A DNA stretch of 64,000 nucleotides from Methyloversatilis discipulorum (lineage in GTDB: Bacteria > Pseudomonadota > Gammaproteobacteria > Burkholderiales > Rhodocyclaceae): contig NZ_AZUP01000001.1 in NCBI RefSeq assembly GCF_000527135.1, positions 1,178,001 to 1,242,000 on the forward strand. The letters run 5' to 3'. Below the pieces are notes generated by a model. The model worked only from the letters and a program-made list of their open reading frames with translations, searched no databases and was not told the origin of the DNA. Shown in pieces: positions 1 to 64,000 of this stretch (the stretch's first letter is position 1; each line of letters opens with the position of its first letter). The position numbers and the translations under genes are program-made.

Positions 1-344
1 ACGAGTCGATCGAGGAAATGAAGCATGCGGACATGCTGATCGAACGCATCCTGCTGCTGGAAGGCCTGCCCAATCTGCAGGATCTGCACAAGTTGCTGAT
101 CGGCGAGAACGTGCCGGAAATGCTCGGCGCCGATCTGAAGATCGAACAGCAGTCGCACGCGACGCTGAAGGACGCGATCTCCTGTAGCGAAAGCGCAGGC
201 GATTACGTTTCGCGCGACCTGTTCCGCAAGATCCTCGCCGACACCGAGGAACACATCGACTGGCTGGAAACCCAGCTGGACCTGATAGACAAGATGGGGC
301 TGCAGAACTACACGCAGTCCGCAATGGGAGAACTCGGCAGCTGA
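1..344 (+). CDS. bfr: Bacterioferritin, C-terminal part (5' end outside window)
   Basis: This is the iron-storage 24-mer heme protein; it oxidises Fe(II) at a di-iron centre and stores the mineral in the cytoplasm. The reading frame is open from base 3, so about 113 residues of the usual ~158 are visible. The Glu-Met-Lys-His motif at bases 15-26 contains the heme-ligand Met (Met52 in E. coli) and ferroxidase Glu/His residues. The later EEHIDWLE stretch carries the remaining ferroxidase Glu/His pair. The C-terminal helix ending [14 protein letters not shown] is typical of the family. Placement beside tonB-exbBD and heme/iron uptake genes fits an iron-homeostasis block. The family is clear; only the N-terminus and the promoter are missing. 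Confidence 0.95.
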
Positions 345-377
345 CGCACGCGGCGGTTTCCCTGCGGAACTGCCATG

Positions 378-400
378 CCGGCCCGTCCGCGACGGGTCGG
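378..400 (+). terminator. Hairpin downstream of bfr, possible terminator
   Basis: A stem with arms CCGGCCCGTC and GACGGGTCGG (one G-U pair) closes around the loop CGC, 34 bases after the bfr stop. No T-run follows, so it may be a weak or Rho-assisted terminator, or only an mRNA-stabilising hairpin. Confidence 0.35.
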
Positions 401-430
401 TTCCTCCCGGGCGCAGTCCGTACAATCGCC

Positions 431-625
431 ATGAACAGCCGCCACGCCGAACCCGCAACGCCGCGCACACCGTTGCTGCGCAGCGCACTGTCGGCACTGC
501 TCAGTGTTGCCGCGCTGTGGCTGCTGACCGCCTTCCCGGCAACCCGACTGTTCGATCAGCTCACGGCCGCCCCCGCAGCATCCGCCCAGCCCGCGCCTCC
601 GCGGGCCGGCACACCGCATTCCTGA
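431..625 (+). CDS. Small putative single-span membrane protein upstream of tonB
   Basis: I do not recognise this 64-residue product. One hydrophobic stretch at about residues 15-36 (LLRSALSALLSVAALWLLTA) is followed by an Ala/Pro-rich tail, which fits a membrane-anchored or secreted small protein. TACAAT lies only five bases before the ATG, so if that is the -10 element the mRNA would be nearly leaderless; no Shine-Dalgarno is visible. It points towards tonB, 63 bases downstream, and could be the first gene of the tonB-exbB-exbD transcript. It may instead be a chance frame in GC-rich DNA. Confidence 0.4.
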   Translation: MNSRHAEPATPRTPLLRSALSALLSVAALWLLTAFPATRLFDQLTAAPAASAQPAPPRAGTPHS

Positions 626-688
626 ACTCACAGAACGCCGACGATCGATGCACGACTTCACGACCCACCCCTCCGTCGGAGCGGCCCG

Positions 689-1492
689 ATGAGCAGCGCC
701 GCATTCGTTCCATCCGAAGCCTCCTTCGTGCAGTCCCCGGGTGGCACGCTGGCACGCCCCGCCAGTCGCGTCCTCCGTCGCGAGGCGGTCTCAGGCACGC
801 CGTCAGCCGGTCTGCCGCTGCGTGGCATGTCGCTCGCCGGCGCGGTGCTGCTGCACGCCGCCGCGCTGATGTGGATCGCGCACAACCCGACGGTGCTGGA
901 GGCGCCGCCGATGATCATGCAGGCCACGCTGATCGCCCCTGAACCGCTGCCGATGGCGCCGCCGGAACCGCCGAAGGAGGAGAAACGGGTCGAGCCAGAG
1001 CCGCCCAAGCCGGTGGTGAAACCGGTCAAACCGGTGCGCAAGGAACAGCCGCTGCCGCAGATCGCGGCGGCCGCCGACGCGCCGACAACCGCCACCGTTG
1101 CACCGCAACCGCCGGCGCCGCCGGAACCGGTCGCGATAGACGCGCCGCCGGTCGCAGAGCCCTCGCCCGCGCCGGTCACCGCGGCACCGGTGGTCGCGCC
1201 GCCGCCGGTCACCCCGCCGAAATTCAACGTGGCCTATCTGCAGAACCCGCGCCCGGCCTATCCGGCGATGTCCAAGCGCCTCGGCGAAGCCGGTCGCGTG
1301 ATGCTGCGCGTGATGGTCGACGTGAATGGTCTGCCGACCAATGTCGAGGTGCGCAAGTCCAGCGGTTTCCCGCGTCTGGACGAAGCGGCGCTCGAGGCGG
1401 TGCGCAAGTGGAAGTTCGTTCCCGCCCGGCGCGGCGAAGAACCGGTTGCCGGCCTGGCCGACATACCGATCGACTTCGGTCTCAACTCGTGA
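689..1492 (+). CDS. tonB: TonB energy-transducer protein
   Basis: TonB spans the periplasm and passes proton-motive-force energy from ExbB/ExbD to outer-membrane receptors such as the two encoded in this window. The 267-residue protein has one membrane segment at about residues 47-65, a Pro/Glu/Lys then Pro/Ala-rich linker at about 72-175, and a C-terminal TonB domain at about 180-267 with the family pattern YPAMSKRLGEAG...VRKSSGFPRLDEAALEAVRKWKF. The start is supported by GGAG nine bases upstream. The ~45-residue cytoplasmic N-terminus is longer than usual; Met47 (base 827) would give a conventional short form but has no clear ribosome site. exbB and exbD follow on the same strand. Confidence 0.95.
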   Translation: MSSAAFVPSEASFVQSPGGTLARPASRVLRREAVSGTPSAGLPLRGMSLAGAVLLHAAALMWIAHNPTVLEAPPMIMQATLIAPEPLPMAPPEPPKEEKRVEPEPPKPVVKPVKPVRKEQPLPQIAAAADAPTTATVAPQPPAPPEPVAIDAPPVAEPSPAPVTAAPVVAPPPVTPPKFNVAYLQNPRPAYPAMSKRLGEAGRVMLRVMVDVNGLPTNVEVRKSSGFPRLDEAALEAVRKWKFVPARRGEEPVAGLADIPIDFGLNS

Positions 1493-1568
1493 TTTGTTCC
1501 CGTCCGCGTCAGGCGTACACTGCGCGGCGGCCAACTTTTGCATCAGGCTTCCATCAGGAGAAATTTGA

Positions 1569-2339
1569 ATGAATGAGTCCCTCGGCTTTGCGCACTTTCT
1601 GTCGAATGCAGACGGTGTCGCAACCACCATCCTCGTGCTGATGGTGCTGGCCTCCATCGGCACCTGGTTCCTCATCGTGCTCAAGGGCATCGTGGCCTTC
1701 CGCCAGCGACGCGCCAGCGGCACCTTCCTCGACCGCTTCTGGAACGCCTCGTCGCTGGAAGACGTGGCGCGCGACATGCGTTCGCACGGCGTGACCGACC
1801 CGTTCTCCCACCTCGTGCACGAAGGTTTCAGCGCGGTCGAAACCCTGCGCAGCGGCAATGCCGGTACGCGTGGCCTGATCGCCACCGGCAGCGCCGACGA
1901 ATTCCTGACCCGCGCGCTGAAGCGCTCGATCGAACGCGATCGCAGCCGCATGGAGTACGGCCAGACCTTCCTCGCCTCGGTCGCCTCCAGCGCGCCCTTC
2001 ATCGGTCTGCTCGGCACCGTGTGGGGCATCTACCACGCACTGCTGGCCATCGGCATGTCGGGTCAGGGCACGCTGGACAAGGTGGCGGGCCCGGTCGGCG
2101 AGGCGCTGATCATGACCGCCATCGGTCTGGCGACCGCCATCCCGGCAGCACTTGCGTTCAACTTCTTCGCCCGCTCGACGCGCAACGTGATGGCCGAATT
2201 GAACAGCTTCGCGCACGACGTGTTCGTCATGCTGTCGACCGGCGTCAAGGACAGCGGCTCGAACGATCCGAAGGCCACCGGTGACCGCGTGCTGTCGCTG
2301 GTCGAACGCGGCCGCGAGGCCGCGCGCAACACGCACTGA
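1569..2339 (+). CDS. exbB: ExbB proton-channel subunit (MotA/TolQ/ExbB family)
   Basis: ExbB forms the inner-membrane pentameric channel that with ExbD uses the proton gradient to energise TonB. The 256-residue product has an N-terminal membrane segment at about 17-38 and the paired C-terminal helices of the family. The GLLGTVWGIYHAL motif and the GEALIMTAIGLATAIPA stretch are signature regions of MotA_ExbB proteins. AGGAG sits eight bases before the ATG. It lies 76 bases after tonB and 14 before exbD, so the three genes are probably one operon. Length and motifs match canonical ExbB. Confidence 0.96.
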   Translation: MNESLGFAHFLSNADGVATTILVLMVLASIGTWFLIVLKGIVAFRQRRASGTFLDRFWNASSLEDVARDMRSHGVTDPFSHLVHEGFSAVETLRSGNAGTRGLIATGSADEFLTRALKRSIERDRSRMEYGQTFLASVASSAPFIGLLGTVWGIYHALLAIGMSGQGTLDKVAGPVGEALIMTAIGLATAIPAALAFNFFARSTRNVMAELNSFAHDVFVMLSTGVKDSGSNDPKATGDRVLSLVERGREAARNTH

Positions 2340-2353
2340 TCGGGAGCCCGGAC

Positions 2354-2773
2354 ATGGCCTTTGCAAGTTTCGAGCAGGACGACGACGGACCGATGGCGGA
2401 AATCAACATGATTCCGCTGATCGACGTGATGCTGGTGTTGCTCATCATCTTCATGGTGACCGCACCGCTGCTGACGCACGCGGTCAAGGTCGACCTGCCC
2501 AAGGAATCGACCAGCGCCAACACGCTGCCGCCGGAAAACATCCAGATCGCCATCGGCCCCGACGAGCAGCTCTACTGGGCCGGCGAGAAGATCGACACCG
2601 ATACGCTGAAGGCCAAGCTGCAGGAGGCCGCCGCGAAGGACAAGAACGCCGAGATCCAGCTGCGCGCCGACCAGAACGTGCCCTACCGTTCGGTGGCGCA
2701 CGTGATGAGCGAGGCGGCCCGCCTCGGCCTCACCCGCATCGGTTTCGTCACCGATCCGTCCGCGGCGAAGTAG
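2354..2773 (+). CDS. exbD: ExbD, TonB-system proton channel subunit
   Basis: ExbD pairs with ExbB. Its single membrane helix carries the essential protonatable Asp, seen here as Asp24 in INMIPLIDVMLVLLIIFMV, followed by a periplasmic domain to residue 139. The EINMIPLIDV signature is diagnostic of the ExbD/TolR family. GGGAG precedes the ATG by eight bases. The gene ends the tonB-exbB-exbD set and is followed at once by a strong intrinsic terminator. The operon context separates ExbD from the related TolR. Confidence 0.96.
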   Translation: MAFASFEQDDDGPMAEINMIPLIDVMLVLLIIFMVTAPLLTHAVKVDLPKESTSANTLPPENIQIAIGPDEQLYWAGEKIDTDTLKAKLQEAAAKDKNAEIQLRADQNVPYRSVAHVMSEAARLGLTRIGFVTDPSAAK

Positions 2774-2796
2774 AACAGCACCGTCCGCACGACAAA

Positions 2797-2826
2797 ACGG
2801 CCACCCCGCGGGGTGGCCGTTTTTCT
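2797..2826 (+). terminator. Rho-independent terminator after exbD
   Basis: An 11-base perfect stem (ACGGCCACCCC with GGGGTGGCCGT) is followed by TTTTCTTT, 24 bases after the exbD stop. It separates the tonB operon from the Fur-box promoter that starts 24 bases further on. Confidence 0.92.
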
Positions 2827-2849
2827 TTGTATCTGTCCGCGGACGACGC

Positions 2850-2894
2850 TTGACAGCCCTCTGCACCGATGATGTAATGCGAATCGTTCTCATC
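2850..2894 (+). promoter_or_regulatory. Sigma-70 promoter overlapped by a Fur box
   Basis: A perfect -35 TTGACA at 2850-2855 is followed after 17 bases by the -10 TGTAAT at 2873-2878. Overlapping the -10 and start region is AATGCGAATCGTTCTCATC (2876-2894), a close match to betaproteobacterial Fur boxes. Transcription would start near 2885, giving a leader of about 137 bases before the 81-residue gene at 3022. Fur repression is inferred from sequence; a Zur-type regulator cannot be excluded. Confidence 0.8.
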
Positions 2895-3021
2895 ACAAAA
2901 GAGAACGCGCGCCAGCCACCGTCTGCACAGCAGGTCCCCGCAGACACCCGCCAGCTTCCCCGACAGCACCCGCGGCACCCGCGCCAAGAAGCCCAGGCGC
3001 CGCCCAGACGGAGGATGCACC

Positions 3022-3267
3022 ATGACCCCGGAACACCAGCACGCCGGCGAAGCCAGCCCGAGCACGCTCGCCGCCGCCACGCTGTTCGTGATGACCCGCT
3101 TCGCCGAACGGCCCTGCCCGGAGGTGGCGCAGATGGTGATCCGCCACCTCGAAGTGGTGGCTGACGACGAACGTGCCGACCCGCTGATGCGCGAGGTCTG
3201 TGGCGCCCTGATCAACCGCTGGACGCTGCACACGGTCGGTGACCTGGCCGTGCGTGCCGCGCACTGA
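3022..3267 (+). CDS. Small protein of unknown function, Fur-box controlled
   Basis: I do not recognise this 81-residue family. The product is soluble, mostly helical by composition, with Met/Cys/His residues (HQH near the start, one PCPEVAQMVIRHLE segment, two Cys in all) and no signal peptide or membrane helix. GGAGG eight bases before the ATG is a strong ribosome site and supports a real gene. It is first downstream of the Fur-box promoter and 21 bases upstream of the extra S4 gene, so both are probably induced together by metal limitation. A regulatory or metal-sparing role is conceivable but unsupported. Confidence 0.7.
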   Translation: MTPEHQHAGEASPSTLAAATLFVMTRFAERPCPEVAQMVIRHLEVVADDERADPLMREVCGALINRWTLHTVGDLAVRAAH

Positions 3268-3288
3268 AACCCCTGCCCCGGAGCATCC

Positions 3289-3903
3289 ATGTCCCGCTAC
3301 ACCGGCCCCCGCCTGCGCGTGCTGCGCGCACTCGGCACCGACCTCCCCGGCCTCACCCGCAAGACGGCCGAAAACCGCACTGCGCCGCCGGGCCAGCACG
3401 GCAACCGCCCGAACCGCCGCAAGTCGGAATTCGGCGCCCAGCTGATGGAAAAGCAGAAGCTGCGCTACAACTACGGCCTGACCGAAACCCAGTTGCGCGC
3501 CGTGTTCAAGGAAGCCGAGCGCTCCAAGCTGCCGACCGGCGAAAAGCTGGTCGAACTGCTGGAACGCCGCCTCGACAACATCGTGTTCCGCGGCGGTCTG
3601 GCGCCGACCATTCCGGCCGCTCGCCAGCTGGTCCGTCACCGTCACGTGCTGCTCAACGGCAGGCGCGTGAACATCCCGTCGATCCGTGTGCGCGTCGGCG
3701 ACACCATCACGCTGACCGACAAGGGCCGCAAGGTGCAGAGCGTGGTCGATGCACTGCAGACGCCGGCGCTGGAACGTGCCGAATGGATCGCCTTCGACGA
3801 ATCGGCGCTGAGCCTGCGTCTGGCCCACCTGCCGCCGGGTGACGCCACGCCTTTCGCGTTCGAAGCACAGAAGGTGGTCGAGTTCTACGCCCTGCGCGTC
3901 TGA
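3289..3903 (+). CDS. Ribosomal protein S4 paralog, stand-alone
   Basis: The 204-residue product is a full-length S4 protein, a primary 16S rRNA binder in 30S assembly. The N-terminal region has the family PGQHG and SEFGAQLMEKQKLRYNYG motifs. The S4 RNA-binding domain lies at about 93-155 (LERRLDNIVFRGGL, ARQLVRHRHVLLNGRRVNIPS), and the C-terminus ends VVEFYALRV. It has no cysteine at all. The usual rpsD sits among ribosomal genes between rpsK and rpoA; this copy instead follows a Fur-box promoter and a small unknown gene in an iron locus. It therefore looks like a condition-specific duplicate, perhaps used in metal limitation. GGAG eight bases upstream supports the start. Confidence 0.88.
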   Translation: MSRYTGPRLRVLRALGTDLPGLTRKTAENRTAPPGQHGNRPNRRKSEFGAQLMEKQKLRYNYGLTETQLRAVFKEAERSKLPTGEKLVELLERRLDNIVFRGGLAPTIPAARQLVRHRHVLLNGRRVNIPSIRVRVGDTITLTDKGRKVQSVVDALQTPALERAEWIAFDESALSLRLAHLPPGDATPFAFEAQKVVEFYALRV

Positions 3904-3917
3904 CGCGCGGATTCCCT

Positions 3918-3935
3918 GCCGGCCTTCGGGCCGGC
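3918..3935 (+). terminator. Stable UUCG hairpin after the S4 paralog
   Basis: Perfect seven-base arms GCCGGCC and GGCCGGC enclose a TTCG tetraloop 14 bases after the S4 stop codon. No T-run follows, so it may end transcription weakly or protect the mRNA 3' end. Confidence 0.45.
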
Positions 3936-4103
3936 CCAACTGCCAGCCAGCCGGCGGTCGCGGCCAGCCAGTCATGCAAAGCACGGAGCATTCATGACCT
4001 GCCCGCATAGCCCCCGGCGCCCCTCTTGCGATGTGGCGTCCTGTACGCGAGGCCTGTTTTCAGGCCGCGCACCCCATCGTCCGTTCATCGAGAGAGGTCA
4101 CCC

Positions 4104-4856
4104 ATGATCCACCATCGCCTGCGTCCGTTCGCGACGCCGCTGCTCGCGGCCGCCTGCTTCGCACTCGCCGGTTCCGCCTACGCGAACACCACCCACAGCG
4201 CCTTCGACGACATCGAAGCTTCGGTCGCCACAGACGGTTTCAACAACCTGACCGCCGCCCGCATCACCGCCACGCAACTGGCGGCTGGCATCGCGTCGAA
4301 CAGCGAAACCGAAGGCGGCGCCATCCTCCGGCGTACGTCCGGCGGCGCCTACCCGGCCTCCTCCGGCCTGTACCAGTTCGCCGGCAACGGCTCGACCTTC
4401 GAAATGGCGGTCAGCGACGCGGTCGACGGCCTGACCAGCATCGTGTTCCAGACCTATATCAACGTGAGCACCGGCAGCAACGGCATCTACGGCGTGCTGG
4501 CGGAGAACAACCTGCCGCGCCTCAGCTTCAACGGCGGCGAGCAGTTCCTGCTCTCCAGCTCGCAGGCGAGCGAGAACCTGGGCTACACCGATTTCTTCAC
4601 CGGTGAATTCGTCGCCTCCGACCCGAACAACCCCAACCACCTCACCTTCACCTGGAACCTGGCCAGCCTCGGCGTCACGGTGCCGGTAGACAGCTTCCGC
4701 ATCACCTTCGCCACCGACAACCACGCACAGTCGCTCGCCTTCCAGGTCGACCAACTGGTGGCCGCACCGGTGCCGGAACCGCAGACCGCCGCGCTGCTGC
4801 TCGGTGGCATGGCGGTGATCACGCTGGTCGCCCGCCGGCGCACGCGTCAGCACTGA
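4104..4856 (+). CDS. PEP-CTERM sorting domain protein (exported, surface-associated)
   Basis: The 250-residue product has a Sec signal peptide (about residues 1-27, ending GSAYA) and a Ser/Thr/Asn/Gly-rich body of beta-rich character. Its C-terminal PEP-CTERM signal consists of VPEPQTAAL, a hydrophobic helix and the basic tail RRRTRQH. Such proteins are processed by exosortase EpsH/XrtA-type transpeptidases in EPS-forming bacteria. GAGAGG seven bases before the ATG chooses this start over frames further upstream. The body gives no enzymatic clue. It lies just before a heme-type TonB receptor, which suggests but does not show a role in iron or heme capture. Confidence 0.85.
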   Translation: MIHHRLRPFATPLLAAACFALAGSAYANTTHSAFDDIEASVATDGFNNLTAARITATQLAAGIASNSETEGGAILRRTSGGAYPASSGLYQFAGNGSTFEMAVSDAVDGLTSIVFQTYINVSTGSNGIYGVLAENNLPRLSFNGGEQFLLSSSQASENLGYTDFFTGEFVASDPNNPNHLTFTWNLASLGVTVPVDSFRITFATDNHAQSLAFQVDQLVAAPVPEPQTAALLLGGMAVITLVARRRTRQH

Positions 4857-4872
4857 GTCCGTTTCGCTGCAT

Positions 4873-4902
4873 GCGGGCGGTGCCCTCGCGGGTGCCGCCC
4901 GC
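4873..4902 (+). terminator. GC-rich hairpin between PEP-CTERM gene and receptor
   Basis: Arms GCGGGCGG and CCGCCCGC, extended imperfectly inwards, form a strong hairpin 16 bases after the stop codon. It is followed by TTGCGTTC rather than a T-run. It may partly separate the PEP-CTERM gene from the receptor gene. Confidence 0.5.
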
Positions 4903-4934
4903 TTGCGTTCGCCCATCCAGACTGTCACGACATC

Positions 4935-7250
4935 TTGAAACATCGAATTCCCCTGCGTCCGCGGCTGCTGCTGGCGCTGATGTGGCCGCTCGCGTGCGCC
5001 GCGCAGGACGATGCGCTGTCCGAGGAGGACGTCGTCACGCTGCCGGAAGTCGAGGTGCGCGACTCGCGCGAGGCCATCCGTCCGCCCGCGGTCGAACTGA
5101 CTCCCGATCGGCCGGTCACGACGATAGGACCCGAGGCGATCGAGCGCCGCCAGGCCGGCACGATATTCGACCTGCTGAAGGACGTGCCGGGTGTCGCAGT
5201 CGACGGCGGCCCACGCGCCAGCGGCATGAAATTCAATCTGCGCGGCTTCTCCGACAACGAAGACGTGCTGTTCAAGATCGACGGCGCGGTCAAGGGCTTC
5301 GAGAAGTACCGCTTCGGCAGCGGCGTGTTCATCGAACCCGAACTGCTGAAGGCCATCGAGATCGAGCGCGGGCCATCGCTGAAGTCCGGTTCCGGCGCGC
5401 TCGGCGGCACCATCTCGGCCACCACCAAATCCGCCGCCGACTACCTGCGACCGGGAGAACGCTTCGGCAGCCAGATCAAGTACGGCTACAACGCGAACAG
5501 CAGCGAACGGCTGCGCATGGTGACGGTGTACGGTCGGCCGAACGGCTATCTCGATCTGGTCGTGTCGATCGCCCGGCGCGACTCCGACGACATTCGCCTG
5601 CCCGACCGCAGCCGGCTCGACCTGACTGCCGTCCATTCGGAAAGCCGCTTCGCCAAGGCCACCTTCTACGCCAGCGATGACCTGACGCTGGAACTGAGCC
5701 AGACCCACTACACCGGCGGCCCCGAGCGCGCGCCCTATGACGCGACCGCAGGCAGTGCGGGCCAGTTCGGCGTGGTCGAACGCAGCATCGAGGACACCAC
5801 CACCAATCTGCGCGTGAATTACGCGCCAGCCGACTCGTGGATCGCGCTGCGCGGCACCCTCGCCTACGAAACGACCGACCTGGACGACGTACACCGCATT
5901 ACGCAGAGCCGCATCTGCGTATCGCCATCGACCGCCTTTCCGGCGGCTTTCCGCATCGACCGCTGCGACGACGCGTGGCGATACTCGATCTGGACCGCCG
6001 AAGTGTTCAATGACACGCGTTATGCAATCGGCGAACTGCAGGGCGTACTCAGCGTGGGCTACCAAGGCATACGCAACAGCCGCGACATTTCGCGCGTCAC
6101 CTCGCGCGCGCTGACCAACCAGCAGGTCTACCCGAACGGCTTCAACGAGGCGCAACCGCCGGGCGACAAGGTGTCGGATGCACTGATCGTCGAGAACGCC
6201 TTCACGCTCGGCGCCTTCACCTTTACGCCGGGCGCGCGGCTCGACCGCTATCACGTCAGCGCCGAGGGTCAGACGCGCACCAACATGATTGCCGCCGGAC
6301 AGTCGCCGGACATCCGTTTCGTCAAGCTGTCGCCAGCTGCGGCACTCACCTGGCGCATCCCGCGCAGCGACTGGTCGGCCACCGTGCGCTACCACGAAGC
6401 GTTCCGCCCGCCGCTGGTCGATGAGTACTTCGCACGCGGCAGTTTCGCCAGTCGCTGTGCAAAAAGCGCCGGCTGGGCCTTGCCCGGCAACCCGGTGCTC
6501 TACCCTGAACCGCTGTACGACCCCTCTGGCTACGGTCAGACCTACGATCCTGCACTCGACCTCGCCCCCGACAACGAAATCTGCGGCGCGCTGTACCGGC
6601 CACAGGAATCGTCGAACCACGAACTGACGCTGGCCTGGATGCCGCAGCCGGCCTCACCGCGCGACGGCCGCTGGCAGGCGCGGGTCACCTACTACGACAT
6701 CCACACCCGCCATCTGCTCACGTCCTTGAGCAATATCGGCGGCGAAATCGGCCAGCCAGGCAAGGAGCGGCGCAAGGGCACCGAACTCGAAATCAGTTAC
6801 GACGGACTGCACGCCTTCTCGTCACTGTCCTGGTCGCAGATCGACGGCCGCATCACCAACGCGGTCGCCGGTACCGACTACGCGCTCTATGGCGTGCCGG
6901 GCGACACGCTCAGCATCAGTGCCGGCGTGCGCGGTTTCGACGGGCGGGTCGAAGCCGGCGTGCGCATGCGCGACATCGCTGACCGCCGGGCAGCCACCGG
7001 CACCGTTGCCACCGTCTGTTCGCGCCCCGGCACGCTGGTCGTGCCCGGCGTCGGTACCATCGGCACGCAGTACGGCGTACGCCTGTACGACCTGTTCGCC
7101 AGCTGGCAGATGACGCGTGACACACAACTGCGCTTCAATCTCGACAACCTCACTAACGAAACCTACTGTCTGCAGGATGGCTTCGCCGGCGCGGTGGGCA
7201 TACAGGCGCCGGGTCGGACGGCCAAGCTGTCAGTGACGATGAGGTTCTGA
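4935..7250 (+). CDS. TonB-dependent outer-membrane receptor, heme/hemoglobin type
   Basis: The 771-residue protein would import heme or a related ligand across the outer membrane using TonB. It has a short signal peptide (about 1-23), a TonB-box-like segment VVTLPEVEV, a plug domain at about 50-165 (DLLKDVPGV, FNLRGFSDNED, IEIERGP) and a long beta-barrel ending in Phe (KLSVTMRF). The EAFRPPLVDEYFARG segment resembles the FRAP box of heme receptors, followed by a QESSNHEL stretch in place of NPNL. The start is TTG; the signal peptide requires it, although no good ribosome site is visible. The hmuSTUV locus 2 kb downstream supports heme as ligand. Substrate assignment is inference. Confidence 0.82.
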   Translation: MKHRIPLRPRLLLALMWPLACAAQDDALSEEDVVTLPEVEVRDSREAIRPPAVELTPDRPVTTIGPEAIERRQAGTIFDLLKDVPGVAVDGGPRASGMKFNLRGFSDNEDVLFKIDGAVKGFEKYRFGSGVFIEPELLKAIEIERGPSLKSGSGALGGTISATTKSAADYLRPGERFGSQIKYGYNANSSERLRMVTVYGRPNGYLDLVVSIARRDSDDIRLPDRSRLDLTAVHSESRFAKATFYASDDLTLELSQTHYTGGPERAPYDATAGSAGQFGVVERSIEDTTTNLRVNYAPADSWIALRGTLAYETTDLDDVHRITQSRICVSPSTAFPAAFRIDRCDDAWRYSIWTAEVFNDTRYAIGELQGVLSVGYQGIRNSRDISRVTSRALTNQQVYPNGFNEAQPPGDKVSDALIVENAFTLGAFTFTPGARLDRYHVSAEGQTRTNMIAAGQSPDIRFVKLSPAAALTWRIPRSDWSATVRYHEAFRPPLVDEYFARGSFASRCAKSAGWALPGNPVLYPEPLYDPSGYGQTYDPALDLAPDNEICGALYRPQESSNHELTLAWMPQPASPRDGRWQARVTYYDIHTRHLLTSLSNIGGEIGQPGKERRKGTELEISYDGLHAFSSLSWSQIDGRITNAVAGTDYALYGVPGDTLSISAGVRGFDGRVEAGVRMRDIADRRAATGTVATVCSRPGTLVVPGVGTIGTQYGVRLYDLFASWQMTRDTQLRFNLDNLTNETYCLQDGFAGAVGIQAPGRTAKLSVTMRF

Positions 7251-7341
7251 ACAATATTTCATATGTTGAGAACGGTGCGGTACTGCAAGAATGCGCTCCT
7301 GTACTGGATTTCCGCGCCCAATCAATGACATGCAAATGAAA

Positions 7342-7358
7342 CATGCGTTGCACGCATG
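7342..7358. promoter_or_regulatory. Perfect 17-bp palindrome, candidate activator site
   Basis: CATGCGTTGCACGCATG has seven-base perfect arms around TGC. It lies about 100 bases upstream of the sigma-54 promoter element and so at roughly -130 to -145, the usual distance for an enhancer-binding activator. The first half of the 301-base gap 7251-7551 shows no other clear structure. Confidence 0.55.
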
Positions 7359-7459
7359 AACACCGTCATGCACCGTAACTGGACACATCACTGCGTTTGA
7401 ATGCACGCCCTGCGGGAAAAAACCATTCCTAATCATGCTCCAACGCCGTTCACCGCACT

Positions 7460-7475
7460 TGGCTCGGCTCTTGCT
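7460..7475 (+). promoter_or_regulatory. Sigma-54 (RpoN) promoter
   Basis: TGGCTCGGCTCTTGCT matches the consensus TGGCACG-N4-TTGCW at every position but one, including the invariant GG (-24) and GC (-12) with correct spacing. Predicted transcription starts near 7486, about 65 bases before the 39-codon frame at 7552 and about 190 before the DUF779 gene. Sigma-54 control implies an AAA+ activator, whose gene is not in the window. Confidence 0.75.
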
Positions 7476-7551
7476 GGAACGGCCTGTTTTCGCGACGCCC
7501 CGGCGAGGGGCGCCCCGCCCATCCTGTCTTTCCGCACAGGAGTTACGCCCG

Positions 7552-7671
7552 ATGTCTGCCAGCATGGCCGCTCTACAGCTGTCGAAGACTGCGCGCCGGC
7601 ACGCCCCGCCCGGAACGCGGCGCTGCATGCCGACGCGCAGCAGCGGACGGGCCACCACTCCCATTGAATGA
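7552..7671 (+). CDS. 39-residue basic leader-type peptide ahead of DUF779 gene
   Basis: This short frame starts at ATG nine bases after AGGAG, the only good ribosome site in the interval. It ends eight bases before the ATG of the DUF779 gene, which itself lacks a convincing ribosome site. The peptide is rich in Arg, Ala, Thr and Pro with one Cys and shows no domain. Its position under the sigma-54 promoter suggests translational coupling to the next gene. It may have no function as a peptide. Confidence 0.4.
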   Translation: MSASMAALQLSKTARRHAPPGTRRCMPTRSSGRATTPIE

Positions 7672-7678
7672 CCGCACC

Positions 7679-8041
7679 ATGCCACACCCATCCGACCCCT
7701 ACTGCCTCGGCCTCATGCCCGACCCGTCCGAACTTCCCGCGCTGGCGGCCAGCGTCGATGCCGTCATGCTTATCATCCGGCTGTCAGCACGCTACGGGCC
7801 GCTGATGTTCCTGCACGATGCGAGCGGTGACGTGCTGCAGCCGCGCTGCCGCCCGGTTGGCTCGCTGCCGGTCGACGATCATGACGTCAAGCTGGGCGAG
7901 GTGGCGGGCTGCGAGTACTGGATCGCACCGTCGGCACTCGATCAACTCGGCACAGGCGCCCTGCTGCTCGACGTGCTGGAAGATCGCGGTGACGCCACCG
8001 GGCTGGCCAGCCGCTTCGTTCTGCGCAAGGTCGGCAACTGA
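7679..8041 (+). CDS. DUF779 family protein
   Basis: The 120-residue product matches the DUF779 family, small soluble proteins usually encoded beside NAD-dependent acetaldehyde dehydrogenases of the ExaC/AldB type. Shared features are the helix ending RLSARYGPLMF, the VDDHDVKLGEVAGCEYWIAPS segment and the C-terminal RFVLRK strand. Most family members carry a Gly-Cys-Cys-Asp cluster after GPLMF; here that position reads HDASGDVLQPRC, so the adjacent cysteine pair is lost. No aldehyde dehydrogenase is adjacent. The ATG is preferred; a TTG 15 bases upstream is an alternative. A role in aldehyde metabolism is inferred only from family neighbourhoods. Confidence 0.75.
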   Translation: MPHPSDPYCLGLMPDPSELPALAASVDAVMLIIRLSARYGPLMFLHDASGDVLQPRCRPVGSLPVDDHDVKLGEVAGCEYWIAPSALDQLGTGALLLDVLEDRGDATGLASRFVLRKVGN

Positions 8042-8049
8042 TCTGCACC

Positions 8050-8070
8050 GGGGCGGCGCAATGCCGCCCC
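8050..8070 (+). terminator. Hairpin after DUF779 gene
   Basis: Perfect eight-base arms GGGGCGGC and GCCGCCCC enclose GCAAT nine bases after the stop, followed by the pyrimidine run TCTCCTC. It probably isolates the sigma-54 unit from the Fur-regulated heme operon. Confidence 0.6.
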
Positions 8071-8171
8071 TCTCCTCACTGGCGGCCGACTCCAGGCCCC
8101 TCGCGTTCATCTCCCTCCCTCTCGCCTGCAAACGACGCGTTGCTGCGCAGCGCTTTCGTCATGCCTGAGGC

Positions 8172-8203
8172 TTGACACCATACTGCGAATCATTATCATT
8201 TAA
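8172..8203 (+). promoter_or_regulatory. Sigma-70 promoter with strong Fur box, heme operon
   Basis: TTGACA (8172-8177) and TATCAT (8194-8199) are separated by 16 bases. TGCGAATCATTATCATTT (8184-8201) covers the -10 and matches the Fur consensus very well. Ferric-uptake-regulator repression of the downstream HemP-like, PEP-CTERM and hmuSTUV genes is the natural reading. Confidence 0.88.
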
Positions 8204-8239
8204 AGAAATCGACCGTCCGCGGCCAGACCGCAAGCATCC

Positions 8240-8431
8240 ATGTCCGCCTCCGGCAACGAACCGACCGAAGCATTGAAGGTGCGCCTGTCCGCCCTGCTGG
8301 ACGACCTGATCCGGCACGACGGCTTTGGCTCGCTGAGCGTCGAGGTCCGCCTGCTCAAGCGCGGGCAGAAGGAAGTCATCATCGACTGCGGCAAGCAGTA
8401 TCGCTACGTCATCGATTTCGCGCCCGGCTGA
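8240..8431 (+). CDS. Small HemP-like protein
   Basis: The 63-residue product is the first gene behind the strong Fur-box promoter. Its C-terminal half (RLLKRGQKEVIIDCGKQYRY) resembles the G-Q-x-E-V-x-I-x-H-x-G-x-x-Y-R core of HemP/HmuP proteins, which act in hemin-uptake regulation in related bacteria, although the usual C-terminal end is not clear here. It has no signal peptide. The position, directly upstream of hemin-uptake genes, is where hemP is normally found. The match is by eye on a short sequence and could be a different small family. Confidence 0.55.
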   Translation: MSASGNEPTEALKVRLSALLDDLIRHDGFGSLSVEVRLLKRGQKEVIIDCGKQYRYVIDFAPG

Positions 8432-8553
8432 GGCCGGCGCGACGCAGCACACTCCGGCGGCGCGGGGCCGCGGAGCAGGTTTTCAAATCACAGAAACTGC
8501 CTGATCGATCGCCTTCGCGGGGAAGGGATGGATGGCTCAGAACGAGGTCCATC

Positions 8554-9201
8554 ATGTCTTTCCGCCTTCTGCTGTCCGCTGGCGCCCTCTGCGCCCTGTC
8601 CTCCACCGCCGCCTTCGCCACCAGCGCCAGCTGGGATACCCCGCTCGCCGGTCATGACGGCAACGGCAGTTCCGCCGCCACGCCGTGGGCCAGCGGCAGC
8701 GTCTATGCCGAGTGGAACGTGTTCGACAGCTTCACCACCGACGCCACGCCCGACATCGCCGGCAGCGGCAGCGTGAGCCAGCTCAACCCGGGCGCCGGCA
8801 GCTTCCTGACCGGCAGCGGAAATCTTTACAGCGCCGCCGGCGCAGCGTCCTTCCTGGTGGATCTCGACGTCGCGCAGAGCGGTACCTGGAATGTGTGGCT
8901 GCGCATTGCGACCCAGGGCACTGCGGCCGACACCGTCGCCACGCTCAATGGCATCGCCGCGAACAAGGTGGTCAGTTACAGCGCCGCGCTCGGCGGCTTC
9001 GGTGGCAGCGAAGAAGAGGCCTACTGGAGCTGGACGGTCACCGATCCGCTGTCGCTGCAGTTCAGCTTCACCAGCTCGGAAGCCCACCTCAGCCTCGACC
9101 AGCTCGCGGTACTTGCGCAGCCGGTGCCGGAACCGACGACCTGGATGTCGCTGGCTGCCGGTCTGGGCCTGCTCGGCGCCCTGTCGCGTCGTCGCGCCTG
9201 A
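8554..9201 (+). CDS. PEP-CTERM protein inside the heme-uptake operon
   Basis: The 215-residue product has a signal peptide (about 1-22, ending AAFA) and a Gly/Ser/Ala/Thr-rich body of likely beta-sandwich type. The C-terminal PEP-CTERM signal comprises VPEPTTWMSLAAGLGLLG and the tail SRRRA. It would be exported and handled by exosortase. It lies 122 bases after the HemP-like gene and only 15 bases before hmuS on the same strand, with no terminator between, so it is probably co-transcribed and Fur-regulated. That context suggests extracellular heme or iron binding, but the body contains few His, Cys or Tyr candidates and no known heme-binding domain. Confidence 0.85.
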   Translation: MSFRLLLSAGALCALSSTAAFATSASWDTPLAGHDGNGSSAATPWASGSVYAEWNVFDSFTTDATPDIAGSGSVSQLNPGAGSFLTGSGNLYSAAGAASFLVDLDVAQSGTWNVWLRIATQGTAADTVATLNGIAANKVVSYSAALGGFGGSEEEAYWSWTVTDPLSLQFSFTSSEAHLSLDQLAVLAQPVPEPTTWMSLAAGLGLLGALSRRRA

Positions 9202-9216
9202 TACCGGGAGACCGCA

Positions 9217-10278
9217 ATGACTCCGCACACCGATCCCGAGAGCCTCTATCACACCTTCCACGCGCTGAAGGCGGAGCGCCGCCTGCGCAATCGCGATGCC
9301 GCCGCAGCCCTCGGCATCAGCGAGGGCGAGGCGATTGCCAGCGGCGTCGGCCGCGACGCCGTGCGCCTGAGCGCACCCTTCGACACGCTGTTCCGCCGCA
9401 TGCCCGAACTGGGCGAGGTCATGGCGCTGACGCGCAACGAAGCCGCCGTCCATGAAAAGACCGGCTGCTTCGAGCAGATGTCCGGCGACGCCAAGGTCGG
9501 TCTGGCGCTGGGCAGCGCCATCGACCTGCGCATCTTCTACGGTCGCTGGGCATACGGCTATGCAGTGACCGAACAGGGTCCGAAGGGTGAGTCGCGCAGC
9601 CTGCAGTTCTATGACGCGCACGGCGATGCCGTGCACAAGGTGTTCTCGCGCGCCGGCACCGATCTCGCGGCCTGGGACCGGCTGGTCGCCGAGTTTGGCG
9701 CCGCCGACCAGGGCGCCGGCGAAAAGGTCGCACCGCGCAGCGCGCCCGCCGACGACGAGACGCCACTCGACGCCATCGACGCCGTCGCCTTCCGCCGCGA
9801 CTGGCTGGGCATGCAGGACACGCACGACTTCTTCCCGCTGCTGCGCCGGCACAAGGTATCGCGCCGCCAGGCCATGCAGATCGCGCCCGAGGGTCACGCC
9901 AACCGGATCGACAACGGACTGACGCGTTCGCTGCTCGAAGTGGCGGCCGCCGATGGGGTATCGGTCATGTGCTTCGTCGGCAACCCGGGCATGATCCAGA
10001 TCCACACCGGCCCGGTGCACCGGATCGAAGTGATGGGCCCCTGGCTCAATGTGCTCGACCCTGGCTTCAATCTGCACCTGCGGCAGGATCTGGTCGACCA
10101 GACCTGGATCGTGCGCAAGCCGACCGCTGACGGCGTCGTCACCTCGGTCGAGCTGCTCGACGCAGCCGGCGAGACCATCGCGCTGTTCTTCGGCGAGCGC
10201 AAACCGGGCAAGCCGGAGCGCGAGGACTGGCGTGCGCTGGTGGCCCAGCTCGGCACCGCCGACAGCCTGGCGGCATGA
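9217..10278 (+). CDS. hmuS: Hemin-degrading factor / heme chaperone HmuS
   Basis: HmuS/HemS/ChuS-family proteins bind heme in the cytoplasm after import and pass it on or degrade it to free iron. The 353-residue length and the internal duplication match the family: two homologous halves, each with an LRxFxGRWxxG-type segment (for example IDLRIFYGRWAYGYAV), and ESRSLQFYDAHGDAVHKVF in the first half. GGGAG lies nine bases before the ATG. Its stop overlaps the hmuT start (ATGA), so translation is coupled. The operon and length make this assignment firm. Confidence 0.93.
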   Translation: MTPHTDPESLYHTFHALKAERRLRNRDAAAALGISEGEAIASGVGRDAVRLSAPFDTLFRRMPELGEVMALTRNEAAVHEKTGCFEQMSGDAKVGLALGSAIDLRIFYGRWAYGYAVTEQGPKGESRSLQFYDAHGDAVHKVFSRAGTDLAAWDRLVAEFGAADQGAGEKVAPRSAPADDETPLDAIDAVAFRRDWLGMQDTHDFFPLLRRHKVSRRQAMQIAPEGHANRIDNGLTRSLLEVAAADGVSVMCFVGNPGMIQIHTGPVHRIEVMGPWLNVLDPGFNLHLRQDLVDQTWIVRKPTADGVVTSVELLDAAGETIALFFGERKPGKPEREDWRALVAQLGTADSLAA

Positions 10279-11123
10279 AGCGGCCACTGCTCCGCGGCGC
10301 GCTGGCCGCGCTGCTGTTCGCCGCCGGTGCAGCCGTCGCCGCACCGGCGCAGCGGCTGGTCACGGTGGGCGGCGCGGTGACCGAAATCGTCCACGCGCTG
10401 GGCGCGGCCGACCGCATCGTCGCCACCGACACCACCAGCACCTGGCCGGCCTCCGCGCAGGCACTGCCCAAGGTGGGTTACCAGCGTGCGCTGGCGGCCG
10501 AAGGCGTGCTGTCGATGCGGCCCACCCACCTGATCGCCACCGCCGATGCCGGCCCGCCGGTCGCGCTGACGCAGCTGCGCGGTGCTGGCGTGCAGGTGAT
10601 CCAGCTGCCGCCGGACCACAGCGCGGCCCAGGTCGGCAACGCCATCCGCATGGTAGCGGGCGCGCTGGCGATGGACGACGCCGGTCGCGCGCTGGCCGAG
10701 CGTTTCGATCGCGACTGGAAGGAGGCTCAACGCGAGGTCGGCGCCCTGCCCGGCCGGCCGCGCGCGCTGTTCATCCTCGACCACGGCGGCAGCAGTCCGA
10801 TGGTGGCGGGCGACGACACGGCGGCCGACGCGATGCTGGGCTATGCCGGCGCCGTGAACGTCATGGCCGGGCGCTTTCGCGGTTACCGGCCGCTGACACT
10901 TGAAGCGGCGCTGGCGGCCGCACCCGACGTCATCGTGACAACCGACGAGGCCATTGCCGCCGCTGGTGGCGCCAAGGCCTTCCTCGCCCGCCCGGGTCTG
11001 TCGGCGCTGCCGGCCGCGCGGGCGAACCGGCTGGTCAGCCTCGACGCACTGCGCATGCTGGGCTTCAGCCCGCGTCTGCCGCAGGCGGTGAGCGAGCTGG
11101 CGCGGCGGATGCGCGCGCCGTGA
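10275..11123 (+). CDS. hmuT: Heme ABC transporter periplasmic binding protein HmuT
   Basis: The 282-residue product is the periplasmic heme-binding component of the HmuTUV importer. It has a Sec signal peptide (about 1-23, ending AVAAPAQ) and a class III substrate-binding fold with the opening RLVTVGGAVTEIVHALGAADRIVATDTTS typical of heme/vitamin-B12 binding proteins. Later family segments include LPKVGYQRALAAEGVLSMRPT and HGGSSPMVAGDDT. The start overlaps hmuS by four bases and the stop overlaps the GTG of hmuU, a tight operon arrangement. Confidence 0.92.
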   Translation: MKRPLLRGALAALLFAAGAAVAAPAQRLVTVGGAVTEIVHALGAADRIVATDTTSTWPASAQALPKVGYQRALAAEGVLSMRPTHLIATADAGPPVALTQLRGAGVQVIQLPPDHSAAQVGNAIRMVAGALAMDDAGRALAERFDRDWKEAQREVGALPGRPRALFILDHGGSSPMVAGDDTAADAMLGYAGAVNVMAGRFRGYRPLTLEAALAAAPDVIVTTDEAIAAAGGAKAFLARPGLSALPAARANRLVSLDALRMLGFSPRLPQAVSELARRMRAP

Positions 11124-12169
11124 ACACGCGCGCACTCACGCTGTCAGCAGGCGCACCTGCTTCGCTGGCACTGCCGGCGCTCGCGCTGGCGCTGTTCTGT
11201 GTCGTCGTGCTCGCACTGGGCAGCGGCGCAGTCAGTCTGTCACCAACGGCGGTGCTCGGCGCGCTGTTCGGTGCCGACGTCGGCAGCGAAGCCGAACTGG
11301 TGGTGCGCACGCTGCGCCTGCCGCGCGTGCTGCTCGGCGTGATCGCCGGCGCTGGTCTGGGTATCGCCGGAGCAGCGATGCAGGGCCTGATGCGCAATCC
11401 GCTGGCCGACCCGGGACTGGTCGGCGTCAGCAGCGGCGCAGCACTCGCGGCCGCCTGTGTCGTCGTGCTCGGCGAACGGGCAATGAGCGCGGGCGGCTGG
11501 CTGGCCAGTTCGGCACTGCCGCTGGCCGCCTTCGCTGGCGCCGCACTGACCACCGCCGTCGTCTATGCGGCATCGCGCCGCAATGGCCGCAGTTCGGTCA
11601 CGCTGATGCTGCTGTCGGGCATCGCCATCAATGCGCTGGCGATGTCCGGCATTGGTCTGCTCATGTTCATGGGCAGCGACGCGCAGGTGCGGCAGTTCAC
11701 CTTCTGGACCCTGGGCAGCCTCGCCGGCGCGACTTGGCCCAGCGTGGTCGCGGCGTCTCTGGCGGTCGCTCTGGCGCTGGGCGCGCTGTTGCGTCAGGCC
11801 GGTCCACTCGACGCGCTGTCGCTGGGCGAGTCGCAGGCGGCACACCTCGGTGTGGCCACCGCGCGCCTGAACCGCAGCTGCGTGCTGCTGATCGCGCTGG
11901 CGGTCGGCGCCACCACGGCGCTGACCGGCACGTTGGGCTTCATCGGGCTGATCGCCCCTCACCTCGCTCGTCGGCTGGTCGGTCCAGCACATGCCCGACT
12001 GCTGCCGGCCAGCGCGCTGACCGGCGCCGCGCTGGTCGTGCTGGCCGACAGCGCAGCCCGTACCTGGGTAGCACCGGCCGAACTGCCGATAGGCGTGCTG
12101 ACGGCACTGTTCGGCGCCCCCTTCTTCATCGCCCTGCTGCGCCGCCGCGCGGCACACGAAAGCACCTGA
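11120..12169 (+). CDS. hmuU: Heme ABC transporter permease HmuU
   Basis: This is a FecCD/BtuC-family permease of 349 residues with about ten membrane helices. Diagnostic segments are RLPRVLLGVIAGAGLGIAGAAMQGLMRNPLADPGLVGVSSGA and GFIGLIAPHLARRLVG, read here as short stretches of the same two loops known to contact the ATPase. The start is GTG, in a GTGA overlap with hmuT. hmuV starts two bases after its stop. It would carry heme across the inner membrane. Confidence 0.94.
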   Translation: MNTRALTLSAGAPASLALPALALALFCVVVLALGSGAVSLSPTAVLGALFGADVGSEAELVVRTLRLPRVLLGVIAGAGLGIAGAAMQGLMRNPLADPGLVGVSSGAALAAACVVVLGERAMSAGGWLASSALPLAAFAGAALTTAVVYAASRRNGRSSVTLMLLSGIAINALAMSGIGLLMFMGSDAQVRQFTFWTLGSLAGATWPSVVAASLAVALALGALLRQAGPLDALSLGESQAAHLGVATARLNRSCVLLIALAVGATTALTGTLGFIGLIAPHLARRLVGPAHARLLPASALTGAALVVLADSAARTWVAPAELPIGVLTALFGAPFFIALLRRRAAHEST

Positions 12170-12170
12170 C

Positions 12171-12956
12171 ATGCTCGCCGCCCGCAACCTGACCGTCCGC
12201 GCCGGCCGTCGCGTGCTGCTTGACGACCTGACCCTGGCGCTCAAGCCAGGCGAACTGCTGGCACTGGTCGGCCCGAACGGCGCCGGCAAAACCACGCTGC
12301 TGCGCGCGCTGGCCGGCGACATCGACGTCGCACGCGGCGGCGTGCTGTGTGCCGGCGCCGTGTTGCAGGACATCCCGCCGCTCGCGCTGGCGAAGGTGCG
12401 GGCCGTGCACGCCCAGCACCAGCGCACTGACCTGGAGTACACCGCCGCCCAGGTGGTCGAGCTCGGCCGCTTCCCGCACCACCGCGGCCACCCGGGCGCG
12501 GAAGACCGGCAGATCGCCCGTGCCGCCATGGCGTTGACCGGCGTCGATGGCATGGCGGCACGCATCTGCGCCACGCTGTCCGGCGGCGAGCAGGCGCGCG
12601 TGCACCTTGCGCGCGCGCTGGCGCAGATCTGGGCGGCACCCGAAGGCGCGCACGCGCTGCTGCTCGACGAGCCGGTGGCTGCACTCGACATCGCCTGGCA
12701 GCACCGCACGCTGGCCTGCGCACGCGAATTCGCCCAGCGTCGAGGCTGTGCGGTGCTGGCCATCGTGCATGACCTGAATCTGGCCGCGCGCTACGCCGAC
12801 CGCATGGTGCTGCTGGCCGACGGCCGCATCCGCGCCGACGCCGCACCCGCCGCCGTCCTGGCCTCACCCGAACTGGCACAGGCCTTCGGCTTGCGTTGCC
12901 GCTTGCTGCATGACGCGCACGATGGCGGGACCGTGCTGATCGCCGAGCCGGCTTGA
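12171..12956 (+). CDS. hmuV: Heme ABC transporter ATP-binding protein HmuV
   Basis: The 261-residue ATPase powers HmuTU. It shows Walker A GPNGAGKTTLL (about residues 34-44), the ABC signature LSGGEQARVHLARAL (about 139-153), Walker B ALLLDEPVAALD and the switch His in VHDLNLAARYADR. The protein belongs to the FepC/BtuD/HmuV group; the HmuSTU neighbours specify heme. The gap to the next gene (12957-13073) shows no clear terminator. Confidence 0.94.
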   Translation: MLAARNLTVRAGRRVLLDDLTLALKPGELLALVGPNGAGKTTLLRALAGDIDVARGGVLCAGAVLQDIPPLALAKVRAVHAQHQRTDLEYTAAQVVELGRFPHHRGHPGAEDRQIARAAMALTGVDGMAARICATLSGGEQARVHLARALAQIWAAPEGAHALLLDEPVAALDIAWQHRTLACAREFAQRRGCAVLAIVHDLNLAARYADRMVLLADGRIRADAAPAAVLASPELAQAFGLRCRLLHDAHDGGTVLIAEPA

Positions 12957-13073
12957 TCGGTAAAAAAGCGTAGAGAGGGGTTCAGGAGACCATCGGCACG
13001 CCGTAAACCCGGATGCTCGCGCACCACGAGTGCGCGCGGCATGACAGGCACCCGACACGGCAGATATCCTCCG

Positions 13074-13745
13074 ATGGCAAGCAATCCGATCGAATCCAGC
13101 ACCTCGACCTTTCTTGGCATGGGCCTGAAGGTGGGCGACCGCATGCAGCTGGATCCACCGACCAAGATCACCGGCGGCGCGCGCGTCGTCAGGCTGGTCG
13201 GCTATACCGAAGACCGTTCGCTGCTGGTCAGCATGCCGGACGAAAAGAACTGGAGCGGCTCGCTGATCGAGGGCGACACCGTGCTGGTGCGCACCTTCTC
13301 CGGACGCAAGGCCTTCAGTTTCAACAGCCGCGTACTCAGGCGTGCGGTCAGCCCCTACGAATACCTGCACCTCGAGTTCCCGTCCGCGGTGTCAAGCCGT
13401 CGCATCCGGCGCGCCGAGCGCGTGCGCACCGACATCGCGGTGCAGCTGAACGGTGCGGACGCTCCCGCTGTGCGCGTGAGCAATCTGAGCGCCACCGGTG
13501 CCGAACTGCGCGGCAGCGCAGCGGCGGGTGAAGTGGGTCAGACGGTGAGCTTCACGCTGCCGCTGACACTGCACTACGTCAACATCGAAGTGCAGTGCGA
13601 AGGCACGGTGCGCAACACCCATTCCCTTGCTGACGGCGGCATCGCCTGCGGCATCGAGTTTGCCGAACTGGACAATCAGAGCTGGATACTGCTGCGCAGC
13701 TACGTCTATCAGCACCTGCTCGACTCGCCGTCCGGGCGCGTCTGA
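13074..13745 (+). CDS. PilZ-domain protein, YcgR-like c-di-GMP receptor
   Basis: The 223-residue product has an N-terminal YcgR-like domain at about 10-105 (GLKVGDRMQL, GSLIEGDTVLVRTFSGRKAFSF) and a C-terminal PilZ domain. The c-di-GMP-binding signatures are the Arg-rich RRIRRAERVR (RxxxR type) and NLSATGAEL (D/N-x-S-x-x-G). Such proteins couple c-di-GMP to flagellar braking or surface behaviour. ATG 13074 is chosen because the YcgR-like homology starts just after it. Its 3' end overlaps the convergent Feo-associated gene by 37 bases. No functional link to iron is evident. Confidence 0.85.
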   Translation: MASNPIESSTSTFLGMGLKVGDRMQLDPPTKITGGARVVRLVGYTEDRSLLVSMPDEKNWSGSLIEGDTVLVRTFSGRKAFSFNSRVLRRAVSPYEYLHLEFPSAVSSRRIRRAERVRTDIAVQLNGADAPAVRVSNLSATGAELRGSAAAGEVGQTVSFTLPLTLHYVNIEVQCEGTVRNTHSLADGGIACGIEFAELDNQSWILLRSYVYQHLLDSPSGRV

Positions 13746-13894
13746 TACGCGGACGGCCGGCTGCAGCCGGTGCATCCGCCGCAACCGGCTGACGGCGCGC
13801 GCAGGGCGCGCCACCACTGGCGCAACGCCCGTCCGACCATCAGCGCGGCCAGCGCCACGACACACAGCGCGACGACATCGGTCAGCACGATCAT
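13709..13894 (-). CDS. FeoB-associated Cys-rich membrane protein
   Basis: This 61-residue protein has an N-terminal membrane helix (VLTDVVALCVVALAALMV) and a C-terminal CGGCTGC cluster, the pattern of the small FeoB-associated Cys-rich family. Its start overlaps the feoB stop by four bases, so it is translated with feoB. The family is thought to assist Fe(II) transport, possibly as a metal-binding or redox accessory; direct evidence is limited. Its end overlaps the convergent PilZ gene. Confidence 0.85.
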   Translation of the reverse strand: MIVLTDVVALCVVALAALMVGRALRQWWRALRAPSAGCGGCTGCSRPSAYQTRPDGESSRC

Positions 13895-15762
13895 CCGCTC
13901 ACTCCGGTCGCGATGCGGTAGGTCAGGAAGGCGGCCAGCCAGGCCAGGCCGAACAGATAGCCCGCCATCAGCAACGGCGCCCGCCAGCCACCGGTTTCAC
14001 GTCGCACGGTCGCCAGCGTGGACAGGCATTGCGGCGCGAACACGAACCAGGCGAGCAGCGACAGCGCGGTCGGCAGCCCCCAGCTGGCCGAAATCAGCGG
14101 CGCCAGCGCCTGCGCCGTGTCCTCGGCAGTTGCCGACAGCGCGTAGACGGTGCCAAGGGCGCTGACGGCGACTTCTCGCGCCGCCATGCCGGGCACCAGC
14201 GCGACCGCAATCTGCCAGTTGAAACCCACCGGTTCGAACAGCGGCAGCAGGAAGCGGCCCAGCGTGCCGGCAAAGCTGTACTCGATCGCCGGCCCGGTGG
14301 CGCCGGGCGGCGGCGCCGGGAAAGTGGCAAGGAACCACAGCAGTACGGTCAGCGCGAGGATGATGCCGCCGACCCGGCGCAGGAAGATGAGCACCCGCTG
14401 CCACAGGCCGATCGCGATATTGCGCACCGATGGCCAGTGATAGTCGGGCAGTTCCATCATCAGCGTCTGCGTCAGGTCGCGCGCACCGAAACGTTTGAGC
14501 AGCCAGGCGATGGCGATGGCCGACACGATGCCCGCCACGTACAGCGCGAACAGCACCAGCCCCTGCAGTTCCAGCCCGCCGAAAACCGTGCGCGACGGGA
14601 TGAAGGCGCCGATCAGCAGCGCATACACCGGCAGTCGCGCCGAACAGGTCATCAGCGGCGCGATCATGATGGTGACCCAGCGGTCACGCGGATTCTGGAT
14701 GGTGCGCGTCGCCATGATGCCCGGTATCGCGCAGGCGAAACTCGACAGCAGCGGAATGAAGGAGCGGCCGGACAGCCCGACGCCGCCCATCAGCCGGTCA
14801 AGCAGGAAGGCGGCGCGCGGCAGATAGCCTGATTCTTCGAGCAGCAGGATGAAGAAGAACAGGATGACGATCTGCGGCAGGAACACCAGCACGCCCCCCA
14901 GACCGGCGACGATGCCATCAACCAGCAGACTGCGCAGCAGGCCGTCCGGCAGCGCCGCTCCGACCGCTTCGCCGATCGCGGCCGTCGCCGCCTCTATCCA
15001 GCCCATCGGCGCCTCGGCCCAGGCGAACACCGCCTGGAAGATCAGGAACAGCAGCGCGCACAGCAGCAGCGGACCGACCAGCGGATGCAGCAGCACGCGG
15101 TCGGCGCGGTCGCTGAAGGCGTGCGCCTGAACGGTATCGAGCCCGAGCGAAGCGAGGATGTCGCGCACGCGTCTGTGGTCGTCAGCGACGTCGCCCGCCT
15201 CCGCCGCCGGCAGCGCGGCACCCGGTCGCACGTCCTCGAGCAGTTCGAGCAGCGCGTCGGCGCCGCCCGACTTCACCGCCACCGTGGTCACCACCGGCAC
15301 ACCGAGCGCTTTCGACAGCGCATCGGCGTCGACGTGTATGCCGCGCGCCCGTGCCAGATCCGTCATGTTCAGCGCAACCACGACCGGCAAGCCCTGGCGC
15401 ATCAGACCGAGCACCAGTCTGAGCTGGCGCGGCAGGTGAGTCGCATCGACCACCGCAAGTATCAGATCGGGCCTACGCTCGCCGGACAGACGCCCGGCCA
15501 GCACATCACACGTGACCTGCTCGTCCGGCGAATGCGGCGTCAGGCTGTAGGTACCGGGCAGATCGAGCACCGCCAGTCGGCGACCGGACGGCGTGCGCAG
15601 GACGCCCTCCTTCCGTTCGACCGTCACACCGGCGTAGTTCGCCACCTTCTGCCGGCTGCCGGTGAGCAGGTTGAACAGCGCGGTCTTGCCGCAATTCGGG
15701 TTGCCCACCAGCGCCAGCAGGGCCGGGCCGAGCCGGCTGCTATCGATCACCGTCTGCGTCAC
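13891..15762 (-). CDS. feoB: Ferrous iron transporter FeoB
   Basis: FeoB imports Fe(II) across the inner membrane. The 623-residue protein has the N-terminal G domain with G1 GNPNCGKTALFN, the YAGVTVERKEG switch, G3 DLPGTYSLTP and G4 NMTD, then two Gate-type membrane halves. Examples of the latter are FLPQIVILFFFILLLEESGYLPRAAF and the SSFACAIPGIMATRT loop with its conserved Cys, given here as separate short landmarks. It is somewhat shorter than E. coli FeoB (773), within the range of short FeoB proteins. Start and stop both overlap neighbours by four bases, so feoA-feoB-Cys-rich gene form an operon. Confidence 0.95.
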   Translation of the reverse strand: MTQTVIDSSRLGPALLALVGNPNCGKTALFNLLTGSRQKVANYAGVTVERKEGVLRTPSGRRLAVLDLPGTYSLTPHSPDEQVTCDVLAGRLSGERRPDLILAVVDATHLPRQLRLVLGLMRQGLPVVVALNMTDLARARGIHVDADALSKALGVPVVTTVAVKSGGADALLELLEDVRPGAALPAAEAGDVADDHRRVRDILASLGLDTVQAHAFSDRADRVLLHPLVGPLLLCALLFLIFQAVFAWAEAPMGWIEAATAAIGEAVGAALPDGLLRSLLVDGIVAGLGGVLVFLPQIVILFFFILLLEESGYLPRAAFLLDRLMGGVGLSGRSFIPLLSSFACAIPGIMATRTIQNPRDRWVTIMIAPLMTCSARLPVYALLIGAFIPSRTVFGGLELQGLVLFALYVAGIVSAIAIAWLLKRFGARDLTQTLMMELPDYHWPSVRNIAIGLWQRVLIFLRRVGGIILALTVLLWFLATFPAPPPGATGPAIEYSFAGTLGRFLLPLFEPVGFNWQIAVALVPGMAAREVAVSALGTVYALSATAEDTAQALAPLISASWGLPTALSLLAWFVFAPQCLSTLATVRRETGGWRAPLLMAGYLFGLAWLAAFLTYRIATGVSG

Positions 15763-16061
15763 GCTGCCGCTCCATCGGCCGCTCGCACAAGTACGCAGTC
15801 GGCCTCGGCGCGGCGCAGCGCGAAGGTCGACACGCCGACCCGCACCGCCAGCGGTTCGCCGCCTGGCTGACCCCGACGCAGCACACGCACAGGCTCGCCA
15901 GTGATGAACCCGAGTTCACGCAGCCGGCTCGCCCATTCGGGCGCACGCGCATCGGCGCGCACATCGACCACCGTCATCGGCACACCGACGGCGGCGCTGC
16001 TGAGGGCAAAGCCGGCGGTCAAACCGGGTGTCGGGGATTTCACGTCGGAAGGCGTCGGCAT
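15759..16061 (-). CDS. feoA: Ferrous iron transport protein FeoA
   Basis: FeoA is a small cytoplasmic SH3-like protein that supports FeoB. The 100-residue product carries the family pattern RLRELGFITGEPVRVLRRG, a short basic turn and a C-terminal strand ending VLVRAADG. The first ~25 residues are extra compared with typical 75-85-residue FeoA, and Met29 could be an alternative start. The stop overlaps the feoB start. A Fur box lies 24 bases upstream of the start. Confidence 0.9.
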   Translation of the reverse strand: MPTPSDVKSPTPGLTAGFALSSAAVGVPMTVVDVRADARAPEWASRLRELGFITGEPVRVLRRGQPGGEPLAVRVGVSTFALRRAEADCVLVRAADGAAA

Positions 16062-16084
16062 TGCAATGTCCGGTGATTCAGATG

Positions 16085-16103
16085 TTGAGAACAGTTTTCA
16101 TTC
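16085..16103 (-). promoter_or_regulatory. Fur box upstream of feoA
   Basis: Read on the reverse strand the site is GAATGAAAACTGTTCTCAA, a recognisable though imperfect Fur box, placed 24-42 bases before the feoA start. It would give iron-repressed expression of feo genes. Confidence 0.65.
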
Positions 16104-16181
16104 TACCCGAGGGGACCTCACAGAGGCAGTCGGCGCTCAGCGCCTACCCGCGCGGGATTTCGATCGCACACAAATCGATTG

Positions 16182-16224
16182 TTGCGACGCCGCAACATCC
16201 TGTTTCCAATAACCGTTCTCATTT
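16182..16224 (+). promoter_or_regulatory. Promoter and Fur box of siderophore receptor
   Basis: TTGCGA (16182-16187), 17 bases, then TCCAAT (16205-16210) form a plausible promoter. AATAACCGTTCTCATTT (16208-16224) resembles the Fur boxes at 2876 and 8184 and sits at the same place relative to the -10. The -35 lies in a small inverted repeat (GTTGCG...CGCAAC, 16181-16196). The leader to the ATG at 16347 is about 130 bases. Confidence 0.65.
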
Positions 16225-16346
16225 ACACTGCGCCGCACTTGCCCATGGTCGTGTTCCTCGCACGCGCTGGGCAGCGGACCAGCCAGCCTCTTTGCGTCGC
16301 AGCAAGCCAGTCCAGCCCCCGATATCAACCTACTGGACTTGCACTG

Positions 16347-18716
16347 ATGAAACGCTCGATCCCGCAGCAGCCGCTGACACTGGCCGCGGCCATGCTGATG
16401 GCCCTGTCGTCCACCGCCGGCGCCGAAGAACAGAAGCCCGCCACCGACACCGCGGTTCCGGTGCTGCCGGAAGTGAAGGTGCGCGACGAATACGACCGCC
16501 CGAACTCTCCGAACCGCGGCTACCAGACCGGCATCGTTACCTCGGCCAAGACCAAGCAGCTGGCCAAGGACATTCCGCAGGCGATCACCACGGTGACCGA
16601 GCAACTCATGCTCGACAGCAACTCCGACACGATGAAGAACGCACTGCGCCACGTCGCGGGCCTCACCTTCAACTCGGGCGAAGGCGGCCGCATCGGCGAC
16701 AACATCATGCTGCGCGGCTTCTATTCCTTCGGCGACCTGTATCTGGACGGCATCCGCGACGTCGCCCAGTACAACCGCGAAACCTTCCATGTCGAACAGA
16801 TCGACGTGCTGCGCGGCTCGGCCGCCATGCTGTTCGGCCGCGGTCAGGCCGGCGGCGTGATCAACCGGGTGAGCAAGCAGCCGGGTCTGGTCGACCGCAC
16901 CGAAGTGTCGGCCACCGTGGGCAGCTACGACTACGGCCGCGTCACTGCCGATGTGAATAAGGTGGTTGGCGAGAACGCGGCGCTGCGCATCAGCGCGATG
17001 AAGACCGACGCCGGCAGTTCGCGCCGCGGCGTCGAATCTGAACGCGAGGGCATCGCGCCGACGCTGCGCTGGGGCATCGGCACCTCGGACGAATTCTCGA
17101 TCGGCCACCTCTACTACACGACGAGAAATGTGCCGGACTATGGTGTGCCCTTCATCAGTCGCGCACTCGCCACGCCGATCACGCGCACCCAGGTCACCCG
17201 CCGTCCGTTGGACGTGTCCGCCAGCGCCTTCTACGGCACTTCGTCGGACTACGAGCAGAACGACACCAACATCAGCACCGGTATCTGGACTCACCGCTTC
17301 TCGCAGGACACCGAGCTGCGCACCGTTGCCCGATTTGCCGATTACAAGCGTGATCTGTGGGCAGTCGCGCCGCGACTGCCGGCCAACGTCAACAGCTCCA
17401 CCGTCACCGATGCCACGGTAATCACCCGCGGTCGCCAGGCTCGCGGTGGCCGCGAACACACGGCCACTTTGCAGAGCGATCTGACCACAAAATTCGAACT
17501 GGCTGGCATGAAGCACGAAGCGCTGTTCGGTGTCGAGTTGCTGCGCGAGAAGGCAGACCGCTGGAGCTACACATCTATCGCTGTTACGGCGCCGCCCACC
17601 ACGGTCGGCAACCCGGATCCGGACGTCGCAGTCCCCGCAGCCTACGGTAACCGCGCGCGCTTCAGCCCGGCCGGTTATGAAGGTGACTCGTACAGTCTCT
17701 ATGCACAGGATCAGATCGAGTTCATCCCCAAGTGGAAGCTTCTGCTCGGCCTGCGTCACGACCGGATGGACGCCGACTACAAGACTCTGAATTCGACAAG
17801 CGGCTTGGCGACGGACTTCAATCTCAAGTACAACGAGTGGAGCTATCGCAGCGGCCTGCTGTACCAGCCGACCGATCTGTCGACCTACTACCTCGCGTGG
17901 AGCGACTCTTTCAATCCGACCGCCGACCTTTATCAACTATCGCCGGCCAATATCAAGTACGACGCCGAGCGCAGCCGCACGGTCGAACTGGGCACGAAAT
18001 GGGAACTGTTCGACGGCGCTCTGTCGCTGCGCACAGCGCTGTACCGCGCAACCAAGTTCAACGAGCGCAACACCGATCTTGAACAGGCGAACTCGGCCGT
18101 GCTGTCGAAGGAACGTCACACCGACGGTTTTGAAATCGAAGCAGCCGGCCGCATCACGCCGCAGTGGGATGTGTTCGGTGGCATCGCACTGATGCGTGCA
18201 GAGATCGACGACCAGTTCGACGGTGAGTTGCTCGGCACCTTCGCTCAGGTTTCCGGTGGCGCTTTCGCAGTCGGCCAGGCCGTAAATGCCAACCGGCTGG
18301 TCTACCGCGGCAAGTACAACCCGTATAGCGTCGGCGCCACGCCCCGCAATACGCCGGACTTCACGTTCAACCTGTGGACGACCTATCGCTTCATGCCCAA
18401 CTGGCGTGCCGGCGTCGGCGTCGAGGGCAAGGGTTCGCGTCTTGCGTATGGCATCGGTCAGTGCGACACCGCAACGCAAAACGCCAACAGCGGCCTGTGG
18501 ACTTACAACGCCTGCGCGCCGATCGCTCAGGGCCGTGCCCCGAGCTTCGTCCGCACCGATCTGATGCTGGCCTACGAGCAGCCGCGCTACGACGTCCGCC
18601 TGAACGTGCTCAACGTGTTCAACAAGCGCTACTACGAAGCGCTGTACGAGAACGGCGGCTTCGCCGTGCCGGGTACCGAGCGCGCCTTCCAGCTGACGGT
18701 GGCAGTGAAGTACTGA
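16347..18716 (+). CDS. TonB-dependent siderophore receptor, catecholate (Fiu-like) type
   Basis: The 789-residue outer-membrane receptor would import ferric siderophores, probably catechol type. It has a signal peptide (about 1-26, ending SSTAGA), a TonB-box-like VLPEVKVRDE, and a plug domain (IPQAITTVTEQLM, GRIGDNIMLRGF, QIDVLRGSAAMLFGRGQAGG) that matches the TonB-siderophore receptor class. The beta-barrel ends FQLTVAVKY. The start was moved to ATG 16347 because the signal peptide begins there. A Fur box lies upstream and a strong terminator downstream. No siderophore synthesis genes are in the window, so it may use foreign siderophores. Confidence 0.88.
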   Translation: MKRSIPQQPLTLAAAMLMALSSTAGAEEQKPATDTAVPVLPEVKVRDEYDRPNSPNRGYQTGIVTSAKTKQLAKDIPQAITTVTEQLMLDSNSDTMKNALRHVAGLTFNSGEGGRIGDNIMLRGFYSFGDLYLDGIRDVAQYNRETFHVEQIDVLRGSAAMLFGRGQAGGVINRVSKQPGLVDRTEVSATVGSYDYGRVTADVNKVVGENAALRISAMKTDAGSSRRGVESEREGIAPTLRWGIGTSDEFSIGHLYYTTRNVPDYGVPFISRALATPITRTQVTRRPLDVSASAFYGTSSDYEQNDTNISTGIWTHRFSQDTELRTVARFADYKRDLWAVAPRLPANVNSSTVTDATVITRGRQARGGREHTATLQSDLTTKFELAGMKHEALFGVELLREKADRWSYTSIAVTAPPTTVGNPDPDVAVPAAYGNRARFSPAGYEGDSYSLYAQDQIEFIPKWKLLLGLRHDRMDADYKTLNSTSGLATDFNLKYNEWSYRSGLLYQPTDLSTYYLAWSDSFNPTADLYQLSPANIKYDAERSRTVELGTKWELFDGALSLRTALYRATKFNERNTDLEQANSAVLSKERHTDGFEIEAAGRITPQWDVFGGIALMRAEIDDQFDGELLGTFAQVSGGAFAVGQAVNANRLVYRGKYNPYSVGATPRNTPDFTFNLWTTYRFMPNWRAGVGVEGKGSRLAYGIGQCDTATQNANSGLWTYNACAPIAQGRAPSFVRTDLMLAYEQPRYDVRLNVLNVFNKRYYEALYENGGFAVPGTERAFQLTVAVKY

Positions 18717-18733
18717 TTGCCCTGCAGCGATGA

Positions 18734-18776
18734 GGGCCGGGTCGGTGGTCTGCGGACCGCCGACCCGGCCCTTTTT
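18734..18776 (+). terminator. Strong terminator after siderophore receptor
   Basis: A 17-base-pair stem with one G-U pair (GGGCCGGGTCGGTGGTC with GACCGCCGACCCGGCCC) closes on TGCG and is followed by TTTTT. It lies 18 bases after the receptor stop and just past the end of the convergent gene, so it may serve both. Confidence 0.92.
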
Positions 18777-18778
18777 CG

Positions 18779-19846
18779 TCAGCGACCGCTCAGAGCGCGC
18801 CAGCCCGCCATGGTCCGCTCGACCAGTGCCCATCCGCCGCCGTTCTCGCACAGGCCGTAGCGGAAAGGCAGGCTGTCGCGCCCCGGCGTTTCGAAGCGCA
18901 GGTCGCGGAAGCTGACGCAGGCGCCTCCACCTGCACTGCCGACGCTGTCGAGCACCGGGAACATCGCGAACCAGCGGAAGAAGGCGAAATCCGGCGCCGA
19001 CCACACGGCGCGCACCTGGTCACGCACCTCGCCGTAGCCGCCGTTGCCGAAGCGTTCGCGCACTTCCCACTGAGCCAGCGCGACCGGCCGGTAGTGGGCC
19101 GAGAAGCGGCGGATCAGGTTGTCGTCGGGCCGCGCCTCCAGCAGTTCGGTGCGGCGCGTGTTGATGTGCGCGATGTGATAACGCTCGCCGTCGTCAATCA
19201 CCGCCGTCCAGTTGAAAGGCGAGGCCGGGCGCGGAATCGCGTCGATCGAGACGGCGGCGATGCCCTGCTCTGCGGCATGGCGTCGCGCGGCGTCGATTGC
19301 TTCCGCCTTGCCAACCGCGCCGACGCCGATCCACGCACAGACGGCCGCGAGCCCGAGCGCGGCCGGCACCCGGCTGCGCCGCCACAGCGCGCTCGTCACG
19401 AGGCCGGCAATCAGCAGCCCGGTCAGCGGCAGGTCGATGATGAAGGTCGTGCCCCAGCCGAAGCGGCGATCCGAGAACGGCGCCAGGATCATGGTGCCGA
19501 ACTGCGTGATCAGGTCGCCCACGATGTGGATGGCGATGCCGGCGCAGACCACTGCGTAGAAGCGCTGCCAGCCGACGCTGCGCGCGCGCAGCAGACGCGG
19601 CATCAGCCATGCCAGCAGCAGCGCCCACAAAGGCAGCAGGATGAAGGAGTGCGTGACACCGCGATGACCGCGCAGATAGGCCAGTTCGGACACGTAGCCG
19701 AGCACGAAATCGAGGTCGGGAAAGGTGGCGGCCAGACCACCGGCGAGCACCGTCTGCCAGATCTTGGGCTGGCGTTCGTCGGCCGGCGCGCGCGCCATGA
19801 AGCGGCCAAGCAGCGCGCCGGACAGTGCGTGAGTCAGGGTATCCAA
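18779..19846 (-). CDS. YdjM-like membrane-bound metal-dependent hydrolase family protein
   Basis: The 355-residue product begins MDTLTHALSGALLGR, continues FPDLDFVLGY and RGVTHSFILLPLWALLLAW, and has four or more membrane helices in its first 190 residues. The Asp/His pattern (THAL, DLD, HRGVTHS, HIVGD) is that of the DUF457/YdjM family, annotated as inner-membrane metal-dependent hydrolases. The C-terminal half is soluble and less conserved. Substrate is unknown. It is transcribed towards the siderophore receptor and has its promoter in the 19847-19977 interval. Confidence 0.82.
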   Translation of the reverse strand: MDTLTHALSGALLGRFMARAPADERQPKIWQTVLAGGLAATFPDLDFVLGYVSELAYLRGHRGVTHSFILLPLWALLLAWLMPRLLRARSVGWQRFYAVVCAGIAIHIVGDLITQFGTMILAPFSDRRFGWGTTFIIDLPLTGLLIAGLVTSALWRRSRVPAALGLAAVCAWIGVGAVGKAEAIDAARRHAAEQGIAAVSIDAIPRPASPFNWTAVIDDGERYHIAHINTRRTELLEARPDDNLIRRFSAHYRPVALAQWEVRERFGNGGYGEVRDQVRAVWSAPDFAFFRWFAMFPVLDSVGSAGGGACVSFRDLRFETPGRDSLPFRYGLCENGGGWALVERTMAGWRALSGR

Positions 19847-19977
19847 TCGATTCTTCCGTTAAGGTCCAGGCCGGATGCGTCGCAAGGACAACACCCCGGC
19901 GCACTTCGCGCCGATTGTGGCGCAGTGCACAAGAAGCAGGCGTATAATGCCGCTCCGATTCGCTTCATGGCTTGTTG

Positions 19978-22900
19978 ATGGAATCCGCTACCGCGCTCAT
20001 CGATTTGCAAGCTTCGCGCGACCCTACCCGACTGCGCGAAATCCCGTACAACTACACCTCGCTGTCCGACCGCGAAATCGTCATCCGGTTGCTCGGCGCC
20101 CGCATGTGGGACACGCTGTCCAGTCTGCGCGATGAGCGCATGACCGGCCGCTCGGCACGCATGCTCTACGAGGTGCTGGGCGACATCTGGGTCGTTCAGC
20201 GCAATCCCTATCTCGAAGACGACCTGCTCGACAACCCGAAGCGGCAGGACGCGCTCGTTGGTGCGATGCGCCATCGGTTGCGCGAGATCGAACAGCGTCG
20301 TCAGCCCGGCAGCGACGCCGCCACGCAGGAACGCGACCGCAAGGTGGGTGAACTGCTGGCTGCCGCCCGCAACGCGGTCGACGCCTTCGCCGCCGGCTTC
20401 GGCGAAACCCGCAAGCTGCGCAGTCGCATCCGCAAGGTGCTCGGCCGCCACACGCGCGAAGCCAACATCGCCTTCGACGGTCTGGCCCGCGTGTCGCACG
20501 TGACCGACGCCACCGACTGGCGGGTCGAATATCCGCTGGTCGTGCTCTACCCGGACACCGAGGACGAGATCGCGCCGCTGGTGCGCGGCTGCATCGAGCT
20601 CGGCCTGACCATCGTGCCGCGCGGCGGCGGCACCGGCTACACCGGTTCCGCCGTGCCGCTGTCGGCGAAATCGGCGGTCATCAATACCGAAAAGCTGATC
20701 GATCTCGGCGCCGTCGAACCGATGGTGCTGCCCGGTCTGTCGGAGCCGTACGCGACGATACGAACGGGTGCCGGCGTGGTGACCCGCCGCGTCATGGACG
20801 CCGCCGAGAACGCCGGCCTGGTGTTCGCCTGTGACCCGACTTCGGCCGACGCCTCCTGTGTCGGCGGCAACATCGCCACCAACGCTGGCGGCAAGAAAGC
20901 CGTGCTGTGGGGCACCGCGCTCGACAATCTGGCGAGCTGGCGCATGGTCGACGCCGACGGCTGGCCGATGGAAATCACGCGGCTGGACCACAACCTCGGC
21001 AAGATCCACGACGCGCCCGTCGTGCGCTTCTCCATCCAGCGCTTCGAGACCGACGGCCGCACGCCGTGTGGCGCCGCCGAACTGCTCGAAGTGCCGGGCG
21101 CCCGTTTCCGCAAGGAAGGTCTGGGCAAGGACGTGACCGACAAGTTCCTTGCCGGCCTGCCCGGCGTGCAGAAGGAAGGCTGTGATGGCCTGATCACCAG
21201 CGCGCGCTGGATCCTGCACAAGCTGCCGCCGGTCACCCGTACCGTCTGCCTCGAATTCTTCGGCCAGGTGCGCGAAGCGGTACCGGCCATCGTCGAGATC
21301 AAGGACTATCTCGACGGCCTGCCCAAGTCAGGTAACGCGCGCGTGCTGCTTGCCGGCCTCGAACATCTCGACGAGCGCTACGTGCGCGCAGTCGGCTACG
21401 CCACCAAGGCGCGCCGTCACGGCCGGCCCAAGATGGTGCTGATCGGCGACATCGTCGGCGACGACGAAACGACGGTGATGGCCGCTGCGTCCGAAGTCGT
21501 GCGCCTGTGCAATCAACGCGGCGCCGAAGGCTTCATCGCCGTGTCGGCCGAGTCGCGCAAGACCTTCTGGCTGGACCGCGCCCGCACCGCCGCCATCGCC
21601 CGTCACACCAACGCGTTCAAGATCAACGAGGACGTGGTCATCCCGCTGCCGCGCATGGGCGACTACTGCGACGGCATCGAACGCATCAACATCGAACTGT
21701 CGATCGCCAGCAAGCTGCGCCTGTGCGACGCGCTGGTCGATTTCCTGCGCGGCGAGCTGCCGTTGCACGCGGGCGATGCCAACGTCGACACCGACGAACT
21801 GATCGGCGACCGCCGCACCCAGGCGCTGCAGCAGGTGGCCGCCGTGCGCGGCCGCTGGCAGTGGCTGCTGGACAACCTCGACATGCCGCTGGCGCGCGCC
21901 GAACCGCTGCTGATGTCGATCGGCGTGGAGATGGGCCCGCTGCTCAACCGCGCCGAGCGGCCCACCCTGTTCCACCGGCTGCAGGACTATTCGGTGCGCG
22001 TGTCTTGGAAGCGCGAGCTGAAGCCGCTGCTCGACGAGATCTTCGACGGTGCGATGTATCGCCCGGTGCTCGACCGCGTCGAAACGATCCGCAAGGAGGT
22101 GCTGCGCGGCCGCGTGTTCGTCGCGCTGCACATGCACGCCGGCGACGGCAATGTGCACACCAACATTCCGGTGAACTCGGACAACTACGGCATGTTGCAG
22201 GAAGCCAATGCCGCGGTGGCCCGCATCATGGCGCTGGCGCGTTCGCTCGGTGGCGTCATTTCCGGCGAGCACGGCATCGGCATCACCAAGCTCGAATTCC
22301 TGACGCCCGAAGAGTTGGCGCCCTTCATCGACTACAAGCAGCGGGTCGATCCGGACGGCCACTTCAACGCCGGCAAGCTGCTGCCGGGCGGCGATCTGTC
22401 GCGTGCCTACACGCCCTCTTTCTCTCTGCTGGGCACCGAGTCGCTGATCATGGAAATGAGCGACATCGGCCAGATCGCAACCTCGATCAAGGACTGTCTG
22501 CGCTGCGGCAAGTGCAAGCCGGTCTGTTCGACCCATGTGCCGCGTGCCAACCTGCTCTATTCGCCGCGCAACAAGATCCTCGCCACCTCGCTGCTGATCG
22601 AAGCCTTCCTGTACGAGGAACAGACGCGACGCGGCGTGTCGCTGCGCCACTTCGACGAATTCGGCGACGTGGCCGACCACTGCACCGTGTGCCATCGCTG
22701 CGAGAAGCCCTGTCCGGTGGATATCGACTTCGGCGACGTGTCGATTGCCATGCGCAATGCGCTGCGCAAGCAGGGCAAGCGCAAGTTCAACCCGGGCACG
22801 GCCGCGTCGATGGCCTTCCTGAACGCGACCGATCCGGCGACCATCAAGACGCTGCGCGTGGCCATGATGGACGTGGGCTACAAGGCGCAACGGCTGGGGC

Positions 22901-23913
22901 ATCGCGTGGGCAAGGCACTCGGTCTGGTCGACCGCCAGACCAAGGCGCCGCCGCCGACGCTGGGCAAGCCGACCATCAAGGCGCAGGTGATCCACTTCAT
23001 CAACAAGCCGATGCCGGGCAATCTGCCGAAGCGCACCTCGCGCGCGATGCTGGACATCGAGGATGCTGCCATCGTGCCGGTCATCCGCGACCCGAAGCGC
23101 GCGTCCGAAGACCAGGAAGCGGTGTTCTACTTCCCCGGCTGCGGTTCCGAGCGGCTGTTCTCGCAGGTCGGTCTGGCCACCCAGGCCATGCTCTACCACG
23201 TCGGCGCGCAGACCGTGCTGCCGCCGGGCTATCTGTGCTGCGGCTATCCGCAGACTGCCGGCGGCAACGCGGAAAAGGGACAGCAGATCAGCACCTCGAA
23301 CCGCGTGCTGTTCCACCGTGTTGCCAACACGCTGAACTATCTCGACATCAAGACCGTGATCGTGTCCTGCGGCACCTGCATGGACCAGCTGCAGCAGTAC
23401 GAATTCGACAAGATCTTCCCCGGCTGCCGGCTGCTCGACATCCACGAGTACCTGATGGAGAAGGGTGTGAAACTCGAGGGCGTGCAGGGCGTGCGCTACA
23501 TGTACCACGACCCCTGCCACACGCCGATGAAGACGCACGCGCCGCTGAAGGTGGTGAATCAGCTGGTCGGTACCGTCGACGGCACCAAGGTGGCGCTGAA
23601 CGATCGCTGCTGCGGTGAGAGCGGCACGCTGGCGGTGAGCCGGCCGGACATTTCAACCCAGGTGCGCTTCCGCAAGGAAGAGGAAATGCGCAAGGGGGCG
23701 GACGTGCTGCGCGCCGACGGTTTTGCCGGCGAGGTGAAGATCCTGACCTCCTGCCCGTCCTGCCTGCAGGGCCTGTCGCGCTACGACAACGACAGCAGCA
23801 CCCAGGCCGACTACATCGTGGTCGAGATGGCGCGCCACCTGCTCGGCGAGGACTGGGCCGCCCGCTACGTCGAGCAGGCCAACGCGGGCGGCATCGAGCG
23901 CGTGCTGCTGTAA
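19978..23913 (+). CDS. Large FAD-linked oxidase fused to Fe-S/CCG reductase module (D-lactate dehydrogenase-like)
   Basis: This 1311-residue protein joins several modules. An N-terminal region of DUF3683 type covers about 1-170. A GlcD/DLD-type FAD-binding PCMH domain covers about 180-420 ([14 protein letters not shown]) with its FAD-oxidase C-terminal domain to about 810 ([20 protein letters not shown]). Two 4Fe-4S motifs follow at about 840-920 ([25 protein letters not shown]). Two GlpC-type CCG domains follow at about 1040-1290 ([39 protein letters not shown]). It probably oxidises a 2-hydroxyacid such as D-lactate and passes electrons to the quinone pool. The ATG is chosen; a TTG six bases upstream is an alternative. 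Confidence 0.85.
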
Positions 23914-23931
23914 GGCGTTACAGCGACGCGG

Positions 23932-24483
23932 TCAGCGGCGTTGCGCCGCGGCCGCGCCGTCGCGCAGATCCTGCATGAAGTTCTCCAGCACCCGCTCCTC
24001 GTTCGCCACACCAGGCGCAACTTCGAGGCGCATCGTCCCGTTGCCGGCGGAGCGCTGGTCGCGCGCGCAGACCACGGTCGCCAACTGGGTGCCGAAGCGC
24101 TCGCTGCGACCTTCCTGCTGCAGGTAACGGTTCTGCACGCGATAGGCGTCGCGCTCCGAGCGCAGCGTCGCATTGCAGTCGTGCTGGTACAGCGCACCTT
24201 TCTGCCGCGCTTCGAGCACGTGCACGAACTCGTGCACCAGAAAGGAATTGTCGGTCGGGTCCTGCAGGTCGAGATCGGCGCGTATCAGTATCTGCTCACG
24301 GTCGTGGTCATACAGCGCAACCAGCTTGTCGCACTCGCGCGGATCCTCCGGACAGGCTTCCTCGACCAGTGCTGCCGGCGCCATCACGCGCAGCGTCGGC
24401 AGATCGGACAGCGGCAGTTCGGGGTAACCCGACAGCGCCGCGGCGGCGCTGAACAGATAGGACAGCAGAACGGTGTCGGCCAT
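23932..24483 (-). CDS. Small HEXXH-motif protein, putative metalloprotease-like
   Basis: The 183-residue product begins MADTVLLSYLFSAAAAL, which could be a weak signal or anchor. A typical zinc-binding HEFVHVLEARQKG motif lies in the middle, followed by ERDAYRVQNRYL, where the Glu could be the third ligand. GGGAG precedes this ATG by seven bases, so a longer upstream frame is rejected. The sequence resembles uncharacterised HExxH proteins rather than a named peptidase. Activity is therefore a motif-based inference. It converges with the oxidoreductase gene across an 18-base gap. Confidence 0.7.
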   Translation of the reverse strand: MADTVLLSYLFSAAAALSGYPELPLSDLPTLRVMAPAALVEEACPEDPRECDKLVALYDHDREQILIRADLDLQDPTDNSFLVHEFVHVLEARQKGALYQHDCNATLRSERDAYRVQNRYLQQEGRSERFGTQLATVVCARDQRSAGNGTMRLEVAPGVANEERVLENFMQDLRDGAAAAQRR

Positions 24484-24657
24484 GGCGGCACTCCCTTGCG
24501 AGATGCGGTGTGATCGAGCGCTTCGACACCACAGGCGCCAGATATTTCCGCAGAGTTCCGGGCAGAACTCGGGCACGCTGCCCGTGTCCCAGCGCGTACC
24601 CGGTGCCAGAATGCGCCGGCCGCAGCGTCCCTGCAAGCCGTCCGACCGGAGCCCGTC

Positions 24658-25119
24658 ATGCCCATTTCACCGCGCCTGTCCACCTGCCTGATCGTCACCT
24701 CCCTGCTTGCCTGCGGCAACGCACTGGCCGTGCCAGCTGATTCCGCCCAGCCTGGCGTGAGCGCTGCGTCGCCGCGTCTAGCCGGCAGCTGGAGCTGGAC
24801 CGACCCGCAGCAATGCAGCGAAACCTATGAATACGCAGCCGACGGCAGCGGCCGCGTCAGCAGCGGTGATGAACGCGCCGAAATGGCCTACATCTTCGAT
24901 CCGGTGCCATTGAAGGACGGCTTCTACCGCCTGCAGGCCACCATCACCAAGGACAACGGCGGGCGCGACTGCGCTGGTGCCGCCAGCGACGACACCAACG
25001 AGCGCTACACCGTTTATCTGAAATTCCACCCGGACGGCGACCAGCACATCGTCTGCATGGAGCCGGAACTGAAGCACTGTTTCGGCCCGCTGCGCCGCAA
25101 GGCAGCAAACGGAATCTGA
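24658..25119 (+). CDS. Secreted protein of unknown function, tandem copy 1
   Basis: The 153-residue product has a signal peptide (about 1-24, ending ALA) and a ~110-residue domain starting LAGSWSWTD. Four cysteines recur at QQC, RDC, IVC and HCFGPL; the even number and export suggest disulfides. The following gene encodes a clear paralog. I know no function for the family. The W-S-W-T-D opening and beta-rich pattern suggest a small lipocalin-like or META-like barrel, but that is a guess. Confidence 0.72.
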   Translation: MPISPRLSTCLIVTSLLACGNALAVPADSAQPGVSAASPRLAGSWSWTDPQQCSETYEYAADGSGRVSSGDERAEMAYIFDPVPLKDGFYRLQATITKDNGGRDCAGAASDDTNERYTVYLKFHPDGDQHIVCMEPELKHCFGPLRRKAANGI

Positions 25120-25165
25120 CGCAGCGGCCTACAATCGAAACATGTCGTGCTCTGCGGAGGCGGTC

Positions 25166-25627
25166 ATGTACATCCATCGATTAAGGCAAGCCTGCATCTC
25201 GCTGCTGGTCGGCGCGGCGCTGCTCGCGGCGTCGGCCGCGCAGGCGGCGCGCGTCGAAACCGCCGGCCCGCTGGCCGCGCCGCAGATCGTCGGGCTGTGG
25301 AGCTGGACCGACGAGTCGCAGTGCGTCGAAAGCTACGAATATCGCAGCGACGGCACCGGCCGCGTCAGCAGCGGCAACGAACAGACCGACGTGAGCTACG
25401 TGTTTTCCAGCGTGCCGGTCGCCGACGACTTCTTCGAACTGAACGTGACCATCCGGCACAACTCCGGCGGCAAGGACTGTCTCGGGCAGAACGCCGACGA
25501 CAGCGGCGAAACCTACCGCGTGTTCGTGCACTTCCGTCAGGGCGAGGACAGTCACCTCGTGTGCTACCGCCCGGACGTGACCCAGTGCTTCGGTCCGCTC
25601 TACCGGCAGGCCCTGCCCCGCTTCTGA
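25166..25627 (+). CDS. Secreted protein of unknown function, tandem copy 2
   Basis: This 153-residue paralog of the preceding gene keeps the signal peptide (about 1-27), the GLWSWTD opening, RVSSGNEQ, GGKDC and CFGPL motifs, and the same four cysteines. By eye roughly half of the mature residues are identical. GGAGG six bases before ATG 25166 selects this start over one 24 bases upstream. It ends one base before the META-domain gene. The three genes may be one envelope-stress or surface operon; this is inferred only from spacing. Confidence 0.72.
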   Translation: MYIHRLRQACISLLVGAALLAASAAQAARVETAGPLAAPQIVGLWSWTDESQCVESYEYRSDGTGRVSSGNEQTDVSYVFSSVPVADDFFELNVTIRHNSGGKDCLGQNADDSGETYRVFVHFRQGEDSHLVCYRPDVTQCFGPLYRQALPRF

Positions 25628-25628
25628 C

Positions 25629-26024
25629 GTGAGCGCTCGCCTCGCATCGCTGCTGTGCGCCTTGCTGCTCGCCGCCTGCGCCCCCTACGGCGGCGGCGGA
25701 CCGCCGGACGGGCGCTGGCAGATTCGCGAAATCGGTGCGATGACGGTGCCGGAGGGTGTCGATGCCCACATCGAATTCCTGCCCGACGGCCGGCTGGCCG
25801 GGCGCGCCGGATGCAACCGCTACACCGGCAACTGGGCGCGCCAGGGCCATGAAATGCGCTTCGGCCGCATCGCCGCCACGCGCATGGCCTGCGCCGGCCC
25901 GGCGATGGACGTCGAGAACCGGCTGTTCGAAATGATGGACAAGGTGGTGCGCCAGGACAGGCCGGACGAGCGCACGCTGATCCTGGTCACCGGCGACGGC
26001 CGGCGCATCGTCGCGACGCGCTGA
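25629..26024 (+). CDS. META-domain lipoprotein (HslJ-like)
   Basis: The 131-residue product has a lipoprotein signal (LLCALLLAAC, modified Cys at about 17) and a META domain. The domain shows WQIREIGAMTVPEG, the family core LAGRAGCNRYTGNW and RMACAGPAMDVENRLFEMM, as in HslJ. META proteins are small exported beta proteins, in E. coli linked with heat shock and novobiocin tolerance. The start is GTG, immediately after the previous gene, so it is probably translated from the same mRNA. Confidence 0.82.
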   Translation: MSARLASLLCALLLAACAPYGGGGPPDGRWQIREIGAMTVPEGVDAHIEFLPDGRLAGRAGCNRYTGNWARQGHEMRFGRIAATRMACAGPAMDVENRLFEMMDKVVRQDRPDERTLILVTGDGRRIVATR

Positions 26025-26030
26025 ACCCGC

Positions 26031-26705
26031 TCAGCGCAGCAGCGAGTCGACCCGCGCCAGTTCTTCCGGCGTCGCCAGCAGGCGCACCACTTCGCGCAGA
26101 TCGGCGCGGTCGATGAAATGCGGCGCCCGGCTGGCGACAATCTCCCGCCGCACGACGCCACCGAAGCCGATCACCAGCGCACCGGCCTCAGCCGCTTCGA
26201 GGTCGGTGATGCCGTCGCCGACCATCACCACGCGTTCGGCACCGGCGCCGACCCGGCGGACGATTTCCGCCTTGCCACCGCTGCGCGCCAGCGGCGATTC
26301 CGGGTCGAAGCCGGCGTAGTGGCCGTCGGCATCGAAGCGCAGATCGACGGCATGCACGCGTTCGTCCGGCACGCCGAGGAAGCGTGCGATCGCCAGCACC
26401 GCCTGGCGGATGCCGCCGCTCACCACGTGCACCTGCCAACCCAGCGCGCCGAGCGCGGCGATCGCTTCGGCGGCGCCGTCCACGCGCGTTTCGATGTACT
26501 GACGCCCGACCGCGTCGATGGTCGATGCGTCGGGCTTGATCAGGTCCAGCCGCGCGGCATAGGCCTCTTCCAGCTTCAGTCGCCCGTCCATCGCAGCGTT
26601 CGTCAGCGGCACCACCTGATCGACCACGCCTGCCTGTTCGGCCAGCACGTCGATGCCTTCGATGGTCGACAGCGTGCTGTCGCAGTCGAACAGGATGGCG
26701 CGCAT
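26031..26705 (-). CDS. HAD-family phosphatase, SerB-like
   Basis: The 224-residue product has HAD motif I FDCDSTLSTIEG (nucleophile and acid Asp residues), motif II in VVSGGIRQAV, a motif III Lys in SGGKAEIVRRV and motif IV VMVGDGITDLEAA. This is the pattern of phosphoserine phosphatase-type enzymes, producing L-serine from phosphoserine. Its ATG overlaps the serC stop by one base, so the two last steps of serine synthesis appear coupled. It lacks the N-terminal ACT region of long SerB. Other small phosphomonoesters cannot be excluded as substrate. Confidence 0.82.
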   Translation of the reverse strand: MRAILFDCDSTLSTIEGIDVLAEQAGVVDQVVPLTNAAMDGRLKLEEAYAARLDLIKPDASTIDAVGRQYIETRVDGAAEAIAALGALGWQVHVVSGGIRQAVLAIARFLGVPDERVHAVDLRFDADGHYAGFDPESPLARSGGKAEIVRRVGAGAERVVMVGDGITDLEAAEAGALVIGFGGVVRREIVASRAPHFIDRADLREVVRLLATPEELARVDSLLR

Positions 26706-27871
26706 CACCGGCTCATCTCCTGCTTCACGCTGGCGTAGCCCCAGTCCAGCCAGGGCGTCAGCGCGGCCACGTCGGCGGTGTCGACGGTTGCTCCACACCA
26801 GATGCGCAGGCCCGGCGGCGCGTCGCGATAGGCCGAAATGTCATAGGCAGCGTCTTCCGCCTCGAGCAGTGCGCACAGGCGCTGCACGATGGCCCAGCGT
26901 GCGTCCAGCGACTGCGCCTCGAACCACGGGTCGGTAATCTTCAGGCAGACCGAGGTGTGCGAGCGCACGTCCTCGCGGTCGGCCAGGAAGTCCACCCAGC
27001 CGGTCTTCGCGACCCAGCTTTCGAGCACCGCGAAACTGGCCTTGCTGCGCGCGATCAGCGCCGGCAGACCGCCAAGATCCTGCGCCCAGCGCAGCACGTC
27101 GATCTGATCCTCGACGCACAGCATGGACGGCGTGTTGATCGTATTACCTTCGAACAGGTCCTCGGTGAGCTTGCCCTTGTTCATCAGGCGGAACACCTTC
27201 GGGATGGGCCAAGCCGGCGTGTGGCGGTACAGCCGCTCGACCGCGCGCGGGCTCAGCACGATCATGCCGTGCGCGGCCTCGCCGCCCAGCACCTTCTGCC
27301 AGGACCATGTGGTTACGTCGAGCTTGTGCCAGGGCAGTTCCATCGCGAAGGCGGCCGAGGTGGCGTCGCAGATCGACAGGCCGGCGCGGTCGTCGGCGAT
27401 CCAGTCGCCATCCGGCACGCGTACGCCACCCGAGGTGCCGTTCCAGGTGAACACCACGTCGCGGTCCCAGCTCACCGCTGACAGATCCGGCAGGCTGCCG
27501 TAAGGCGCCACCACCAGGCGTGCGTTGGCGAGCTTCAGCACCGGGCCGACGTCGGTCACCCAGTTGGCGCCGAAGGCTTCCCATGCGAGGCAATCGACCT
27601 CGCGCTCGCCGAGCAGCGTCCACAGCGCCATCTCCACCGCGCCAGTATCGGAACCGGGCACGATGGCGATGCGATAGTCATCCGGAATGCCGAGCACCTC
27701 GCGGCTGCGGACGATGACCTCCTTCAGCTTGGCGAGGCCATCCTTGGCGCGGTGAGAACGGCTGATGAAGGCGTCCTTGAGCACGTCCAGCGTCCAGCCC
27801 GGACGCTTCACGCAGGGGCCGGACGAAAAATACGGGCGGGCCGGACGGGTTTCGGGCTTGGCGACAGTCAT
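26705..27871 (-). CDS. serC: Phosphoserine aminotransferase, Methanosarcina type
   Basis: The 388-residue PLP enzyme transaminates 3-phosphohydroxypyruvate with glutamate in serine synthesis. Opening RPYFSSGPCVKRPGW, PGSDTGAVEMALW and the PLP-lysine segment TWSWQKVLGGEAAHGM match the phosphoserine transaminase subgroup also found in methanogens and alphaproteobacteria. ATG 27871 is chosen because homology starts a few residues later. It lies 87 bases downstream of the fhc operon's last gene on the same strand, with no strong terminator between. Serine supply and C1 metabolism may therefore be co-expressed. Confidence 0.88.
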   Translation of the reverse strand: MTVAKPETRPARPYFSSGPCVKRPGWTLDVLKDAFISRSHRAKDGLAKLKEVIVRSREVLGIPDDYRIAIVPGSDTGAVEMALWTLLGEREVDCLAWEAFGANWVTDVGPVLKLANARLVVAPYGSLPDLSAVSWDRDVVFTWNGTSGGVRVPDGDWIADDRAGLSICDATSAAFAMELPWHKLDVTTWSWQKVLGGEAAHGMIVLSPRAVERLYRHTPAWPIPKVFRLMNKGKLTEDLFEGNTINTPSMLCVEDQIDVLRWAQDLGGLPALIARSKASFAVLESWVAKTGWVDFLADREDVRSHTSVCLKITDPWFEAQSLDARWAIVQRLCALLEAEDAAYDISAYRDAPPGLRIWCGATVDTADVAALTPWLDWGYASVKQEMSR

Positions 27872-27958
27872 GGCGCAATACGGGGGATGCAGGGAAAGCG
27901 GGCGAGTATAGCCCGCCACCGCATTGCGGCGCAGCAGGCGGCCCCTGGAGTGTGCCGT

Positions 27959-28987
27959 TCAGTTCGCCGCGGCGAGCGGCAGGTTCAGCAGCAGGTTCTG
28001 TGGCTTCATCTGCACCAGCCCCGCTTCGTCCATCGCCAGCGCCATCCACACCGGACGCGCTTCGCCGTCGCCGCGCAGTTCGGCGCGCATTTCCTGCGGG
28101 TCGACGAAGTCGAGACGGAACAGCGCGACGATGCGCGCCATGCGGTCAGGCGCCAGTTCGCCGCCCTCGTAAAGCGTGTTCAGAAGCTCCATCGCTTCGC
28201 GATCGAGGCCGATGTGCCAGGCCCAGCGATCGTCGTGGATGTCCTTCTGCGGTGCGATGCGGACCGCACAGCCATAGAAGTGCGCGATCCAGCGCTCCAT
28301 CACGCGGCACAGCGCCTCCAGCCCCGGCTGGCCGACGTTCAGCGGCAGCACGGCACGACGCCCTGCACGCGCGTAAAGCGCCGCCGCATTGGCCGGATCG
28401 AGCACATCGAGTTCCGCCGGTCGCGGCGCAGCCCCCGCCTGCAGGATGAGTCGGCCGATATTGCCGAAGCCGCCGGTTTCGGCGTAGTCGCCGAGGACTT
28501 CGGCGTCGGCCATCAGCACGCGGCCGGATTGCGGCGTCGCGCGCTGACTGCGGAAGAACAGCTCGGCGGCCCGCCACATCAGCGGGTCGTCGCAGTCTTC
28601 AAGCAGCGCGTGCAGGATGATTTCGGTGAGCTGCGGCACGAACAGCGGCGCAATGCCGGACAGGCCGTCGAGGAACAGCTCCAGCCACGCCGACTCGATG
28701 TCCGGTTGCGCCAGCACGCGGTCGCGGAAGGCGACGTAGGCGAACCAGTTGTCGCGCGCGTCCTCGTCCTTGATCGCGGCGATCTCACCGTGCTCGACGA
28801 TGCGCGCAGGCGCGGCGTCCAGCGACGACGCCAGCGCGCGTTCGGCCACGCAGCTGTCGTCGACCAGCGCCAGTTCGGGGCGCGACATCCAGTTGCGCAG
28901 CAACGCCTCGGTCACCAGCAGGCGGCCGGCCGCGTTGCGCCCGACCAGCGGGTGCAGCGATTCCGGCCACCAGCGGTGCGTCGTCAA
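27959..28987 (-). CDS. Uncharacterised DUF6352-like protein coupled to fhcC
   Basis: The 342-residue soluble protein starts at TTG in a TTGA overlap with the fhcC stop, which implies coupled translation. It opens TTHRWWPESLHPLVG and is rich in Trp and acidic residues, with a central PQLTEIILHALLEDCDDP and a C-terminal WMALAMDEAGLVQMKPQNLLLNLPL. I associate it with the DUF6352 family of methylotrophs from memory, with moderate certainty. No catalytic motif or membrane segment is visible. Its strict location suggests a role in assembly or activity of the Fhc complex or in methylofuran use. Confidence 0.7.
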   Translation of the reverse strand: MTTHRWWPESLHPLVGRNAAGRLLVTEALLRNWMSRPELALVDDSCVAERALASSLDAAPARIVEHGEIAAIKDEDARDNWFAYVAFRDRVLAQPDIESAWLELFLDGLSGIAPLFVPQLTEIILHALLEDCDDPLMWRAAELFFRSQRATPQSGRVLMADAEVLGDYAETGGFGNIGRLILQAGAAPRPAELDVLDPANAAALYARAGRRAVLPLNVGQPGLEALCRVMERWIAHFYGCAVRIAPQKDIHDDRWAWHIGLDREAMELLNTLYEGGELAPDRMARIVALFRLDFVDPQEMRAELRGDGEARPVWMALAMDEAGLVQMKPQNLLLNLPLAAAN

Positions 28988-29799
28988 GCGCGGACCAGCA
29001 GTTCGCCGCGACCGACCACGCCCATGTCGCCCATGTAGCGGCGGACCGTGCAGGCACTGGCGTCGAGCGCACCGAAGGCGCCGGGCAGGCCCTTCCAGCT
29101 CGCGTACAGCAGGCTCAGGAAGCCGAGGCGATGCGGACCGCAATCGACCATGCCGGGCAGCATCTGCGCCGGCAGGCTGTTCACGATCAGCGTGCCGCGC
29201 TTCATCAGATAGCCCGGGTAGGCGCCGACGGTGCCGGCCACCGCGATGGTGCCGGCGATCATGCGCGCGCCGCAGTAGTCGCCCGCGTTGCCGCTGACCA
29301 GGATCTGGCCACGGCGCATGCGGTCGCCCAGGCGCTCGCCCGCGTTGCCGCCGACCAGCAGCAGGCCGCCCGCCATGCCTTTCATCTCGCCCGGAATGGC
29401 GCCGCCGGCAAACTCAGCCACGTCACCCGCGACCTCGATGCGACCGCCCTTCATGCCGGTCGCGCAGAAGGCGCCTGCGTTACCGCCGATGACGATGGTG
29501 CCGCCGAGCATGCCCTGACCGGCATAGGCGCCGGCATTGCCTTCGACCGTCACCCGGCCCGACTTCATGCCGGCGCCGATGCGCTCGAACTTGCCGCAGT
29601 CGCCGCGGAACACGAGGTCCGCCGTGTCGTCGCCGCTCAGCGCGAACACCTCATCGACGCGCACGGCGCGCTTGCCGACCTGCAGCGTCAGCGCCGCGAT
29701 GTCGTCAAGCGACAGGCCGGCCAGTGCAGTCGGATTCAGGGCGCCGGCGTCGACGCGCTGGGCCGGTACGTTGCGCAGGGTGAGTACCAATGCACTCAT
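28984..29799 (-). CDS. fhcC: Formyltransferase/hydrolase complex subunit C
   Basis: FhcC is one of four subunits of the bacterial complex that moves the formyl group from formyl-H4MPT to methylofuran and releases formate. The 271-residue protein contains the repeating beta-helix pattern of FwdC/FmdC and GltB C-terminal domains, with units such as GNAGAYAGQGMLGG, GNAGAFCATGMKGG and GNAGERLGDRMRRG. It follows fhcD, from which it is separated by an inserted repeat element. GGAG lies eight bases before the ATG, within a duplicated copy of the fhcD 3' end. It ends overlapping the next gene. Confidence 0.94.
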   Translation of the reverse strand: MSALVLTLRNVPAQRVDAGALNPTALAGLSLDDIAALTLQVGKRAVRVDEVFALSGDDTADLVFRGDCGKFERIGAGMKSGRVTVEGNAGAYAGQGMLGGTIVIGGNAGAFCATGMKGGRIEVAGDVAEFAGGAIPGEMKGMAGGLLLVGGNAGERLGDRMRRGQILVSGNAGDYCGARMIAGTIAVAGTVGAYPGYLMKRGTLIVNSLPAQMLPGMVDCGPHRLGFLSLLYASWKGLPGAFGALDASACTVRRYMGDMGVVGRGELLVRA

Positions 29800-29945
29800 G
29801 ACAGGATCTCCAGAACGGGTTGCGCATTTCGCAATGCATGAAACGAGCGCCGCGCCGCCCGCCGGGCCGCCCCAAGGGCGAGCGCAGCCCCCTCGGGGGG
29901 CAGCGAACGAAGTGAGCGTGGGGGCCTCGTCATGACAGGATCTCC
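29796..29945. repeat. Insertion of an intergenic repeat element between fhcD and fhcC with 16-bp duplicated ends
   Basis: TCATGACAGGATCTCC occurs at 29796-29811 and again at 29930-29945. Between lie 118 bases with the motifs GGGCCGCCCCAAGGGCGAGC, CCCCCTCGGGGGG and CGAACGAAGTGAGCG, a G-rich element that I recall from intergenic regions of many betaproteobacteria. On the gene strand each copy reads GGAGATCCTGTCATGA: the upstream copy contains the fhcD stop TGA, the downstream copy the fhcC start ATG. Before insertion the two genes most likely overlapped as ATGA. Confidence 0.8.
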
Positions 29946-30826
29946 CGCAGGTGGTACTGGAACTGACCGAGCTTGCCGCCGTAGTTGCCGGCCGACAGGC
30001 GGCGGATGCCGCCCGCCGCGCCGATCTTGCAGACTTCGCGCATGCCCACTTCCATCGCCTTCTTGACCGATGCGTCGGTCAGGCCGTCGATGACGATTTC
30101 GAGCACGGCGCCGATGCGCTCGTCCAGTTCGGACTTGGTCGCGCCGCGCAGCGTCGGACAGAAGGCGTCATTGGTCGACGCCGACAGCGCCTTGTACTTG
30201 GAGCCGACCTTGGAGCCGGAACGCACCACACCGCCCGGGAACGGCATCACCACTTCCGGCAGCTTGCGCATTTCGCGGATGGCCGCCTCGCAGGCTTCCA
30301 GCGCCTGCACCTGGGTGTCGGCCAGCACCAGGAAGTTGCCGCCGCCGACCGCCTTCACCATGCGCGCGGTGTCCTGCACCAGGAACTCGCCGTCCATCAC
30401 CGGCACGCGCCAGTAGCGCTTGCCGCCGATCTGCTTCGAGGTCTGGAAGCCGTCGCCGAAATAGCGCAGCGTCTTGCCCAGCGGCACCGGATCGCCTTCG
30501 TCCAGACCGGCGAAGATGGCGCTGGTCGGGCTGGTCAGCACGCACTGGCCGACGCGCCGCTCGATCTGCTTGATCAGTTCCTTGCTCGATACCGCGAACA
30601 CCAGCACCGACACGCCCGGACGGCCGTCCGGCGTCTCGGCCGGCGACAGCATGCGCTCGATGCCGGCTTCGGCACCGCAGGCGATGACCGAGGTCGCGAA
30701 ACCGGTCATCGCGTTGGCCGAATGCAGCGCCCAGGTTTCGTTGTACGCGGTGATGATGAGGCGGATGCCCCGCATGCCGAATGCTTCGGCGAAAGTGTCG
30801 TCGATCGCTACACCGTTGATGATCAT
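29930..30826 (-). CDS. fhcD: Formylmethanofuran:H4MPT formyltransferase (subunit D of Fhc complex)
   Basis: FhcD/Ftr transfers the formyl group between formyl-H4MPT and methylofuran. The 298-residue product opens MIINGVAIDDTFAEAFGMRG, the start signature of Ftr. Later family stretches include AYNETWALHSANAMTGFATS, SPAETPDGRPGVSVL and FPGGVVRSGSKVGSKYK. ATG 30826 is chosen on this homology and lies four bases after the fhcA stop. The order fhcB-A-D-C resembles that of other methylotrophs. The last codons and the stop lie in the duplicated 16-bp sequence. Confidence 0.95.
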   Translation of the reverse strand: MIINGVAIDDTFAEAFGMRGIRLIITAYNETWALHSANAMTGFATSVIACGAEAGIERMLSPAETPDGRPGVSVLVFAVSSKELIKQIERRVGQCVLTSPTSAIFAGLDEGDPVPLGKTLRYFGDGFQTSKQIGGKRYWRVPVMDGEFLVQDTARMVKAVGGGNFLVLADTQVQALEACEAAIREMRKLPEVVMPFPGGVVRSGSKVGSKYKALSASTNDAFCPTLRGATKSELDERIGAVLEIVIDGLTDASVKKAMEVGMREVCKIGAAGGIRRLSAGNYGGKLGQFQYHLREILS

Positions 30827-30830
30827 CTGC

Positions 30831-32501
30831 TCAACCCCGCTTCTTGCATGCATGGGCAATCAGCTTGCTGCCACCGCCGCACTCGCACAGTTCGTCGTCG
30901 CTGATCTTGAAATTGTTCATGCGCACCGAGTGGTAGCGCTGGAAGTAGGGTTCGATCTTCTTCTCGATGCTGCGATCGAATTCCGGCTTCACCGCGTGCG
31001 TGTTGCCGCGTACCACCTTGACGATGCGACCGTCTCGCACCACCAGTTCGCCGTCCTTGAACACCAGTTCCGGCTTCTCGAACATGCGCTCGCGGTCGGC
31101 GTCCTCCTTGTAGACGACGATGTCGGCCGCCGCACCCGGCGCCAGATGGCCGCGGTCGGCCAGACCGATCAGCTTCGCCGGTGCGGCCCGCGTCATGATG
31201 GCGATCTCGTACAGCGAGTACTCGCGGTCGAGGCCGGCGAGGTTGCTCATCGCGCGCGCATCGGGGTTGATGGTGTCCAGCATCGCATTGCGGAAGCTGC
31301 GGTCCATCAGCAGCTTGATCAGGTGCGGGTAGGTCGTGAACGGCGCGCCGTTCGGGTGGTCGGTGGTCAGGAAGACGCGCCACGGGTCATCGACCATCAG
31401 GAAGATTTCGAGACCGATCGCCCACTGCAGCGCGTTGACGAAATTCTGGTCCTTGTACTTGAAGGGCACGACACCGCAGCCTGCGTCGCACTCGATGTCC
31501 ATGATGACCGACTTCTTCGGCGAGCCGTGGTCGGCGTTGCGGTACTGCACCATGTTGTCGCCGGAGGCGGTCACCGTCTGGCCGAACAGGATCTGGCCGA
31601 CGTCGGCCGTCACGTTCTTCTTCTGGTTGATCGCCTCGGCGATGCGCGCCGCCGCACTCGAGAACTTGCGGTCGCCCTCGGTGCCGTAGCTGTGGAACTG
31701 GATGTGCGTCAGGTGGATGGGCAGGCCCTCGGCCGCGTCCATCGTGCCCAGCGTGGTGTCGACGTTGCCCGGCACGCCGAGGTTGCTGGCATGCACGTGC
31801 AGCGGCTTCGGCACGCCGAGGTCATGCACCGCGCGCGACAGCACCTTGACGATGTCGCGCGGCGTGATGCCGTAGTAGGCGTTCCGTTCGTCGAGGTCGA
31901 GCTTGCGCTGGTTGAACTTGAAGGCGGAAATGCCGCCCGGGTTCACGATCTTGATGCCGACCGTCTGCGTCGCGTTCAGCGTCCAGGCGACGTAGTCGTT
32001 GATCGCCTTCTGGTCCTCCTTGGCCGCCATCATGCGCAGGAAGAAATCGTCGCTGCCCAGCATGGCGTAACCGCCGGTGTCGAGAATGGGCGTATCGCCC
32101 ATTTCCATGTGTGCCTGGCGCGCGTTGATCGGCAGGATGGCCGGCTCGAAGGCGGCCGTGTAGCCCATCTCGGCGTAGCGATAACCCGCCGCCAGCGTGC
32201 CGGGTGCTGCGTGACCGCAGCTCGAACGGGTCAGTTCGGTGCGCTCCAGCGGATCGCCGCGGTGATCTTCCGGCAGCATTTCGCGCGCGATGTTCACCTT
32301 GCCGCCACCGATGTGGCTGTGCATGTCGATCGCACCCGACATGACGATGCGGCCGGCGATGTTGTACTCGGCGGTGACCTTTTCGTGTTCGTTTGGTCCG
32401 GCGACGATGCGACCGTCGCGCACGTAGATGTCGCGCACCTGGTCGTTCACGCCGTTGGCCGGATCGATCACGCGGCCACCGGTCAGTTTGATCAGACTCA
32501 C
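30831..32501 (-). CDS. fhcA: Formyltransferase/hydrolase complex subunit A (amidohydrolase)
   Basis: FhcA hydrolyses formyl-methylofuran to formate. The 556-residue product belongs to the metal-dependent amidohydrolase family of FwdA/FmdA. The metal-binding DMHSHIGGGKVN is seen at about residue 56, with later HVHASNLG, HLTHIQFHSYG and LTTDHPNGAPF stretches providing further His/Asp ligands. The start is GTG, overlapping the fhcB stop as GTGA. In bacteria the complex acts as hydrolase, not as redox enzyme. Length and motifs are normal. Confidence 0.96.
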   Translation of the reverse strand: MSLIKLTGGRVIDPANGVNDQVRDIYVRDGRIVAGPNEHEKVTAEYNIAGRIVMSGAIDMHSHIGGGKVNIAREMLPEDHRGDPLERTELTRSSCGHAAPGTLAAGYRYAEMGYTAAFEPAILPINARQAHMEMGDTPILDTGGYAMLGSDDFFLRMMAAKEDQKAINDYVAWTLNATQTVGIKIVNPGGISAFKFNQRKLDLDERNAYYGITPRDIVKVLSRAVHDLGVPKPLHVHASNLGVPGNVDTTLGTMDAAEGLPIHLTHIQFHSYGTEGDRKFSSAAARIAEAINQKKNVTADVGQILFGQTVTASGDNMVQYRNADHGSPKKSVIMDIECDAGCGVVPFKYKDQNFVNALQWAIGLEIFLMVDDPWRVFLTTDHPNGAPFTTYPHLIKLLMDRSFRNAMLDTINPDARAMSNLAGLDREYSLYEIAIMTRAAPAKLIGLADRGHLAPGAAADIVVYKEDADRERMFEKPELVFKDGELVVRDGRIVKVVRGNTHAVKPEFDRSIEKKIEPYFQRYHSVRMNNFKISDDELCECGGGSKLIAHACKKRG

Positions 32502-33796
32502 GCTCCCACCTCCTTCATCTTGGCCACAATGGCGGCCGTCACCTGCTCCGCCGCGGGCAGCGACGACTTCTTCAGCGCCCGCAACGGCAGCGACACCACC
32601 TTGTCGGTGCGCACGAAATGCCCGGTCAGGTGCATGCCGGGCGTGGCCACCGGAATGAACACGCGCGGCTCACTGTCGAGCTTCTGCGTCGGCGGCGCGA
32701 TCACCACCGTGGGCAGGCCGGTGGCCGGCGGCGCAACCGTGTCGTTCAGGCTGGACAACCACACCAGTGCGTCGGTTTCGCCATTGGCAACCAGGCGCGA
32801 CAGGCCGTTCTGCAGCGGGTCGAACTTCGGCGTGCCGCTGGCGTAACTGGTACGCATCGGGAAGCCGGTCTGCCACAGGTGCACCGCACCCATCGTCGAA
32901 TCGCCGTCGTTGCCGGCCAGCGGCAGTGCATTGCAGCGCGTCGTCACGTTGAGCTTGCGGGCGATCGCCGCGATGGCGCCGACGTTCATGTCGACCTGCG
33001 GCGTGTCGAAGGCGGACGCCGTCCACACCAGCACGCTGTACTTCGCCGCCAGCAATGCATCAGCCAGTTCCTGCCAGCGAGCAAGCGGGATGCCCAGCGG
33101 CGCCTCGCCGGCCACCGGCTGCTTCGCCAGCAGCGCATTCAGCACCGACAGCGCCTCCGGCATGCGTGTCTTGTCGAACTCGAACACGTCGGGCTGACGG
33201 CCGTCCGGCGACACGCCGGGCGCCGTGTTCAGGCCGGCGCCGAGATAGACGATGCGGCGGCTGGACGGATCGAAATCGAACATCGATTCCTTCACCCACA
33301 CCGCGCGCTCGAAGAAGCGCGGCTGACGCGACACCGCGTCGGTGCCGAACAGCACGATCAGGTCGGCGCGGTTCTTCACCTCAGCCAGCGTGGTGTTGAT
33401 GCCGCCACCGTCCTGCACGGCGCGACTCGCGCGCCAGCCGAATTCGTTGTTGATGTGTTCGACGATGCCACCGGCCAGATCGACCAGTTCCATCGCGCCG
33501 CGCGCGCCGTTCAGGTCGAGCGCCATGCCGCCGAACACCGGCTGCTGCGCGCCCGCGAGGATGCGCGCGGCTTCCGCACAGGCCTCTTCGAGCGATGCCG
33601 GCTTGCCGTCGATGCGGGCGGACGCGTCCGTCGGAACACCACCGAGTCGCGCAAAACCGTCGCGCGCCCTGTCGCAGCCATTGGCCACGACCGCCAGGCC
33701 CTTGCCCGCAGTATCGACGCTCAGGTCGTCACAGGCATGCCCGCACAGCGGACAGGCCACTTCGGTGACGATGGTCGAAGTCGCTTCATTCGTCAT
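32498..33796 (-). CDS. fhcB: Formyltransferase/hydrolase complex subunit B
   Basis: FhcB is the bacterial counterpart of the molybdopterin subunit FwdB/FmdB. The 432-residue protein keeps an N-terminal CPLCGHACDD and NGCDRARDGF with four cysteines, but has no Cys where archaeal enzymes ligate Mo or W. Bacterial homologs are known to lack that redox function and are regarded as structural. It is the first gene of the fhc operon. The 273-base divergent interval to the beta-RFAP synthase gene contains its promoter and an inverted repeat at 33960. Confidence 0.93.
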   Translation of the reverse strand: MTNEATSTIVTEVACPLCGHACDDLSVDTAGKGLAVVANGCDRARDGFARLGGVPTDASARIDGKPASLEEACAEAARILAGAQQPVFGGMALDLNGARGAMELVDLAGGIVEHINNEFGWRASRAVQDGGGINTTLAEVKNRADLIVLFGTDAVSRQPRFFERAVWVKESMFDFDPSSRRIVYLGAGLNTAPGVSPDGRQPDVFEFDKTRMPEALSVLNALLAKQPVAGEAPLGIPLARWQELADALLAAKYSVLVWTASAFDTPQVDMNVGAIAAIARKLNVTTRCNALPLAGNDGDSTMGAVHLWQTGFPMRTSYASGTPKFDPLQNGLSRLVANGETDALVWLSSLNDTVAPPATGLPTVVIAPPTQKLDSEPRVFIPVATPGMHLTGHFVRTDKVVSLPLRALKKSSLPAAEQVTAAIVAKMKEVGA

Positions 33797-33959
33797 GAGT
33801 CATCCGTTTCATCCGGTTGATGGAACCCGCAGCCCGCCACGATACAACAAGCGCAAACCGGCGACGGGCGCGCCTTCGCGCGCCGCACTGCAGCATCCGG
33901 CAGGACGGACCGCAGCGCGGTCAACCTGTTTCACATGCGTAACAGCGCGATCCGTAAAC

Positions 33960-33977
33960 GACCGTCACCCGACGGTC
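33960..33977. promoter_or_regulatory. Inverted repeat in the divergent fhcB / beta-RFAP synthase promoter region
   Basis: GACCGTC-ACCC-GACGGTC is a perfect 7-4-7 inverted repeat. It lies 92 bases before the beta-RFAP synthase ATG and 163 before the fhcB start, where an operator controlling both C1 operons would be expected. No known regulator can be named. Confidence 0.4.
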
Positions 33978-34069
33978 TTGAACGGCTTCCGGCGCCGTCG
34001 CAAAAGCCTTTGCCAGTGAGGCCGCCGAATTTGGGATAATCCGCGCCTTCGCAACGACAGACCCATCGG

Positions 34070-35044
34070 ATGAACGCTCCGCACGCGACCGCCGCCGCCC
34101 TGCAAGTCCGGGCACCCGCTCGCCTGCACATGGGGTTCGTCGACCTTGATGGCAGCCTCGGGCGACGCTTCGGCAGCGTCGGCCTCACGCTGGAAGGTCT
34201 GAACACCACCCTGCAGATCCGCCCGGCCACAGCGCTGGAAGTCAGCGGCCACGACGCCGAGAGGGCGCGCCGCTACGCCGCGACGATCTGCGAACGCTTC
34301 AATCTCCCCCCCGCCCGCATCGACATCACCGGCGCCATTCCATCGCATTCGGGGCTGGGCTCCGGCACGCAACTTGCTCTCGCGGTCGGCATGGCGCTGG
34401 CGCGTCTGTACGGCCTGTCGCTGAGTTCGCGTGACGTTGCCGGCCTGCTCGACCGCGGTGCACGTTCGGGCATCGGCATCGGCAGTTTCGATGGCGGCGG
34501 TTTCATCGTCGATGGCGGCCGCGGTGCGCTGGACGCCCCACCGCCCATCGTCGCGCAAATGCCGTTCCCGGCGGAGTGGCGCATGGTGCTGATCTTCGAT
34601 CACGCCTGTCGCGGTCTGCACGGGGCGGCCGAGAAGGAGGCATTCCGCGTGCTGCCGCCCTACAAGGCGGGGCTGGCGGACCGCCTGAGCCGGCTGGTGC
34701 TGATGCGTGCCCTGCCGGCGCTGGCCGAGCGCGACATCGACATGTTCGGTGCCGCGATCAACGAATTGCAGCACTGTGTCGGCGACTATTTCGCGCCGGC
34801 ACAGGGTGGCCGCTACACCAGCGCGCTGGTGAGCAGCGTCGCGGAACACATGGCCGGGCTCGGTGCGGCCTGCATCGGTCAGAGCTCTTGGGGACCGACC
34901 GGCTTCGCGCTGGCGCCGTCGGAAGCCGAAGCGAACGCCATGGTGGCGGCTGCGCGCACACGGTTCGCGCAGGCGGAGGGACTGGAATTGATGGTGTGCG
35001 CTGCGCGCAACGAAGGTGCGCAGTGGACGGAACTGCCGGGCTGA
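34070..35044 (+). CDS. Beta-ribofuranosylaminobenzene 5'-phosphate synthase
   Basis: This enzyme makes the first committed intermediate of H4MPT synthesis from 4-aminobenzoate and PRPP. The 324-residue GHMP-kinase-like product opens RAPARLHMGFVDLDGSLGRRFGSVG, given here as landmark words, and has IPSHSGLGSGTQLALAVG and RSGIGIGSFDGGGFIVDGG, signatures of beta-RFAP synthase rather than of true kinases. It starts the forward C1 operon with mtdB 102 bases downstream. The 15-base spacing between the operator-like repeat and AT-poor leader gives no clear ribosome site. Confidence 0.92.
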   Translation: MNAPHATAAALQVRAPARLHMGFVDLDGSLGRRFGSVGLTLEGLNTTLQIRPATALEVSGHDAERARRYAATICERFNLPPARIDITGAIPSHSGLGSGTQLALAVGMALARLYGLSLSSRDVAGLLDRGARSGIGIGSFDGGGFIVDGGRGALDAPPPIVAQMPFPAEWRMVLIFDHACRGLHGAAEKEAFRVLPPYKAGLADRLSRLVLMRALPALAERDIDMFGAAINELQHCVGDYFAPAQGGRYTSALVSSVAEHMAGLGAACIGQSSWGPTGFALAPSEAEANAMVAAARTRFAQAEGLELMVCAARNEGAQWTELPG

Positions 35045-35076
35045 TGCCGCAGGTGCAGACCGGGAATTAGAGGAGA

Positions 35077-35092
35077 GGTGCGTCACCGCACC
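35077..35092 (+). promoter_or_regulatory. Inverted repeat in the leader before mtdB
   Basis: GGTGCG-TCAC-CGCACC is a perfect 6-4-6 inverted repeat 55 bases before the mtdB ATG. It could be an operator, an mRNA hairpin adjusting mtdB expression, or chance. Confidence 0.3.
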
Positions 35093-35146
35093 CCATAACG
35101 ACGTAAGAGAGCAGCCAGCCTTCGGGCGGAAAGAGCGAGAGAGATC

Positions 35147-36049
35147 ATGGAAAACCCGTACATCCTGCACATGTTCAGCCCCACCAACAACATCAGCCCC
35201 TTCGATGTGAACATGGCGTGCGACGCCGGCTTCCAGGTGCTGATGCCATACTCCGGCGTCGGCCTCGACCAGATCTATGGCCTCACCCAGGACGCCATCT
35301 TCTCGCGCGGCCCCAATGGCGTGAAGCGCACCGGCATCTTCATCGGCGGCCGTGACATCGGTCTGGCGGCCGACATGCTCGACGCCTGCCGTGGCGCCAT
35401 GGTGCCGCCGTTCGAAGTGTCGGTGTTCGCCGACCCGTCGGGCGCCTTCACCACCGCTGCCGCCCTCGTCGCCTGCGTCGAGCGTCAGCTGCGCAAGGCG
35501 CACAACACCGAACTCGAAGGCAAGACCGTGCTGGTGCTCGGCGGTACCGGCCCGGTCGGCACCGCCGCTGCAGTGCTGGCTTCCAGCGCCGGCGCCAAGG
35601 TATTGGTCGGCAGCCATTCGAGCGCGATGCGCGCCCGCGTCGCCTCGGAAGTCGTGAACACCCGTTACGGTTCGTCGGTCGAGCCGGTCGAAGCGGGTTC
35701 GAACGAACAGAAGGAAAGCCTGATGCCCCAGGCCAACGTCATCCTGTGCACGGCGAAGGCAGGCATCCAGGTGCTGAGCAAGGCCCAGCTCCAGAACGCG
35801 CGCTCGCTGCTGGTCGCTGCGGACGTGAACGCCGTTCCGCCGGCGGGCATCGAGGGGCTGGGTGTCATGGACGACGGCAAGCCGCTCGGCGCCGGATCGG
35901 GCAAGGCCGTCGGCATCGGCGCACTGGCCATCGGCAACGTGAAGTACCTGTGCCAGCGCGGTCTGTTCCAGCGCATGATCAACACCGACAAGCCGGTCTA
36001 TCTCGATTTCCGCGACGCCTTCGCTACCGCACGCGATCTGGTCGCCTGA
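35147..36049 (+). CDS. mtdB: NAD(P)-dependent methylene-H4MPT dehydrogenase MtdB
   Basis: MtdB oxidises methylene-H4MPT to methenyl-H4MPT in formaldehyde oxidation. The 300-residue product opens YILHMFSPTNNISPFDVNMACDAG, recognisable in MtdA/MtdB. The Rossmann motif VLVLGGTGPVGTAAAVLA is at about 128-145, and VAADVNAVPPAGIEGLG is near the end of the domain. The mch gene nearby and absence of a THF cyclohydrolase favour MtdB over MtdA. GAGAGAG precedes the start. MtdA of other methylotrophs is the main alternative. Confidence 0.93.
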   Translation: MENPYILHMFSPTNNISPFDVNMACDAGFQVLMPYSGVGLDQIYGLTQDAIFSRGPNGVKRTGIFIGGRDIGLAADMLDACRGAMVPPFEVSVFADPSGAFTTAAALVACVERQLRKAHNTELEGKTVLVLGGTGPVGTAAAVLASSAGAKVLVGSHSSAMRARVASEVVNTRYGSSVEPVEAGSNEQKESLMPQANVILCTAKAGIQVLSKAQLQNARSLLVAADVNAVPPAGIEGLGVMDDGKPLGAGSGKAVGIGALAIGNVKYLCQRGLFQRMINTDKPVYLDFRDAFATARDLVA

Positions 36050-36077
36050 GGCGGAATCGCCGACGGAGCGCGGGCCG

Positions 36078-37205
36078 GTGTCGCACTGGCTCATCGTCGC
36101 CGGCAGCGCGCGCGCGCTAGCGCGCGCCTGCGTCGATGCCGGCTGGCGCTGTGACGTGATCGATCCATTTGCCGACAGCGACACCGCGCCACTGGCCCGC
36201 TGTCTCGTACGCGGCACGCTGTCCGGTGACCACTTCGACGAGCGGCTGCCGGCGCTGGTCCGGTCGATGGCTGGCGACTGGCGCGGCATCGTCGTCGGCT
36301 CGGGTTTCGAAGCCGTCCCGTCCATGCTCGATGAACTGGCCGCGATCGCACCGCTGTATGGCAACGACGCTGCCACGGTCGCCCGTTGCAAGGCGCCGCT
36401 GGATCTTGCGGCGAAGGCACACCGGGCCGGTGTGCGCTGCGCGGAGGTCGACATGTCGGGCCCGGTGGCCGGCGACGACTGGCTGATGAAGCCGATAGGC
36501 GGCTGTGGCGGCATCGGCGTACGTGCAGCGCGAGCCGGCGAGGCGATCGCCGAGGGCTGGTTCGCACAGCGCCGCATCGACGGCGTGCCGGCGTCGGTGC
36601 TGTTTCTCGCCGACGGTCACGACGCGCGCCTCGTCGGCGTCACGCGCCAGTATCCGGGCAGCGTGGCCGGTCCCTACGCCTGGTGCGAAGCGGTCGGCGA
36701 TCTGCCACTGAGTCCCGCACAGCAGGCGCGGCTGGCGCGCGATGTCGTTGCACTGACGCAGCAGTTCGGTCTGCGCGGTCTGAATGGCGCGGATCTGGTG
36801 TTCGACGGCGAGCACGCGGTGCTGGTCGAAATCAACCCGCGGCCCACCGCAACGATGATGCTGTACGAACAACGCGTGGCCGGTGGCCTGTTTGCCGCCC
36901 ACGTGGCGGCCTGCGAGGGCCGGCTTGACGAGGTCGAACTGCTGGCCGGCGACGCGGTGTACGGACTGCGCGTGGTTTACGCGCCGGACACGCTGCGGAT
37001 CGGCGACGACGCGGCATGGCCGGCCTGGAGTGCCGACCGGCCACCGGCCGGCAGCACGACGGCGCGCGCGATGCCGCTCTGCACGGTGCTCGCCACGGGC
37101 CGCGACGGCGCCGACGTGAGCCGGCTGCTGCGGCAGCGCGAACGACAACTTCTGGACACGCCCGGCCTTTTCGCCGGACAGATGACGACAACAGCCCTTT
37201 CGTGA
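36078..37205 (+). CDS. ATP-grasp enzyme of the H4MPT gene cluster
   Basis: The 375-residue cytoplasmic product opens MSHWLIVAGSARALARACVDAG and has an ATP-grasp core. Visible parts are WLMKPIGGCGGIGVRAA (nucleotide loop), GLRGLNGADLVFDGEHAVLVEINPRPTATM (metal-binding Glu and Asn) and a C-terminal proton of unknown role. The start is GTG. It lies between mtdB and mch, 12 bases before mch. Similar ATP-grasp genes accompany mch in other methylotrophs and are thought to act in cofactor synthesis, perhaps adding an amino acid or polyglutamate. The substrate is not known to me. Confidence 0.75.
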   Translation: MSHWLIVAGSARALARACVDAGWRCDVIDPFADSDTAPLARCLVRGTLSGDHFDERLPALVRSMAGDWRGIVVGSGFEAVPSMLDELAAIAPLYGNDAATVARCKAPLDLAAKAHRAGVRCAEVDMSGPVAGDDWLMKPIGGCGGIGVRAARAGEAIAEGWFAQRRIDGVPASVLFLADGHDARLVGVTRQYPGSVAGPYAWCEAVGDLPLSPAQQARLARDVVALTQQFGLRGLNGADLVFDGEHAVLVEINPRPTATMMLYEQRVAGGLFAAHVAACEGRLDEVELLAGDAVYGLRVVYAPDTLRIGDDAAWPAWSADRPPAGSTTARAMPLCTVLATGRDGADVSRLLRQRERQLLDTPGLFAGQMTTTALS

Positions 37206-37217
37206 GGAGAACTGAAG

Positions 37218-38216
37218 ATGAGCAACCCTGAACACGGCCCGGTGCTGACCGGCGCACAGCCCAGCGTGGGCAAGCATGTGATGGCCCTGGTCGAGGGGCT
37301 GGTGCGCGACGCCGACGCGCTGCGCATCAAGATCGAGCCGCTGCCCGGTGGCGGTCGCGTCATCGACGCCGGCATCAACTGCCCGGGCGGCATCGAAGCC
37401 GGCCGCCGCATCACCGAAATCTGCATGGGCGGCCTCGGCACCGCGACCTTCAACACGCGTGAAGCACACTGGCCGCTCATCATCAACGTGCATTCCACGC
37501 ACCCGGTCGTCGCCTGTCTGGCCAGCCAGTACGCCGGCTGGAGCCTGTCGCACGGCGAAGGCAAGGAGGCCTTCCACGCACTGGGTTCCGGCCCGGGCCG
37601 CGCGCTGGCGGTGAAGGAGCCGCTGTACAAGGAACTGGGCTACAAGGACGACGCGAAGCACGCCGTGCTGGTGCTCGAAGTCGACCGTCAGCCGCCAGCC
37701 GAGGTGCTGGCCAAGATCCGCCGCGACTGCAATGTGCCCGACGACGGCGTGACGCTCATCCTGACGCCGACGCGCAGCCTCGCCGGCACCGTGCAGGTGG
37801 TCGGCCGCGTGCTCGAAGTGGCGCTGCACAAGGTGCACGCGCTCGGCTTCCCGCTGCAGGACATCGTCGACGGCTCGGCCAGCGCACCGATCGCACCGCC
37901 GGCGCCCGACTTCCTGAACGCGATGGGCCGCACCAACGACGCCATCCTGTTCGGCGGCGTCGCCCAGCTCTATGTCGATTGCGAAGACGACGCTGCGGCC
38001 GATCTGGCGCAGAAGCTGCCCTCCTCCGCCTCGCGCGACTACGGCCGTCCGTTCGCCGAAGTGTTCAAGGAAGTGAAGTACGACTTCTACAAGATCGACC
38101 CGATGCTGTTCGCACCGGCCCGCGTGGTGGTGAGCAATCTGCGCACCGGCAAGAGCTTCCGCGCCGGCCAGATCAACACGGAACTGCTGGCCAAGTCCTT
38201 CGGCGAGGGCAAGTAA
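37218..38216 (+). CDS. mch: Methenyl-H4MPT cyclohydrolase
   Basis: Mch hydrolyses methenyl-H4MPT to N5-formyl-H4MPT, the step between MtdB and the Fhc complex. The 332-residue protein shows [30 protein letters not shown] in the first quarter and [19 protein letters not shown] after it, with [19 protein letters not shown] in the middle, all typical of Mch; they are cited as adjacent landmark words. GAGGAGAA lies just before the ATG. Length agrees with bacterial and archaeal homologs. Confidence 0.96.
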
Positions 38217-38221
38217 TCGGC

Positions 38222-39154
38222 ATGAACGTGCAGCAGGCGGACATCGCCATCGTCACCGACGAGCCGGGCTGGCACGGCGCCCGGCTGCGCGAGGCCTTCC
38301 GCGCGCGCGGCCTGCTGGCCCGTTACGTCAGCCTCGGCGACTGCCACATCGATCTGCAGCGCGGCATTTCCGGCGTCGTGATGCCGGGCTTCGAACAGAA
38401 GCTGCCGCAGGCGGTGTTCGTGCGCGGCGTGGCCGGCGGCTCGCTGCAGCAGGTGGTGCTGCGCATGGATTTCCTGCACTACCTGGGCGAGTTGGGGATC
38501 CCGGTCTACAACCACGCGCGCGCCATCGAGAAGAGCGTGGACAAGGCGATGACCAGCGTGCTGCTGCATCGCGCCGGCATCCCGACGCCGCCGACCTGGG
38601 TGACCGAACAGGAAGCCGAGGCGCGCGCGGTGCTGATGCGCGAATTCGCTGCCGGGCACGACGTGCTGGTGAAGCCGCTGTTCGGCTCGCAGGGCGAAGG
38701 CATCGTGCGGCTGAAAGCCGGCGATGCGCTGCCGGCGGCCGAGACGCTGGGTAATGTCTGGTACATGCAGCGCTACAGCGCGCGCTCGCGCGACAGCGTC
38801 GGCGAGTGGTCGGACTGGCGCGTCATGGTGATCGACGGCAAGCCGGTCGCTGCCATGCTGCGCCGCGGCAAGAGCTGGCTCAACAACGTCGCCCAGGGCG
38901 GCGTCTGCGAGGCGATTCCGGTGTCGCCGGACGACGCGCTGATGCGTCTGGCCGTCGACGCCACCCGCGCCTGCGGCATGGATTACGCCGGCATCGACAT
39001 CCTGCGCGACGACCACGGCGAGCTCACCGTGCTTGAGGTGAACAGCATTCCGGCCTGGAAGGGCCTGCAGAGCGTGACACCGCTGAACATCGCGCAACTG
39101 CTGGCCGACGACCTGCTGCGCCGCATTCCGGGCGCCAGCGTGATCGCATGCTGA
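38222..39154 (+). CDS. RimK-like ATP-grasp ligase of the H4MPT cluster
   Basis: The 310-residue product resembles RimK-type alpha-L-glutamate ligases and the archaeal cofactor ligases MptN/CofF. It opens DIAIVTDEPGWHGARL and has KAMTSVLLHRAGIPTPPTW, the ATP loop VLVKPLFGSQGEGIVRL and the metal-binding LTVLEVNSIPAWKG. RimK-family enzymes add glutamate to H4MPT or F420-like cofactors, so a glutamyl-ligase role in bacterial H4MPT or methylofuran is likely but unproven. The ATG at 38222 lies five bases after the mch stop. Its 3' end overlaps the next gene by seven bases. Confidence 0.8.
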   Translation: MNVQQADIAIVTDEPGWHGARLREAFRARGLLARYVSLGDCHIDLQRGISGVVMPGFEQKLPQAVFVRGVAGGSLQQVVLRMDFLHYLGELGIPVYNHARAIEKSVDKAMTSVLLHRAGIPTPPTWVTEQEAEARAVLMREFAAGHDVLVKPLFGSQGEGIVRLKAGDALPAAETLGNVWYMQRYSARSRDSVGEWSDWRVMVIDGKPVAAMLRRGKSWLNNVAQGGVCEAIPVSPDDALMRLAVDATRACGMDYAGIDILRDDHGELTVLEVNSIPAWKGLQSVTPLNIAQLLADDLLRRIPGASVIAC

Positions 39155-40038
39155 GTACGCCAGCGGCGGCGCAGCTCGCCACGCTGTTCGAGCGTGCCTG
39201 CCGGCTCGACGTCGAGGCGCTCAAGCCGGGCAACGTCGGCCTGCACGGCGACGGTCACCGCATGCAGGTCGATGATTTCATCGCCAGTGCACGGGCCGCT
39301 GCCGCACCGCTGTGTCGTCCCGACGCCACAGTCGGCGAGCGCATCGAGGACGCGATGCGCGCCACCTGGCAGGCGGTCGGCTGCAACACCAATCTGGGCA
39401 TCGTGCTCGGTTGTGCGCCGATCGCCCATGCCGCACTGCATCGAAACAGCGACGAAACGCTCCGCGCATCGCTGCAGCGCACACTGGCCGGACTGACGGT
39501 CATCGACGCGTCACACGCGTATGCGGCAATCCGCCTGGCACATCCGGCAGGCATCGGGGAACGCGCCGAGCACGACGTTGCCCAAGCCCCGGTGATCACG
39601 CTGCTCGAAGCAATGCAGCTGGCGGCGCACCGGGACAGCATCGCCTCGCTTTACGCAAGCGGTCATGCTCTGGTGTTCGATCATCTGCTGCCGAAGTATG
39701 TTGCAGCGCGTCGTCGATGGTGCAGTGAAGCATGGGCAGCGACCACAGTGTTCATGTTCTGTCTCGCATTGATTCCCGACACCCATATCGCGCGCAAACA
39801 TGGTGCGGAAACGGCGCGCTTGATACGCGAAAAGGGCGTCCAGATGTACGTTCGGCTTGAACAATGTGGCGATCCGGTTATGATGCAAGACGCGCTGATG
39901 GCATGGGACGCAGAGCTCAAATCAGCCGGAATCAACCCCGGTACAAGCGCCGATCTGACCGTCGTGACGGCCTTCATGGGCGGCGTGCTCGACTGGATCG
40001 AAGGGCGGCATGAAGAGCAGCAGAAGAAGAAGTTTTGA
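39148..40038 (+). CDS. Triphosphoribosyl-dephospho-CoA synthase (CitG)-like protein of the C1 cluster
   Basis: The 296-residue product matches the CitG/MdcB-like family, shown by LDVEALKPGNVGLHGDGHRMQVDDF near the start (the family E-x-x-x-KPGNV core) and GTSADLTVVTAFMGGVLDW at the C-terminus. No citrate or malonate lyase genes are present. Homologs lie beside mch and fae in other methylotrophs, so a role in making the ribosyl-phosphate side chain or another piece of H4MPT is a reasonable inference. It overlaps the preceding RimK-like gene by seven bases. Confidence 0.8.
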   Translation: MLSTPAAAQLATLFERACRLDVEALKPGNVGLHGDGHRMQVDDFIASARAAAAPLCRPDATVGERIEDAMRATWQAVGCNTNLGIVLGCAPIAHAALHRNSDETLRASLQRTLAGLTVIDASHAYAAIRLAHPAGIGERAEHDVAQAPVITLLEAMQLAAHRDSIASLYASGHALVFDHLLPKYVAARRRWCSEAWAATTVFMFCLALIPDTHIARKHGAETARLIREKGVQMYVRLEQCGDPVMMQDALMAWDAELKSAGINPGTSADLTVVTAFMGGVLDWIEGRHEEQQKKKF

Positions 40039-40093
40039 TCCTGTGTTTCGCACCCCGGAACATGGGTTACCACCCCGGGGGGGATCTACCCCC

Positions 40094-40099
40094 TATAAC
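40094..40099 (+). promoter_or_regulatory. Possible -10 element of fae promoter
   Basis: TATAAC lies 25 bases before the fae ATG in an otherwise G/C-run-rich leader (CCCCGGGGGGG at 40074-40084). No convincing -35 is present at the right distance. fae is usually expressed very strongly from its own promoter. Confidence 0.3.
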
Positions 40100-40124
40100 T
40101 GCCTTGTAAATGAGGAGATTCAAT

Positions 40125-40634
40125 ATGGCGAAGATTAACGGTCTGTGTGTTGGCGAATCCCTGGTTGGTGACGGCAACGAAGTTGCTCACATCGACCTGA
40201 TCATGGGCCCGCGTGGCAGCGCCGCTGAAGCCGCGTTCGCAAACGCACTGGTCAACAACAAGGACGGCTTCACGTCCCTGCTGGCCGTTGTCGCTCCGAA
40301 CCTGGTCTGCAAGCCGGCCACCGTCATGTTCAACAAGGTCACCATCAAGGGCGCCAAGCAAGCCGTCCAGATGTTTGGCCCGGCACAGCGCGGCGTTGCA
40401 ATGGCCGTGGCTGACAGCGTTGCTGACGGCACGATCCCGGCTGACGAAGCCGACAACCTGTTCATCTGCGTTGGCGTGTTCATCCACTGGCTGGCCGACG
40501 ACGACGCGAAGATCCAGGACTTCAACTACCGCGCTGTCAAGGAATCGATCGCCCGTGCAGTTGCCGGCACCCCGACCGCTGCTGAAGTGGTTGCCAAGAA
40601 GGGTTCCGCTGCTCACCCGTTCGCCGCCAACTAA
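40125..40634 (+). CDS. fae: Formaldehyde-activating enzyme
   Basis: Fae condenses formaldehyde with H4MPT to methylene-H4MPT, the entry step of the pathway. The 169-residue product opens [22 protein letters not shown] and includes the catalytic-site His of that segment, [17 protein letters not shown] and [21 protein letters not shown], all family signatures. AGGAG stands eight bases before the ATG; an upstream in-frame ATG is rejected. Codon choice (many GCT, GTT, ATC codons) differs from its neighbours and suits a very abundant protein. A strong terminator follows. Confidence 0.97.
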
Positions 40635-40656
40635 GCTTCACCGCTCAGTTAGCACG

Positions 40657-40692
40657 AACGCCTCCGGCCGCAAGGCCGGGGGCGTTTTCTTT
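40657..40692 (+). terminator. Rho-independent terminator after fae
   Basis: A 13-pair stem (AACGCC, a U-G pair, CCGGCC with GGCCGG and GGCGTT) closes on GCAA and runs into TTTTCTTTT, 22 bases after the fae stop. Confidence 0.93.
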
Positions 40693-40741
40693 TGCAGCGT
40701 CCGACGCGCCATTGTGCCGAAAGACGACCTTCTCCCATCCG

Positions 40742-42283
40742 ATGACTTCTGTTCAGACCACCCCGAAAGCCGGCCGTCGCGAGTGGACAGGTCTCGCAGT
40801 GATCGCCCTGCCCTGTCTGGTCTATGCGATGGACCTGACGGTGCTCAATCTCGCGCTGCCGGCGATCAGCACCGACCTTGCGCCCAGCGCCGCTCAGATG
40901 CTGTGGATCATCGACATCTACGGCTTCATGGTGGCCGGCCTGCTGATCACGATGGGAACGCTGGGCGACCGCATCGGCCGCCGACGCCTGCTGCTGGCCG
41001 GTGCGGCCGCATTCGCGCTGACCTCGGTGCTGGCCGCCTTCGCCAGCAGCCCCGGCACGCTGATCGCGGCGCGTGCCCTGCTCGGCGTGGCCGGGGCGAC
41101 GCTGGCGCCGTCCACGCTTTCGCTGATCCGCAACATGTTCCATGACGAGCACGAACGACAGTTCGCCATCGGCATCTGGATCACCGCCTTCTCGGTCGGC
41201 AGTGCGCTCGGTCCGCTGATCGGCGGCGTCATGCTGCAGTACTTCTGGTGGGGCTCGACCTTCCTGCTGGCGGTGCCGGTGATGGCACTGCTCCTGCTGC
41301 TCGGCGCCTCTCTGCTGCCGGAATACCGCGACGAACACGCCGGCCGCATCGACCTGCCCAGCGTCGCGCTGTCCCTGTCCGCCGTGCTGAGCACGATCTA
41401 CGGTCTGAAGCACGCGGCGACGCTCGGGCCCGATGCGCTGGCGCTCGCCGCCGTGCTGGTGGGCGTGAGCCTCGGCGTGCTGTTCGTGCGGCGTCAGCGG
41501 ACCATCGCCTACCCGCTGCTCGACGTCGCCCTGTTCCGCCGCCCTGCCTTCAGCGCCACAGTGGCCGCCTACGCGCTGTCCTGCCTGGCGATGTTCGGCG
41601 TCTACATCTTCATCGCCCAGCATCTCCAGTTGGTGCTCGGCCTGTCTCCGCTCGAAGCGGGCGTCGCCATCCTGCCGTGGTCGCTCGGCTTCGTGTTCGG
41701 TTCGCTGCTGACGCCGCGACTGGCGCGTCACGTGTCGGCGGTGTCGATACTGGTGTGGGGCATGGCGATCACCGCCGTCGGCTTCGCGCTGCTGACGCTG
41801 ATCGACGGCCCGCACGGCCTCGCCGTGCTGGTCGTCGCTACCGTCGTGATGAGTCTGGGCATGGCGCCGGTGTTCACGATAGGCAACGACATCATCGTCG
41901 GTTCGGCGCCGCCGGAACGCGCCGGCGCAGCCGCGGCACTGTCGGAAACCAGCGCCGAGTTCAGCGGCGCGCTGGGCATCGCGCTGTTCGGCAGCTTGGG
42001 CACGCTGATCTACCGGCACCTGCTGAGCGGAAGCATGCCAGCCGACTTGCCGGCGGCGTTGTCAGCCGGTGCGCTATCGACCATAGGCGGTGCGGTCGCT
42101 GCCGCCGCACAGTTGCCCGCGCCAGCCGGCCCCGCGCTGCTGTCGGCCGCGCACGCCGCGTTCACCGACGCGCTGCAGTTCACCGCCGCCTGCGGCGCGG
42201 TACTGGTGGCGGGCGCCAGCCTGCTCGTCGCCCGCATCCTGCGCGTACCGGCGCAAGCTGCCGCCGGGGCCGACGCGCGCTGA
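40742..42283 (+). CDS. MFS drug exporter, DHA2 (14-TMS, QacA/SmvA-like) family
   Basis: The 513-residue protein has about 14 predicted membrane helices. It shows MFS motif A GDRIGRRRLLLAG between helices 2 and 3 and the DHA2-type opening CLVYAMDLTVLNLALPAI with the acidic Asp of helix 1. The GSALGPLIGGVML segment is the antiporter motif C. It probably exports cationic or hydrophobic compounds by proton antiport. ATG 40742 is preferred to a GTG 30 bases earlier. It is separated from fae by the terminator and ends four bases from the convergent dehalogenase gene. Confidence 0.88.
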   Translation: MTSVQTTPKAGRREWTGLAVIALPCLVYAMDLTVLNLALPAISTDLAPSAAQMLWIIDIYGFMVAGLLITMGTLGDRIGRRRLLLAGAAAFALTSVLAAFASSPGTLIAARALLGVAGATLAPSTLSLIRNMFHDEHERQFAIGIWITAFSVGSALGPLIGGVMLQYFWWGSTFLLAVPVMALLLLLGASLLPEYRDEHAGRIDLPSVALSLSAVLSTIYGLKHAATLGPDALALAAVLVGVSLGVLFVRRQRTIAYPLLDVALFRRPAFSATVAAYALSCLAMFGVYIFIAQHLQLVLGLSPLEAGVAILPWSLGFVFGSLLTPRLARHVSAVSILVWGMAITAVGFALLTLIDGPHGLAVLVVATVVMSLGMAPVFTIGNDIIVGSAPPERAGAAAALSETSAEFSGALGIALFGSLGTLIYRHLLSGSMPADLPAALSAGALSTIGGAVAAAAQLPAPAGPALLSAAHAAFTDALQFTAACGAVLVAGASLLVARILRVPAQAAAGADAR

Positions 42284-42287
42284 AAGC

Positions 42288-42989
42288 TCAGCGCAGTGCG
42301 GCCAGAGCCTGCGCCAGTTCAGGCACGCTGGCGACAGCAAGGTCGACCGGAACCGCCGCCGCTGACTCGCCCCGCCCGGCGCCGAACTCGTCCGGCCGCG
42401 CCAGAAAGGCGGTACGCAGACCGGCTGCAGACGCGGCTGCCAGATCGGACGAATGCGCCGCCACCATCAGCGTCTGCGCCGGTGCCAGATCGAAAGCGTC
42501 GGCCGCCGCCAGATACACCACCGGCCGCGGCTTGTAGTCGCGCGCCACTTCGGCACCCAGCACCGCGTCCCAGATGAAGCCATTGCGCCGCGCCAGATCC
42601 ACCATCAGCGCGATATGTCCGTTCGAACATGGCGCGATCCGGTAATCACGACGCAGCCTCTGCAGCCCCTCCGCCACGTCAGGCCAGGCATCGAGGCGGT
42701 GCCAGGCCAGGTTCAGCGCGACGCGCGTCGCCTCGTCGCAGTCGTCCAGCCCAGCGCGGGCGAGCACGATGTCGAGGTTGCGCCGATGCAGCCGGTCCAG
42801 CTTGCAGAACGGAATGCGCCCGGCGCGCACTTCCTCCATCGCCGGCTGGTACTCGGCCCGCCACGCATCGGCCAGCGCAAAAGCATCGGCGCGATCGCCG
42901 AACACAGCCTGCAATTCGCGCGCGATCGAGGTGCGCCAGTCCACCAGCGTGCCAAACACGTCGAACACCACCGCCTTCACGTCCTTCAT
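42288..42989 (-). CDS. Haloacid dehalogenase, type II-like HAD enzyme
   Basis: The 233-residue product matches L-2-haloacid dehalogenases: motif I VVFDVFGTLVDWRT with the Asp nucleophile, cap-region WRAEYQP, motif II PCSNGHIALM, motif III Lys in RDYKPRPVVYLAA and motif IV VAAHSSDLAAASAAGLRTAF. True enzymes hydrolyse short 2-haloalkanoates to 2-hydroxyalkanoates. GGAGG before the ATG supports the start. Substrate should be considered open, since many such proteins are annotated by homology only. Confidence 0.85.
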   Translation of the reverse strand: MKDVKAVVFDVFGTLVDWRTSIARELQAVFGDRADAFALADAWRAEYQPAMEEVRAGRIPFCKLDRLHRRNLDIVLARAGLDDCDEATRVALNLAWHRLDAWPDVAEGLQRLRRDYRIAPCSNGHIALMVDLARRNGFIWDAVLGAEVARDYKPRPVVYLAAADAFDLAPAQTLMVAAHSSDLAAASAAGLRTAFLARPDEFGAGRGESAAAVPVDLAVASVPELAQALAALR

Positions 42990-43144
42990 GAGACCTCCGC
43001 TCCGTTGTCACGCGGCACGATTATCCGCGCGCAATGGCGGAGCGCCATGTCCGGGCGGAACGCACGGCCATCGATGTTCAAGCGGTGAAGTTCTGCGAGA
43101 CTGGTGATCGCAAGACCGCCCACCCTTCTGGAACAGGATTCCGG

Positions 43145-43546
43145 ATGACTTTCCCGCCCGCCTACCCGCTGCTCGCCGATGCCGTGCTGCTGCTGCACTT
43201 CGCCGTCGTGCTGTTCGTCGTCGGCGGACTGCTGCTGGTGATCGTGGGTAACCGGCTGCGCTGGCGCTGGGTCAACGCGCTGTCCTTCCGGCTGGCCCAT
43301 TTGGCCGCCATCGGCATCGTCGTGGCGCAGGCCTGGCTGGGTCAGACCTGTCCGCTGACCACGCTCGAAATCTGGCTGCGTCGGCAGGCCGGGGAAGCGA
43401 CCTACCGTGCCAGTTTCATCGAGCACTGGGTGCAGCGCCTGCTCTACTACGAAGCGCCGTCCTGGGTGTTCACGCTCGCCTATTCACTGTTCGCGCTGGG
43501 GGTGCTGGCGGCATGGTGGTACTTCCCGCCGCGGCGAGGCAGATGA
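43145..43546 (+). CDS. DUF2784 membrane protein
   Basis: The 133-residue product has about four membrane helices (LLADAVLLLHFAVVLFVVGG and three more) and the family features TCPLTTLEIWLRRQAG and SFIEHWVQRLLYY, as in DUF2784 proteins. Function is unknown. AGGA lies about nine bases before the ATG. It is followed by a REP pair, and the convergent LysR gene ends at 43722. Confidence 0.85.
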   Translation: MTFPPAYPLLADAVLLLHFAVVLFVVGGLLLVIVGNRLRWRWVNALSFRLAHLAAIGIVVAQAWLGQTCPLTTLEIWLRRQAGEATYRASFIEHWVQRLLYYEAPSWVFTLAYSLFALGVLAAWWYFPPRRGR

Positions 43547-43592
43547 ACATCCGGGCACCGCGGCACGAGGCCTGCGGCATGCATCCGCAGCG

Positions 43593-43680
43593 TCGCGGCC
43601 AAGGCCGCTCCCACAAGGATTGCGCTCGATCGAAGGGTGAAGCCGGGATTCTGTGAGAGGGGTCTTCCGACCCCGACAGC
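43593..43680. repeat. REP pair (BIME-like)
   Basis: A left REP (TCGCGGCCAAGGCCGCTCCC, 43593-43612, then ACAA) faces a right REP (TGTGAGAGGGGTC with TTCC and GACCCCGACAGC, 43652-43680). CTCCCACA and TGTGAGAG are near-complementary, so the pair can fold as one hairpin containing two inner hairpins. It occupies the 3'-3' gap between the DUF2784 and LysR genes. Confidence 0.85.
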
Positions 43681-43721
43681 AGCCTGCACCGAAGCCGCGA
43701 CCGTCGATGGCCGCGCATCGC

Positions 43722-44720
43722 TCAGTAGGCACCCGCCTCCACCGCCTGCAGGCCCAGAATCGCCTGCCGCATGTCGCCGTCCTTCGGCTCCGCCTTGCTG
43801 CAGGCCTGGTCGCAGCCGCCCAGTATCGGGCAGCGCCCGAACAGTTCGGCCGCCCAGTCGACGAAGGCGCGCACCTTGGGCGACAGGTGACGGTTCTGCA
43901 GATAGACCACCGAAATCGGCATCGGTGACGGCCGCCACTGCGGCAGCACTTCGCGCAAGGCGCCCGACTGCAGATGGGCCTGCACCATGAAGCGCGGCGG
44001 CTGGATCAGGCCGAATCCCTGCAGCCCGCAGGCGACATAGGCGTCGCCGTCGTTCACCGACACCTTGCCCGGCACTTTCACCTCGGTCACCTCACCATCG
44101 ACCACGAAATCGAGGTCGTAGATGCGACCGGTGCGGCTGGAAAAGTAGTGCACGGCACGGTGCTGCTGCAGGTCGTCCAGCGCGAGCGGCGCGCCGTGGC
44201 GCTCGATGTAGTCGGGCGACGCGCAGGTGACGGTTTCCATCGTGCCGATGCGTCGCGCGACCAGTGTCGAGTCCTGCAGTTCGCCGATGCGGATGACGCA
44301 ATCGACGCTCTCACGCACCAGATCGACCGGACGATCGCCCATGCCGATGGCCAGTTCGATGTCCGGGTAGCGGCTGTGGAACTCGCACATGCGCGGAATC
44401 AGCACCAGCCGCCCGACCGGCGCCGGCACGTCGATGCGCAGACGGCCCTTGGGCCCGCGCGCGACCTCGCGGAAGGACGCTTCGGCCTCCTCGACGTCGG
44501 CCAGGATGCGCGCACAGCGCTCGTAATAGGCCGCGCCGTCCGGCGTCAGGCTGATGCGCCGCGTCGTGCGGTTGAGCAGCCGCACCTGCAGCAGGTTTTC
44601 GAGGTTCTGCACCGCGGTCGTGACGGTGGCACGCGGCAGGCCGAGGCTGTCGGCGGCGCGTGTGAAGCTGTTCGAATCGACGACGCGGGTGAACACCTGC
44701 ATGGCCTGGAAACGATCCAT
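43722..44720 (-). CDS. LysR-family transcriptional regulator
   Basis: The 332-residue regulator has an N-terminal winged helix-turn-helix (MDRFQAMQVFTRVVDSNSFTRAADSLGLPRATVTTAVQNLE, given here as landmarks over residues 1-41) followed by the usual effector-binding domain to about 290. The C-terminus has extra cysteines (CPILGGCDQACS), unusual for LysR proteins. ATG 44720 starts the HTH properly. It is divergent from the hydrolase-RND-SDR operon across 166 bases, so it is the likely regulator of that efflux operon. Confidence 0.9.
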   Translation of the reverse strand: MDRFQAMQVFTRVVDSNSFTRAADSLGLPRATVTTAVQNLENLLQVRLLNRTTRRISLTPDGAAYYERCARILADVEEAEASFREVARGPKGRLRIDVPAPVGRLVLIPRMCEFHSRYPDIELAIGMGDRPVDLVRESVDCVIRIGELQDSTLVARRIGTMETVTCASPDYIERHGAPLALDDLQQHRAVHYFSSRTGRIYDLDFVVDGEVTEVKVPGKVSVNDGDAYVACGLQGFGLIQPPRFMVQAHLQSGALREVLPQWRPSPMPISVVYLQNRHLSPKVRAFVDWAAELFGRCPILGGCDQACSKAEPKDGDMRQAILGLQAVEAGAY

Positions 44721-44886
44721 GGCGCAACTCCGGACAAGGGTGGGCAAGCAAGCGCGCACCGGACCTCCGTCCGATTATTCGCGCTCAACAAACAGTGTTA
44801 CCAGAATAGACCAGTTTATCCATAGCGCGCCAACATACAGAATCCGGTCACACCTTGACCCCGGCATGACCGGCAGGACTGACCGC

Positions 44887-45732
44887 ATGAATCTGCTGTA
44901 CCCCGACGCGCACGGCACCGCTGCACCGCACGTGCGCAACATCGACATCGCCGGCCCGCACGGCCGCCTGCCGCTGCGCATCTACCAGCCGCGTTCGGAC
45001 ACCTTGCTGCCGCTGGTGATCTACCTGCACGGCGGCGGCTTCGTCGGCGGATCGCTGGACGACGCCGACGTGCCGGCGCGCCATATCGCGGCGACGCTGC
45101 CCGCGGTCGTGGTGTCGGTCGATTACGCGCTGGCGCCGGCACACCCGTTTCCGGCCGCGCCCGAGGACGCCTACGCGGCGACGCTGTGGGCCGCCGACAA
45201 CGCGGCCACGCTGGGCGCCGACGCACAGCGCATCGCGGTCGCCGGCGACGACGCCGGCGGCAACCTCGCCGCCAGCCTGGCGCTGATCGCGCGCGACCGG
45301 CAGGACGTGCACATCGCGGTGCAGGTGCTGATCGGGCCGATGCTGGACCCGAGCATGACGCGCACCGGCGACGCCGCGCGGCTGCAGTCCGACCTCAGCG
45401 CCGAAGACTGTGCCGACTGCTACCGCCAGTACCTGCCGCAGCTGTCGCAACGCCTGCACCCCTACGCCGCGCCGCTGGAATCGTGCCGCCAGGCCGGTCT
45501 GCCGGCAGCCTACATCGCCACCGCCGGGCGCGACCTGCTGCATTGCGAAGCCGAGAAATATGCCGCGGCGCTGATCGCCGCCGGCGTGCACACCCAGGTC
45601 GAGCGTTTCGCCGGCATCACGCATGCCGCCTTGCTCGCCCATCCGCCACTGCTCGACGGCGTCGTCCAGTTCCTGCGCTGCCGGCTCGGCCGCACGCAGG
45701 CCGGTCACAACGACGCACAGCACGCCGTCTGA
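44887..45732 (+). CDS. Alpha/beta hydrolase-fold protein, HSL type, with Asp in nucleophile position
   Basis: The 281-residue product has the HSL-family oxyanion motif YLHGGGFVGGS and the nucleophile elbow sequence VAGDDAGGNLAA at about residues 118-129. Normal family members have GDSAGG; the codons at 45246-45254 read Gly-Asp-Asp, so Asp replaces the catalytic Ser. The other triad partners appear kept (GRDLLHCE for Asp, GITHAALLA for His). It heads an operon with the RND efflux genes and SDR gene. It may be inactive, or use Asp as in haloalkane dehalogenases. ATG 44866 is an alternative start. Confidence 0.82.
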   Translation: MNLLYPDAHGTAAPHVRNIDIAGPHGRLPLRIYQPRSDTLLPLVIYLHGGGFVGGSLDDADVPARHIAATLPAVVVSVDYALAPAHPFPAAPEDAYAATLWAADNAATLGADAQRIAVAGDDAGGNLAASLALIARDRQDVHIAVQVLIGPMLDPSMTRTGDAARLQSDLSAEDCADCYRQYLPQLSQRLHPYAAPLESCRQAGLPAAYIATAGRDLLHCEAEKYAAALIAAGVHTQVERFAGITHAALLAHPPLLDGVVQFLRCRLGRTQAGHNDAQHAV

Positions 45733-45785
45733 ACACCGACCCGATACCCCTTCACTCCATCCAACCCTCCAGCAAGGAAGCCGCC

Positions 45786-46994
45786 ATGTCCATCCCGCAT
45801 ACGCGCACCGCCCTCGCCCTCGTCATTACCGCACTGATCGCCACCGGCGGTTTCGCCGTGCTGCGCGCACAGGCCGACACGCCGCCCGCCGCAGCTGCGG
45901 CGCCGGCCGCCACCCCGGTCGAGGTGGCCGAAGTCAGCCGCCAGACCATCATCGACTGGCAGGATTACTCAGGCCGGTTGGAGGCGGTGGACCGCGTCGA
46001 AATCCGCCCGCTGGTGTCGGGCACGCTGACCGCCGTGCATTTCCGCGACGGCGCGCGCGTGAAGAAGGGCGACGTCCTGTTTACCATCGACCCGCGCCCC
46101 TATGCCGCCGAAGTCGAGCGCGCGCAGGCGCAGCTGGCCGCCGCCGAAACGCGCGCCGGCTACACCGCGACCGAACTGGCGCGCGGCCAGAGGCTGGCAG
46201 CCGACAACGCGATCGCGAAGCGCGACCTCGACGAGAAGCAGAACGCCGCGCGCGAAGCCGCCGCCCAGGTGCAGGCGGCGCAGGCCGCGCTGACCGCGGC
46301 GAAACTCAACCTCGAATACACACGCATCACCGCACCGGTGTCCGGCCGCATTTCGCGTGCCGAAGTGACCGTCGGCAATATCGTCGCCGCCGGCGCCGGC
46401 ACCACGCCGCTGACCACGCTGGTGTCGATGGACAAGATCTACGCCGCCTTCGACGTCGACGAACAGAGCTTCCTGAAATACGTGAATCCGGCCCGCGCCG
46501 CCGGCGGCGAGCCGGTGCCGGTCTTCCTCGGCCTGGCCGACGAAGAGGGCCACTCGCGCCGCGGCACCGTCGCCTCGGTCGACAACCGGCTCGACACCTC
46601 GTCCGGCACCATCCGCGTGCGCGCCGTGTTCGACAACGCCGACGGCCTGCTGCTGCCCGGCCTCTATGCGCGCATCCGCCTCGGCGGTGGCGCCCCGCGC
46701 GAAGCGGTGCTGATCGACGAACGCGCCATCGGCACCGACCAGGACAAGCGCTTCGTGCTGGTGGTCGACGAAAGCAACCGCACCGCCTACCGCGAAGTGC
46801 GGCTCGGCGCCCGCCAGAGCGGCCTGCGCATCATCGAGAACGGCCTGAACGCCGGCGAACGCATCGTCGTCAGCGGCCTGCAGCGCACCCGCCCGGGCGA
46901 CACCGTGGCACCGAAGAGCGTGCCGATGAACCGCGAAAGCCTGGTCGATGGGCCGGTGCAGCCGGCCCGTCGCAGCGCGAACGTAAAGGCCTGA
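45786..46994 (+). CDS. RND efflux periplasmic adaptor (MexE-like)
   Basis: The 402-residue membrane-fusion protein links the inner-membrane RND pump with the outer-membrane channel. It has an N-terminal signal/anchor (about 1-30), the lipoyl-type segment EIRPLVSGTLTAVHFRDGARVKKGD, a coiled-coil hairpin rich in Ala and Gln at about 100-165 and the second lipoyl half ITAPVSGRISRAEVTVGN. It resembles MexE of MexEF-OprN. It lies 53 bases after the hydrolase gene and 4 before the pump gene. Confidence 0.92.
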   Translation: MSIPHTRTALALVITALIATGGFAVLRAQADTPPAAAAAPAATPVEVAEVSRQTIIDWQDYSGRLEAVDRVEIRPLVSGTLTAVHFRDGARVKKGDVLFTIDPRPYAAEVERAQAQLAAAETRAGYTATELARGQRLAADNAIAKRDLDEKQNAAREAAAQVQAAQAALTAAKLNLEYTRITAPVSGRISRAEVTVGNIVAAGAGTTPLTTLVSMDKIYAAFDVDEQSFLKYVNPARAAGGEPVPVFLGLADEEGHSRRGTVASVDNRLDTSSGTIRVRAVFDNADGLLLPGLYARIRLGGGAPREAVLIDERAIGTDQDKRFVLVVDESNRTAYREVRLGARQSGLRIIENGLNAGERIVVSGLQRTRPGDTVAPKSVPMNRESLVDGPVQPARRSANVKA

Positions 46995-46998
46995 TCCG

Positions 46999-49900
46999 AT
47001 GAATATTTCCAGATTCTTCATCGACCGGCCCATCTTCGCCGGCGTGCTGTCGGTGCTCATCCTGCTCGCCGGCGCCCTGTCGCTGTTCCAGCTGCCGATT
47101 TCCGAGTACCCGGAAGTGGTGCCGCCGTCGGTCGTCGTGCGCGCCCAGTTCCCGGGCGCCAACCCAAAGGTGATCGCCGAAACCGTGGCCTCGCCGCTGG
47201 AAGAGGCGATCAACGGCGTCGAGGACATGCTGTACATGCAGTCGCAGGCGAACAGCGACGGCAACCTGACGCTGACCGTCTACTTCAATCTCGGCATGGA
47301 CCCCGACAAGGCGCAGCAACTGGTGCAGAACCGCGTGTCGCAGGCGATGCCGCGGCTGCCGGAGGACGTGCAGCGACTCGGCGTGACCACGCTCAAGAGC
47401 TCGCCCACGCTGACCATGGTGGTGCACCTGATTTCGCCCGACAACCGCTACGACACCACCTATCTGCGCAACTACGCCGTCATCAACGTGAAGGACCGTC
47501 TGGCGCGCATCAAGGGCGTCGGCGAAGTGGGTCTGTTCGGCTCCGGCAACTACGCGATGCGCGTGTGGCTGGACCCGCAGAAGGTGGCCCAGCGCAACAT
47601 GACCGCCAGCGACGTGGTGCGCGCGATCCGCGAACAGAACGTGCAGGTCGCGGCCGGCGTCATCGGCGCATCGCCGAACGCGGCCGACGTGCCGTTGCAG
47701 CTCTCCGTCAACGCGCAGGGCCGGCTGCAGACGGTCGAGGAGTTCTCGGACATCATTCTGAAGTCCTCGCCCGACGGCAGCATCACGCGCCTGGCCGACG
47801 TCGCGCGGGTCGAACTGGCGGCCTCCGAATACGGCCTGCGCTCGCTGCTCGACAACAAGCCGGCGGTGGCACTGCCCATCCGCCAGGCGCCGGGCGCCAA
47901 CGCGCTCGACGTGTCGGCCGCGGTGCGCGAAACCATGGCCGAGCTCTCCAAGGATTTCCCGCCCTCGGTCGAATACCGCATCGTCTATGACCCGACGCAG
48001 TTCGTGCGCGCGTCGATCAAGGCAGTCATCGTGACGCTGCTCGAAGCGATCGCGCTGGTGGTGCTGGTGGTCATCGTGTTCCTGCAGACCTGGCGCGCCT
48101 CCATCATCCCGCTGCTGGCGGTGCCGGTGTCCATCGTCGGCACCTTCTCGCTGATGCTGGGCTTCGGCTACTCGATCAACGCGCTGTCGCTGTTCGGCAT
48201 GGTGCTGGCGATCGGCATTGTGGTCGATGACGCCATCGTGGTGGTCGAGAACGTCGAGCGCAACATCGCCGAAGGCCTGTCGGCGCGTGAGGCAACCTAT
48301 CGCGCAATGCAGGAAGTGAGCGGCCCCATCATCGCCATCGCGCTGACCCTGGTCGCCGTGTTCGTGCCGCTGGCTTTCATGACCGGCCTGACCGGCCAGT
48401 TCTACAAGCAGTTCGCGATGACCATCGCCATCTCGACGGTGATCTCCGCTTTCAACTCGCTCACGCTGTCGCCGGCACTGGCGGCCATGCTGCTGAAGGG
48501 TCACGACGCCAAGCCGGACGCGCTGACGCGGGCGATGAACGCCGTGTTCGGCGGCTTCTTTGCACGCTTCAACCTTTTCTTCAACCGCAGTTCGGACAGC
48601 TACGGGCGCGGCGTCAGCGGCATGATCCAGCGCAAGGGCGCGGCCATGGGCGTCTATGCCGTGCTGCTCGGTGCGACGGTCGGCCTGTCCTATCTGGTGC
48701 CCGGCGGCTTCGTGCCGGCGCAGGACAAGCAGTACCTGATCAGCTTCACCCAGCTGCCGGCCGGCGCGTCCATCGACCGCACGGAAGACGTGATCCGCCG
48801 CATGGGTGAGATCGCGCTGGCCCAGCCGGGCGTCGAGAACGCGGTCGCCTTCCCGGGGTTGTCGATCAACGGCTTCACCAACAGCTCCAGCGCCGGCATC
48901 GTGTTCGCGACGCTGAAGCCTTTCGACGAGCGCAAGAGCCCGGAGCTTTCGGCCGGTGCGATCGCGGCATCGCTGAACGCCAAGTTCGCCGACATCAAGG
49001 ACGCCTACATCGCGGTGTTCCCGCCGCCGCCGGTGATGGGTCTGGGCACGCTGGGCGGCTTCAAGCTGCAGCTGCAGGACCGCGGTGCGCTCGGCTACGC
49101 CGAACTGGAAGCGGCCAAGGAAGCCTTCATCGCCGCCGCCGCCAAGGCGCCTGAACTCGGCCCGACCTTCTCCAGCTACCAGATCAACGTGCCGCAGCTC
49201 GACGTCGATCTCGACCGCGTGAAGGCCAAGCAGCTCGGCGTGCCGATCACCGACGTGTTCGACACCATGCAGATCTACCTCGGCTCGCTCTACGTGAATG
49301 ACTTCAACCGCTTCGGCCGCGTCTATCAGGTGCGTGCCCAGGCCGACGCGCCCTTCCGCGCCGAAGCCGCCGACATCCTGGCGCTGAAAACGCGCAACGC
49401 AAATGGCGACATGGTGCCGCTGTCCTCGCTGGTCAAGGTGAAGCAGAGCTTCGGCCCGGAAATGGTGGTGCGCTACAACGGCTACACCTCGGCCGACATC
49501 AACGGCGGCCCGGCGCCCGGCTATTCGTCCGACCAGGCGCAGGCCGCGGCCGAGCGCATCGCCGACGAAGTGCTGCCGCGCGGCGTCAAGTTCGAGTGGA
49601 CGGACCTGATCTACCAGAAGATCCTCGCCGGCAACGCCGGGGTGTGGGTGTTCCCGATCAGCGTGCTGCTGGTGTTCCTGGTGCTCGCCGCGCAGTACGA
49701 AAGCCTGACGCTGCCGCTGGCCGTCATCCTCATCGTGCCGATGAGCATCCTGGCCGCGCTGACCGGTGTCTGGCTCACCGCCGGCGACAACAACATCTTC
49801 ACGCAGATCGGTCTGATGGTGCTGGTCGGGCTGTCGGCGAAGAACGCCATCCTGATCGTCGAATTCGCCCGCGAACTGGAGCTGCGCGGCCGCGGCATCG

Positions 49901-50181
49901 TCGAGGCGGCGATCGAAGCCAGCCGGCTGCGGTTGCGCCCGATTCTGATGACGTCCATCGCTTTCATCATGGGCGTGGTGCCGCTGGTCACGTCGAGCGG
50001 TGCCGGCGCCGAAATGCGCCATGCCATGGGCGTGGCGGTGTTCTCCGGCATGCTGGGCGTCACCTTCTTCGGCCTCTTCCTGACCCCGGTGTTCTACGTG
50101 CTGCTGCGCAAGATCTCCGGCAAGCGCCTCACCCACGCCGGCCACACGCCGCTGCCCGATGTCGCAGCCGTCGCCCACTGA
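46999..50181 (+). CDS. RND multidrug efflux transporter (MexF-like)
   Basis: The 1060-residue inner-membrane proton antiporter has the HAE1-family start NISRFFIDRPIFAGVLSVL. The proton-relay Asp pair lies in GIVVDDAIVVVENVERN (about residues 408-424) and the second-half GLSAKNAILIVEFARE completes the family pattern. Twelve membrane helices and two large periplasmic loops are as expected. Sequence character is nearest MexF. With the adaptor and OprM-type channel it would expel antibiotics or toxic metabolites. Length is normal. Confidence 0.95.
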   Translation: MNISRFFIDRPIFAGVLSVLILLAGALSLFQLPISEYPEVVPPSVVVRAQFPGANPKVIAETVASPLEEAINGVEDMLYMQSQANSDGNLTLTVYFNLGMDPDKAQQLVQNRVSQAMPRLPEDVQRLGVTTLKSSPTLTMVVHLISPDNRYDTTYLRNYAVINVKDRLARIKGVGEVGLFGSGNYAMRVWLDPQKVAQRNMTASDVVRAIREQNVQVAAGVIGASPNAADVPLQLSVNAQGRLQTVEEFSDIILKSSPDGSITRLADVARVELAASEYGLRSLLDNKPAVALPIRQAPGANALDVSAAVRETMAELSKDFPPSVEYRIVYDPTQFVRASIKAVIVTLLEAIALVVLVVIVFLQTWRASIIPLLAVPVSIVGTFSLMLGFGYSINALSLFGMVLAIGIVVDDAIVVVENVERNIAEGLSAREATYRAMQEVSGPIIAIALTLVAVFVPLAFMTGLTGQFYKQFAMTIAISTVISAFNSLTLSPALAAMLLKGHDAKPDALTRAMNAVFGGFFARFNLFFNRSSDSYGRGVSGMIQRKGAAMGVYAVLLGATVGLSYLVPGGFVPAQDKQYLISFTQLPAGASIDRTEDVIRRMGEIALAQPGVENAVAFPGLSINGFTNSSSAGIVFATLKPFDERKSPELSAGAIAASLNAKFADIKDAYIAVFPPPPVMGLGTLGGFKLQLQDRGALGYAELEAAKEAFIAAAAKAPELGPTFSSYQINVPQLDVDLDRVKAKQLGVPITDVFDTMQIYLGSLYVNDFNRFGRVYQVRAQADAPFRAEAADILALKTRNANGDMVPLSSLVKVKQSFGPEMVVRYNGYTSADINGGPAPGYSSDQAQAAAERIADEVLPRGVKFEWTDLIYQKILAGNAGVWVFPISVLLVFLVLAAQYESLTLPLAVILIVPMSILAALTGVWLTAGDNNIFTQIGLMVLVGLSAKNAILIVEFARELELRGRGIVEAAIEASRLRLRPILMTSIAFIMGVVPLVTSSGAGAEMRHAMGVAVFSGMLGVTFFGLFLTPVFYVLLRKISGKRLTHAGHTPLPDVAAVAH

Positions 50182-50194
50182 TCCGGAGCAAGAC

Positions 50195-51706
50195 ATGAAC
50201 GCATTCGATTTCCATACCCTGCGCCGCACTGCCGCGCTGAGCGCAAGTCTGCTGGTGCTGGCAGGCTGCTCGGTCATGCAGACCTACGAACGCCCGGCGG
50301 TCGATACGCCGCAGGCCTTCAAGGAAGCGCCGGCCGGCAACAAGGACTGGAAGCCGGCCCGGCCGTCGGAAGAACTGGCGCGCGGCGAGTGGTGGACGGT
50401 GTTCGGCGACGGTCGCCTGAACACGCTGGTCGCGCAGGCGATGGACGCCAACCAGGACCTGAAGGCCGCGGCAGCGCGCCTCGCCCAGTCGCGTGCCCTG
50501 GTGCGCGATGCCCGCTCGCAGCAGTCGCCGCAGGTCGGCGCCGGTTTCGGCCCGACCAGGCAACGGCAGTCACCAGCGGCTCAGGGGCTCGACGACAGCG
50601 CGGACGGTCGCGCCCTCACGCTGTGGCGCGCGCAGGCCACCGTCGCCTACGAGGTCGACCTGTTCGGCCGCGTCGCCGCCGGCATCGATGCAGCCAGCGC
50701 CACCGCGCAGCAGCGCGAGGCGCTGTTCCGCTCGCTGCAGCTCGCGCTGCAGGCCGACGTCGCGCAGACCTACTTCCTGATCCGCGAGCTGGACGCCGAA
50801 CAGGCGCTCTACACCGGCACCGTTCAGCTACGCACCGAAGCGCTGCATCTGGTGCAGCGCCGCTTCGACGAAGGCGACGTGAGCGAGCTGGAACTGGCGC
50901 GCGCAAAGACCGAACTGGCGTCGGCGCAGTCCGAATCCTTCGGCGTGTCACGCCGCCGCGCCAACGCCGAACACGCGCTGGCACTGCTGCTCGGCCGCGC
51001 GCCGGCGGACTTCGCGCTCGAGCCGCAGCCGCTCGAACGGGTGACGCTCGACATCCCGCCGGGCCTGCCTTCGTCTCTGCTCGAACGACGGCCCGACATC
51101 GCCGCCGCAGAGCGCGCGATGGCCGCCGCCAACGCCCGCGTCGGCATCGCGCAGGCGGCCTGGTTTCCGCGTCTGAACCTGACCGGCGCGCTCGGCTACG
51201 AGTCGTCCGAACTGGGCAATCTGTTCCAGTGGAGCACGCGCAGCTTCGTGCTCGGGCCGCTGGTCGGCACCGCGCTGACGCTGCCGATCTTCGACGGCGG
51301 CGCGCGCGAAGCCGGGCTGGAACGCGCCCGCGCCGTCTACGACGAAGAAGTCGCCGCCTACCGGCAGACGGTGCTGTCCGCCTTCCGCGAAGTCGAGGAC
51401 AACCTGGCCGGCCTGCGCATCCTGGCGGAACAGACGCGCACGCAGGACGAGGCGGTACGCGCCGCCGCGCGTGCCGCCGAGCTGTCGCAGATCCAGTACC
51501 GCGAAGGATCGGTCAGCCAGCTCGACGTGATCGATGCCGACCGCAGCGTGCTGCTGCAGCGGCGTGTCGCCTCGCAGCTCGAAGGCGAACGCGCGCGCGC
51601 CGCGGTCGGTCTCATCCGTGCATTGGGCGGCGGCTGGGACAGCCGCATGCCCGCAGACATTTCCGACGCAGGGCCGGACCAGCCCCTGCACGCCCGCAAT
51701 CCCTGA
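50195..51706 (+). CDS. Outer-membrane efflux lipoprotein (OprM/OprN family)
   Basis: The 503-residue channel protein has a lipoprotein signal (LLVLAGCSVM, Cys at about 27) and two repeated outer-membrane-efflux domains. Visible family elements are ARSQQSPQVGAGF, YEVDLFGRVAAGIDAA, LERRPDIAAAERAMAAANARVGIAQAAWFP and the second-repeat YRQTVLSAFREVEDNL, cited as landmark words. It completes the tripartite pump. The ATG lies 13 bases after the pump stop with GGAGCAAG in between. Confidence 0.93.
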   Translation: MNAFDFHTLRRTAALSASLLVLAGCSVMQTYERPAVDTPQAFKEAPAGNKDWKPARPSEELARGEWWTVFGDGRLNTLVAQAMDANQDLKAAAARLAQSRALVRDARSQQSPQVGAGFGPTRQRQSPAAQGLDDSADGRALTLWRAQATVAYEVDLFGRVAAGIDAASATAQQREALFRSLQLALQADVAQTYFLIRELDAEQALYTGTVQLRTEALHLVQRRFDEGDVSELELARAKTELASAQSESFGVSRRRANAEHALALLLGRAPADFALEPQPLERVTLDIPPGLPSSLLERRPDIAAAERAMAAANARVGIAQAAWFPRLNLTGALGYESSELGNLFQWSTRSFVLGPLVGTALTLPIFDGGAREAGLERARAVYDEEVAAYRQTVLSAFREVEDNLAGLRILAEQTRTQDEAVRAAARAAELSQIQYREGSVSQLDVIDADRSVLLQRRVASQLEGERARAAVGLIRALGGGWDSRMPADISDAGPDQPLHARNP

Positions 51707-51717
51707 GGAGCTAGAGC

Positions 51718-52455
51718 ATGAACACGCAACAGAAAGTCGCCTTCATCACCGGTGGCAACCGTGGCATCGGCCTCGAAACCGCGCGCGGTCTCGGCCGCCT
51801 CGGCATCGAAGTGGTGATCGGCGTGCGCGATCCGGAGAAGGGCGAAGAAGCCGTCGCCGCCCTGCGCAACGAAGGCATCACCGCCTCGGCCATCGGCTTC
51901 GACGCGACCAAGCCGTCGACCTTCCAGGCGGTGTACGACCACTTCGCCAGCCAGTACGGCCGGCTCGACATCCTGGTGAACAACGCCGGCATCGCGCTCG
52001 GCGATTTCTTCGCGCCGAACGCCAGCACGGTGTCGCAGGACGTCCTGCGCCGCACCTTCGACGTGAACTTCTTCGCGGTGATCGAACTGACGCAGATCCT
52101 GCTGCCGCTGATCCGCCAGGCACCGGCCGGCCGCATCGTGAACCTGTCGTCCATCCTCGGTTCGCTCGGCACGCACTGCGCGCCGGACTCGCCGATCGCG
52201 CCGGCCAAGGAAGTGGCCTACAACGCGTCGAAGACTGCCCTGAACGCCTACACCGTGCATCTGGCCGCCGAACTGGCCGACACGCCGATCAAGGTGAACT
52301 CGGCTCACCCGGGCTGGGTGAAGACCGACATGGGCGGCCCGAACGCGCCGATGGACATCGCCGACGGCGGCAAGACCAGCGTGCAGCTGGCGACGCTGCC
52401 GGCCGACGGCCCGAGCGGCGGTTTCTTCCACATGGGCGAAGCGCTGCCCTGGTAA
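51718..52455 (+). CDS. Short-chain dehydrogenase/reductase in the efflux operon
   Basis: The 245-residue NAD(P)-dependent oxidoreductase has the cofactor motif TGGNRGIG (about 11-18), NNAG at about 87-90, catalytic Ser in NLSSILGS and YNASK as the active Tyr-Lys. It resembles carbonyl-reductase-like SDRs often found at the end of LysR-controlled RND operons. It starts 11 bases after the outer-membrane gene, with GGAG close upstream. A role in modifying reactive aldehydes or quinones exported by the pump is plausible but unproven. Confidence 0.88.
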   Translation: MNTQQKVAFITGGNRGIGLETARGLGRLGIEVVIGVRDPEKGEEAVAALRNEGITASAIGFDATKPSTFQAVYDHFASQYGRLDILVNNAGIALGDFFAPNASTVSQDVLRRTFDVNFFAVIELTQILLPLIRQAPAGRIVNLSSILGSLGTHCAPDSPIAPAKEVAYNASKTALNAYTVHLAAELADTPIKVNSAHPGWVKTDMGGPNAPMDIADGGKTSVQLATLPADGPSGGFFHMGEALPW

Positions 52456-52572
52456 GCCACCGGCGCGCGGCAACTGTGCTGCCGCGCGCCGCGTAACACT
52501 TGTGCGCTGCGGCTCGCCTGACGGCGAGCCGCGCGCTAGATTCGGCGCTCCTGCACATCAACGGAGCCCGTC

Positions 52573-53541
52573 TTGAGCCGTCCTGCCATTCTCGTCGCCC
52601 GCTATGTCCTGCCTGAACTGATCGACCGTCTGTCGCAGCATTTCGACGTCGACGCCAACCAGGAAGACAGAGTGCTCACGCAGCCCGAACTGATCGCGCG
52701 GCTGCAGGGCAAAGCCGGCGTCTTCATCACCGCCAACGAGAAGATCGACGCCACGCTGCTCGACGCCTGCCCCGGCCTGCGTGCGGTGTGCACGATGGCG
52801 GTGGGTTACAACAATATCGACGTTGCTGCCTGCACGGCGCGCGGCATCCTCGTCAGCAACACGCCGGACGTGCTGACCGAATCGACCGCCGACTTCGGCT
52901 TCGCGCTGATGATGGCGGCCGCCCGCCGCGTCACCGAAAGCGAGCGCTTCCTGCGCGACGGCCGGTGGACGCACTGGACCTACACGCTGATGAATGGCGT
53001 CGACGTGCATGGCAAGACGCTGGGCATCTTCGGCATGGGCCGCATCGGCCAGGCCATCGCCCGCCGCGGCGCCTTCGGCTTCGGCATGAAGGTGATCTAT
53101 CACAACCGCAGCCCGCTCCCGGCCGCCATCGAAACCCCGCTCGGCGCACGCTGGGTGGACAAGAACACGCTGCTGCGCGAAGCCGATCATCTGTTACTGG
53201 TCGTGCCCTATTCACCGGCCGTGCACCACGCCATCGGCGCCGACGAACTGGCGCTGATGAAGCCGACTGCCACGCTGACCAATATCGCGCGCGGCGGCGT
53301 GGTCGACGATGCGGCGCTGGTCGAGGCGCTGCGCGCGGGCCGCATCGGCGCCGCCGCGCTCGACGTGTATGAGGGCGAACCGAAGCTGAATCCGGGCCTG
53401 CTCGAAGTCCCCAACATCGTGCTGACGCCGCACATCGCCAGCGCCACCGGCGCCACCCGCAAGGCCATGGCCGACCTCGCCGCCGACAACCTGATCGCCG
53501 CGCTGACCGGCGGCACGCCGCCGACGCCGGTCAGGCTCTGA
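52573..53541 (+). CDS. D-2-hydroxyacid dehydrogenase, glyoxylate/hydroxypyruvate reductase type
   Basis: The 322-residue NAD(P)H enzyme would reduce hydroxypyruvate or glyoxylate to D-glycerate or glycolate. It shows the nucleotide-binding GIFGMGRIGQAIARR (about 150-164) and the catalytic triad as Arg in NIARGGVVDD, Glu in YEGEPKLNPG and His in LTPHIASATGATR. The family is GhrB/GyaR-like. The start is TTG with GGAG eight bases upstream. In methylotrophs such an enzyme can serve the serine cycle, but no serine-cycle genes other than serine biosynthesis are nearby. Confidence 0.88.
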   Translation: MSRPAILVARYVLPELIDRLSQHFDVDANQEDRVLTQPELIARLQGKAGVFITANEKIDATLLDACPGLRAVCTMAVGYNNIDVAACTARGILVSNTPDVLTESTADFGFALMMAAARRVTESERFLRDGRWTHWTYTLMNGVDVHGKTLGIFGMGRIGQAIARRGAFGFGMKVIYHNRSPLPAAIETPLGARWVDKNTLLREADHLLLVVPYSPAVHHAIGADELALMKPTATLTNIARGGVVDDAALVEALRAGRIGAAALDVYEGEPKLNPGLLEVPNIVLTPHIASATGATRKAMADLAADNLIAALTGGTPPTPVRL

Positions 53542-53983
53542 GCACGACCGCTGCCGGGTCCGAACCGGCCGTGCACTGCTGTCGCGCGTCAACCTCAGCC
53601 AGGAATTCGAGCACCCAGCGGTCGACGCGCGGCAGGCAGCCGGCCAGCGAGTCCTGCAGTGAATCGAGTTCGAAGTAGTCCGGCTCGTGCAGATAGGGGT
53701 GGGTCATCGCGCCCACGTCCGCCGCGTCGTGACTCAGATCGACGACACGATGATCGATGTAGTTGTACTGGTGCTGGAAGTGGCCTCGCAGCGAACCGCC
53801 GAAAACGCGGTTCATGAACAGCGAGCCGTAGCGGCATGAACCGGACAGGTCGACGGGCACCACCACATTGCGTTCGACCGCCAGCTCGCACCACTTGCGG
53901 AACACGAAATCCTTGGCGTGGGAGAAATGCGCGCCGGTACAGGCGAGTTGCGCGACGTGACAGGCGTTCCAGTCGGCATGCAT
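53531..53983 (-). CDS. Conserved-looking hypothetical protein
   Basis: I do not recognise this 150-residue soluble product. It is rich in His, Cys, Tyr and Asp (for example CHVAQLACTGAHFSHAKDF, HFQHQYNYIDHRVVD and HPYLHEPDYFELD), with an ordinary amino-acid balance unlike a GC-rich shadow frame. No signal peptide or membrane helix is visible. The ATG is preferred to a GTG 30 bases upstream; neither has a clear ribosome site. Its 3' end overlaps the convergent reductase gene by 11 bases. The abundance of His and Cys could mean metal binding. Confidence 0.6.
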   Translation of the reverse strand: MHADWNACHVAQLACTGAHFSHAKDFVFRKWCELAVERNVVVPVDLSGSCRYGSLFMNRVFGGSLRGHFQHQYNYIDHRVVDLSHDAADVGAMTHPYLHEPDYFELDSLQDSLAGCLPRVDRWVLEFLAEVDARQQCTAGSDPAAVVLRA

Positions 53984-54098
53984 GGTGAGCCCGGGGCGAT
54001 GACGGTCAGTCACCGTAGCACGCCGTCGAGCGTGTGCGACGGCGTGCGGTCGGGGTCGGAAGAAGGCGCGTACGCACCGGTCTCCATACCTCCCTGCT

Positions 54099-54250
54099 GG
54101 AGGGGTCTTCTGACCCCCAAACCAGCCTGTATCAACGCCGACGGCCCGCAACAGCCCCGTCGCGGCCAAGGCCGCTCCCACAGGGAGTACGCCCGACCCC
54201 TGGCCGGTGCCGGAGCGGCTGTGTGGGAGGGGTCTTCCGACCCCGACAGC
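54099..54250. repeat. REP cluster (three units)
   Basis: A degenerate right-type unit (GGAGGGGTCTTCTGACCCCC, 54099-54118) is followed by a left unit TCGCGGCCAAGGCCGCTCCC (54160-54179, then ACA). A right unit TGTGGGAGGGGTC-TTCC-GACCCCGACAGC occupies 54222-54250. The region 54014-54325 between the hypothetical gene and the peptidase gene holds this cluster and no gene; its last ~75 bases must contain the peptidase promoter. Confidence 0.85.
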
Positions 54251-54325
54251 GCATCGAAGCGGACCGCGCCGACGCAGGATATCTGCCCGGCTTGAAACCA
54301 CCGCCGCTGCCCCGATCTGCAAACG

Positions 54326-55165
54326 ATGACTCCGCTCACCTCCACCCTCGCACTGGCGGCACTGATCGCGGTACTGCTGTCTGCCGCACTGTGGCTGTTC
54401 GCCGATCCGCTGCGTACCGCGCTGCGCCGACGCCGCATCCGGGCGCGTCCCTTCCCTGCCGAGTGGCGCCGTCTGTTGCAGCAGAACATGCCGGCCTGGC
54501 GCGCTCTGCCGCCCGACTTGCAGCAGCAGTTGCGCCGACGCATCCAGGTGTTCGTCGCCGAGAAGCGTTTCATCGGCTGCGACGGCATGGTGATCACCGA
54601 CGAGGTGCGGGTGCTGATCGCGGCCCAGGCCTGTCTGCTGATACTGAACCGACCGACCGACTACTTCGCCGGGCTGCGCGAAATCCTGGTCTATCCAGGT
54701 GCCTTCGCGGTCACCCGCACCGAAACCGACGCCGTCGGCGTGCAGCACGCCTGGCGGCGCGTGCACCTCGGCGAATCGTCGTCGCGTGGCCAGGTGGTGC
54801 TGGCCTGGGACGCGGTGCTGGCCGGTGCCGCCGACGCAACCGACGGCCACAACGTCGTCATTCACGAATTCGCGCACCAGCTCGACCAGGAGAACGGCGA
54901 GGCGAACGGTGCCCCGCCATTGCGCGGCGCGGCGCGTGTCGCGCGCTGGGCGGCGGTCATGGGGACCGCCTACGCGATGCTGCACCAGCAGGTCGCGGCG
55001 CACGAGCCACCGGTGCTCGATCCCTATGGCGCATACAGCCCGGCGGAATTTTTCGCCGTCGCCACCGAAAGCTTCTTCGAGCGCCCGCAGCATCTGGCGG
55101 CGGCGCTGCCCGAGGCCTACGCCGAACTGTCGTCCTACTACCGGGTGAATCCGCTGGTGTGGTAG
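54326..55165 (+). CDS. M90 (MtfA-like) zinc peptidase
   Basis: The 279-residue product has an N-terminal membrane anchor (about 8-26) and the M90/DUF980 pattern: FPAEWRRLLQQNMPAW, RIQVFVAEKRFIGCDG, zinc motif VVIHEFAHQLDQENG (about 180-194) and YGAYSPAEFFAVATESFFERP with the third-ligand Glu. E. coli MtfA inactivates the Mlc repressor and acts as an aminopeptidase. E. coli MtfA is soluble, whereas this form carries an added N-terminal hydrophobic segment. It overlaps the convergent cyclase gene by 28 bases. Confidence 0.88.
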   Translation: MTPLTSTLALAALIAVLLSAALWLFADPLRTALRRRRIRARPFPAEWRRLLQQNMPAWRALPPDLQQQLRRRIQVFVAEKRFIGCDGMVITDEVRVLIAAQACLLILNRPTDYFAGLREILVYPGAFAVTRTETDAVGVQHAWRRVHLGESSSRGQVVLAWDAVLAGAADATDGHNVVIHEFAHQLDQENGEANGAPPLRGAARVARWAAVMGTAYAMLHQQVAAHEPPVLDPYGAYSPAEFFAVATESFFERPQHLAAALPEAYAELSSYYRVNPLVW

Positions 55166-56607
55166 CTCACTGACTGCGCCTGCACGACGACACGGTTGCG
55201 CCCCTGCTGTTTGGCTTCGTACAGCGCATGGTCGGCCGCATCGATCAGCGACGACGGCTGGCCGGCCAGCTTGCCGACGAAGGCGGGTGGCGGCACGAAG
55301 GTGGCGACCCCGATGCTCACCGTCACGCAGTCGTGCGCAGTCGAACCGCCATGCGGAATGCGCAGCGAAAGCACGGCACGACAGGCCGACTGGGCCACCG
55401 CCGAGGCGTCCGACTCGCCGGTGTCCGGCAGCAGGATGGCGAACTCCTCGCCGCCGTATCGCGCCACCAGATCGGAAGCGCGCCGCGTACAGGACGCCAG
55501 CGCCTGCGCCACGCTGCGCAGGCAGTCATCGCCGCCGAGGTGACCGTGCGTGTCGTTGTAGGGCTTGAAGTGATCGACATCCAGCATCAGCAGCGACAGC
55601 GGCCGGCCGCTGCGCAGACTGCGCTGCCATTCGCGGCCCAGCGTTTCGCCGAAGACCCGGCGATTGGCGATGCCGGTCAGCGCGTCGGTCGCATTCAGGC
55701 GTTCCAGTTCCGACGCCTTCAACCTCACTCGCTCGTGCGCGCGACCCAGATGGGCATAAAGACGTCCGTTCTCGATCACCAGCGCAACCAGCACCATGCT
55801 GGCCGCCAGCAGTCCATGCACGCGCCCGACATAGAAACCGAGGTCGTAGCGCCCGGAATTGAACACGGCCACCAGCGCCACCTCCAGCAACCACGCAACC
55901 ATGGTGACGATGAGCCACAGATCGAGCGCGGCGCGGGGCTTCTTGCGCCACAGCACGTACAGCGCACAGCCATTCAGAATCCATATCGCGGATACGATCC
56001 AGAACATTCTGTGGGTGTATCCGAATGTACCCATCATGATATTCGGCAGCACATTCGTGCCATATATCGCGATCACTGTCGACAGCACGGCCAACAGCAG
56101 CGTACATGAAACGTGCCGTCCCGCACTGACGAATATCGAGCGGATTGCCGAACCTTCCTTGCATTCTTTCGGCATCATCAATGAATAGCCGATCACGCAC
56201 AGTGGAAATCCGATGTGCCAGAACTGGAATATCCAGGCGGTGGTCTGCTGATTCGCGCCGAGCAATCCTTCCGCCGAGAACACATCAGGATAGGTCAGCA
56301 GATGCGGCGCGATCATCGCCGAGGCATAGAGGAAACCGTCGGCCAGCAGGAACATGGCGCGCGAGCGCAGCGTGACGCCATGCCCGTAGAGCAGTACCGC
56401 AGTGACCAGATAGACGACGAACAACGCGGAGTCGTATATGGCGACGAATGCCGGAAGGTGCGGCAGCGGCATTTTCGCGTAGGGCACGCTGATTGCGAAA
56501 AGCAACAGCGAAAATATGACGACGAGACTGACCAGCCGACGCTCGCGCGGACCTGCCGCGTGCGTCGAAAGCAATTCCGGGCTGTCGTCTGTCGATACGT
56601 ATGGCAT
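55138..56607 (-). CDS. Diguanylate cyclase with MASE4-like membrane sensor
   Basis: The 489-residue protein makes c-di-GMP from GTP. Its first ~290 residues form about eight membrane helices resembling the MASE4 sensor. The GGDEF domain (about 320-480) begins DALTGIANRRVFGETL and contains LLMLDVDHFKPYNDTHGHLGGDD. The active-site ARYGGEEFAI carries a Glu-for-Asp GGEEF signature, compatible with activity. RASD five residues before it is an intact I-site for product inhibition. The PilZ receptor at 13.1 kb is a possible effector. The promoter lies in the AT-richer 56608-56818 interval. Confidence 0.9.
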   Translation of the reverse strand: MPYVSTDDSPELLSTHAAGPRERRLVSLVVIFSLLLFAISVPYAKMPLPHLPAFVAIYDSALFVVYLVTAVLLYGHGVTLRSRAMFLLADGFLYASAMIAPHLLTYPDVFSAEGLLGANQQTTAWIFQFWHIGFPLCVIGYSLMMPKECKEGSAIRSIFVSAGRHVSCTLLLAVLSTVIAIYGTNVLPNIMMGTFGYTHRMFWIVSAIWILNGCALYVLWRKKPRAALDLWLIVTMVAWLLEVALVAVFNSGRYDLGFYVGRVHGLLAASMVLVALVIENGRLYAHLGRAHERVRLKASELERLNATDALTGIANRRVFGETLGREWQRSLRSGRPLSLLMLDVDHFKPYNDTHGHLGGDDCLRSVAQALASCTRRASDLVARYGGEEFAILLPDTGESDASAVAQSACRAVLSLRIPHGGSTAHDCVTVSIGVATFVPPPAFVGKLAGQPSSLIDAADHALYEAKQQGRNRVVVQAQSVSYHTSGFTR

Positions 56608-56818
56608 TTTCTTGCCAGTTCGTTATTCCGTATCCGTCGGCTGGATCCGGGCCCGCCACCCGGCGGGCATTCATTCCCTGAATCCGATTCACGCAAGATC
56701 CGATCTGCCCCTGACCGGGCATGTCGTATCAAAATGTAAACTACTCCTTGCGATTGATTCCGCAGTAAAAATTCGTGGCTTCCGACATGCGGGGTCTCTC
56801 GCACTGCAGCACGCGCGG

Positions 56819-57502
56819 TCAGAACACGGCCAGTCTGCCTTCGTGCAGCGCGCTCGCCACGAGCACCGCCGGCACGCCGGCGGCGTCCAGCGCAGCGAGA
56901 TCAGCCGCGTCGCGCACGCCACCGGCGGCGATCACGGCGACGTCCGGGCGCTGCGCGCGCAGGCGGTCTATCAGTGCCAGTTCCGGTCCAGCCTCCGAAC
57001 CGACACGGGCCAGTTCCATCGCGATCACCCGCGCCGGCCAGAATCCCGGCGCGTGTGCCCAGTCGGCGCCGAGCGGCACGCCGCCGCGATAGTCGAGCGA
57101 CAGCAGCGCCGGCACGCCCGCCGCCGACAGTTTCGCCAGTGCGTCTGGCTCGGTCAGGCTCTCGCTGCCCAGCACGGGCGTCGCGCCGGTTGCACGGTGC
57201 AGCGCCAGCGCGGCATCGGCATCGGCGAAACCACCGTCCACCCAGAACTCGACCTGCGGGTGACGTGCAGCCAGGCCGGCGATCACCGCCGCGTGATCGC
57301 GGCCCAGCCGGCGGATGGCGTCGAGGTCGGCGATATATATATGGCGGGCAGCCGTCGCCGCGACCAGCGCATCGACCACGTCGGCTGGCGCGCAGCCCTC
57401 GACCAGGCGCGAGCGCAGCGGCTGGTAAGCTTGCCGGTCGCCACGGCGCGCGTGCACGACCCGACCTTGCATCAGGTCGATCACGGGTATCAGTTCAGGC
57501 AC
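56819..57502 (-). CDS. HisA/HisF-related TIM-barrel protein of methanopterin/methanofuran organisms
   Basis: The 227-residue product resembles HisA: PVIDLMQGRVVHARRGDRQAY at the start, IYIADLDAIRRLG, FWVDGGFAD and VIAAGGVRDAADLAAL at the two phosphate-binding strands. It is not the histidine-pathway HisA, since it lies beside methylofuran genes and matches the HisA/HisF-related group shared by methanogens and methylotrophs. Its reaction is unknown to me; an aldolase or isomerase on a phosphorylated furan or ribosyl intermediate is conceivable. The start is GTG with AAGG seven bases upstream, only 12 bases from the divergent ATG. Confidence 0.8.
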   Translation of the reverse strand: MPELIPVIDLMQGRVVHARRGDRQAYQPLRSRLVEGCAPADVVDALVAATAARHIYIADLDAIRRLGRDHAAVIAGLAARHPQVEFWVDGGFADADAALALHRATGATPVLGSESLTEPDALAKLSAAGVPALLSLDYRGGVPLGADWAHAPGFWPARVIAMELARVGSEAGPELALIDRLRAQRPDVAVIAAGGVRDAADLAALDAAGVPAVLVASALHEGRLAVF

Positions 57503-57514
57503 AGAAAACCTTAT

Positions 57515-58510
57515 ATGAATCAACGAATTTTCGTGTTCGAGTTTATCACCGGCGGCGGTCTGGCCGGCCAGCCGCTGCCCGGCTCGCTCGCGCGCGAAGG
57601 CCGCCTGATGCGCGATGCGCTGCTGCGCGACGCCGCCGATATCACCGGCGCCGAACTGGTGACGCTGCACGACGCCCGGCTCGAAGCGCCGCTGCCTGAC
57701 TCGATTGCAGTGGCCAACGAGGCCGGCGCGTTCGACACGGCCTTCGACGCCGCACTGGCCGCTGCCGACGCGGCGCTCATCGTCGCGCCGGAAACCGGCG
57801 ATCTGCTGGCCACGCTGGCGGCCCGCGTCGAAGCGAGCGGCAGCCGCCTGCTCGGCTGCGACGCCGCGAGTTGCCGTGTCGCCACGTCGAAATCGCGCAC
57901 CGCGCGCGTGCTGGCCGAGGCCGGCGTCGCCGTGCTGCCGCACTACAGCGACGCCGATGCGCTGCCGGACATTCTCGGCGCGTGGGCAGTGAAGCCGGAC
58001 GACGGCGCCGGGTGCGACGGCCTTCAGCGCCTGGTCGACCGTGCCACCGCCGCGCGCGCATTGCGCGCCGCCGGGCCGGATCACATCGCCCAGCCCTGGC
58101 TGGACGGCGAAGCGCGCAGCATGAACCTGCTGTGCGCGCGCGGCCGCGCCGCCCTGCTGTCGGTGAACCGGCAAGTGCTCGAACACGGCGGCGAACGCGT
58201 GCGCCTCGCCGCGCTCGCCGTCGGCGCCGTCGACGCCACGCCACAGCACGCTGCGCTCGCACAGCGCATCGCCGCCGCCGTGCCCGGCCTGCTCGGGCCG
58301 GTCGGCGTCGATTTCATCGAAACGGAAGACGGGCCGGTGGTGGTCGAAATCAATCCGCGCATGAGTACCTCGGCCTGCGCGCTGCGCGCGGCGACCGGCC
58401 TCAATCTGGTCGCCGCCACACTGAGCGCGGCACGCGACGGCACGCTGCCGTCGACCGACGCTCCGCGTCCGCACACCCTGACCCTTGAAGCCCATGACGA
58501 AACCGTCTGA
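57515..58510 (+). CDS. ATP-grasp ligase, MfnD-like, methylofuran synthesis
   Basis: The 331-residue product opens QRIFVFEFITGGGLAGQPLP, conserved in ATP-grasp proteins of C1 clusters. It has AVKPDDGAGCDGLQRL as ATP loop, PWLDGEARSMNLLC and the metal-binding GVDFIETEDGPVVVEINPRMSTS. In methanogens MfnD joins glutamate to tyramine in methanofuran; the bacterial cofactor contains tyrosine and polyglutamate, so a related amide ligation is the likely role. Its start lies 12 bases from the divergent HisA/HisF-related gene, and its end overlaps the MfnF-like gene by 17 bases. Confidence 0.8.
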   Translation: MNQRIFVFEFITGGGLAGQPLPGSLAREGRLMRDALLRDAADITGAELVTLHDARLEAPLPDSIAVANEAGAFDTAFDAALAAADAALIVAPETGDLLATLAARVEASGSRLLGCDAASCRVATSKSRTARVLAEAGVAVLPHYSDADALPDILGAWAVKPDDGAGCDGLQRLVDRATAARALRAAGPDHIAQPWLDGEARSMNLLCARGRAALLSVNRQVLEHGGERVRLAALAVGAVDATPQHAALAQRIAAAVPGLLGPVGVDFIETEDGPVVVEINPRMSTSACALRAATGLNLVAATLSAARDGTLPSTDAPRPHTLTLEAHDETV

Positions 58511-59537
58511 CGCCGCGCTGATCGGCTGGGACATCGGCGGCGCTCACGTGAAGGCCGCGCGCATCGACGGCGGCCGGGTGAGCGGCGTGGTGCAGGTGGC
58601 CTGCCCGCTGTGGCAGGGGCTGGACAAGCTCGACGCCGCCGTGGCCGAAGCGCTGGCCGCGCTGGGCGCCGCGCCGCGTCACGCGATCACGATGACCGGC
58701 GAAATGACCGACCTGTTCGACGCCCGCGCCGACGGCGTGGCCGGCATCGCGCAGCGCATGCGCTCTGCACTGGCTGGCGACATCGCGCTGTACGCCGGTC
58801 GCGCCGGCTGGGCGGAGGTCGATGACGCGCGCGTGCGCGCCGACGACATCGCCTCGGCCAACTGGCTCGCCACCGGAGCGTGGATCGCCACCCGTCTGCC
58901 GCAGGCGCTGCTGGCCGACGTCGGCAGCACCACCAGCGACCTCATCGTCATCGATGGCGGCGTGGCGACGACCAGCCGCTCCGACGCCGACCGGCTGATC
59001 AGCGGCGAGCTGGTCTACGCCGGCGTCGTGCGCACACCGCTGATGGCGCTGGCGCCGGCTATCGACTTCAAAGGCAGGCGCCACCGGCTGATGGCCGAGT
59101 ACTTCGCCACGACGGCAGACGTATGGCGCCTACTCGATGAACTGCCTGAGCACGCCGACCAGTATCCGGCGGCCGACGGCGGCGCCAAGACGGCCGAAGC
59201 CAGCGCCCGCCGGCTGGCGCGCATGATAGGTCGCGATCTCGCCGAAGGCTCGATGGACGACTGGCGCGCACTCGCATCGGCTTTCGCCGATGCACAGCTG
59301 GGCGCCCTGATCGACGCCTGCCGCGCCCTGCCCGGCATCGCCGCACTCGCACCCGACGCACCGGTGGTCTGCGCCGGCGCTGGCCGCTTCGTCGCCGCCC
59401 GTCTCGCCCGCGCGCTCGGTCGCCCGGCCGTCACGCTGGGTGAGCTGCTGGCCGATCTCGCGCCCGACTGCGCGGACGAAGCCACCACCTGCGCGCCCGC
59501 GGTCGCCGTGGCGCTGCTGGCCGAGGGTGGGCGATGA
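58494..59537 (+). CDS. MfnF-like H4MPT-linked C1-transfer pathway protein (hydantoinase/oxoprolinase fold)
   Basis: The 347-residue product belongs to the ASKHA-like family known as H4MPT-linked C1 transfer pathway protein. Family marks are ALIGWDIGGAHVKAARIDGG at the start, TMTGEMTDLFD, LLADVGSTTSDLIVI and GAGRFVAARLARALG. In methanogens MfnF joins the furan and tyramine-glutamate halves of methanofuran, so it probably does the same for bacterial methylofuran. ATG 58494 is chosen over a TTG nine bases earlier. Its stop overlaps the small membrane gene as ATGA. Confidence 0.82.
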   Translation: MTKPSDAALIGWDIGGAHVKAARIDGGRVSGVVQVACPLWQGLDKLDAAVAEALAALGAAPRHAITMTGEMTDLFDARADGVAGIAQRMRSALAGDIALYAGRAGWAEVDDARVRADDIASANWLATGAWIATRLPQALLADVGSTTSDLIVIDGGVATTSRSDADRLISGELVYAGVVRTPLMALAPAIDFKGRRHRLMAEYFATTADVWRLLDELPEHADQYPAADGGAKTAEASARRLARMIGRDLAEGSMDDWRALASAFADAQLGALIDACRALPGIAALAPDAPVVCAGAGRFVAARLARALGRPAVTLGELLADLAPDCADEATTCAPAVAVALLAEGGR

Positions 59538-59716
59538 AGCCGTCCGCCGTCATCCATCTGGTCGGTGTCGTCGCCTTCGGCCTGCTTTACGTGCTGTTCA
59601 ACACGCTGACCGGCGGCGGTGCGCGGATGCTCGCATTGGCCATCCTCTATCTGCTGGCGCTGCGCCTGCTCGGCCAGGTGCTGGACCGCCGCATCGACCG
59701 CCACCACAAGCCGTGA
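59534..59716 (+). CDS. 60-residue membrane protein in the methylofuran cluster
   Basis: The product has two hydrophobic stretches, VIHLVGVVAFGLLYVLFNTL and ARMLALAILYLLALRLL, and a basic end DRRIDRHHKP. It probably spans the inner membrane twice. Both ends overlap neighbours by four bases (ATGA with the MfnF-like gene, GTGA with the kinase gene), strong evidence that it is translated. I do not know its family. It may anchor cofactor enzymes or be an unrelated passenger. Confidence 0.75.
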   Translation: MKPSAVIHLVGVVAFGLLYVLFNTLTGGGARMLALAILYLLALRLLGQVLDRRIDRHHKP

Positions 59717-60285
59717 CCCGCGCGCCTCTGGTAATCAAGCTCGGCGGCAGCCTGCTGTCCGACCCGCGTGACGGACGACTGCAACGCTGGTGCGAGCGAC
59801 TGGCCGGAGACGCTGCGGGCAGCGCCGTCATCGTGCCGGGCGGCGGGCCGTATGCCGATGCCGTACGCGACGCCCAGACGCACTGGCGCTTTTCCGATGA
59901 CGTGGCGCACCGCATGGCGCTGCGCGCGATGGACCAGTGCGGGCTCATGCTGTGCGATCTGTTCCCGGCACTGGTCGCCTGTGAGGACATCGACGCGCTG
60001 GCCGGGCACTGCACCGCCGGCCGCACGCCGGTGTGGCTGCCCTCCCGCCAGCTCGATTTCAGTACCGACATCCCGCGCGACTGGACGGTCACCTCCGACA
60101 GCATCGCCGTCTGGCTGGCTGCCCGCATCGGCAGCCCGTCCGTGCTGCTGGTGAAGTCCTGTGCCCTGCCGGAAGGCGATCTCCCGGCACTGGCCGCACA
60201 AGGCATCATCGACCCGCATCTGCCGCAGATCGCGGCCCGGACGAACATCGAGGTTCGCCTCGCCCACGCCGACTCGCCGTTCTAG
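59713..60285 (+). CDS. Amino-acid-kinase family protein, MfnE-like
   Basis: The 190-residue product has the family start PLVIKLGGSLLSDPRDGR, VIVPGGGPYADAVRDAQ and a nucleotide-binding region near TVTSDSIAVWLAARIGSPSVLLVKS. MfnE of methanogens phosphorylates aminomethyl-furanmethanol phosphate for methanofuran assembly, and the MfnF- and MfnD-like neighbours point to the same step here. The start is GTG, in a GTGA overlap with the small membrane gene. It is the last gene of the cluster. Confidence 0.8.
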   Translation: MTRAPLVIKLGGSLLSDPRDGRLQRWCERLAGDAAGSAVIVPGGGPYADAVRDAQTHWRFSDDVAHRMALRAMDQCGLMLCDLFPALVACEDIDALAGHCTAGRTPVWLPSRQLDFSTDIPRDWTVTSDSIAVWLAARIGSPSVLLVKSCALPEGDLPALAAQGIIDPHLPQIAARTNIEVRLAHADSPF

Positions 60286-60359
60286 TTCGACCTCAAGGTC
60301 AGGGTCAGAAGGGCCCCTCTCAATACCGTGGTTCCGGCCGCGGGTCTGGCGCCCGACCA

Positions 60360-60500
60360 GGTGGGAGCGGCCTTGGCCGCGACGGGGCTGCTGCGGTCCG
60401 CCGGCTTCGACGCAGGCCGCTGTCGGGGTCAAGCCCCCTCCCACAGAACCCTGCCCGGGCGCCGGCTGCGGATCGGGCACCTCCCTTGTGGGAGCGACCA
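60360..60500. repeat. REP cluster in inverted orientation
   Basis: GTGGGAGCGGCCTTGGCCGC (60361-60380) is a left-type REP read in reverse; GCTGTCGGGGTCAAGCCCCC (60419-60438, then TCCCACA) is a right-type REP read in reverse with a shortened loop. A third degenerate copy (TTGTGGGAGCGACCACGGG) starts near 60486. The cluster begins about 75 bases after the kinase gene. The rest of the 570-base gap 60286-60855 holds no gene but contains the katG control region. Confidence 0.8.
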
Positions 60501-60601
60501 CGGGAACATTTCGATCGCGCACGTGCCGCATGGGTGGCCGATGCGAAATCGAACGTCCTTTCAGTCCTCGTCCCCCTGTCGCACTGCAACTTGGATGATT
60601 T

Positions 60602-60618
60602 TTTAGACTTGATCTAAA
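60602..60618. promoter_or_regulatory. Fur-family-like operator upstream of katG
   Basis: TTTAGACTTGATCTAAA has six-base perfect arms and can be read as a 7-1-7 box of the PerR/Irr kind, set in AT-rich DNA that contrasts with its surroundings. It lies about 240 bases before the katG ATG. Peroxide control of katG by a PerR-type or OxyR regulator is common; which applies here is inference. Confidence 0.5.
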
Positions 60619-60729
60619 TATAAAGAAAATAACGATCCGGGCACCGCGGTCGGCGACGCAGAATCCGTTCTGCACGATCGACACGACATGACGGTCGGGC
60701 ACCCGGAAAAACAGAGCATGAAGAGCTGA

Positions 60730-63030
<2,301 letters not shown>

Positions 63031-63048
63031 AGTCGTCCGGCCGGCATG

Positions 63049-63088
63049 AAAAAGGCCCGCCTCCGCATCCGCGGGGCGGGCCTTTTTT
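63049..63088 (+). terminator. Rho-independent terminator after katG
   Basis: AAAAAGGCCCGCC pairs with GGCGGGCCTTTTTT around a GC-rich inner loop, 18 bases after the katG stop. The A- and T-runs could let it work on both strands. Confidence 0.92.
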
Positions 63089-63127
63089 CTTGATCAGCAT
63101 CGAAGCTGGTGGCCTGCCACCGCCCTG

Positions 63128-63772
63128 TCGCGGCCAAGGCCGCTCACACAAGGGGTGCCCGATTCGCGGGCTGAGCCAGTGCCGGGCTTCTGTGGGAGGG
63201 GTCTTCTGACCCCGACAGCGACCTGCATCGAAGCCTGCGGACAGCGACGGCCGCATCGCGGCCAAGGCCGCTCCCACAAGGATCACGCCCGACCTGCGGC
63301 CGGAGCCGGGCTTCTGTGGGAGGGGTCTTCTGACCCCGACAGCGACCTGCATCGAAGCCTGCGAACAGCGACGGCCGCATCGCGGCCAAGGCCGCTCCCA
63401 CAGTTATCGCGCCCGACCTGCGGCCGGAGCGGGGTTTCTTTGGGAGGGGTCTTCTGACCCCGACAGCGGCCAGCATCGAAGCCTGCGGACAGCGACGGCC
63501 GCATCGCGGCTAAGGCCGCTCTCACAAGAAACGCTCCCTGATCGCTGCCGCGGCCGGGCTTCTGTGGGAGGGGTCTTCTGACCCCGACAGCGGCCAGCAT
63601 CGAAGCCCGCGGACAGCGACGGCCGCATCGCGGCCAAGGCCGCTCCCACAAGAAACGCTCCCTGATCGCTGCCGTGGCCGGGGTTGTGTGGGAGCGAGCT
63701 TGCTCGCGATTGCAGCCTGAAGCGAAGCGTGCGGCCCGCATCCGCAGCATCGCGGCCAAGGCCCCTCACACG
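63128..63772. repeat. Array of eleven REP palindromes (BIME array)
   Basis: Left units (TCGCGGCCAAGGCCGCTCCC plus ACA) start at 63128, 63256, 63380, 63504, 63628 and 63750. They alternate with right units (TGTGGGAGGGGTC, TTCT, GACCCCGACAGC) at 63191, 63315, 63439 and 63563. The last right unit, at 63687, is instead TGTGGGAGCGAGCTTGCTCG, then CGAT. The period is 122-128 bases. Every unit begins, on one strand or the other, with the REP head GTGGGAG followed by a short hairpin. The interval 63089-63785 contains no gene. Confidence 0.9.
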
Positions 63773-63785
63773 GAAGAAACCCGCC

Positions 63786-64000
63786 CTACCCCTGCATCGC
63801 CCCGCGCCGCAGCGCGGCGAATACCTGTTCGATCTCCGGCAACAGCCCGGCGAATCGCTCGCGTGTCGGCGCCGGGCGCTGACTCACGTGACACACGGGA
63901 TCGTCGTACAACTCGGTCGCGCCGCCCGCCAGCACGTTTGCGCTGAACACCAGATCCGACAGCGTGCGCGGCATGCCGGTGCGGGCGCGCGGCTGTTCGT
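63786..64000 (-). CDS. C-terminal end of an unidentified protein (5' part outside window)
   Basis: The reverse-strand frame is open from the window edge to a stop at 63786-63788, giving about 70 residues ending ALRRGAMQG. Visible stretches are TGMPRTLSDLVFSANVLAGG and CHVSQRPAPTRERFAGLLPE. An internal ATG at 63974 exists, but the frame continues beyond the edge, so it is more likely a partial gene. I cannot identify the family. Confidence 0.5.
   Translation of the reverse strand, partial: EQPRARTGMPRTLSDLVFSANVLAGGATELYDDPVCHVSQRPAPTRERFAGLLPEIEQVFAALRRGAMQG

Follow-up and report, generated by a model that had tools for sequence, protein, structure and literature searches.

The window, a 64,000-nucleotide stretch (1,178,001-1,242,000) of the single-contig, 4.3-Mb Methyloversatilis discipulorum genome, carries at 7679-8041 on the forward strand a gene for a divergent, 120-residue member of the DUF779 family (PF05610, 46 bits against a gathering cut-off of 25). 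Its neighbours are of heme type. Upstream, on the same strand, is a gene resembling those of TonB-dependent heme receptors (4935-7250), which matches the Pfam receptor and plug domains and scores 267 bits with TIGR01785, below the cut-off of 317. Downstream are a forward-strand sequence that we take to be Fur-box-like (8184-8202), a small ORF that is presumably HemP-like and matched no library family over its cut-off (8240-8431), and a forward-strand gene for a HemS/ChuX heme utilisation protein (9217-10278; PF05171 and PF06228). Two proteins encoded among the heme genes, at 4026-4856 and 8554-9201, carry PEP-CTERM sorting signals. We found no aldehyde dehydrogenase (ALDH) gene beside the DUF779 gene among the neighbouring genes scanned, in agreement with a preliminary description of this DNA that had called the gene an orphan and had, also correctly, supposed a methylotrophic host. 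An Rfam search of 7200-8300 returned no match at E 0.1.

Orthologs of the orphan gene occur in 12 of 13 Methyloversatilis genomes, the window's own counted, at 51-96% identity, and M. thermotolerans (G158) is the sole genus genome without it. A search of 84,980 species genomes, limited to near matches, found four named loci, all in Methyloversatilis; the nearest is in a M. discipulorum MAG, whose protein is 96% identical. The orphan-type copy is a paralog and was found in this genus only. The genome's other DUF779 copy has an adjoining ALDH gene, and such a gene lies beside DUF779 in 37 of 38 loci, bearing out the partnership that the preliminary description had stated. No sigma-54 site with at most one mismatch was seen at the ALDH start in any of these 38 loci, most of which stop short of that start, and they do not show the frequent sigma-54 control that the same description ascribed to dehydrogenases beside DUF779. 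In the divergent neighbour of the canonical ALDH gene (L003:11610-12818), a GAF domain was matched, Trans_reg_C only weakly and below its cut-off, and a sigma-54 activator domain not at all.

Orphan and canonical DUF779 proteins are 25-34% identical and share positions such as G40, L42, F44, P55, C57, D69, G73, D98, R112, F113 and R116. Unlike the canonical proteins encoded beside ALDH genes, the orphan type has gained the sequence GCEYW and lost the motif SGGCCDG, which is intact in the 10 canonical sequences aligned and missing from the 10 orphan-type ones; it is also set apart by the lack of an adjacent ALDH gene and by a sigma-54-type promoter of its own. The predicted fold of the orphan protein is IscA/SufA-like. 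A-type Fe-S carriers such as IscA and SufA have three conserved cysteines, including a C-terminal Cys-Gly-Cys. The orphan protein differs from carriers of the IscA/SufA/HesB type in that this C-terminal Cys-Gly-Cys is absent, as it is from all 20 aligned DUF779 sequences, and sequence searches of the PDB gave no match with the protein (E 0.1) or with the family profile (E 1).

Upstream of the gene, at 7460-7475 on the forward strand, is the sequence TGGCTCGGCTCTTGCT, a -24/-12 element with a single mismatch to the sigma-54 consensus TGGCACG-N4-TTGCW. After all loci were brought into the same orientation, TGGC[TG]C[AG]-N4-TTGCT was found in 12 of 12 orthologs, 83-285 bp before the start, with the -24 GG and the -12 GC invariant throughout. 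Dinucleotide shuffling of the gene's own 350-bp upstream region gave an equally good site in 2 of 300 shuffles. Treated in the same way, the 350-bp upstream regions of the ten ortholog loci with one mismatch reached an equal mismatch count in 0-4 of 300 shuffles, and those of the two loci with two mismatches in 11 and 22 of 300. Across the 4.3-Mb genome, TGGCNCG-N4-TTGCW occurs 13 times versus 5 for a reversed control, and the looser TGGCNCR-N4-TTGC 44 times versus 27. A lone site of such quality is weak evidence, and it is the conservation in all 12 orthologs that establishes the element as real. The genome encodes RpoN (PF04552, 221.7 bits) and has 26 matches to the Sigma54_activat domain (PF00158), 22 of them of at least 204 bits. 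The preliminary description had recognized both the single mismatch, which is confirmed, and a sigma-54 promoter ahead of the gene, which the orthologs support. We strongly infer that the promoter is sigma-54 dependent, and this putative sigma-54 switch of the orphan gene is conserved across the genus Methyloversatilis. Between promoter and gene lies a leader ORF of 39 amino acids (7553-7669), with a Shine-Dalgarno-like AGGAG; its frame is present only in the three M. discipulorum-like promoters, and its product matched no family.

The preliminary description further proposed that a perfect 17-bp palindrome, CATGCGT-TGC-ACGCATG at 7342-7358, is the enhancer bound by the activator. Its two 7-bp arms are present, but the central TGC does not pair. 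The palindrome is intact here only, has one mismatch in two near relatives and has three to six in the other nine orthologs; a genome-wide search found no second match at one mismatch or fewer, and a simple scan also calls it terminator-like on the minus strand. Whereas the -24/-12 element is thus retained by close relatives, the palindrome is not conserved in the orthologs, which rules it out as the enhancer. The conserved element instead overlaps the palindrome and extends downstream of it.

This element consists of two boxes, both assigned to the minus strand. Box A (7346-7363) reads CGTTGCACGCATGAACAC on the plus strand and TGTTCA-N5-GCAACG on the minus strand, and box B (7369-7386) reads TGCACCGTAACTGGACAC on the plus strand. 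Their ortholog consensus sequences are CGTTnCAnnCmTGrACAs and TGCmCmGhwAyyGGACAm, respectively. The gap from A to B is 5-6 bp in 12 of 12 orthologs, and the boxes end 71-74 bp before the -24 element, or 96 bp in one genome. In 53 pairs drawn between six species groups and compared without gaps, identity is 79% in box A, 89% in box B and 78% in the -24/-12 element, but 26% in the 50 bp after box B and 27% in a 50-bp stretch before box A. Read on the minus strand, the boxes are imperfect dyads that both start with TGTYCA (TGTCCG for box B in one genome) and can be described as degenerate TGTYCA-N5-TGRACA dyads. On the strength of this conservation, boxes A and B together are a putative upstream activator site (UAS) of the DUF779 promoter. 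They fit the TGT...ACA class that PMC6615313 describes for many sigma-54 activators with Fis-type HTH domains; because dyads of this class are common to many such activators, the likeness is not specific to one protein. A possible, weak IHF-like site, consisting of an A-tract and AATCA, lies between the UAS and the promoter (7417-7446, forward strand) when compared with the consensus quoted in an excerpt of PMC8899819; AATCA is found at this place in just 5 of 12 orthologs.

Stretches of ~20 kb were fetched around 15 strong activator matches (14 regions) and later around the remaining seven. In the first region set, the best matches to the box A and box B matrices outside their own promoter are in one region, L112. 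This region contains a gene for an AcoR-type activator with Sigma54_activat and Fis-type HTH domains (L112:8149-10116), together with genes for a PedF-type cytochrome c, two PQQ alcohol dehydrogenases (ADHs) and a quinoprotein-relay hydrolase, and a gene that matches aldehyde ferredoxin oxidoreductase (AOR) below cut-off. An activator of the AcoR type, which the preliminary description had envisaged, is therefore encoded beside PQQ alcohol dehydrogenases. It is present in 13 of 13 genus genomes at 85-100% identity, that is, in all 12 genomes with the DUF779 gene and in M. thermotolerans, which lacks it. The two dehydrogenases are apparently xoxF3 and mdh2, since the gene order agrees with that of Ald, XoxJ3, XoxG3, XoxF3 and Mdh2 given for METUNv1_590040-590051 of M. 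universalis FAM5 in an excerpt of PMC5023235. A table in that excerpt lists FAM5 transcripts of xoxF3G3J3, mdh2, mdh2J/G and Ald as 1.4-3.1 fold more abundant with methanol than with methylamine; its last column, whose meaning the excerpt does not give, has values of 0.05-0.77 for these genes (PMC5023235).

Promoters in the ADH cluster carry related sequences. The xoxF3-like promoter combines TGTTCA-N5-GTT[TG]CA with TGGCCCG-N4-TTGC in 13 of 13 genomes, and a TGTYCA-N5 dyad lies upstream of the mdh2-like gene in all 11 genomes whose fetched stretch includes that gene. A clear -24/-12 element is lacking, however, from the dyad-bearing mdh2-like and ferredoxin/AOR promoters, and in 13 genomes no conserved UAS-like site was seen at the PedF promoter, which leaves the assumed regulon untidy. 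The dyad upstream of the ferredoxin/aldehyde oxidoreductase-like operon, TGTCCA-N5-TGGACA at L112:6613-6629 (G000:C1:1276612-1276628), is found in 12 of 12 clusters with that ferredoxin gene, with outer repeats in most genomes; no -24/-12 element is visible near it in these 12 clusters. In 13 of 13 genomes the PedF promoter has a sigma-54-like TGGYAYG-N4-NTGC (L112:7968-7983, minus strand), which lies 42-46 bp ahead of the first PedF codon in the alignment.

A matrix was built from the 11 distinct sites that lie ahead of the two PQQ-ADH genes, with no DUF779 site included. Over the window and 22 other regions (984,308 positions), it gives box A rank 10 and box B rank 32; in a smaller set of 711,518 positions the ranks are 10 and 29. 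Three of the nine positions that score better than box A in this smaller set belong to L112, two as training sites and one as a further site; the other six are in L106 (three), L110, L104 and L003. Those in L110, L104 and L003 are chance-like, and those in L106 are of unclear meaning. Among the 44 genomic TGGCNCR-N4-TTGC sites, only the xoxF3-like promoter, itself part of the training set, has a better upstream score than the DUF779 promoter (14.0), and the next site reaches 11.1. Conversely, matrices made from the DUF779 promoters place L112 first for box A and second for box B among 22 regions, a set in which 21 regions take in every one of the 22 strong activator matches; within the first 15 regions, L112 is first for both. 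The sole region ahead for box B owes its rank to L197:13373, which we rejected as a regulon site because it sits inside a long reading frame; L110:13001 was set aside likewise because it sits at a gene end. At L106:18891-18925, two UAS-like sites of the alcohol type precede a gene that by eye is chemoreceptor-like, with no -24/-12 element visible. Box B is only moderately like the ADH sites, and the matrix ranks are not independent probabilities, since the ADH cluster was chosen as the best of the scanned neighbourhoods. The resemblance of both boxes to PQQ-ADH sites near an AcoR-type activator gives support, short of proof, to the link with alcohols or aldehydes suggested in the preliminary description.

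The main competitor, to which we give a smaller though substantial chance, keeps the sigma-54 promoter and assigns it to another of the 22 enhancer-binding proteins, with an inducer other than alcohol. All 22 have Sigma54_activat matches of at least 204 bits, sites need not adjoin their activator's gene, and the other candidates include proteins that we take to be NorR-like, V4R/DmpR-like, AcoR-like and NtrC. No other activator neighbourhood, however, is near the top for both box A and box B. The NtrC half-site consensus resembles TGCACC, with which box B begins, but box B ends with GGACA in 12 of 12 orthologs and never with the NtrC-like GGTGCA, so NtrC is not favoured. When 19 of the 26 activator matches of this genome were compared with 13 of the 17 in M. 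thermotolerans, several had no close match in that species, which also lacks the DUF779 gene; choosing by presence or absence is nevertheless not decisive, and the AcoR-type activator favoured here is present in M. thermotolerans. A very improbable reading is that the -24/-12 element arose by chance and that transcription of the gene comes from a sigma-70 promoter that escaped notice. Across the genome, the enrichment of such motifs over the reversed control is no more than modest, but a chance match would not account for an element kept in all orthologs with its GG and GC invariant and its spacing from the UAS nearly fixed while the flanks have diverged, and the sole sigma-70-like site in 7230-8260 lies downstream of the gene, at 8172-8199.

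The neighbourhood invites the different view that the gene functions in heme or iron acquisition and that sigma-54 is a second input. The gene does lie between the heme-receptor-like gene and an ORF preceded by a Fur-box-like sequence, with HemS further downstream; in 10 of 12 loci a Fur-box-like sequence can be seen by eye after the ortholog, and the predicted IscA/SufA-like fold hints at iron. By eye there is no Fur-like box at the DUF779 promoter, however, and the protein has lost the family's cysteine motif. HemS is present in 11 of 13 genus genomes, and two genomes (G153 and G154) keep the DUF779 gene, UAS and promoter with no HemS match, the gene upstream being presumably ExbD-like instead, whereas M. 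thermotolerans has HemS and no orphan DUF779 gene. Hence the DUF779 gene is not tied to heme uptake, and we regard a role in heme or iron acquisition as quite unlikely. The preliminary description was right that the neighbours are of heme type, but the setting among them, which it saw as Fur-regulated, seems incidental. A variant, unlikely in our judgement, is that the motif-less Methyloversatilis paralog is an alcohol-induced accessory protein of IscA fold that is truly coupled to the heme locus, where it would tune iron, heme or Fe-S supply to the cytochrome c- and ferredoxin-dependent oxidation of alcohols by PQQ enzymes and of aldehydes by a tungsten enzyme.

On balance we favour, by a little, the explanation that the DUF779 gene is a stand-alone sigma-54 unit of an alcohol-oxidation regulon under the AcoR-type activator of the ADH cluster; the assignment of that protein to this promoter is made with moderate confidence from the sequence comparisons. 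On this explanation, an alcohol or a derived signal would induce the gene. The AcoR-type enhancer-binding protein would bind boxes A and B (7346-7386), a DNA loop over ~75 bp would bring it to the promoter, and RNA polymerase with sigma-54 at 7460-7475 would start a transcript near 7486. The product would be a small protein of predicted IscA/SufA-like fold, from a family that normally accompanies aldehyde dehydrogenase, and probably helps the cell to deal with aldehydes while alcohols are oxidised, in a way that would no longer use the cysteines of SGGCCDG. The DUF779 gene is thus best read as a satellite of the alcohol regulon that lies among heme genes and is independent of them.

Comparable arrangements have been described in other bacteria. 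BmoR of Thauera butanivorans is, like the candidate here, a sigma-54 enhancer-binding protein with a distant inverted-repeat UAS; as described in an excerpt of PMC8899819, its UAS lies 193 bp upstream of the -24/-12 element, compared with 71-96 bp here. The clostridial regulators AdhR, AorR and BldR, whose regulons cover alcohol and aldehyde enzymes, likewise have TGT/ACA inverted repeats, spaced by 10-12 bp, and a sigma-54 promoter downstream; they differ in belonging to another phylum, in controlling other enzymes and in having most sites 100-250 bp upstream (PMC6615313). An excerpt on Azospirillum locates DUF779 with ALDH and PedF genes (PMC12826043). In a literature search of open-licence papers, we found nothing on the regulation of DUF779, a term that appears in just two of them, once each and on other matters, and nothing on sigma-54 control in Methyloversatilis or on the regulator of this ADH cluster; the one paper to mention both Methyloversatilis and sigma-54 describes a Zoogloea genome. 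The arrangement proposed here offers a candidate activator-binding motif for the Methyloversatilis PQQ alcohol dehydrogenase cluster and suggests an IscA-like fold for the DUF779 family. It would also give this uncharacterised family a testable regulatory home, in the oxidation of methanol or ethanol by PQQ enzymes.
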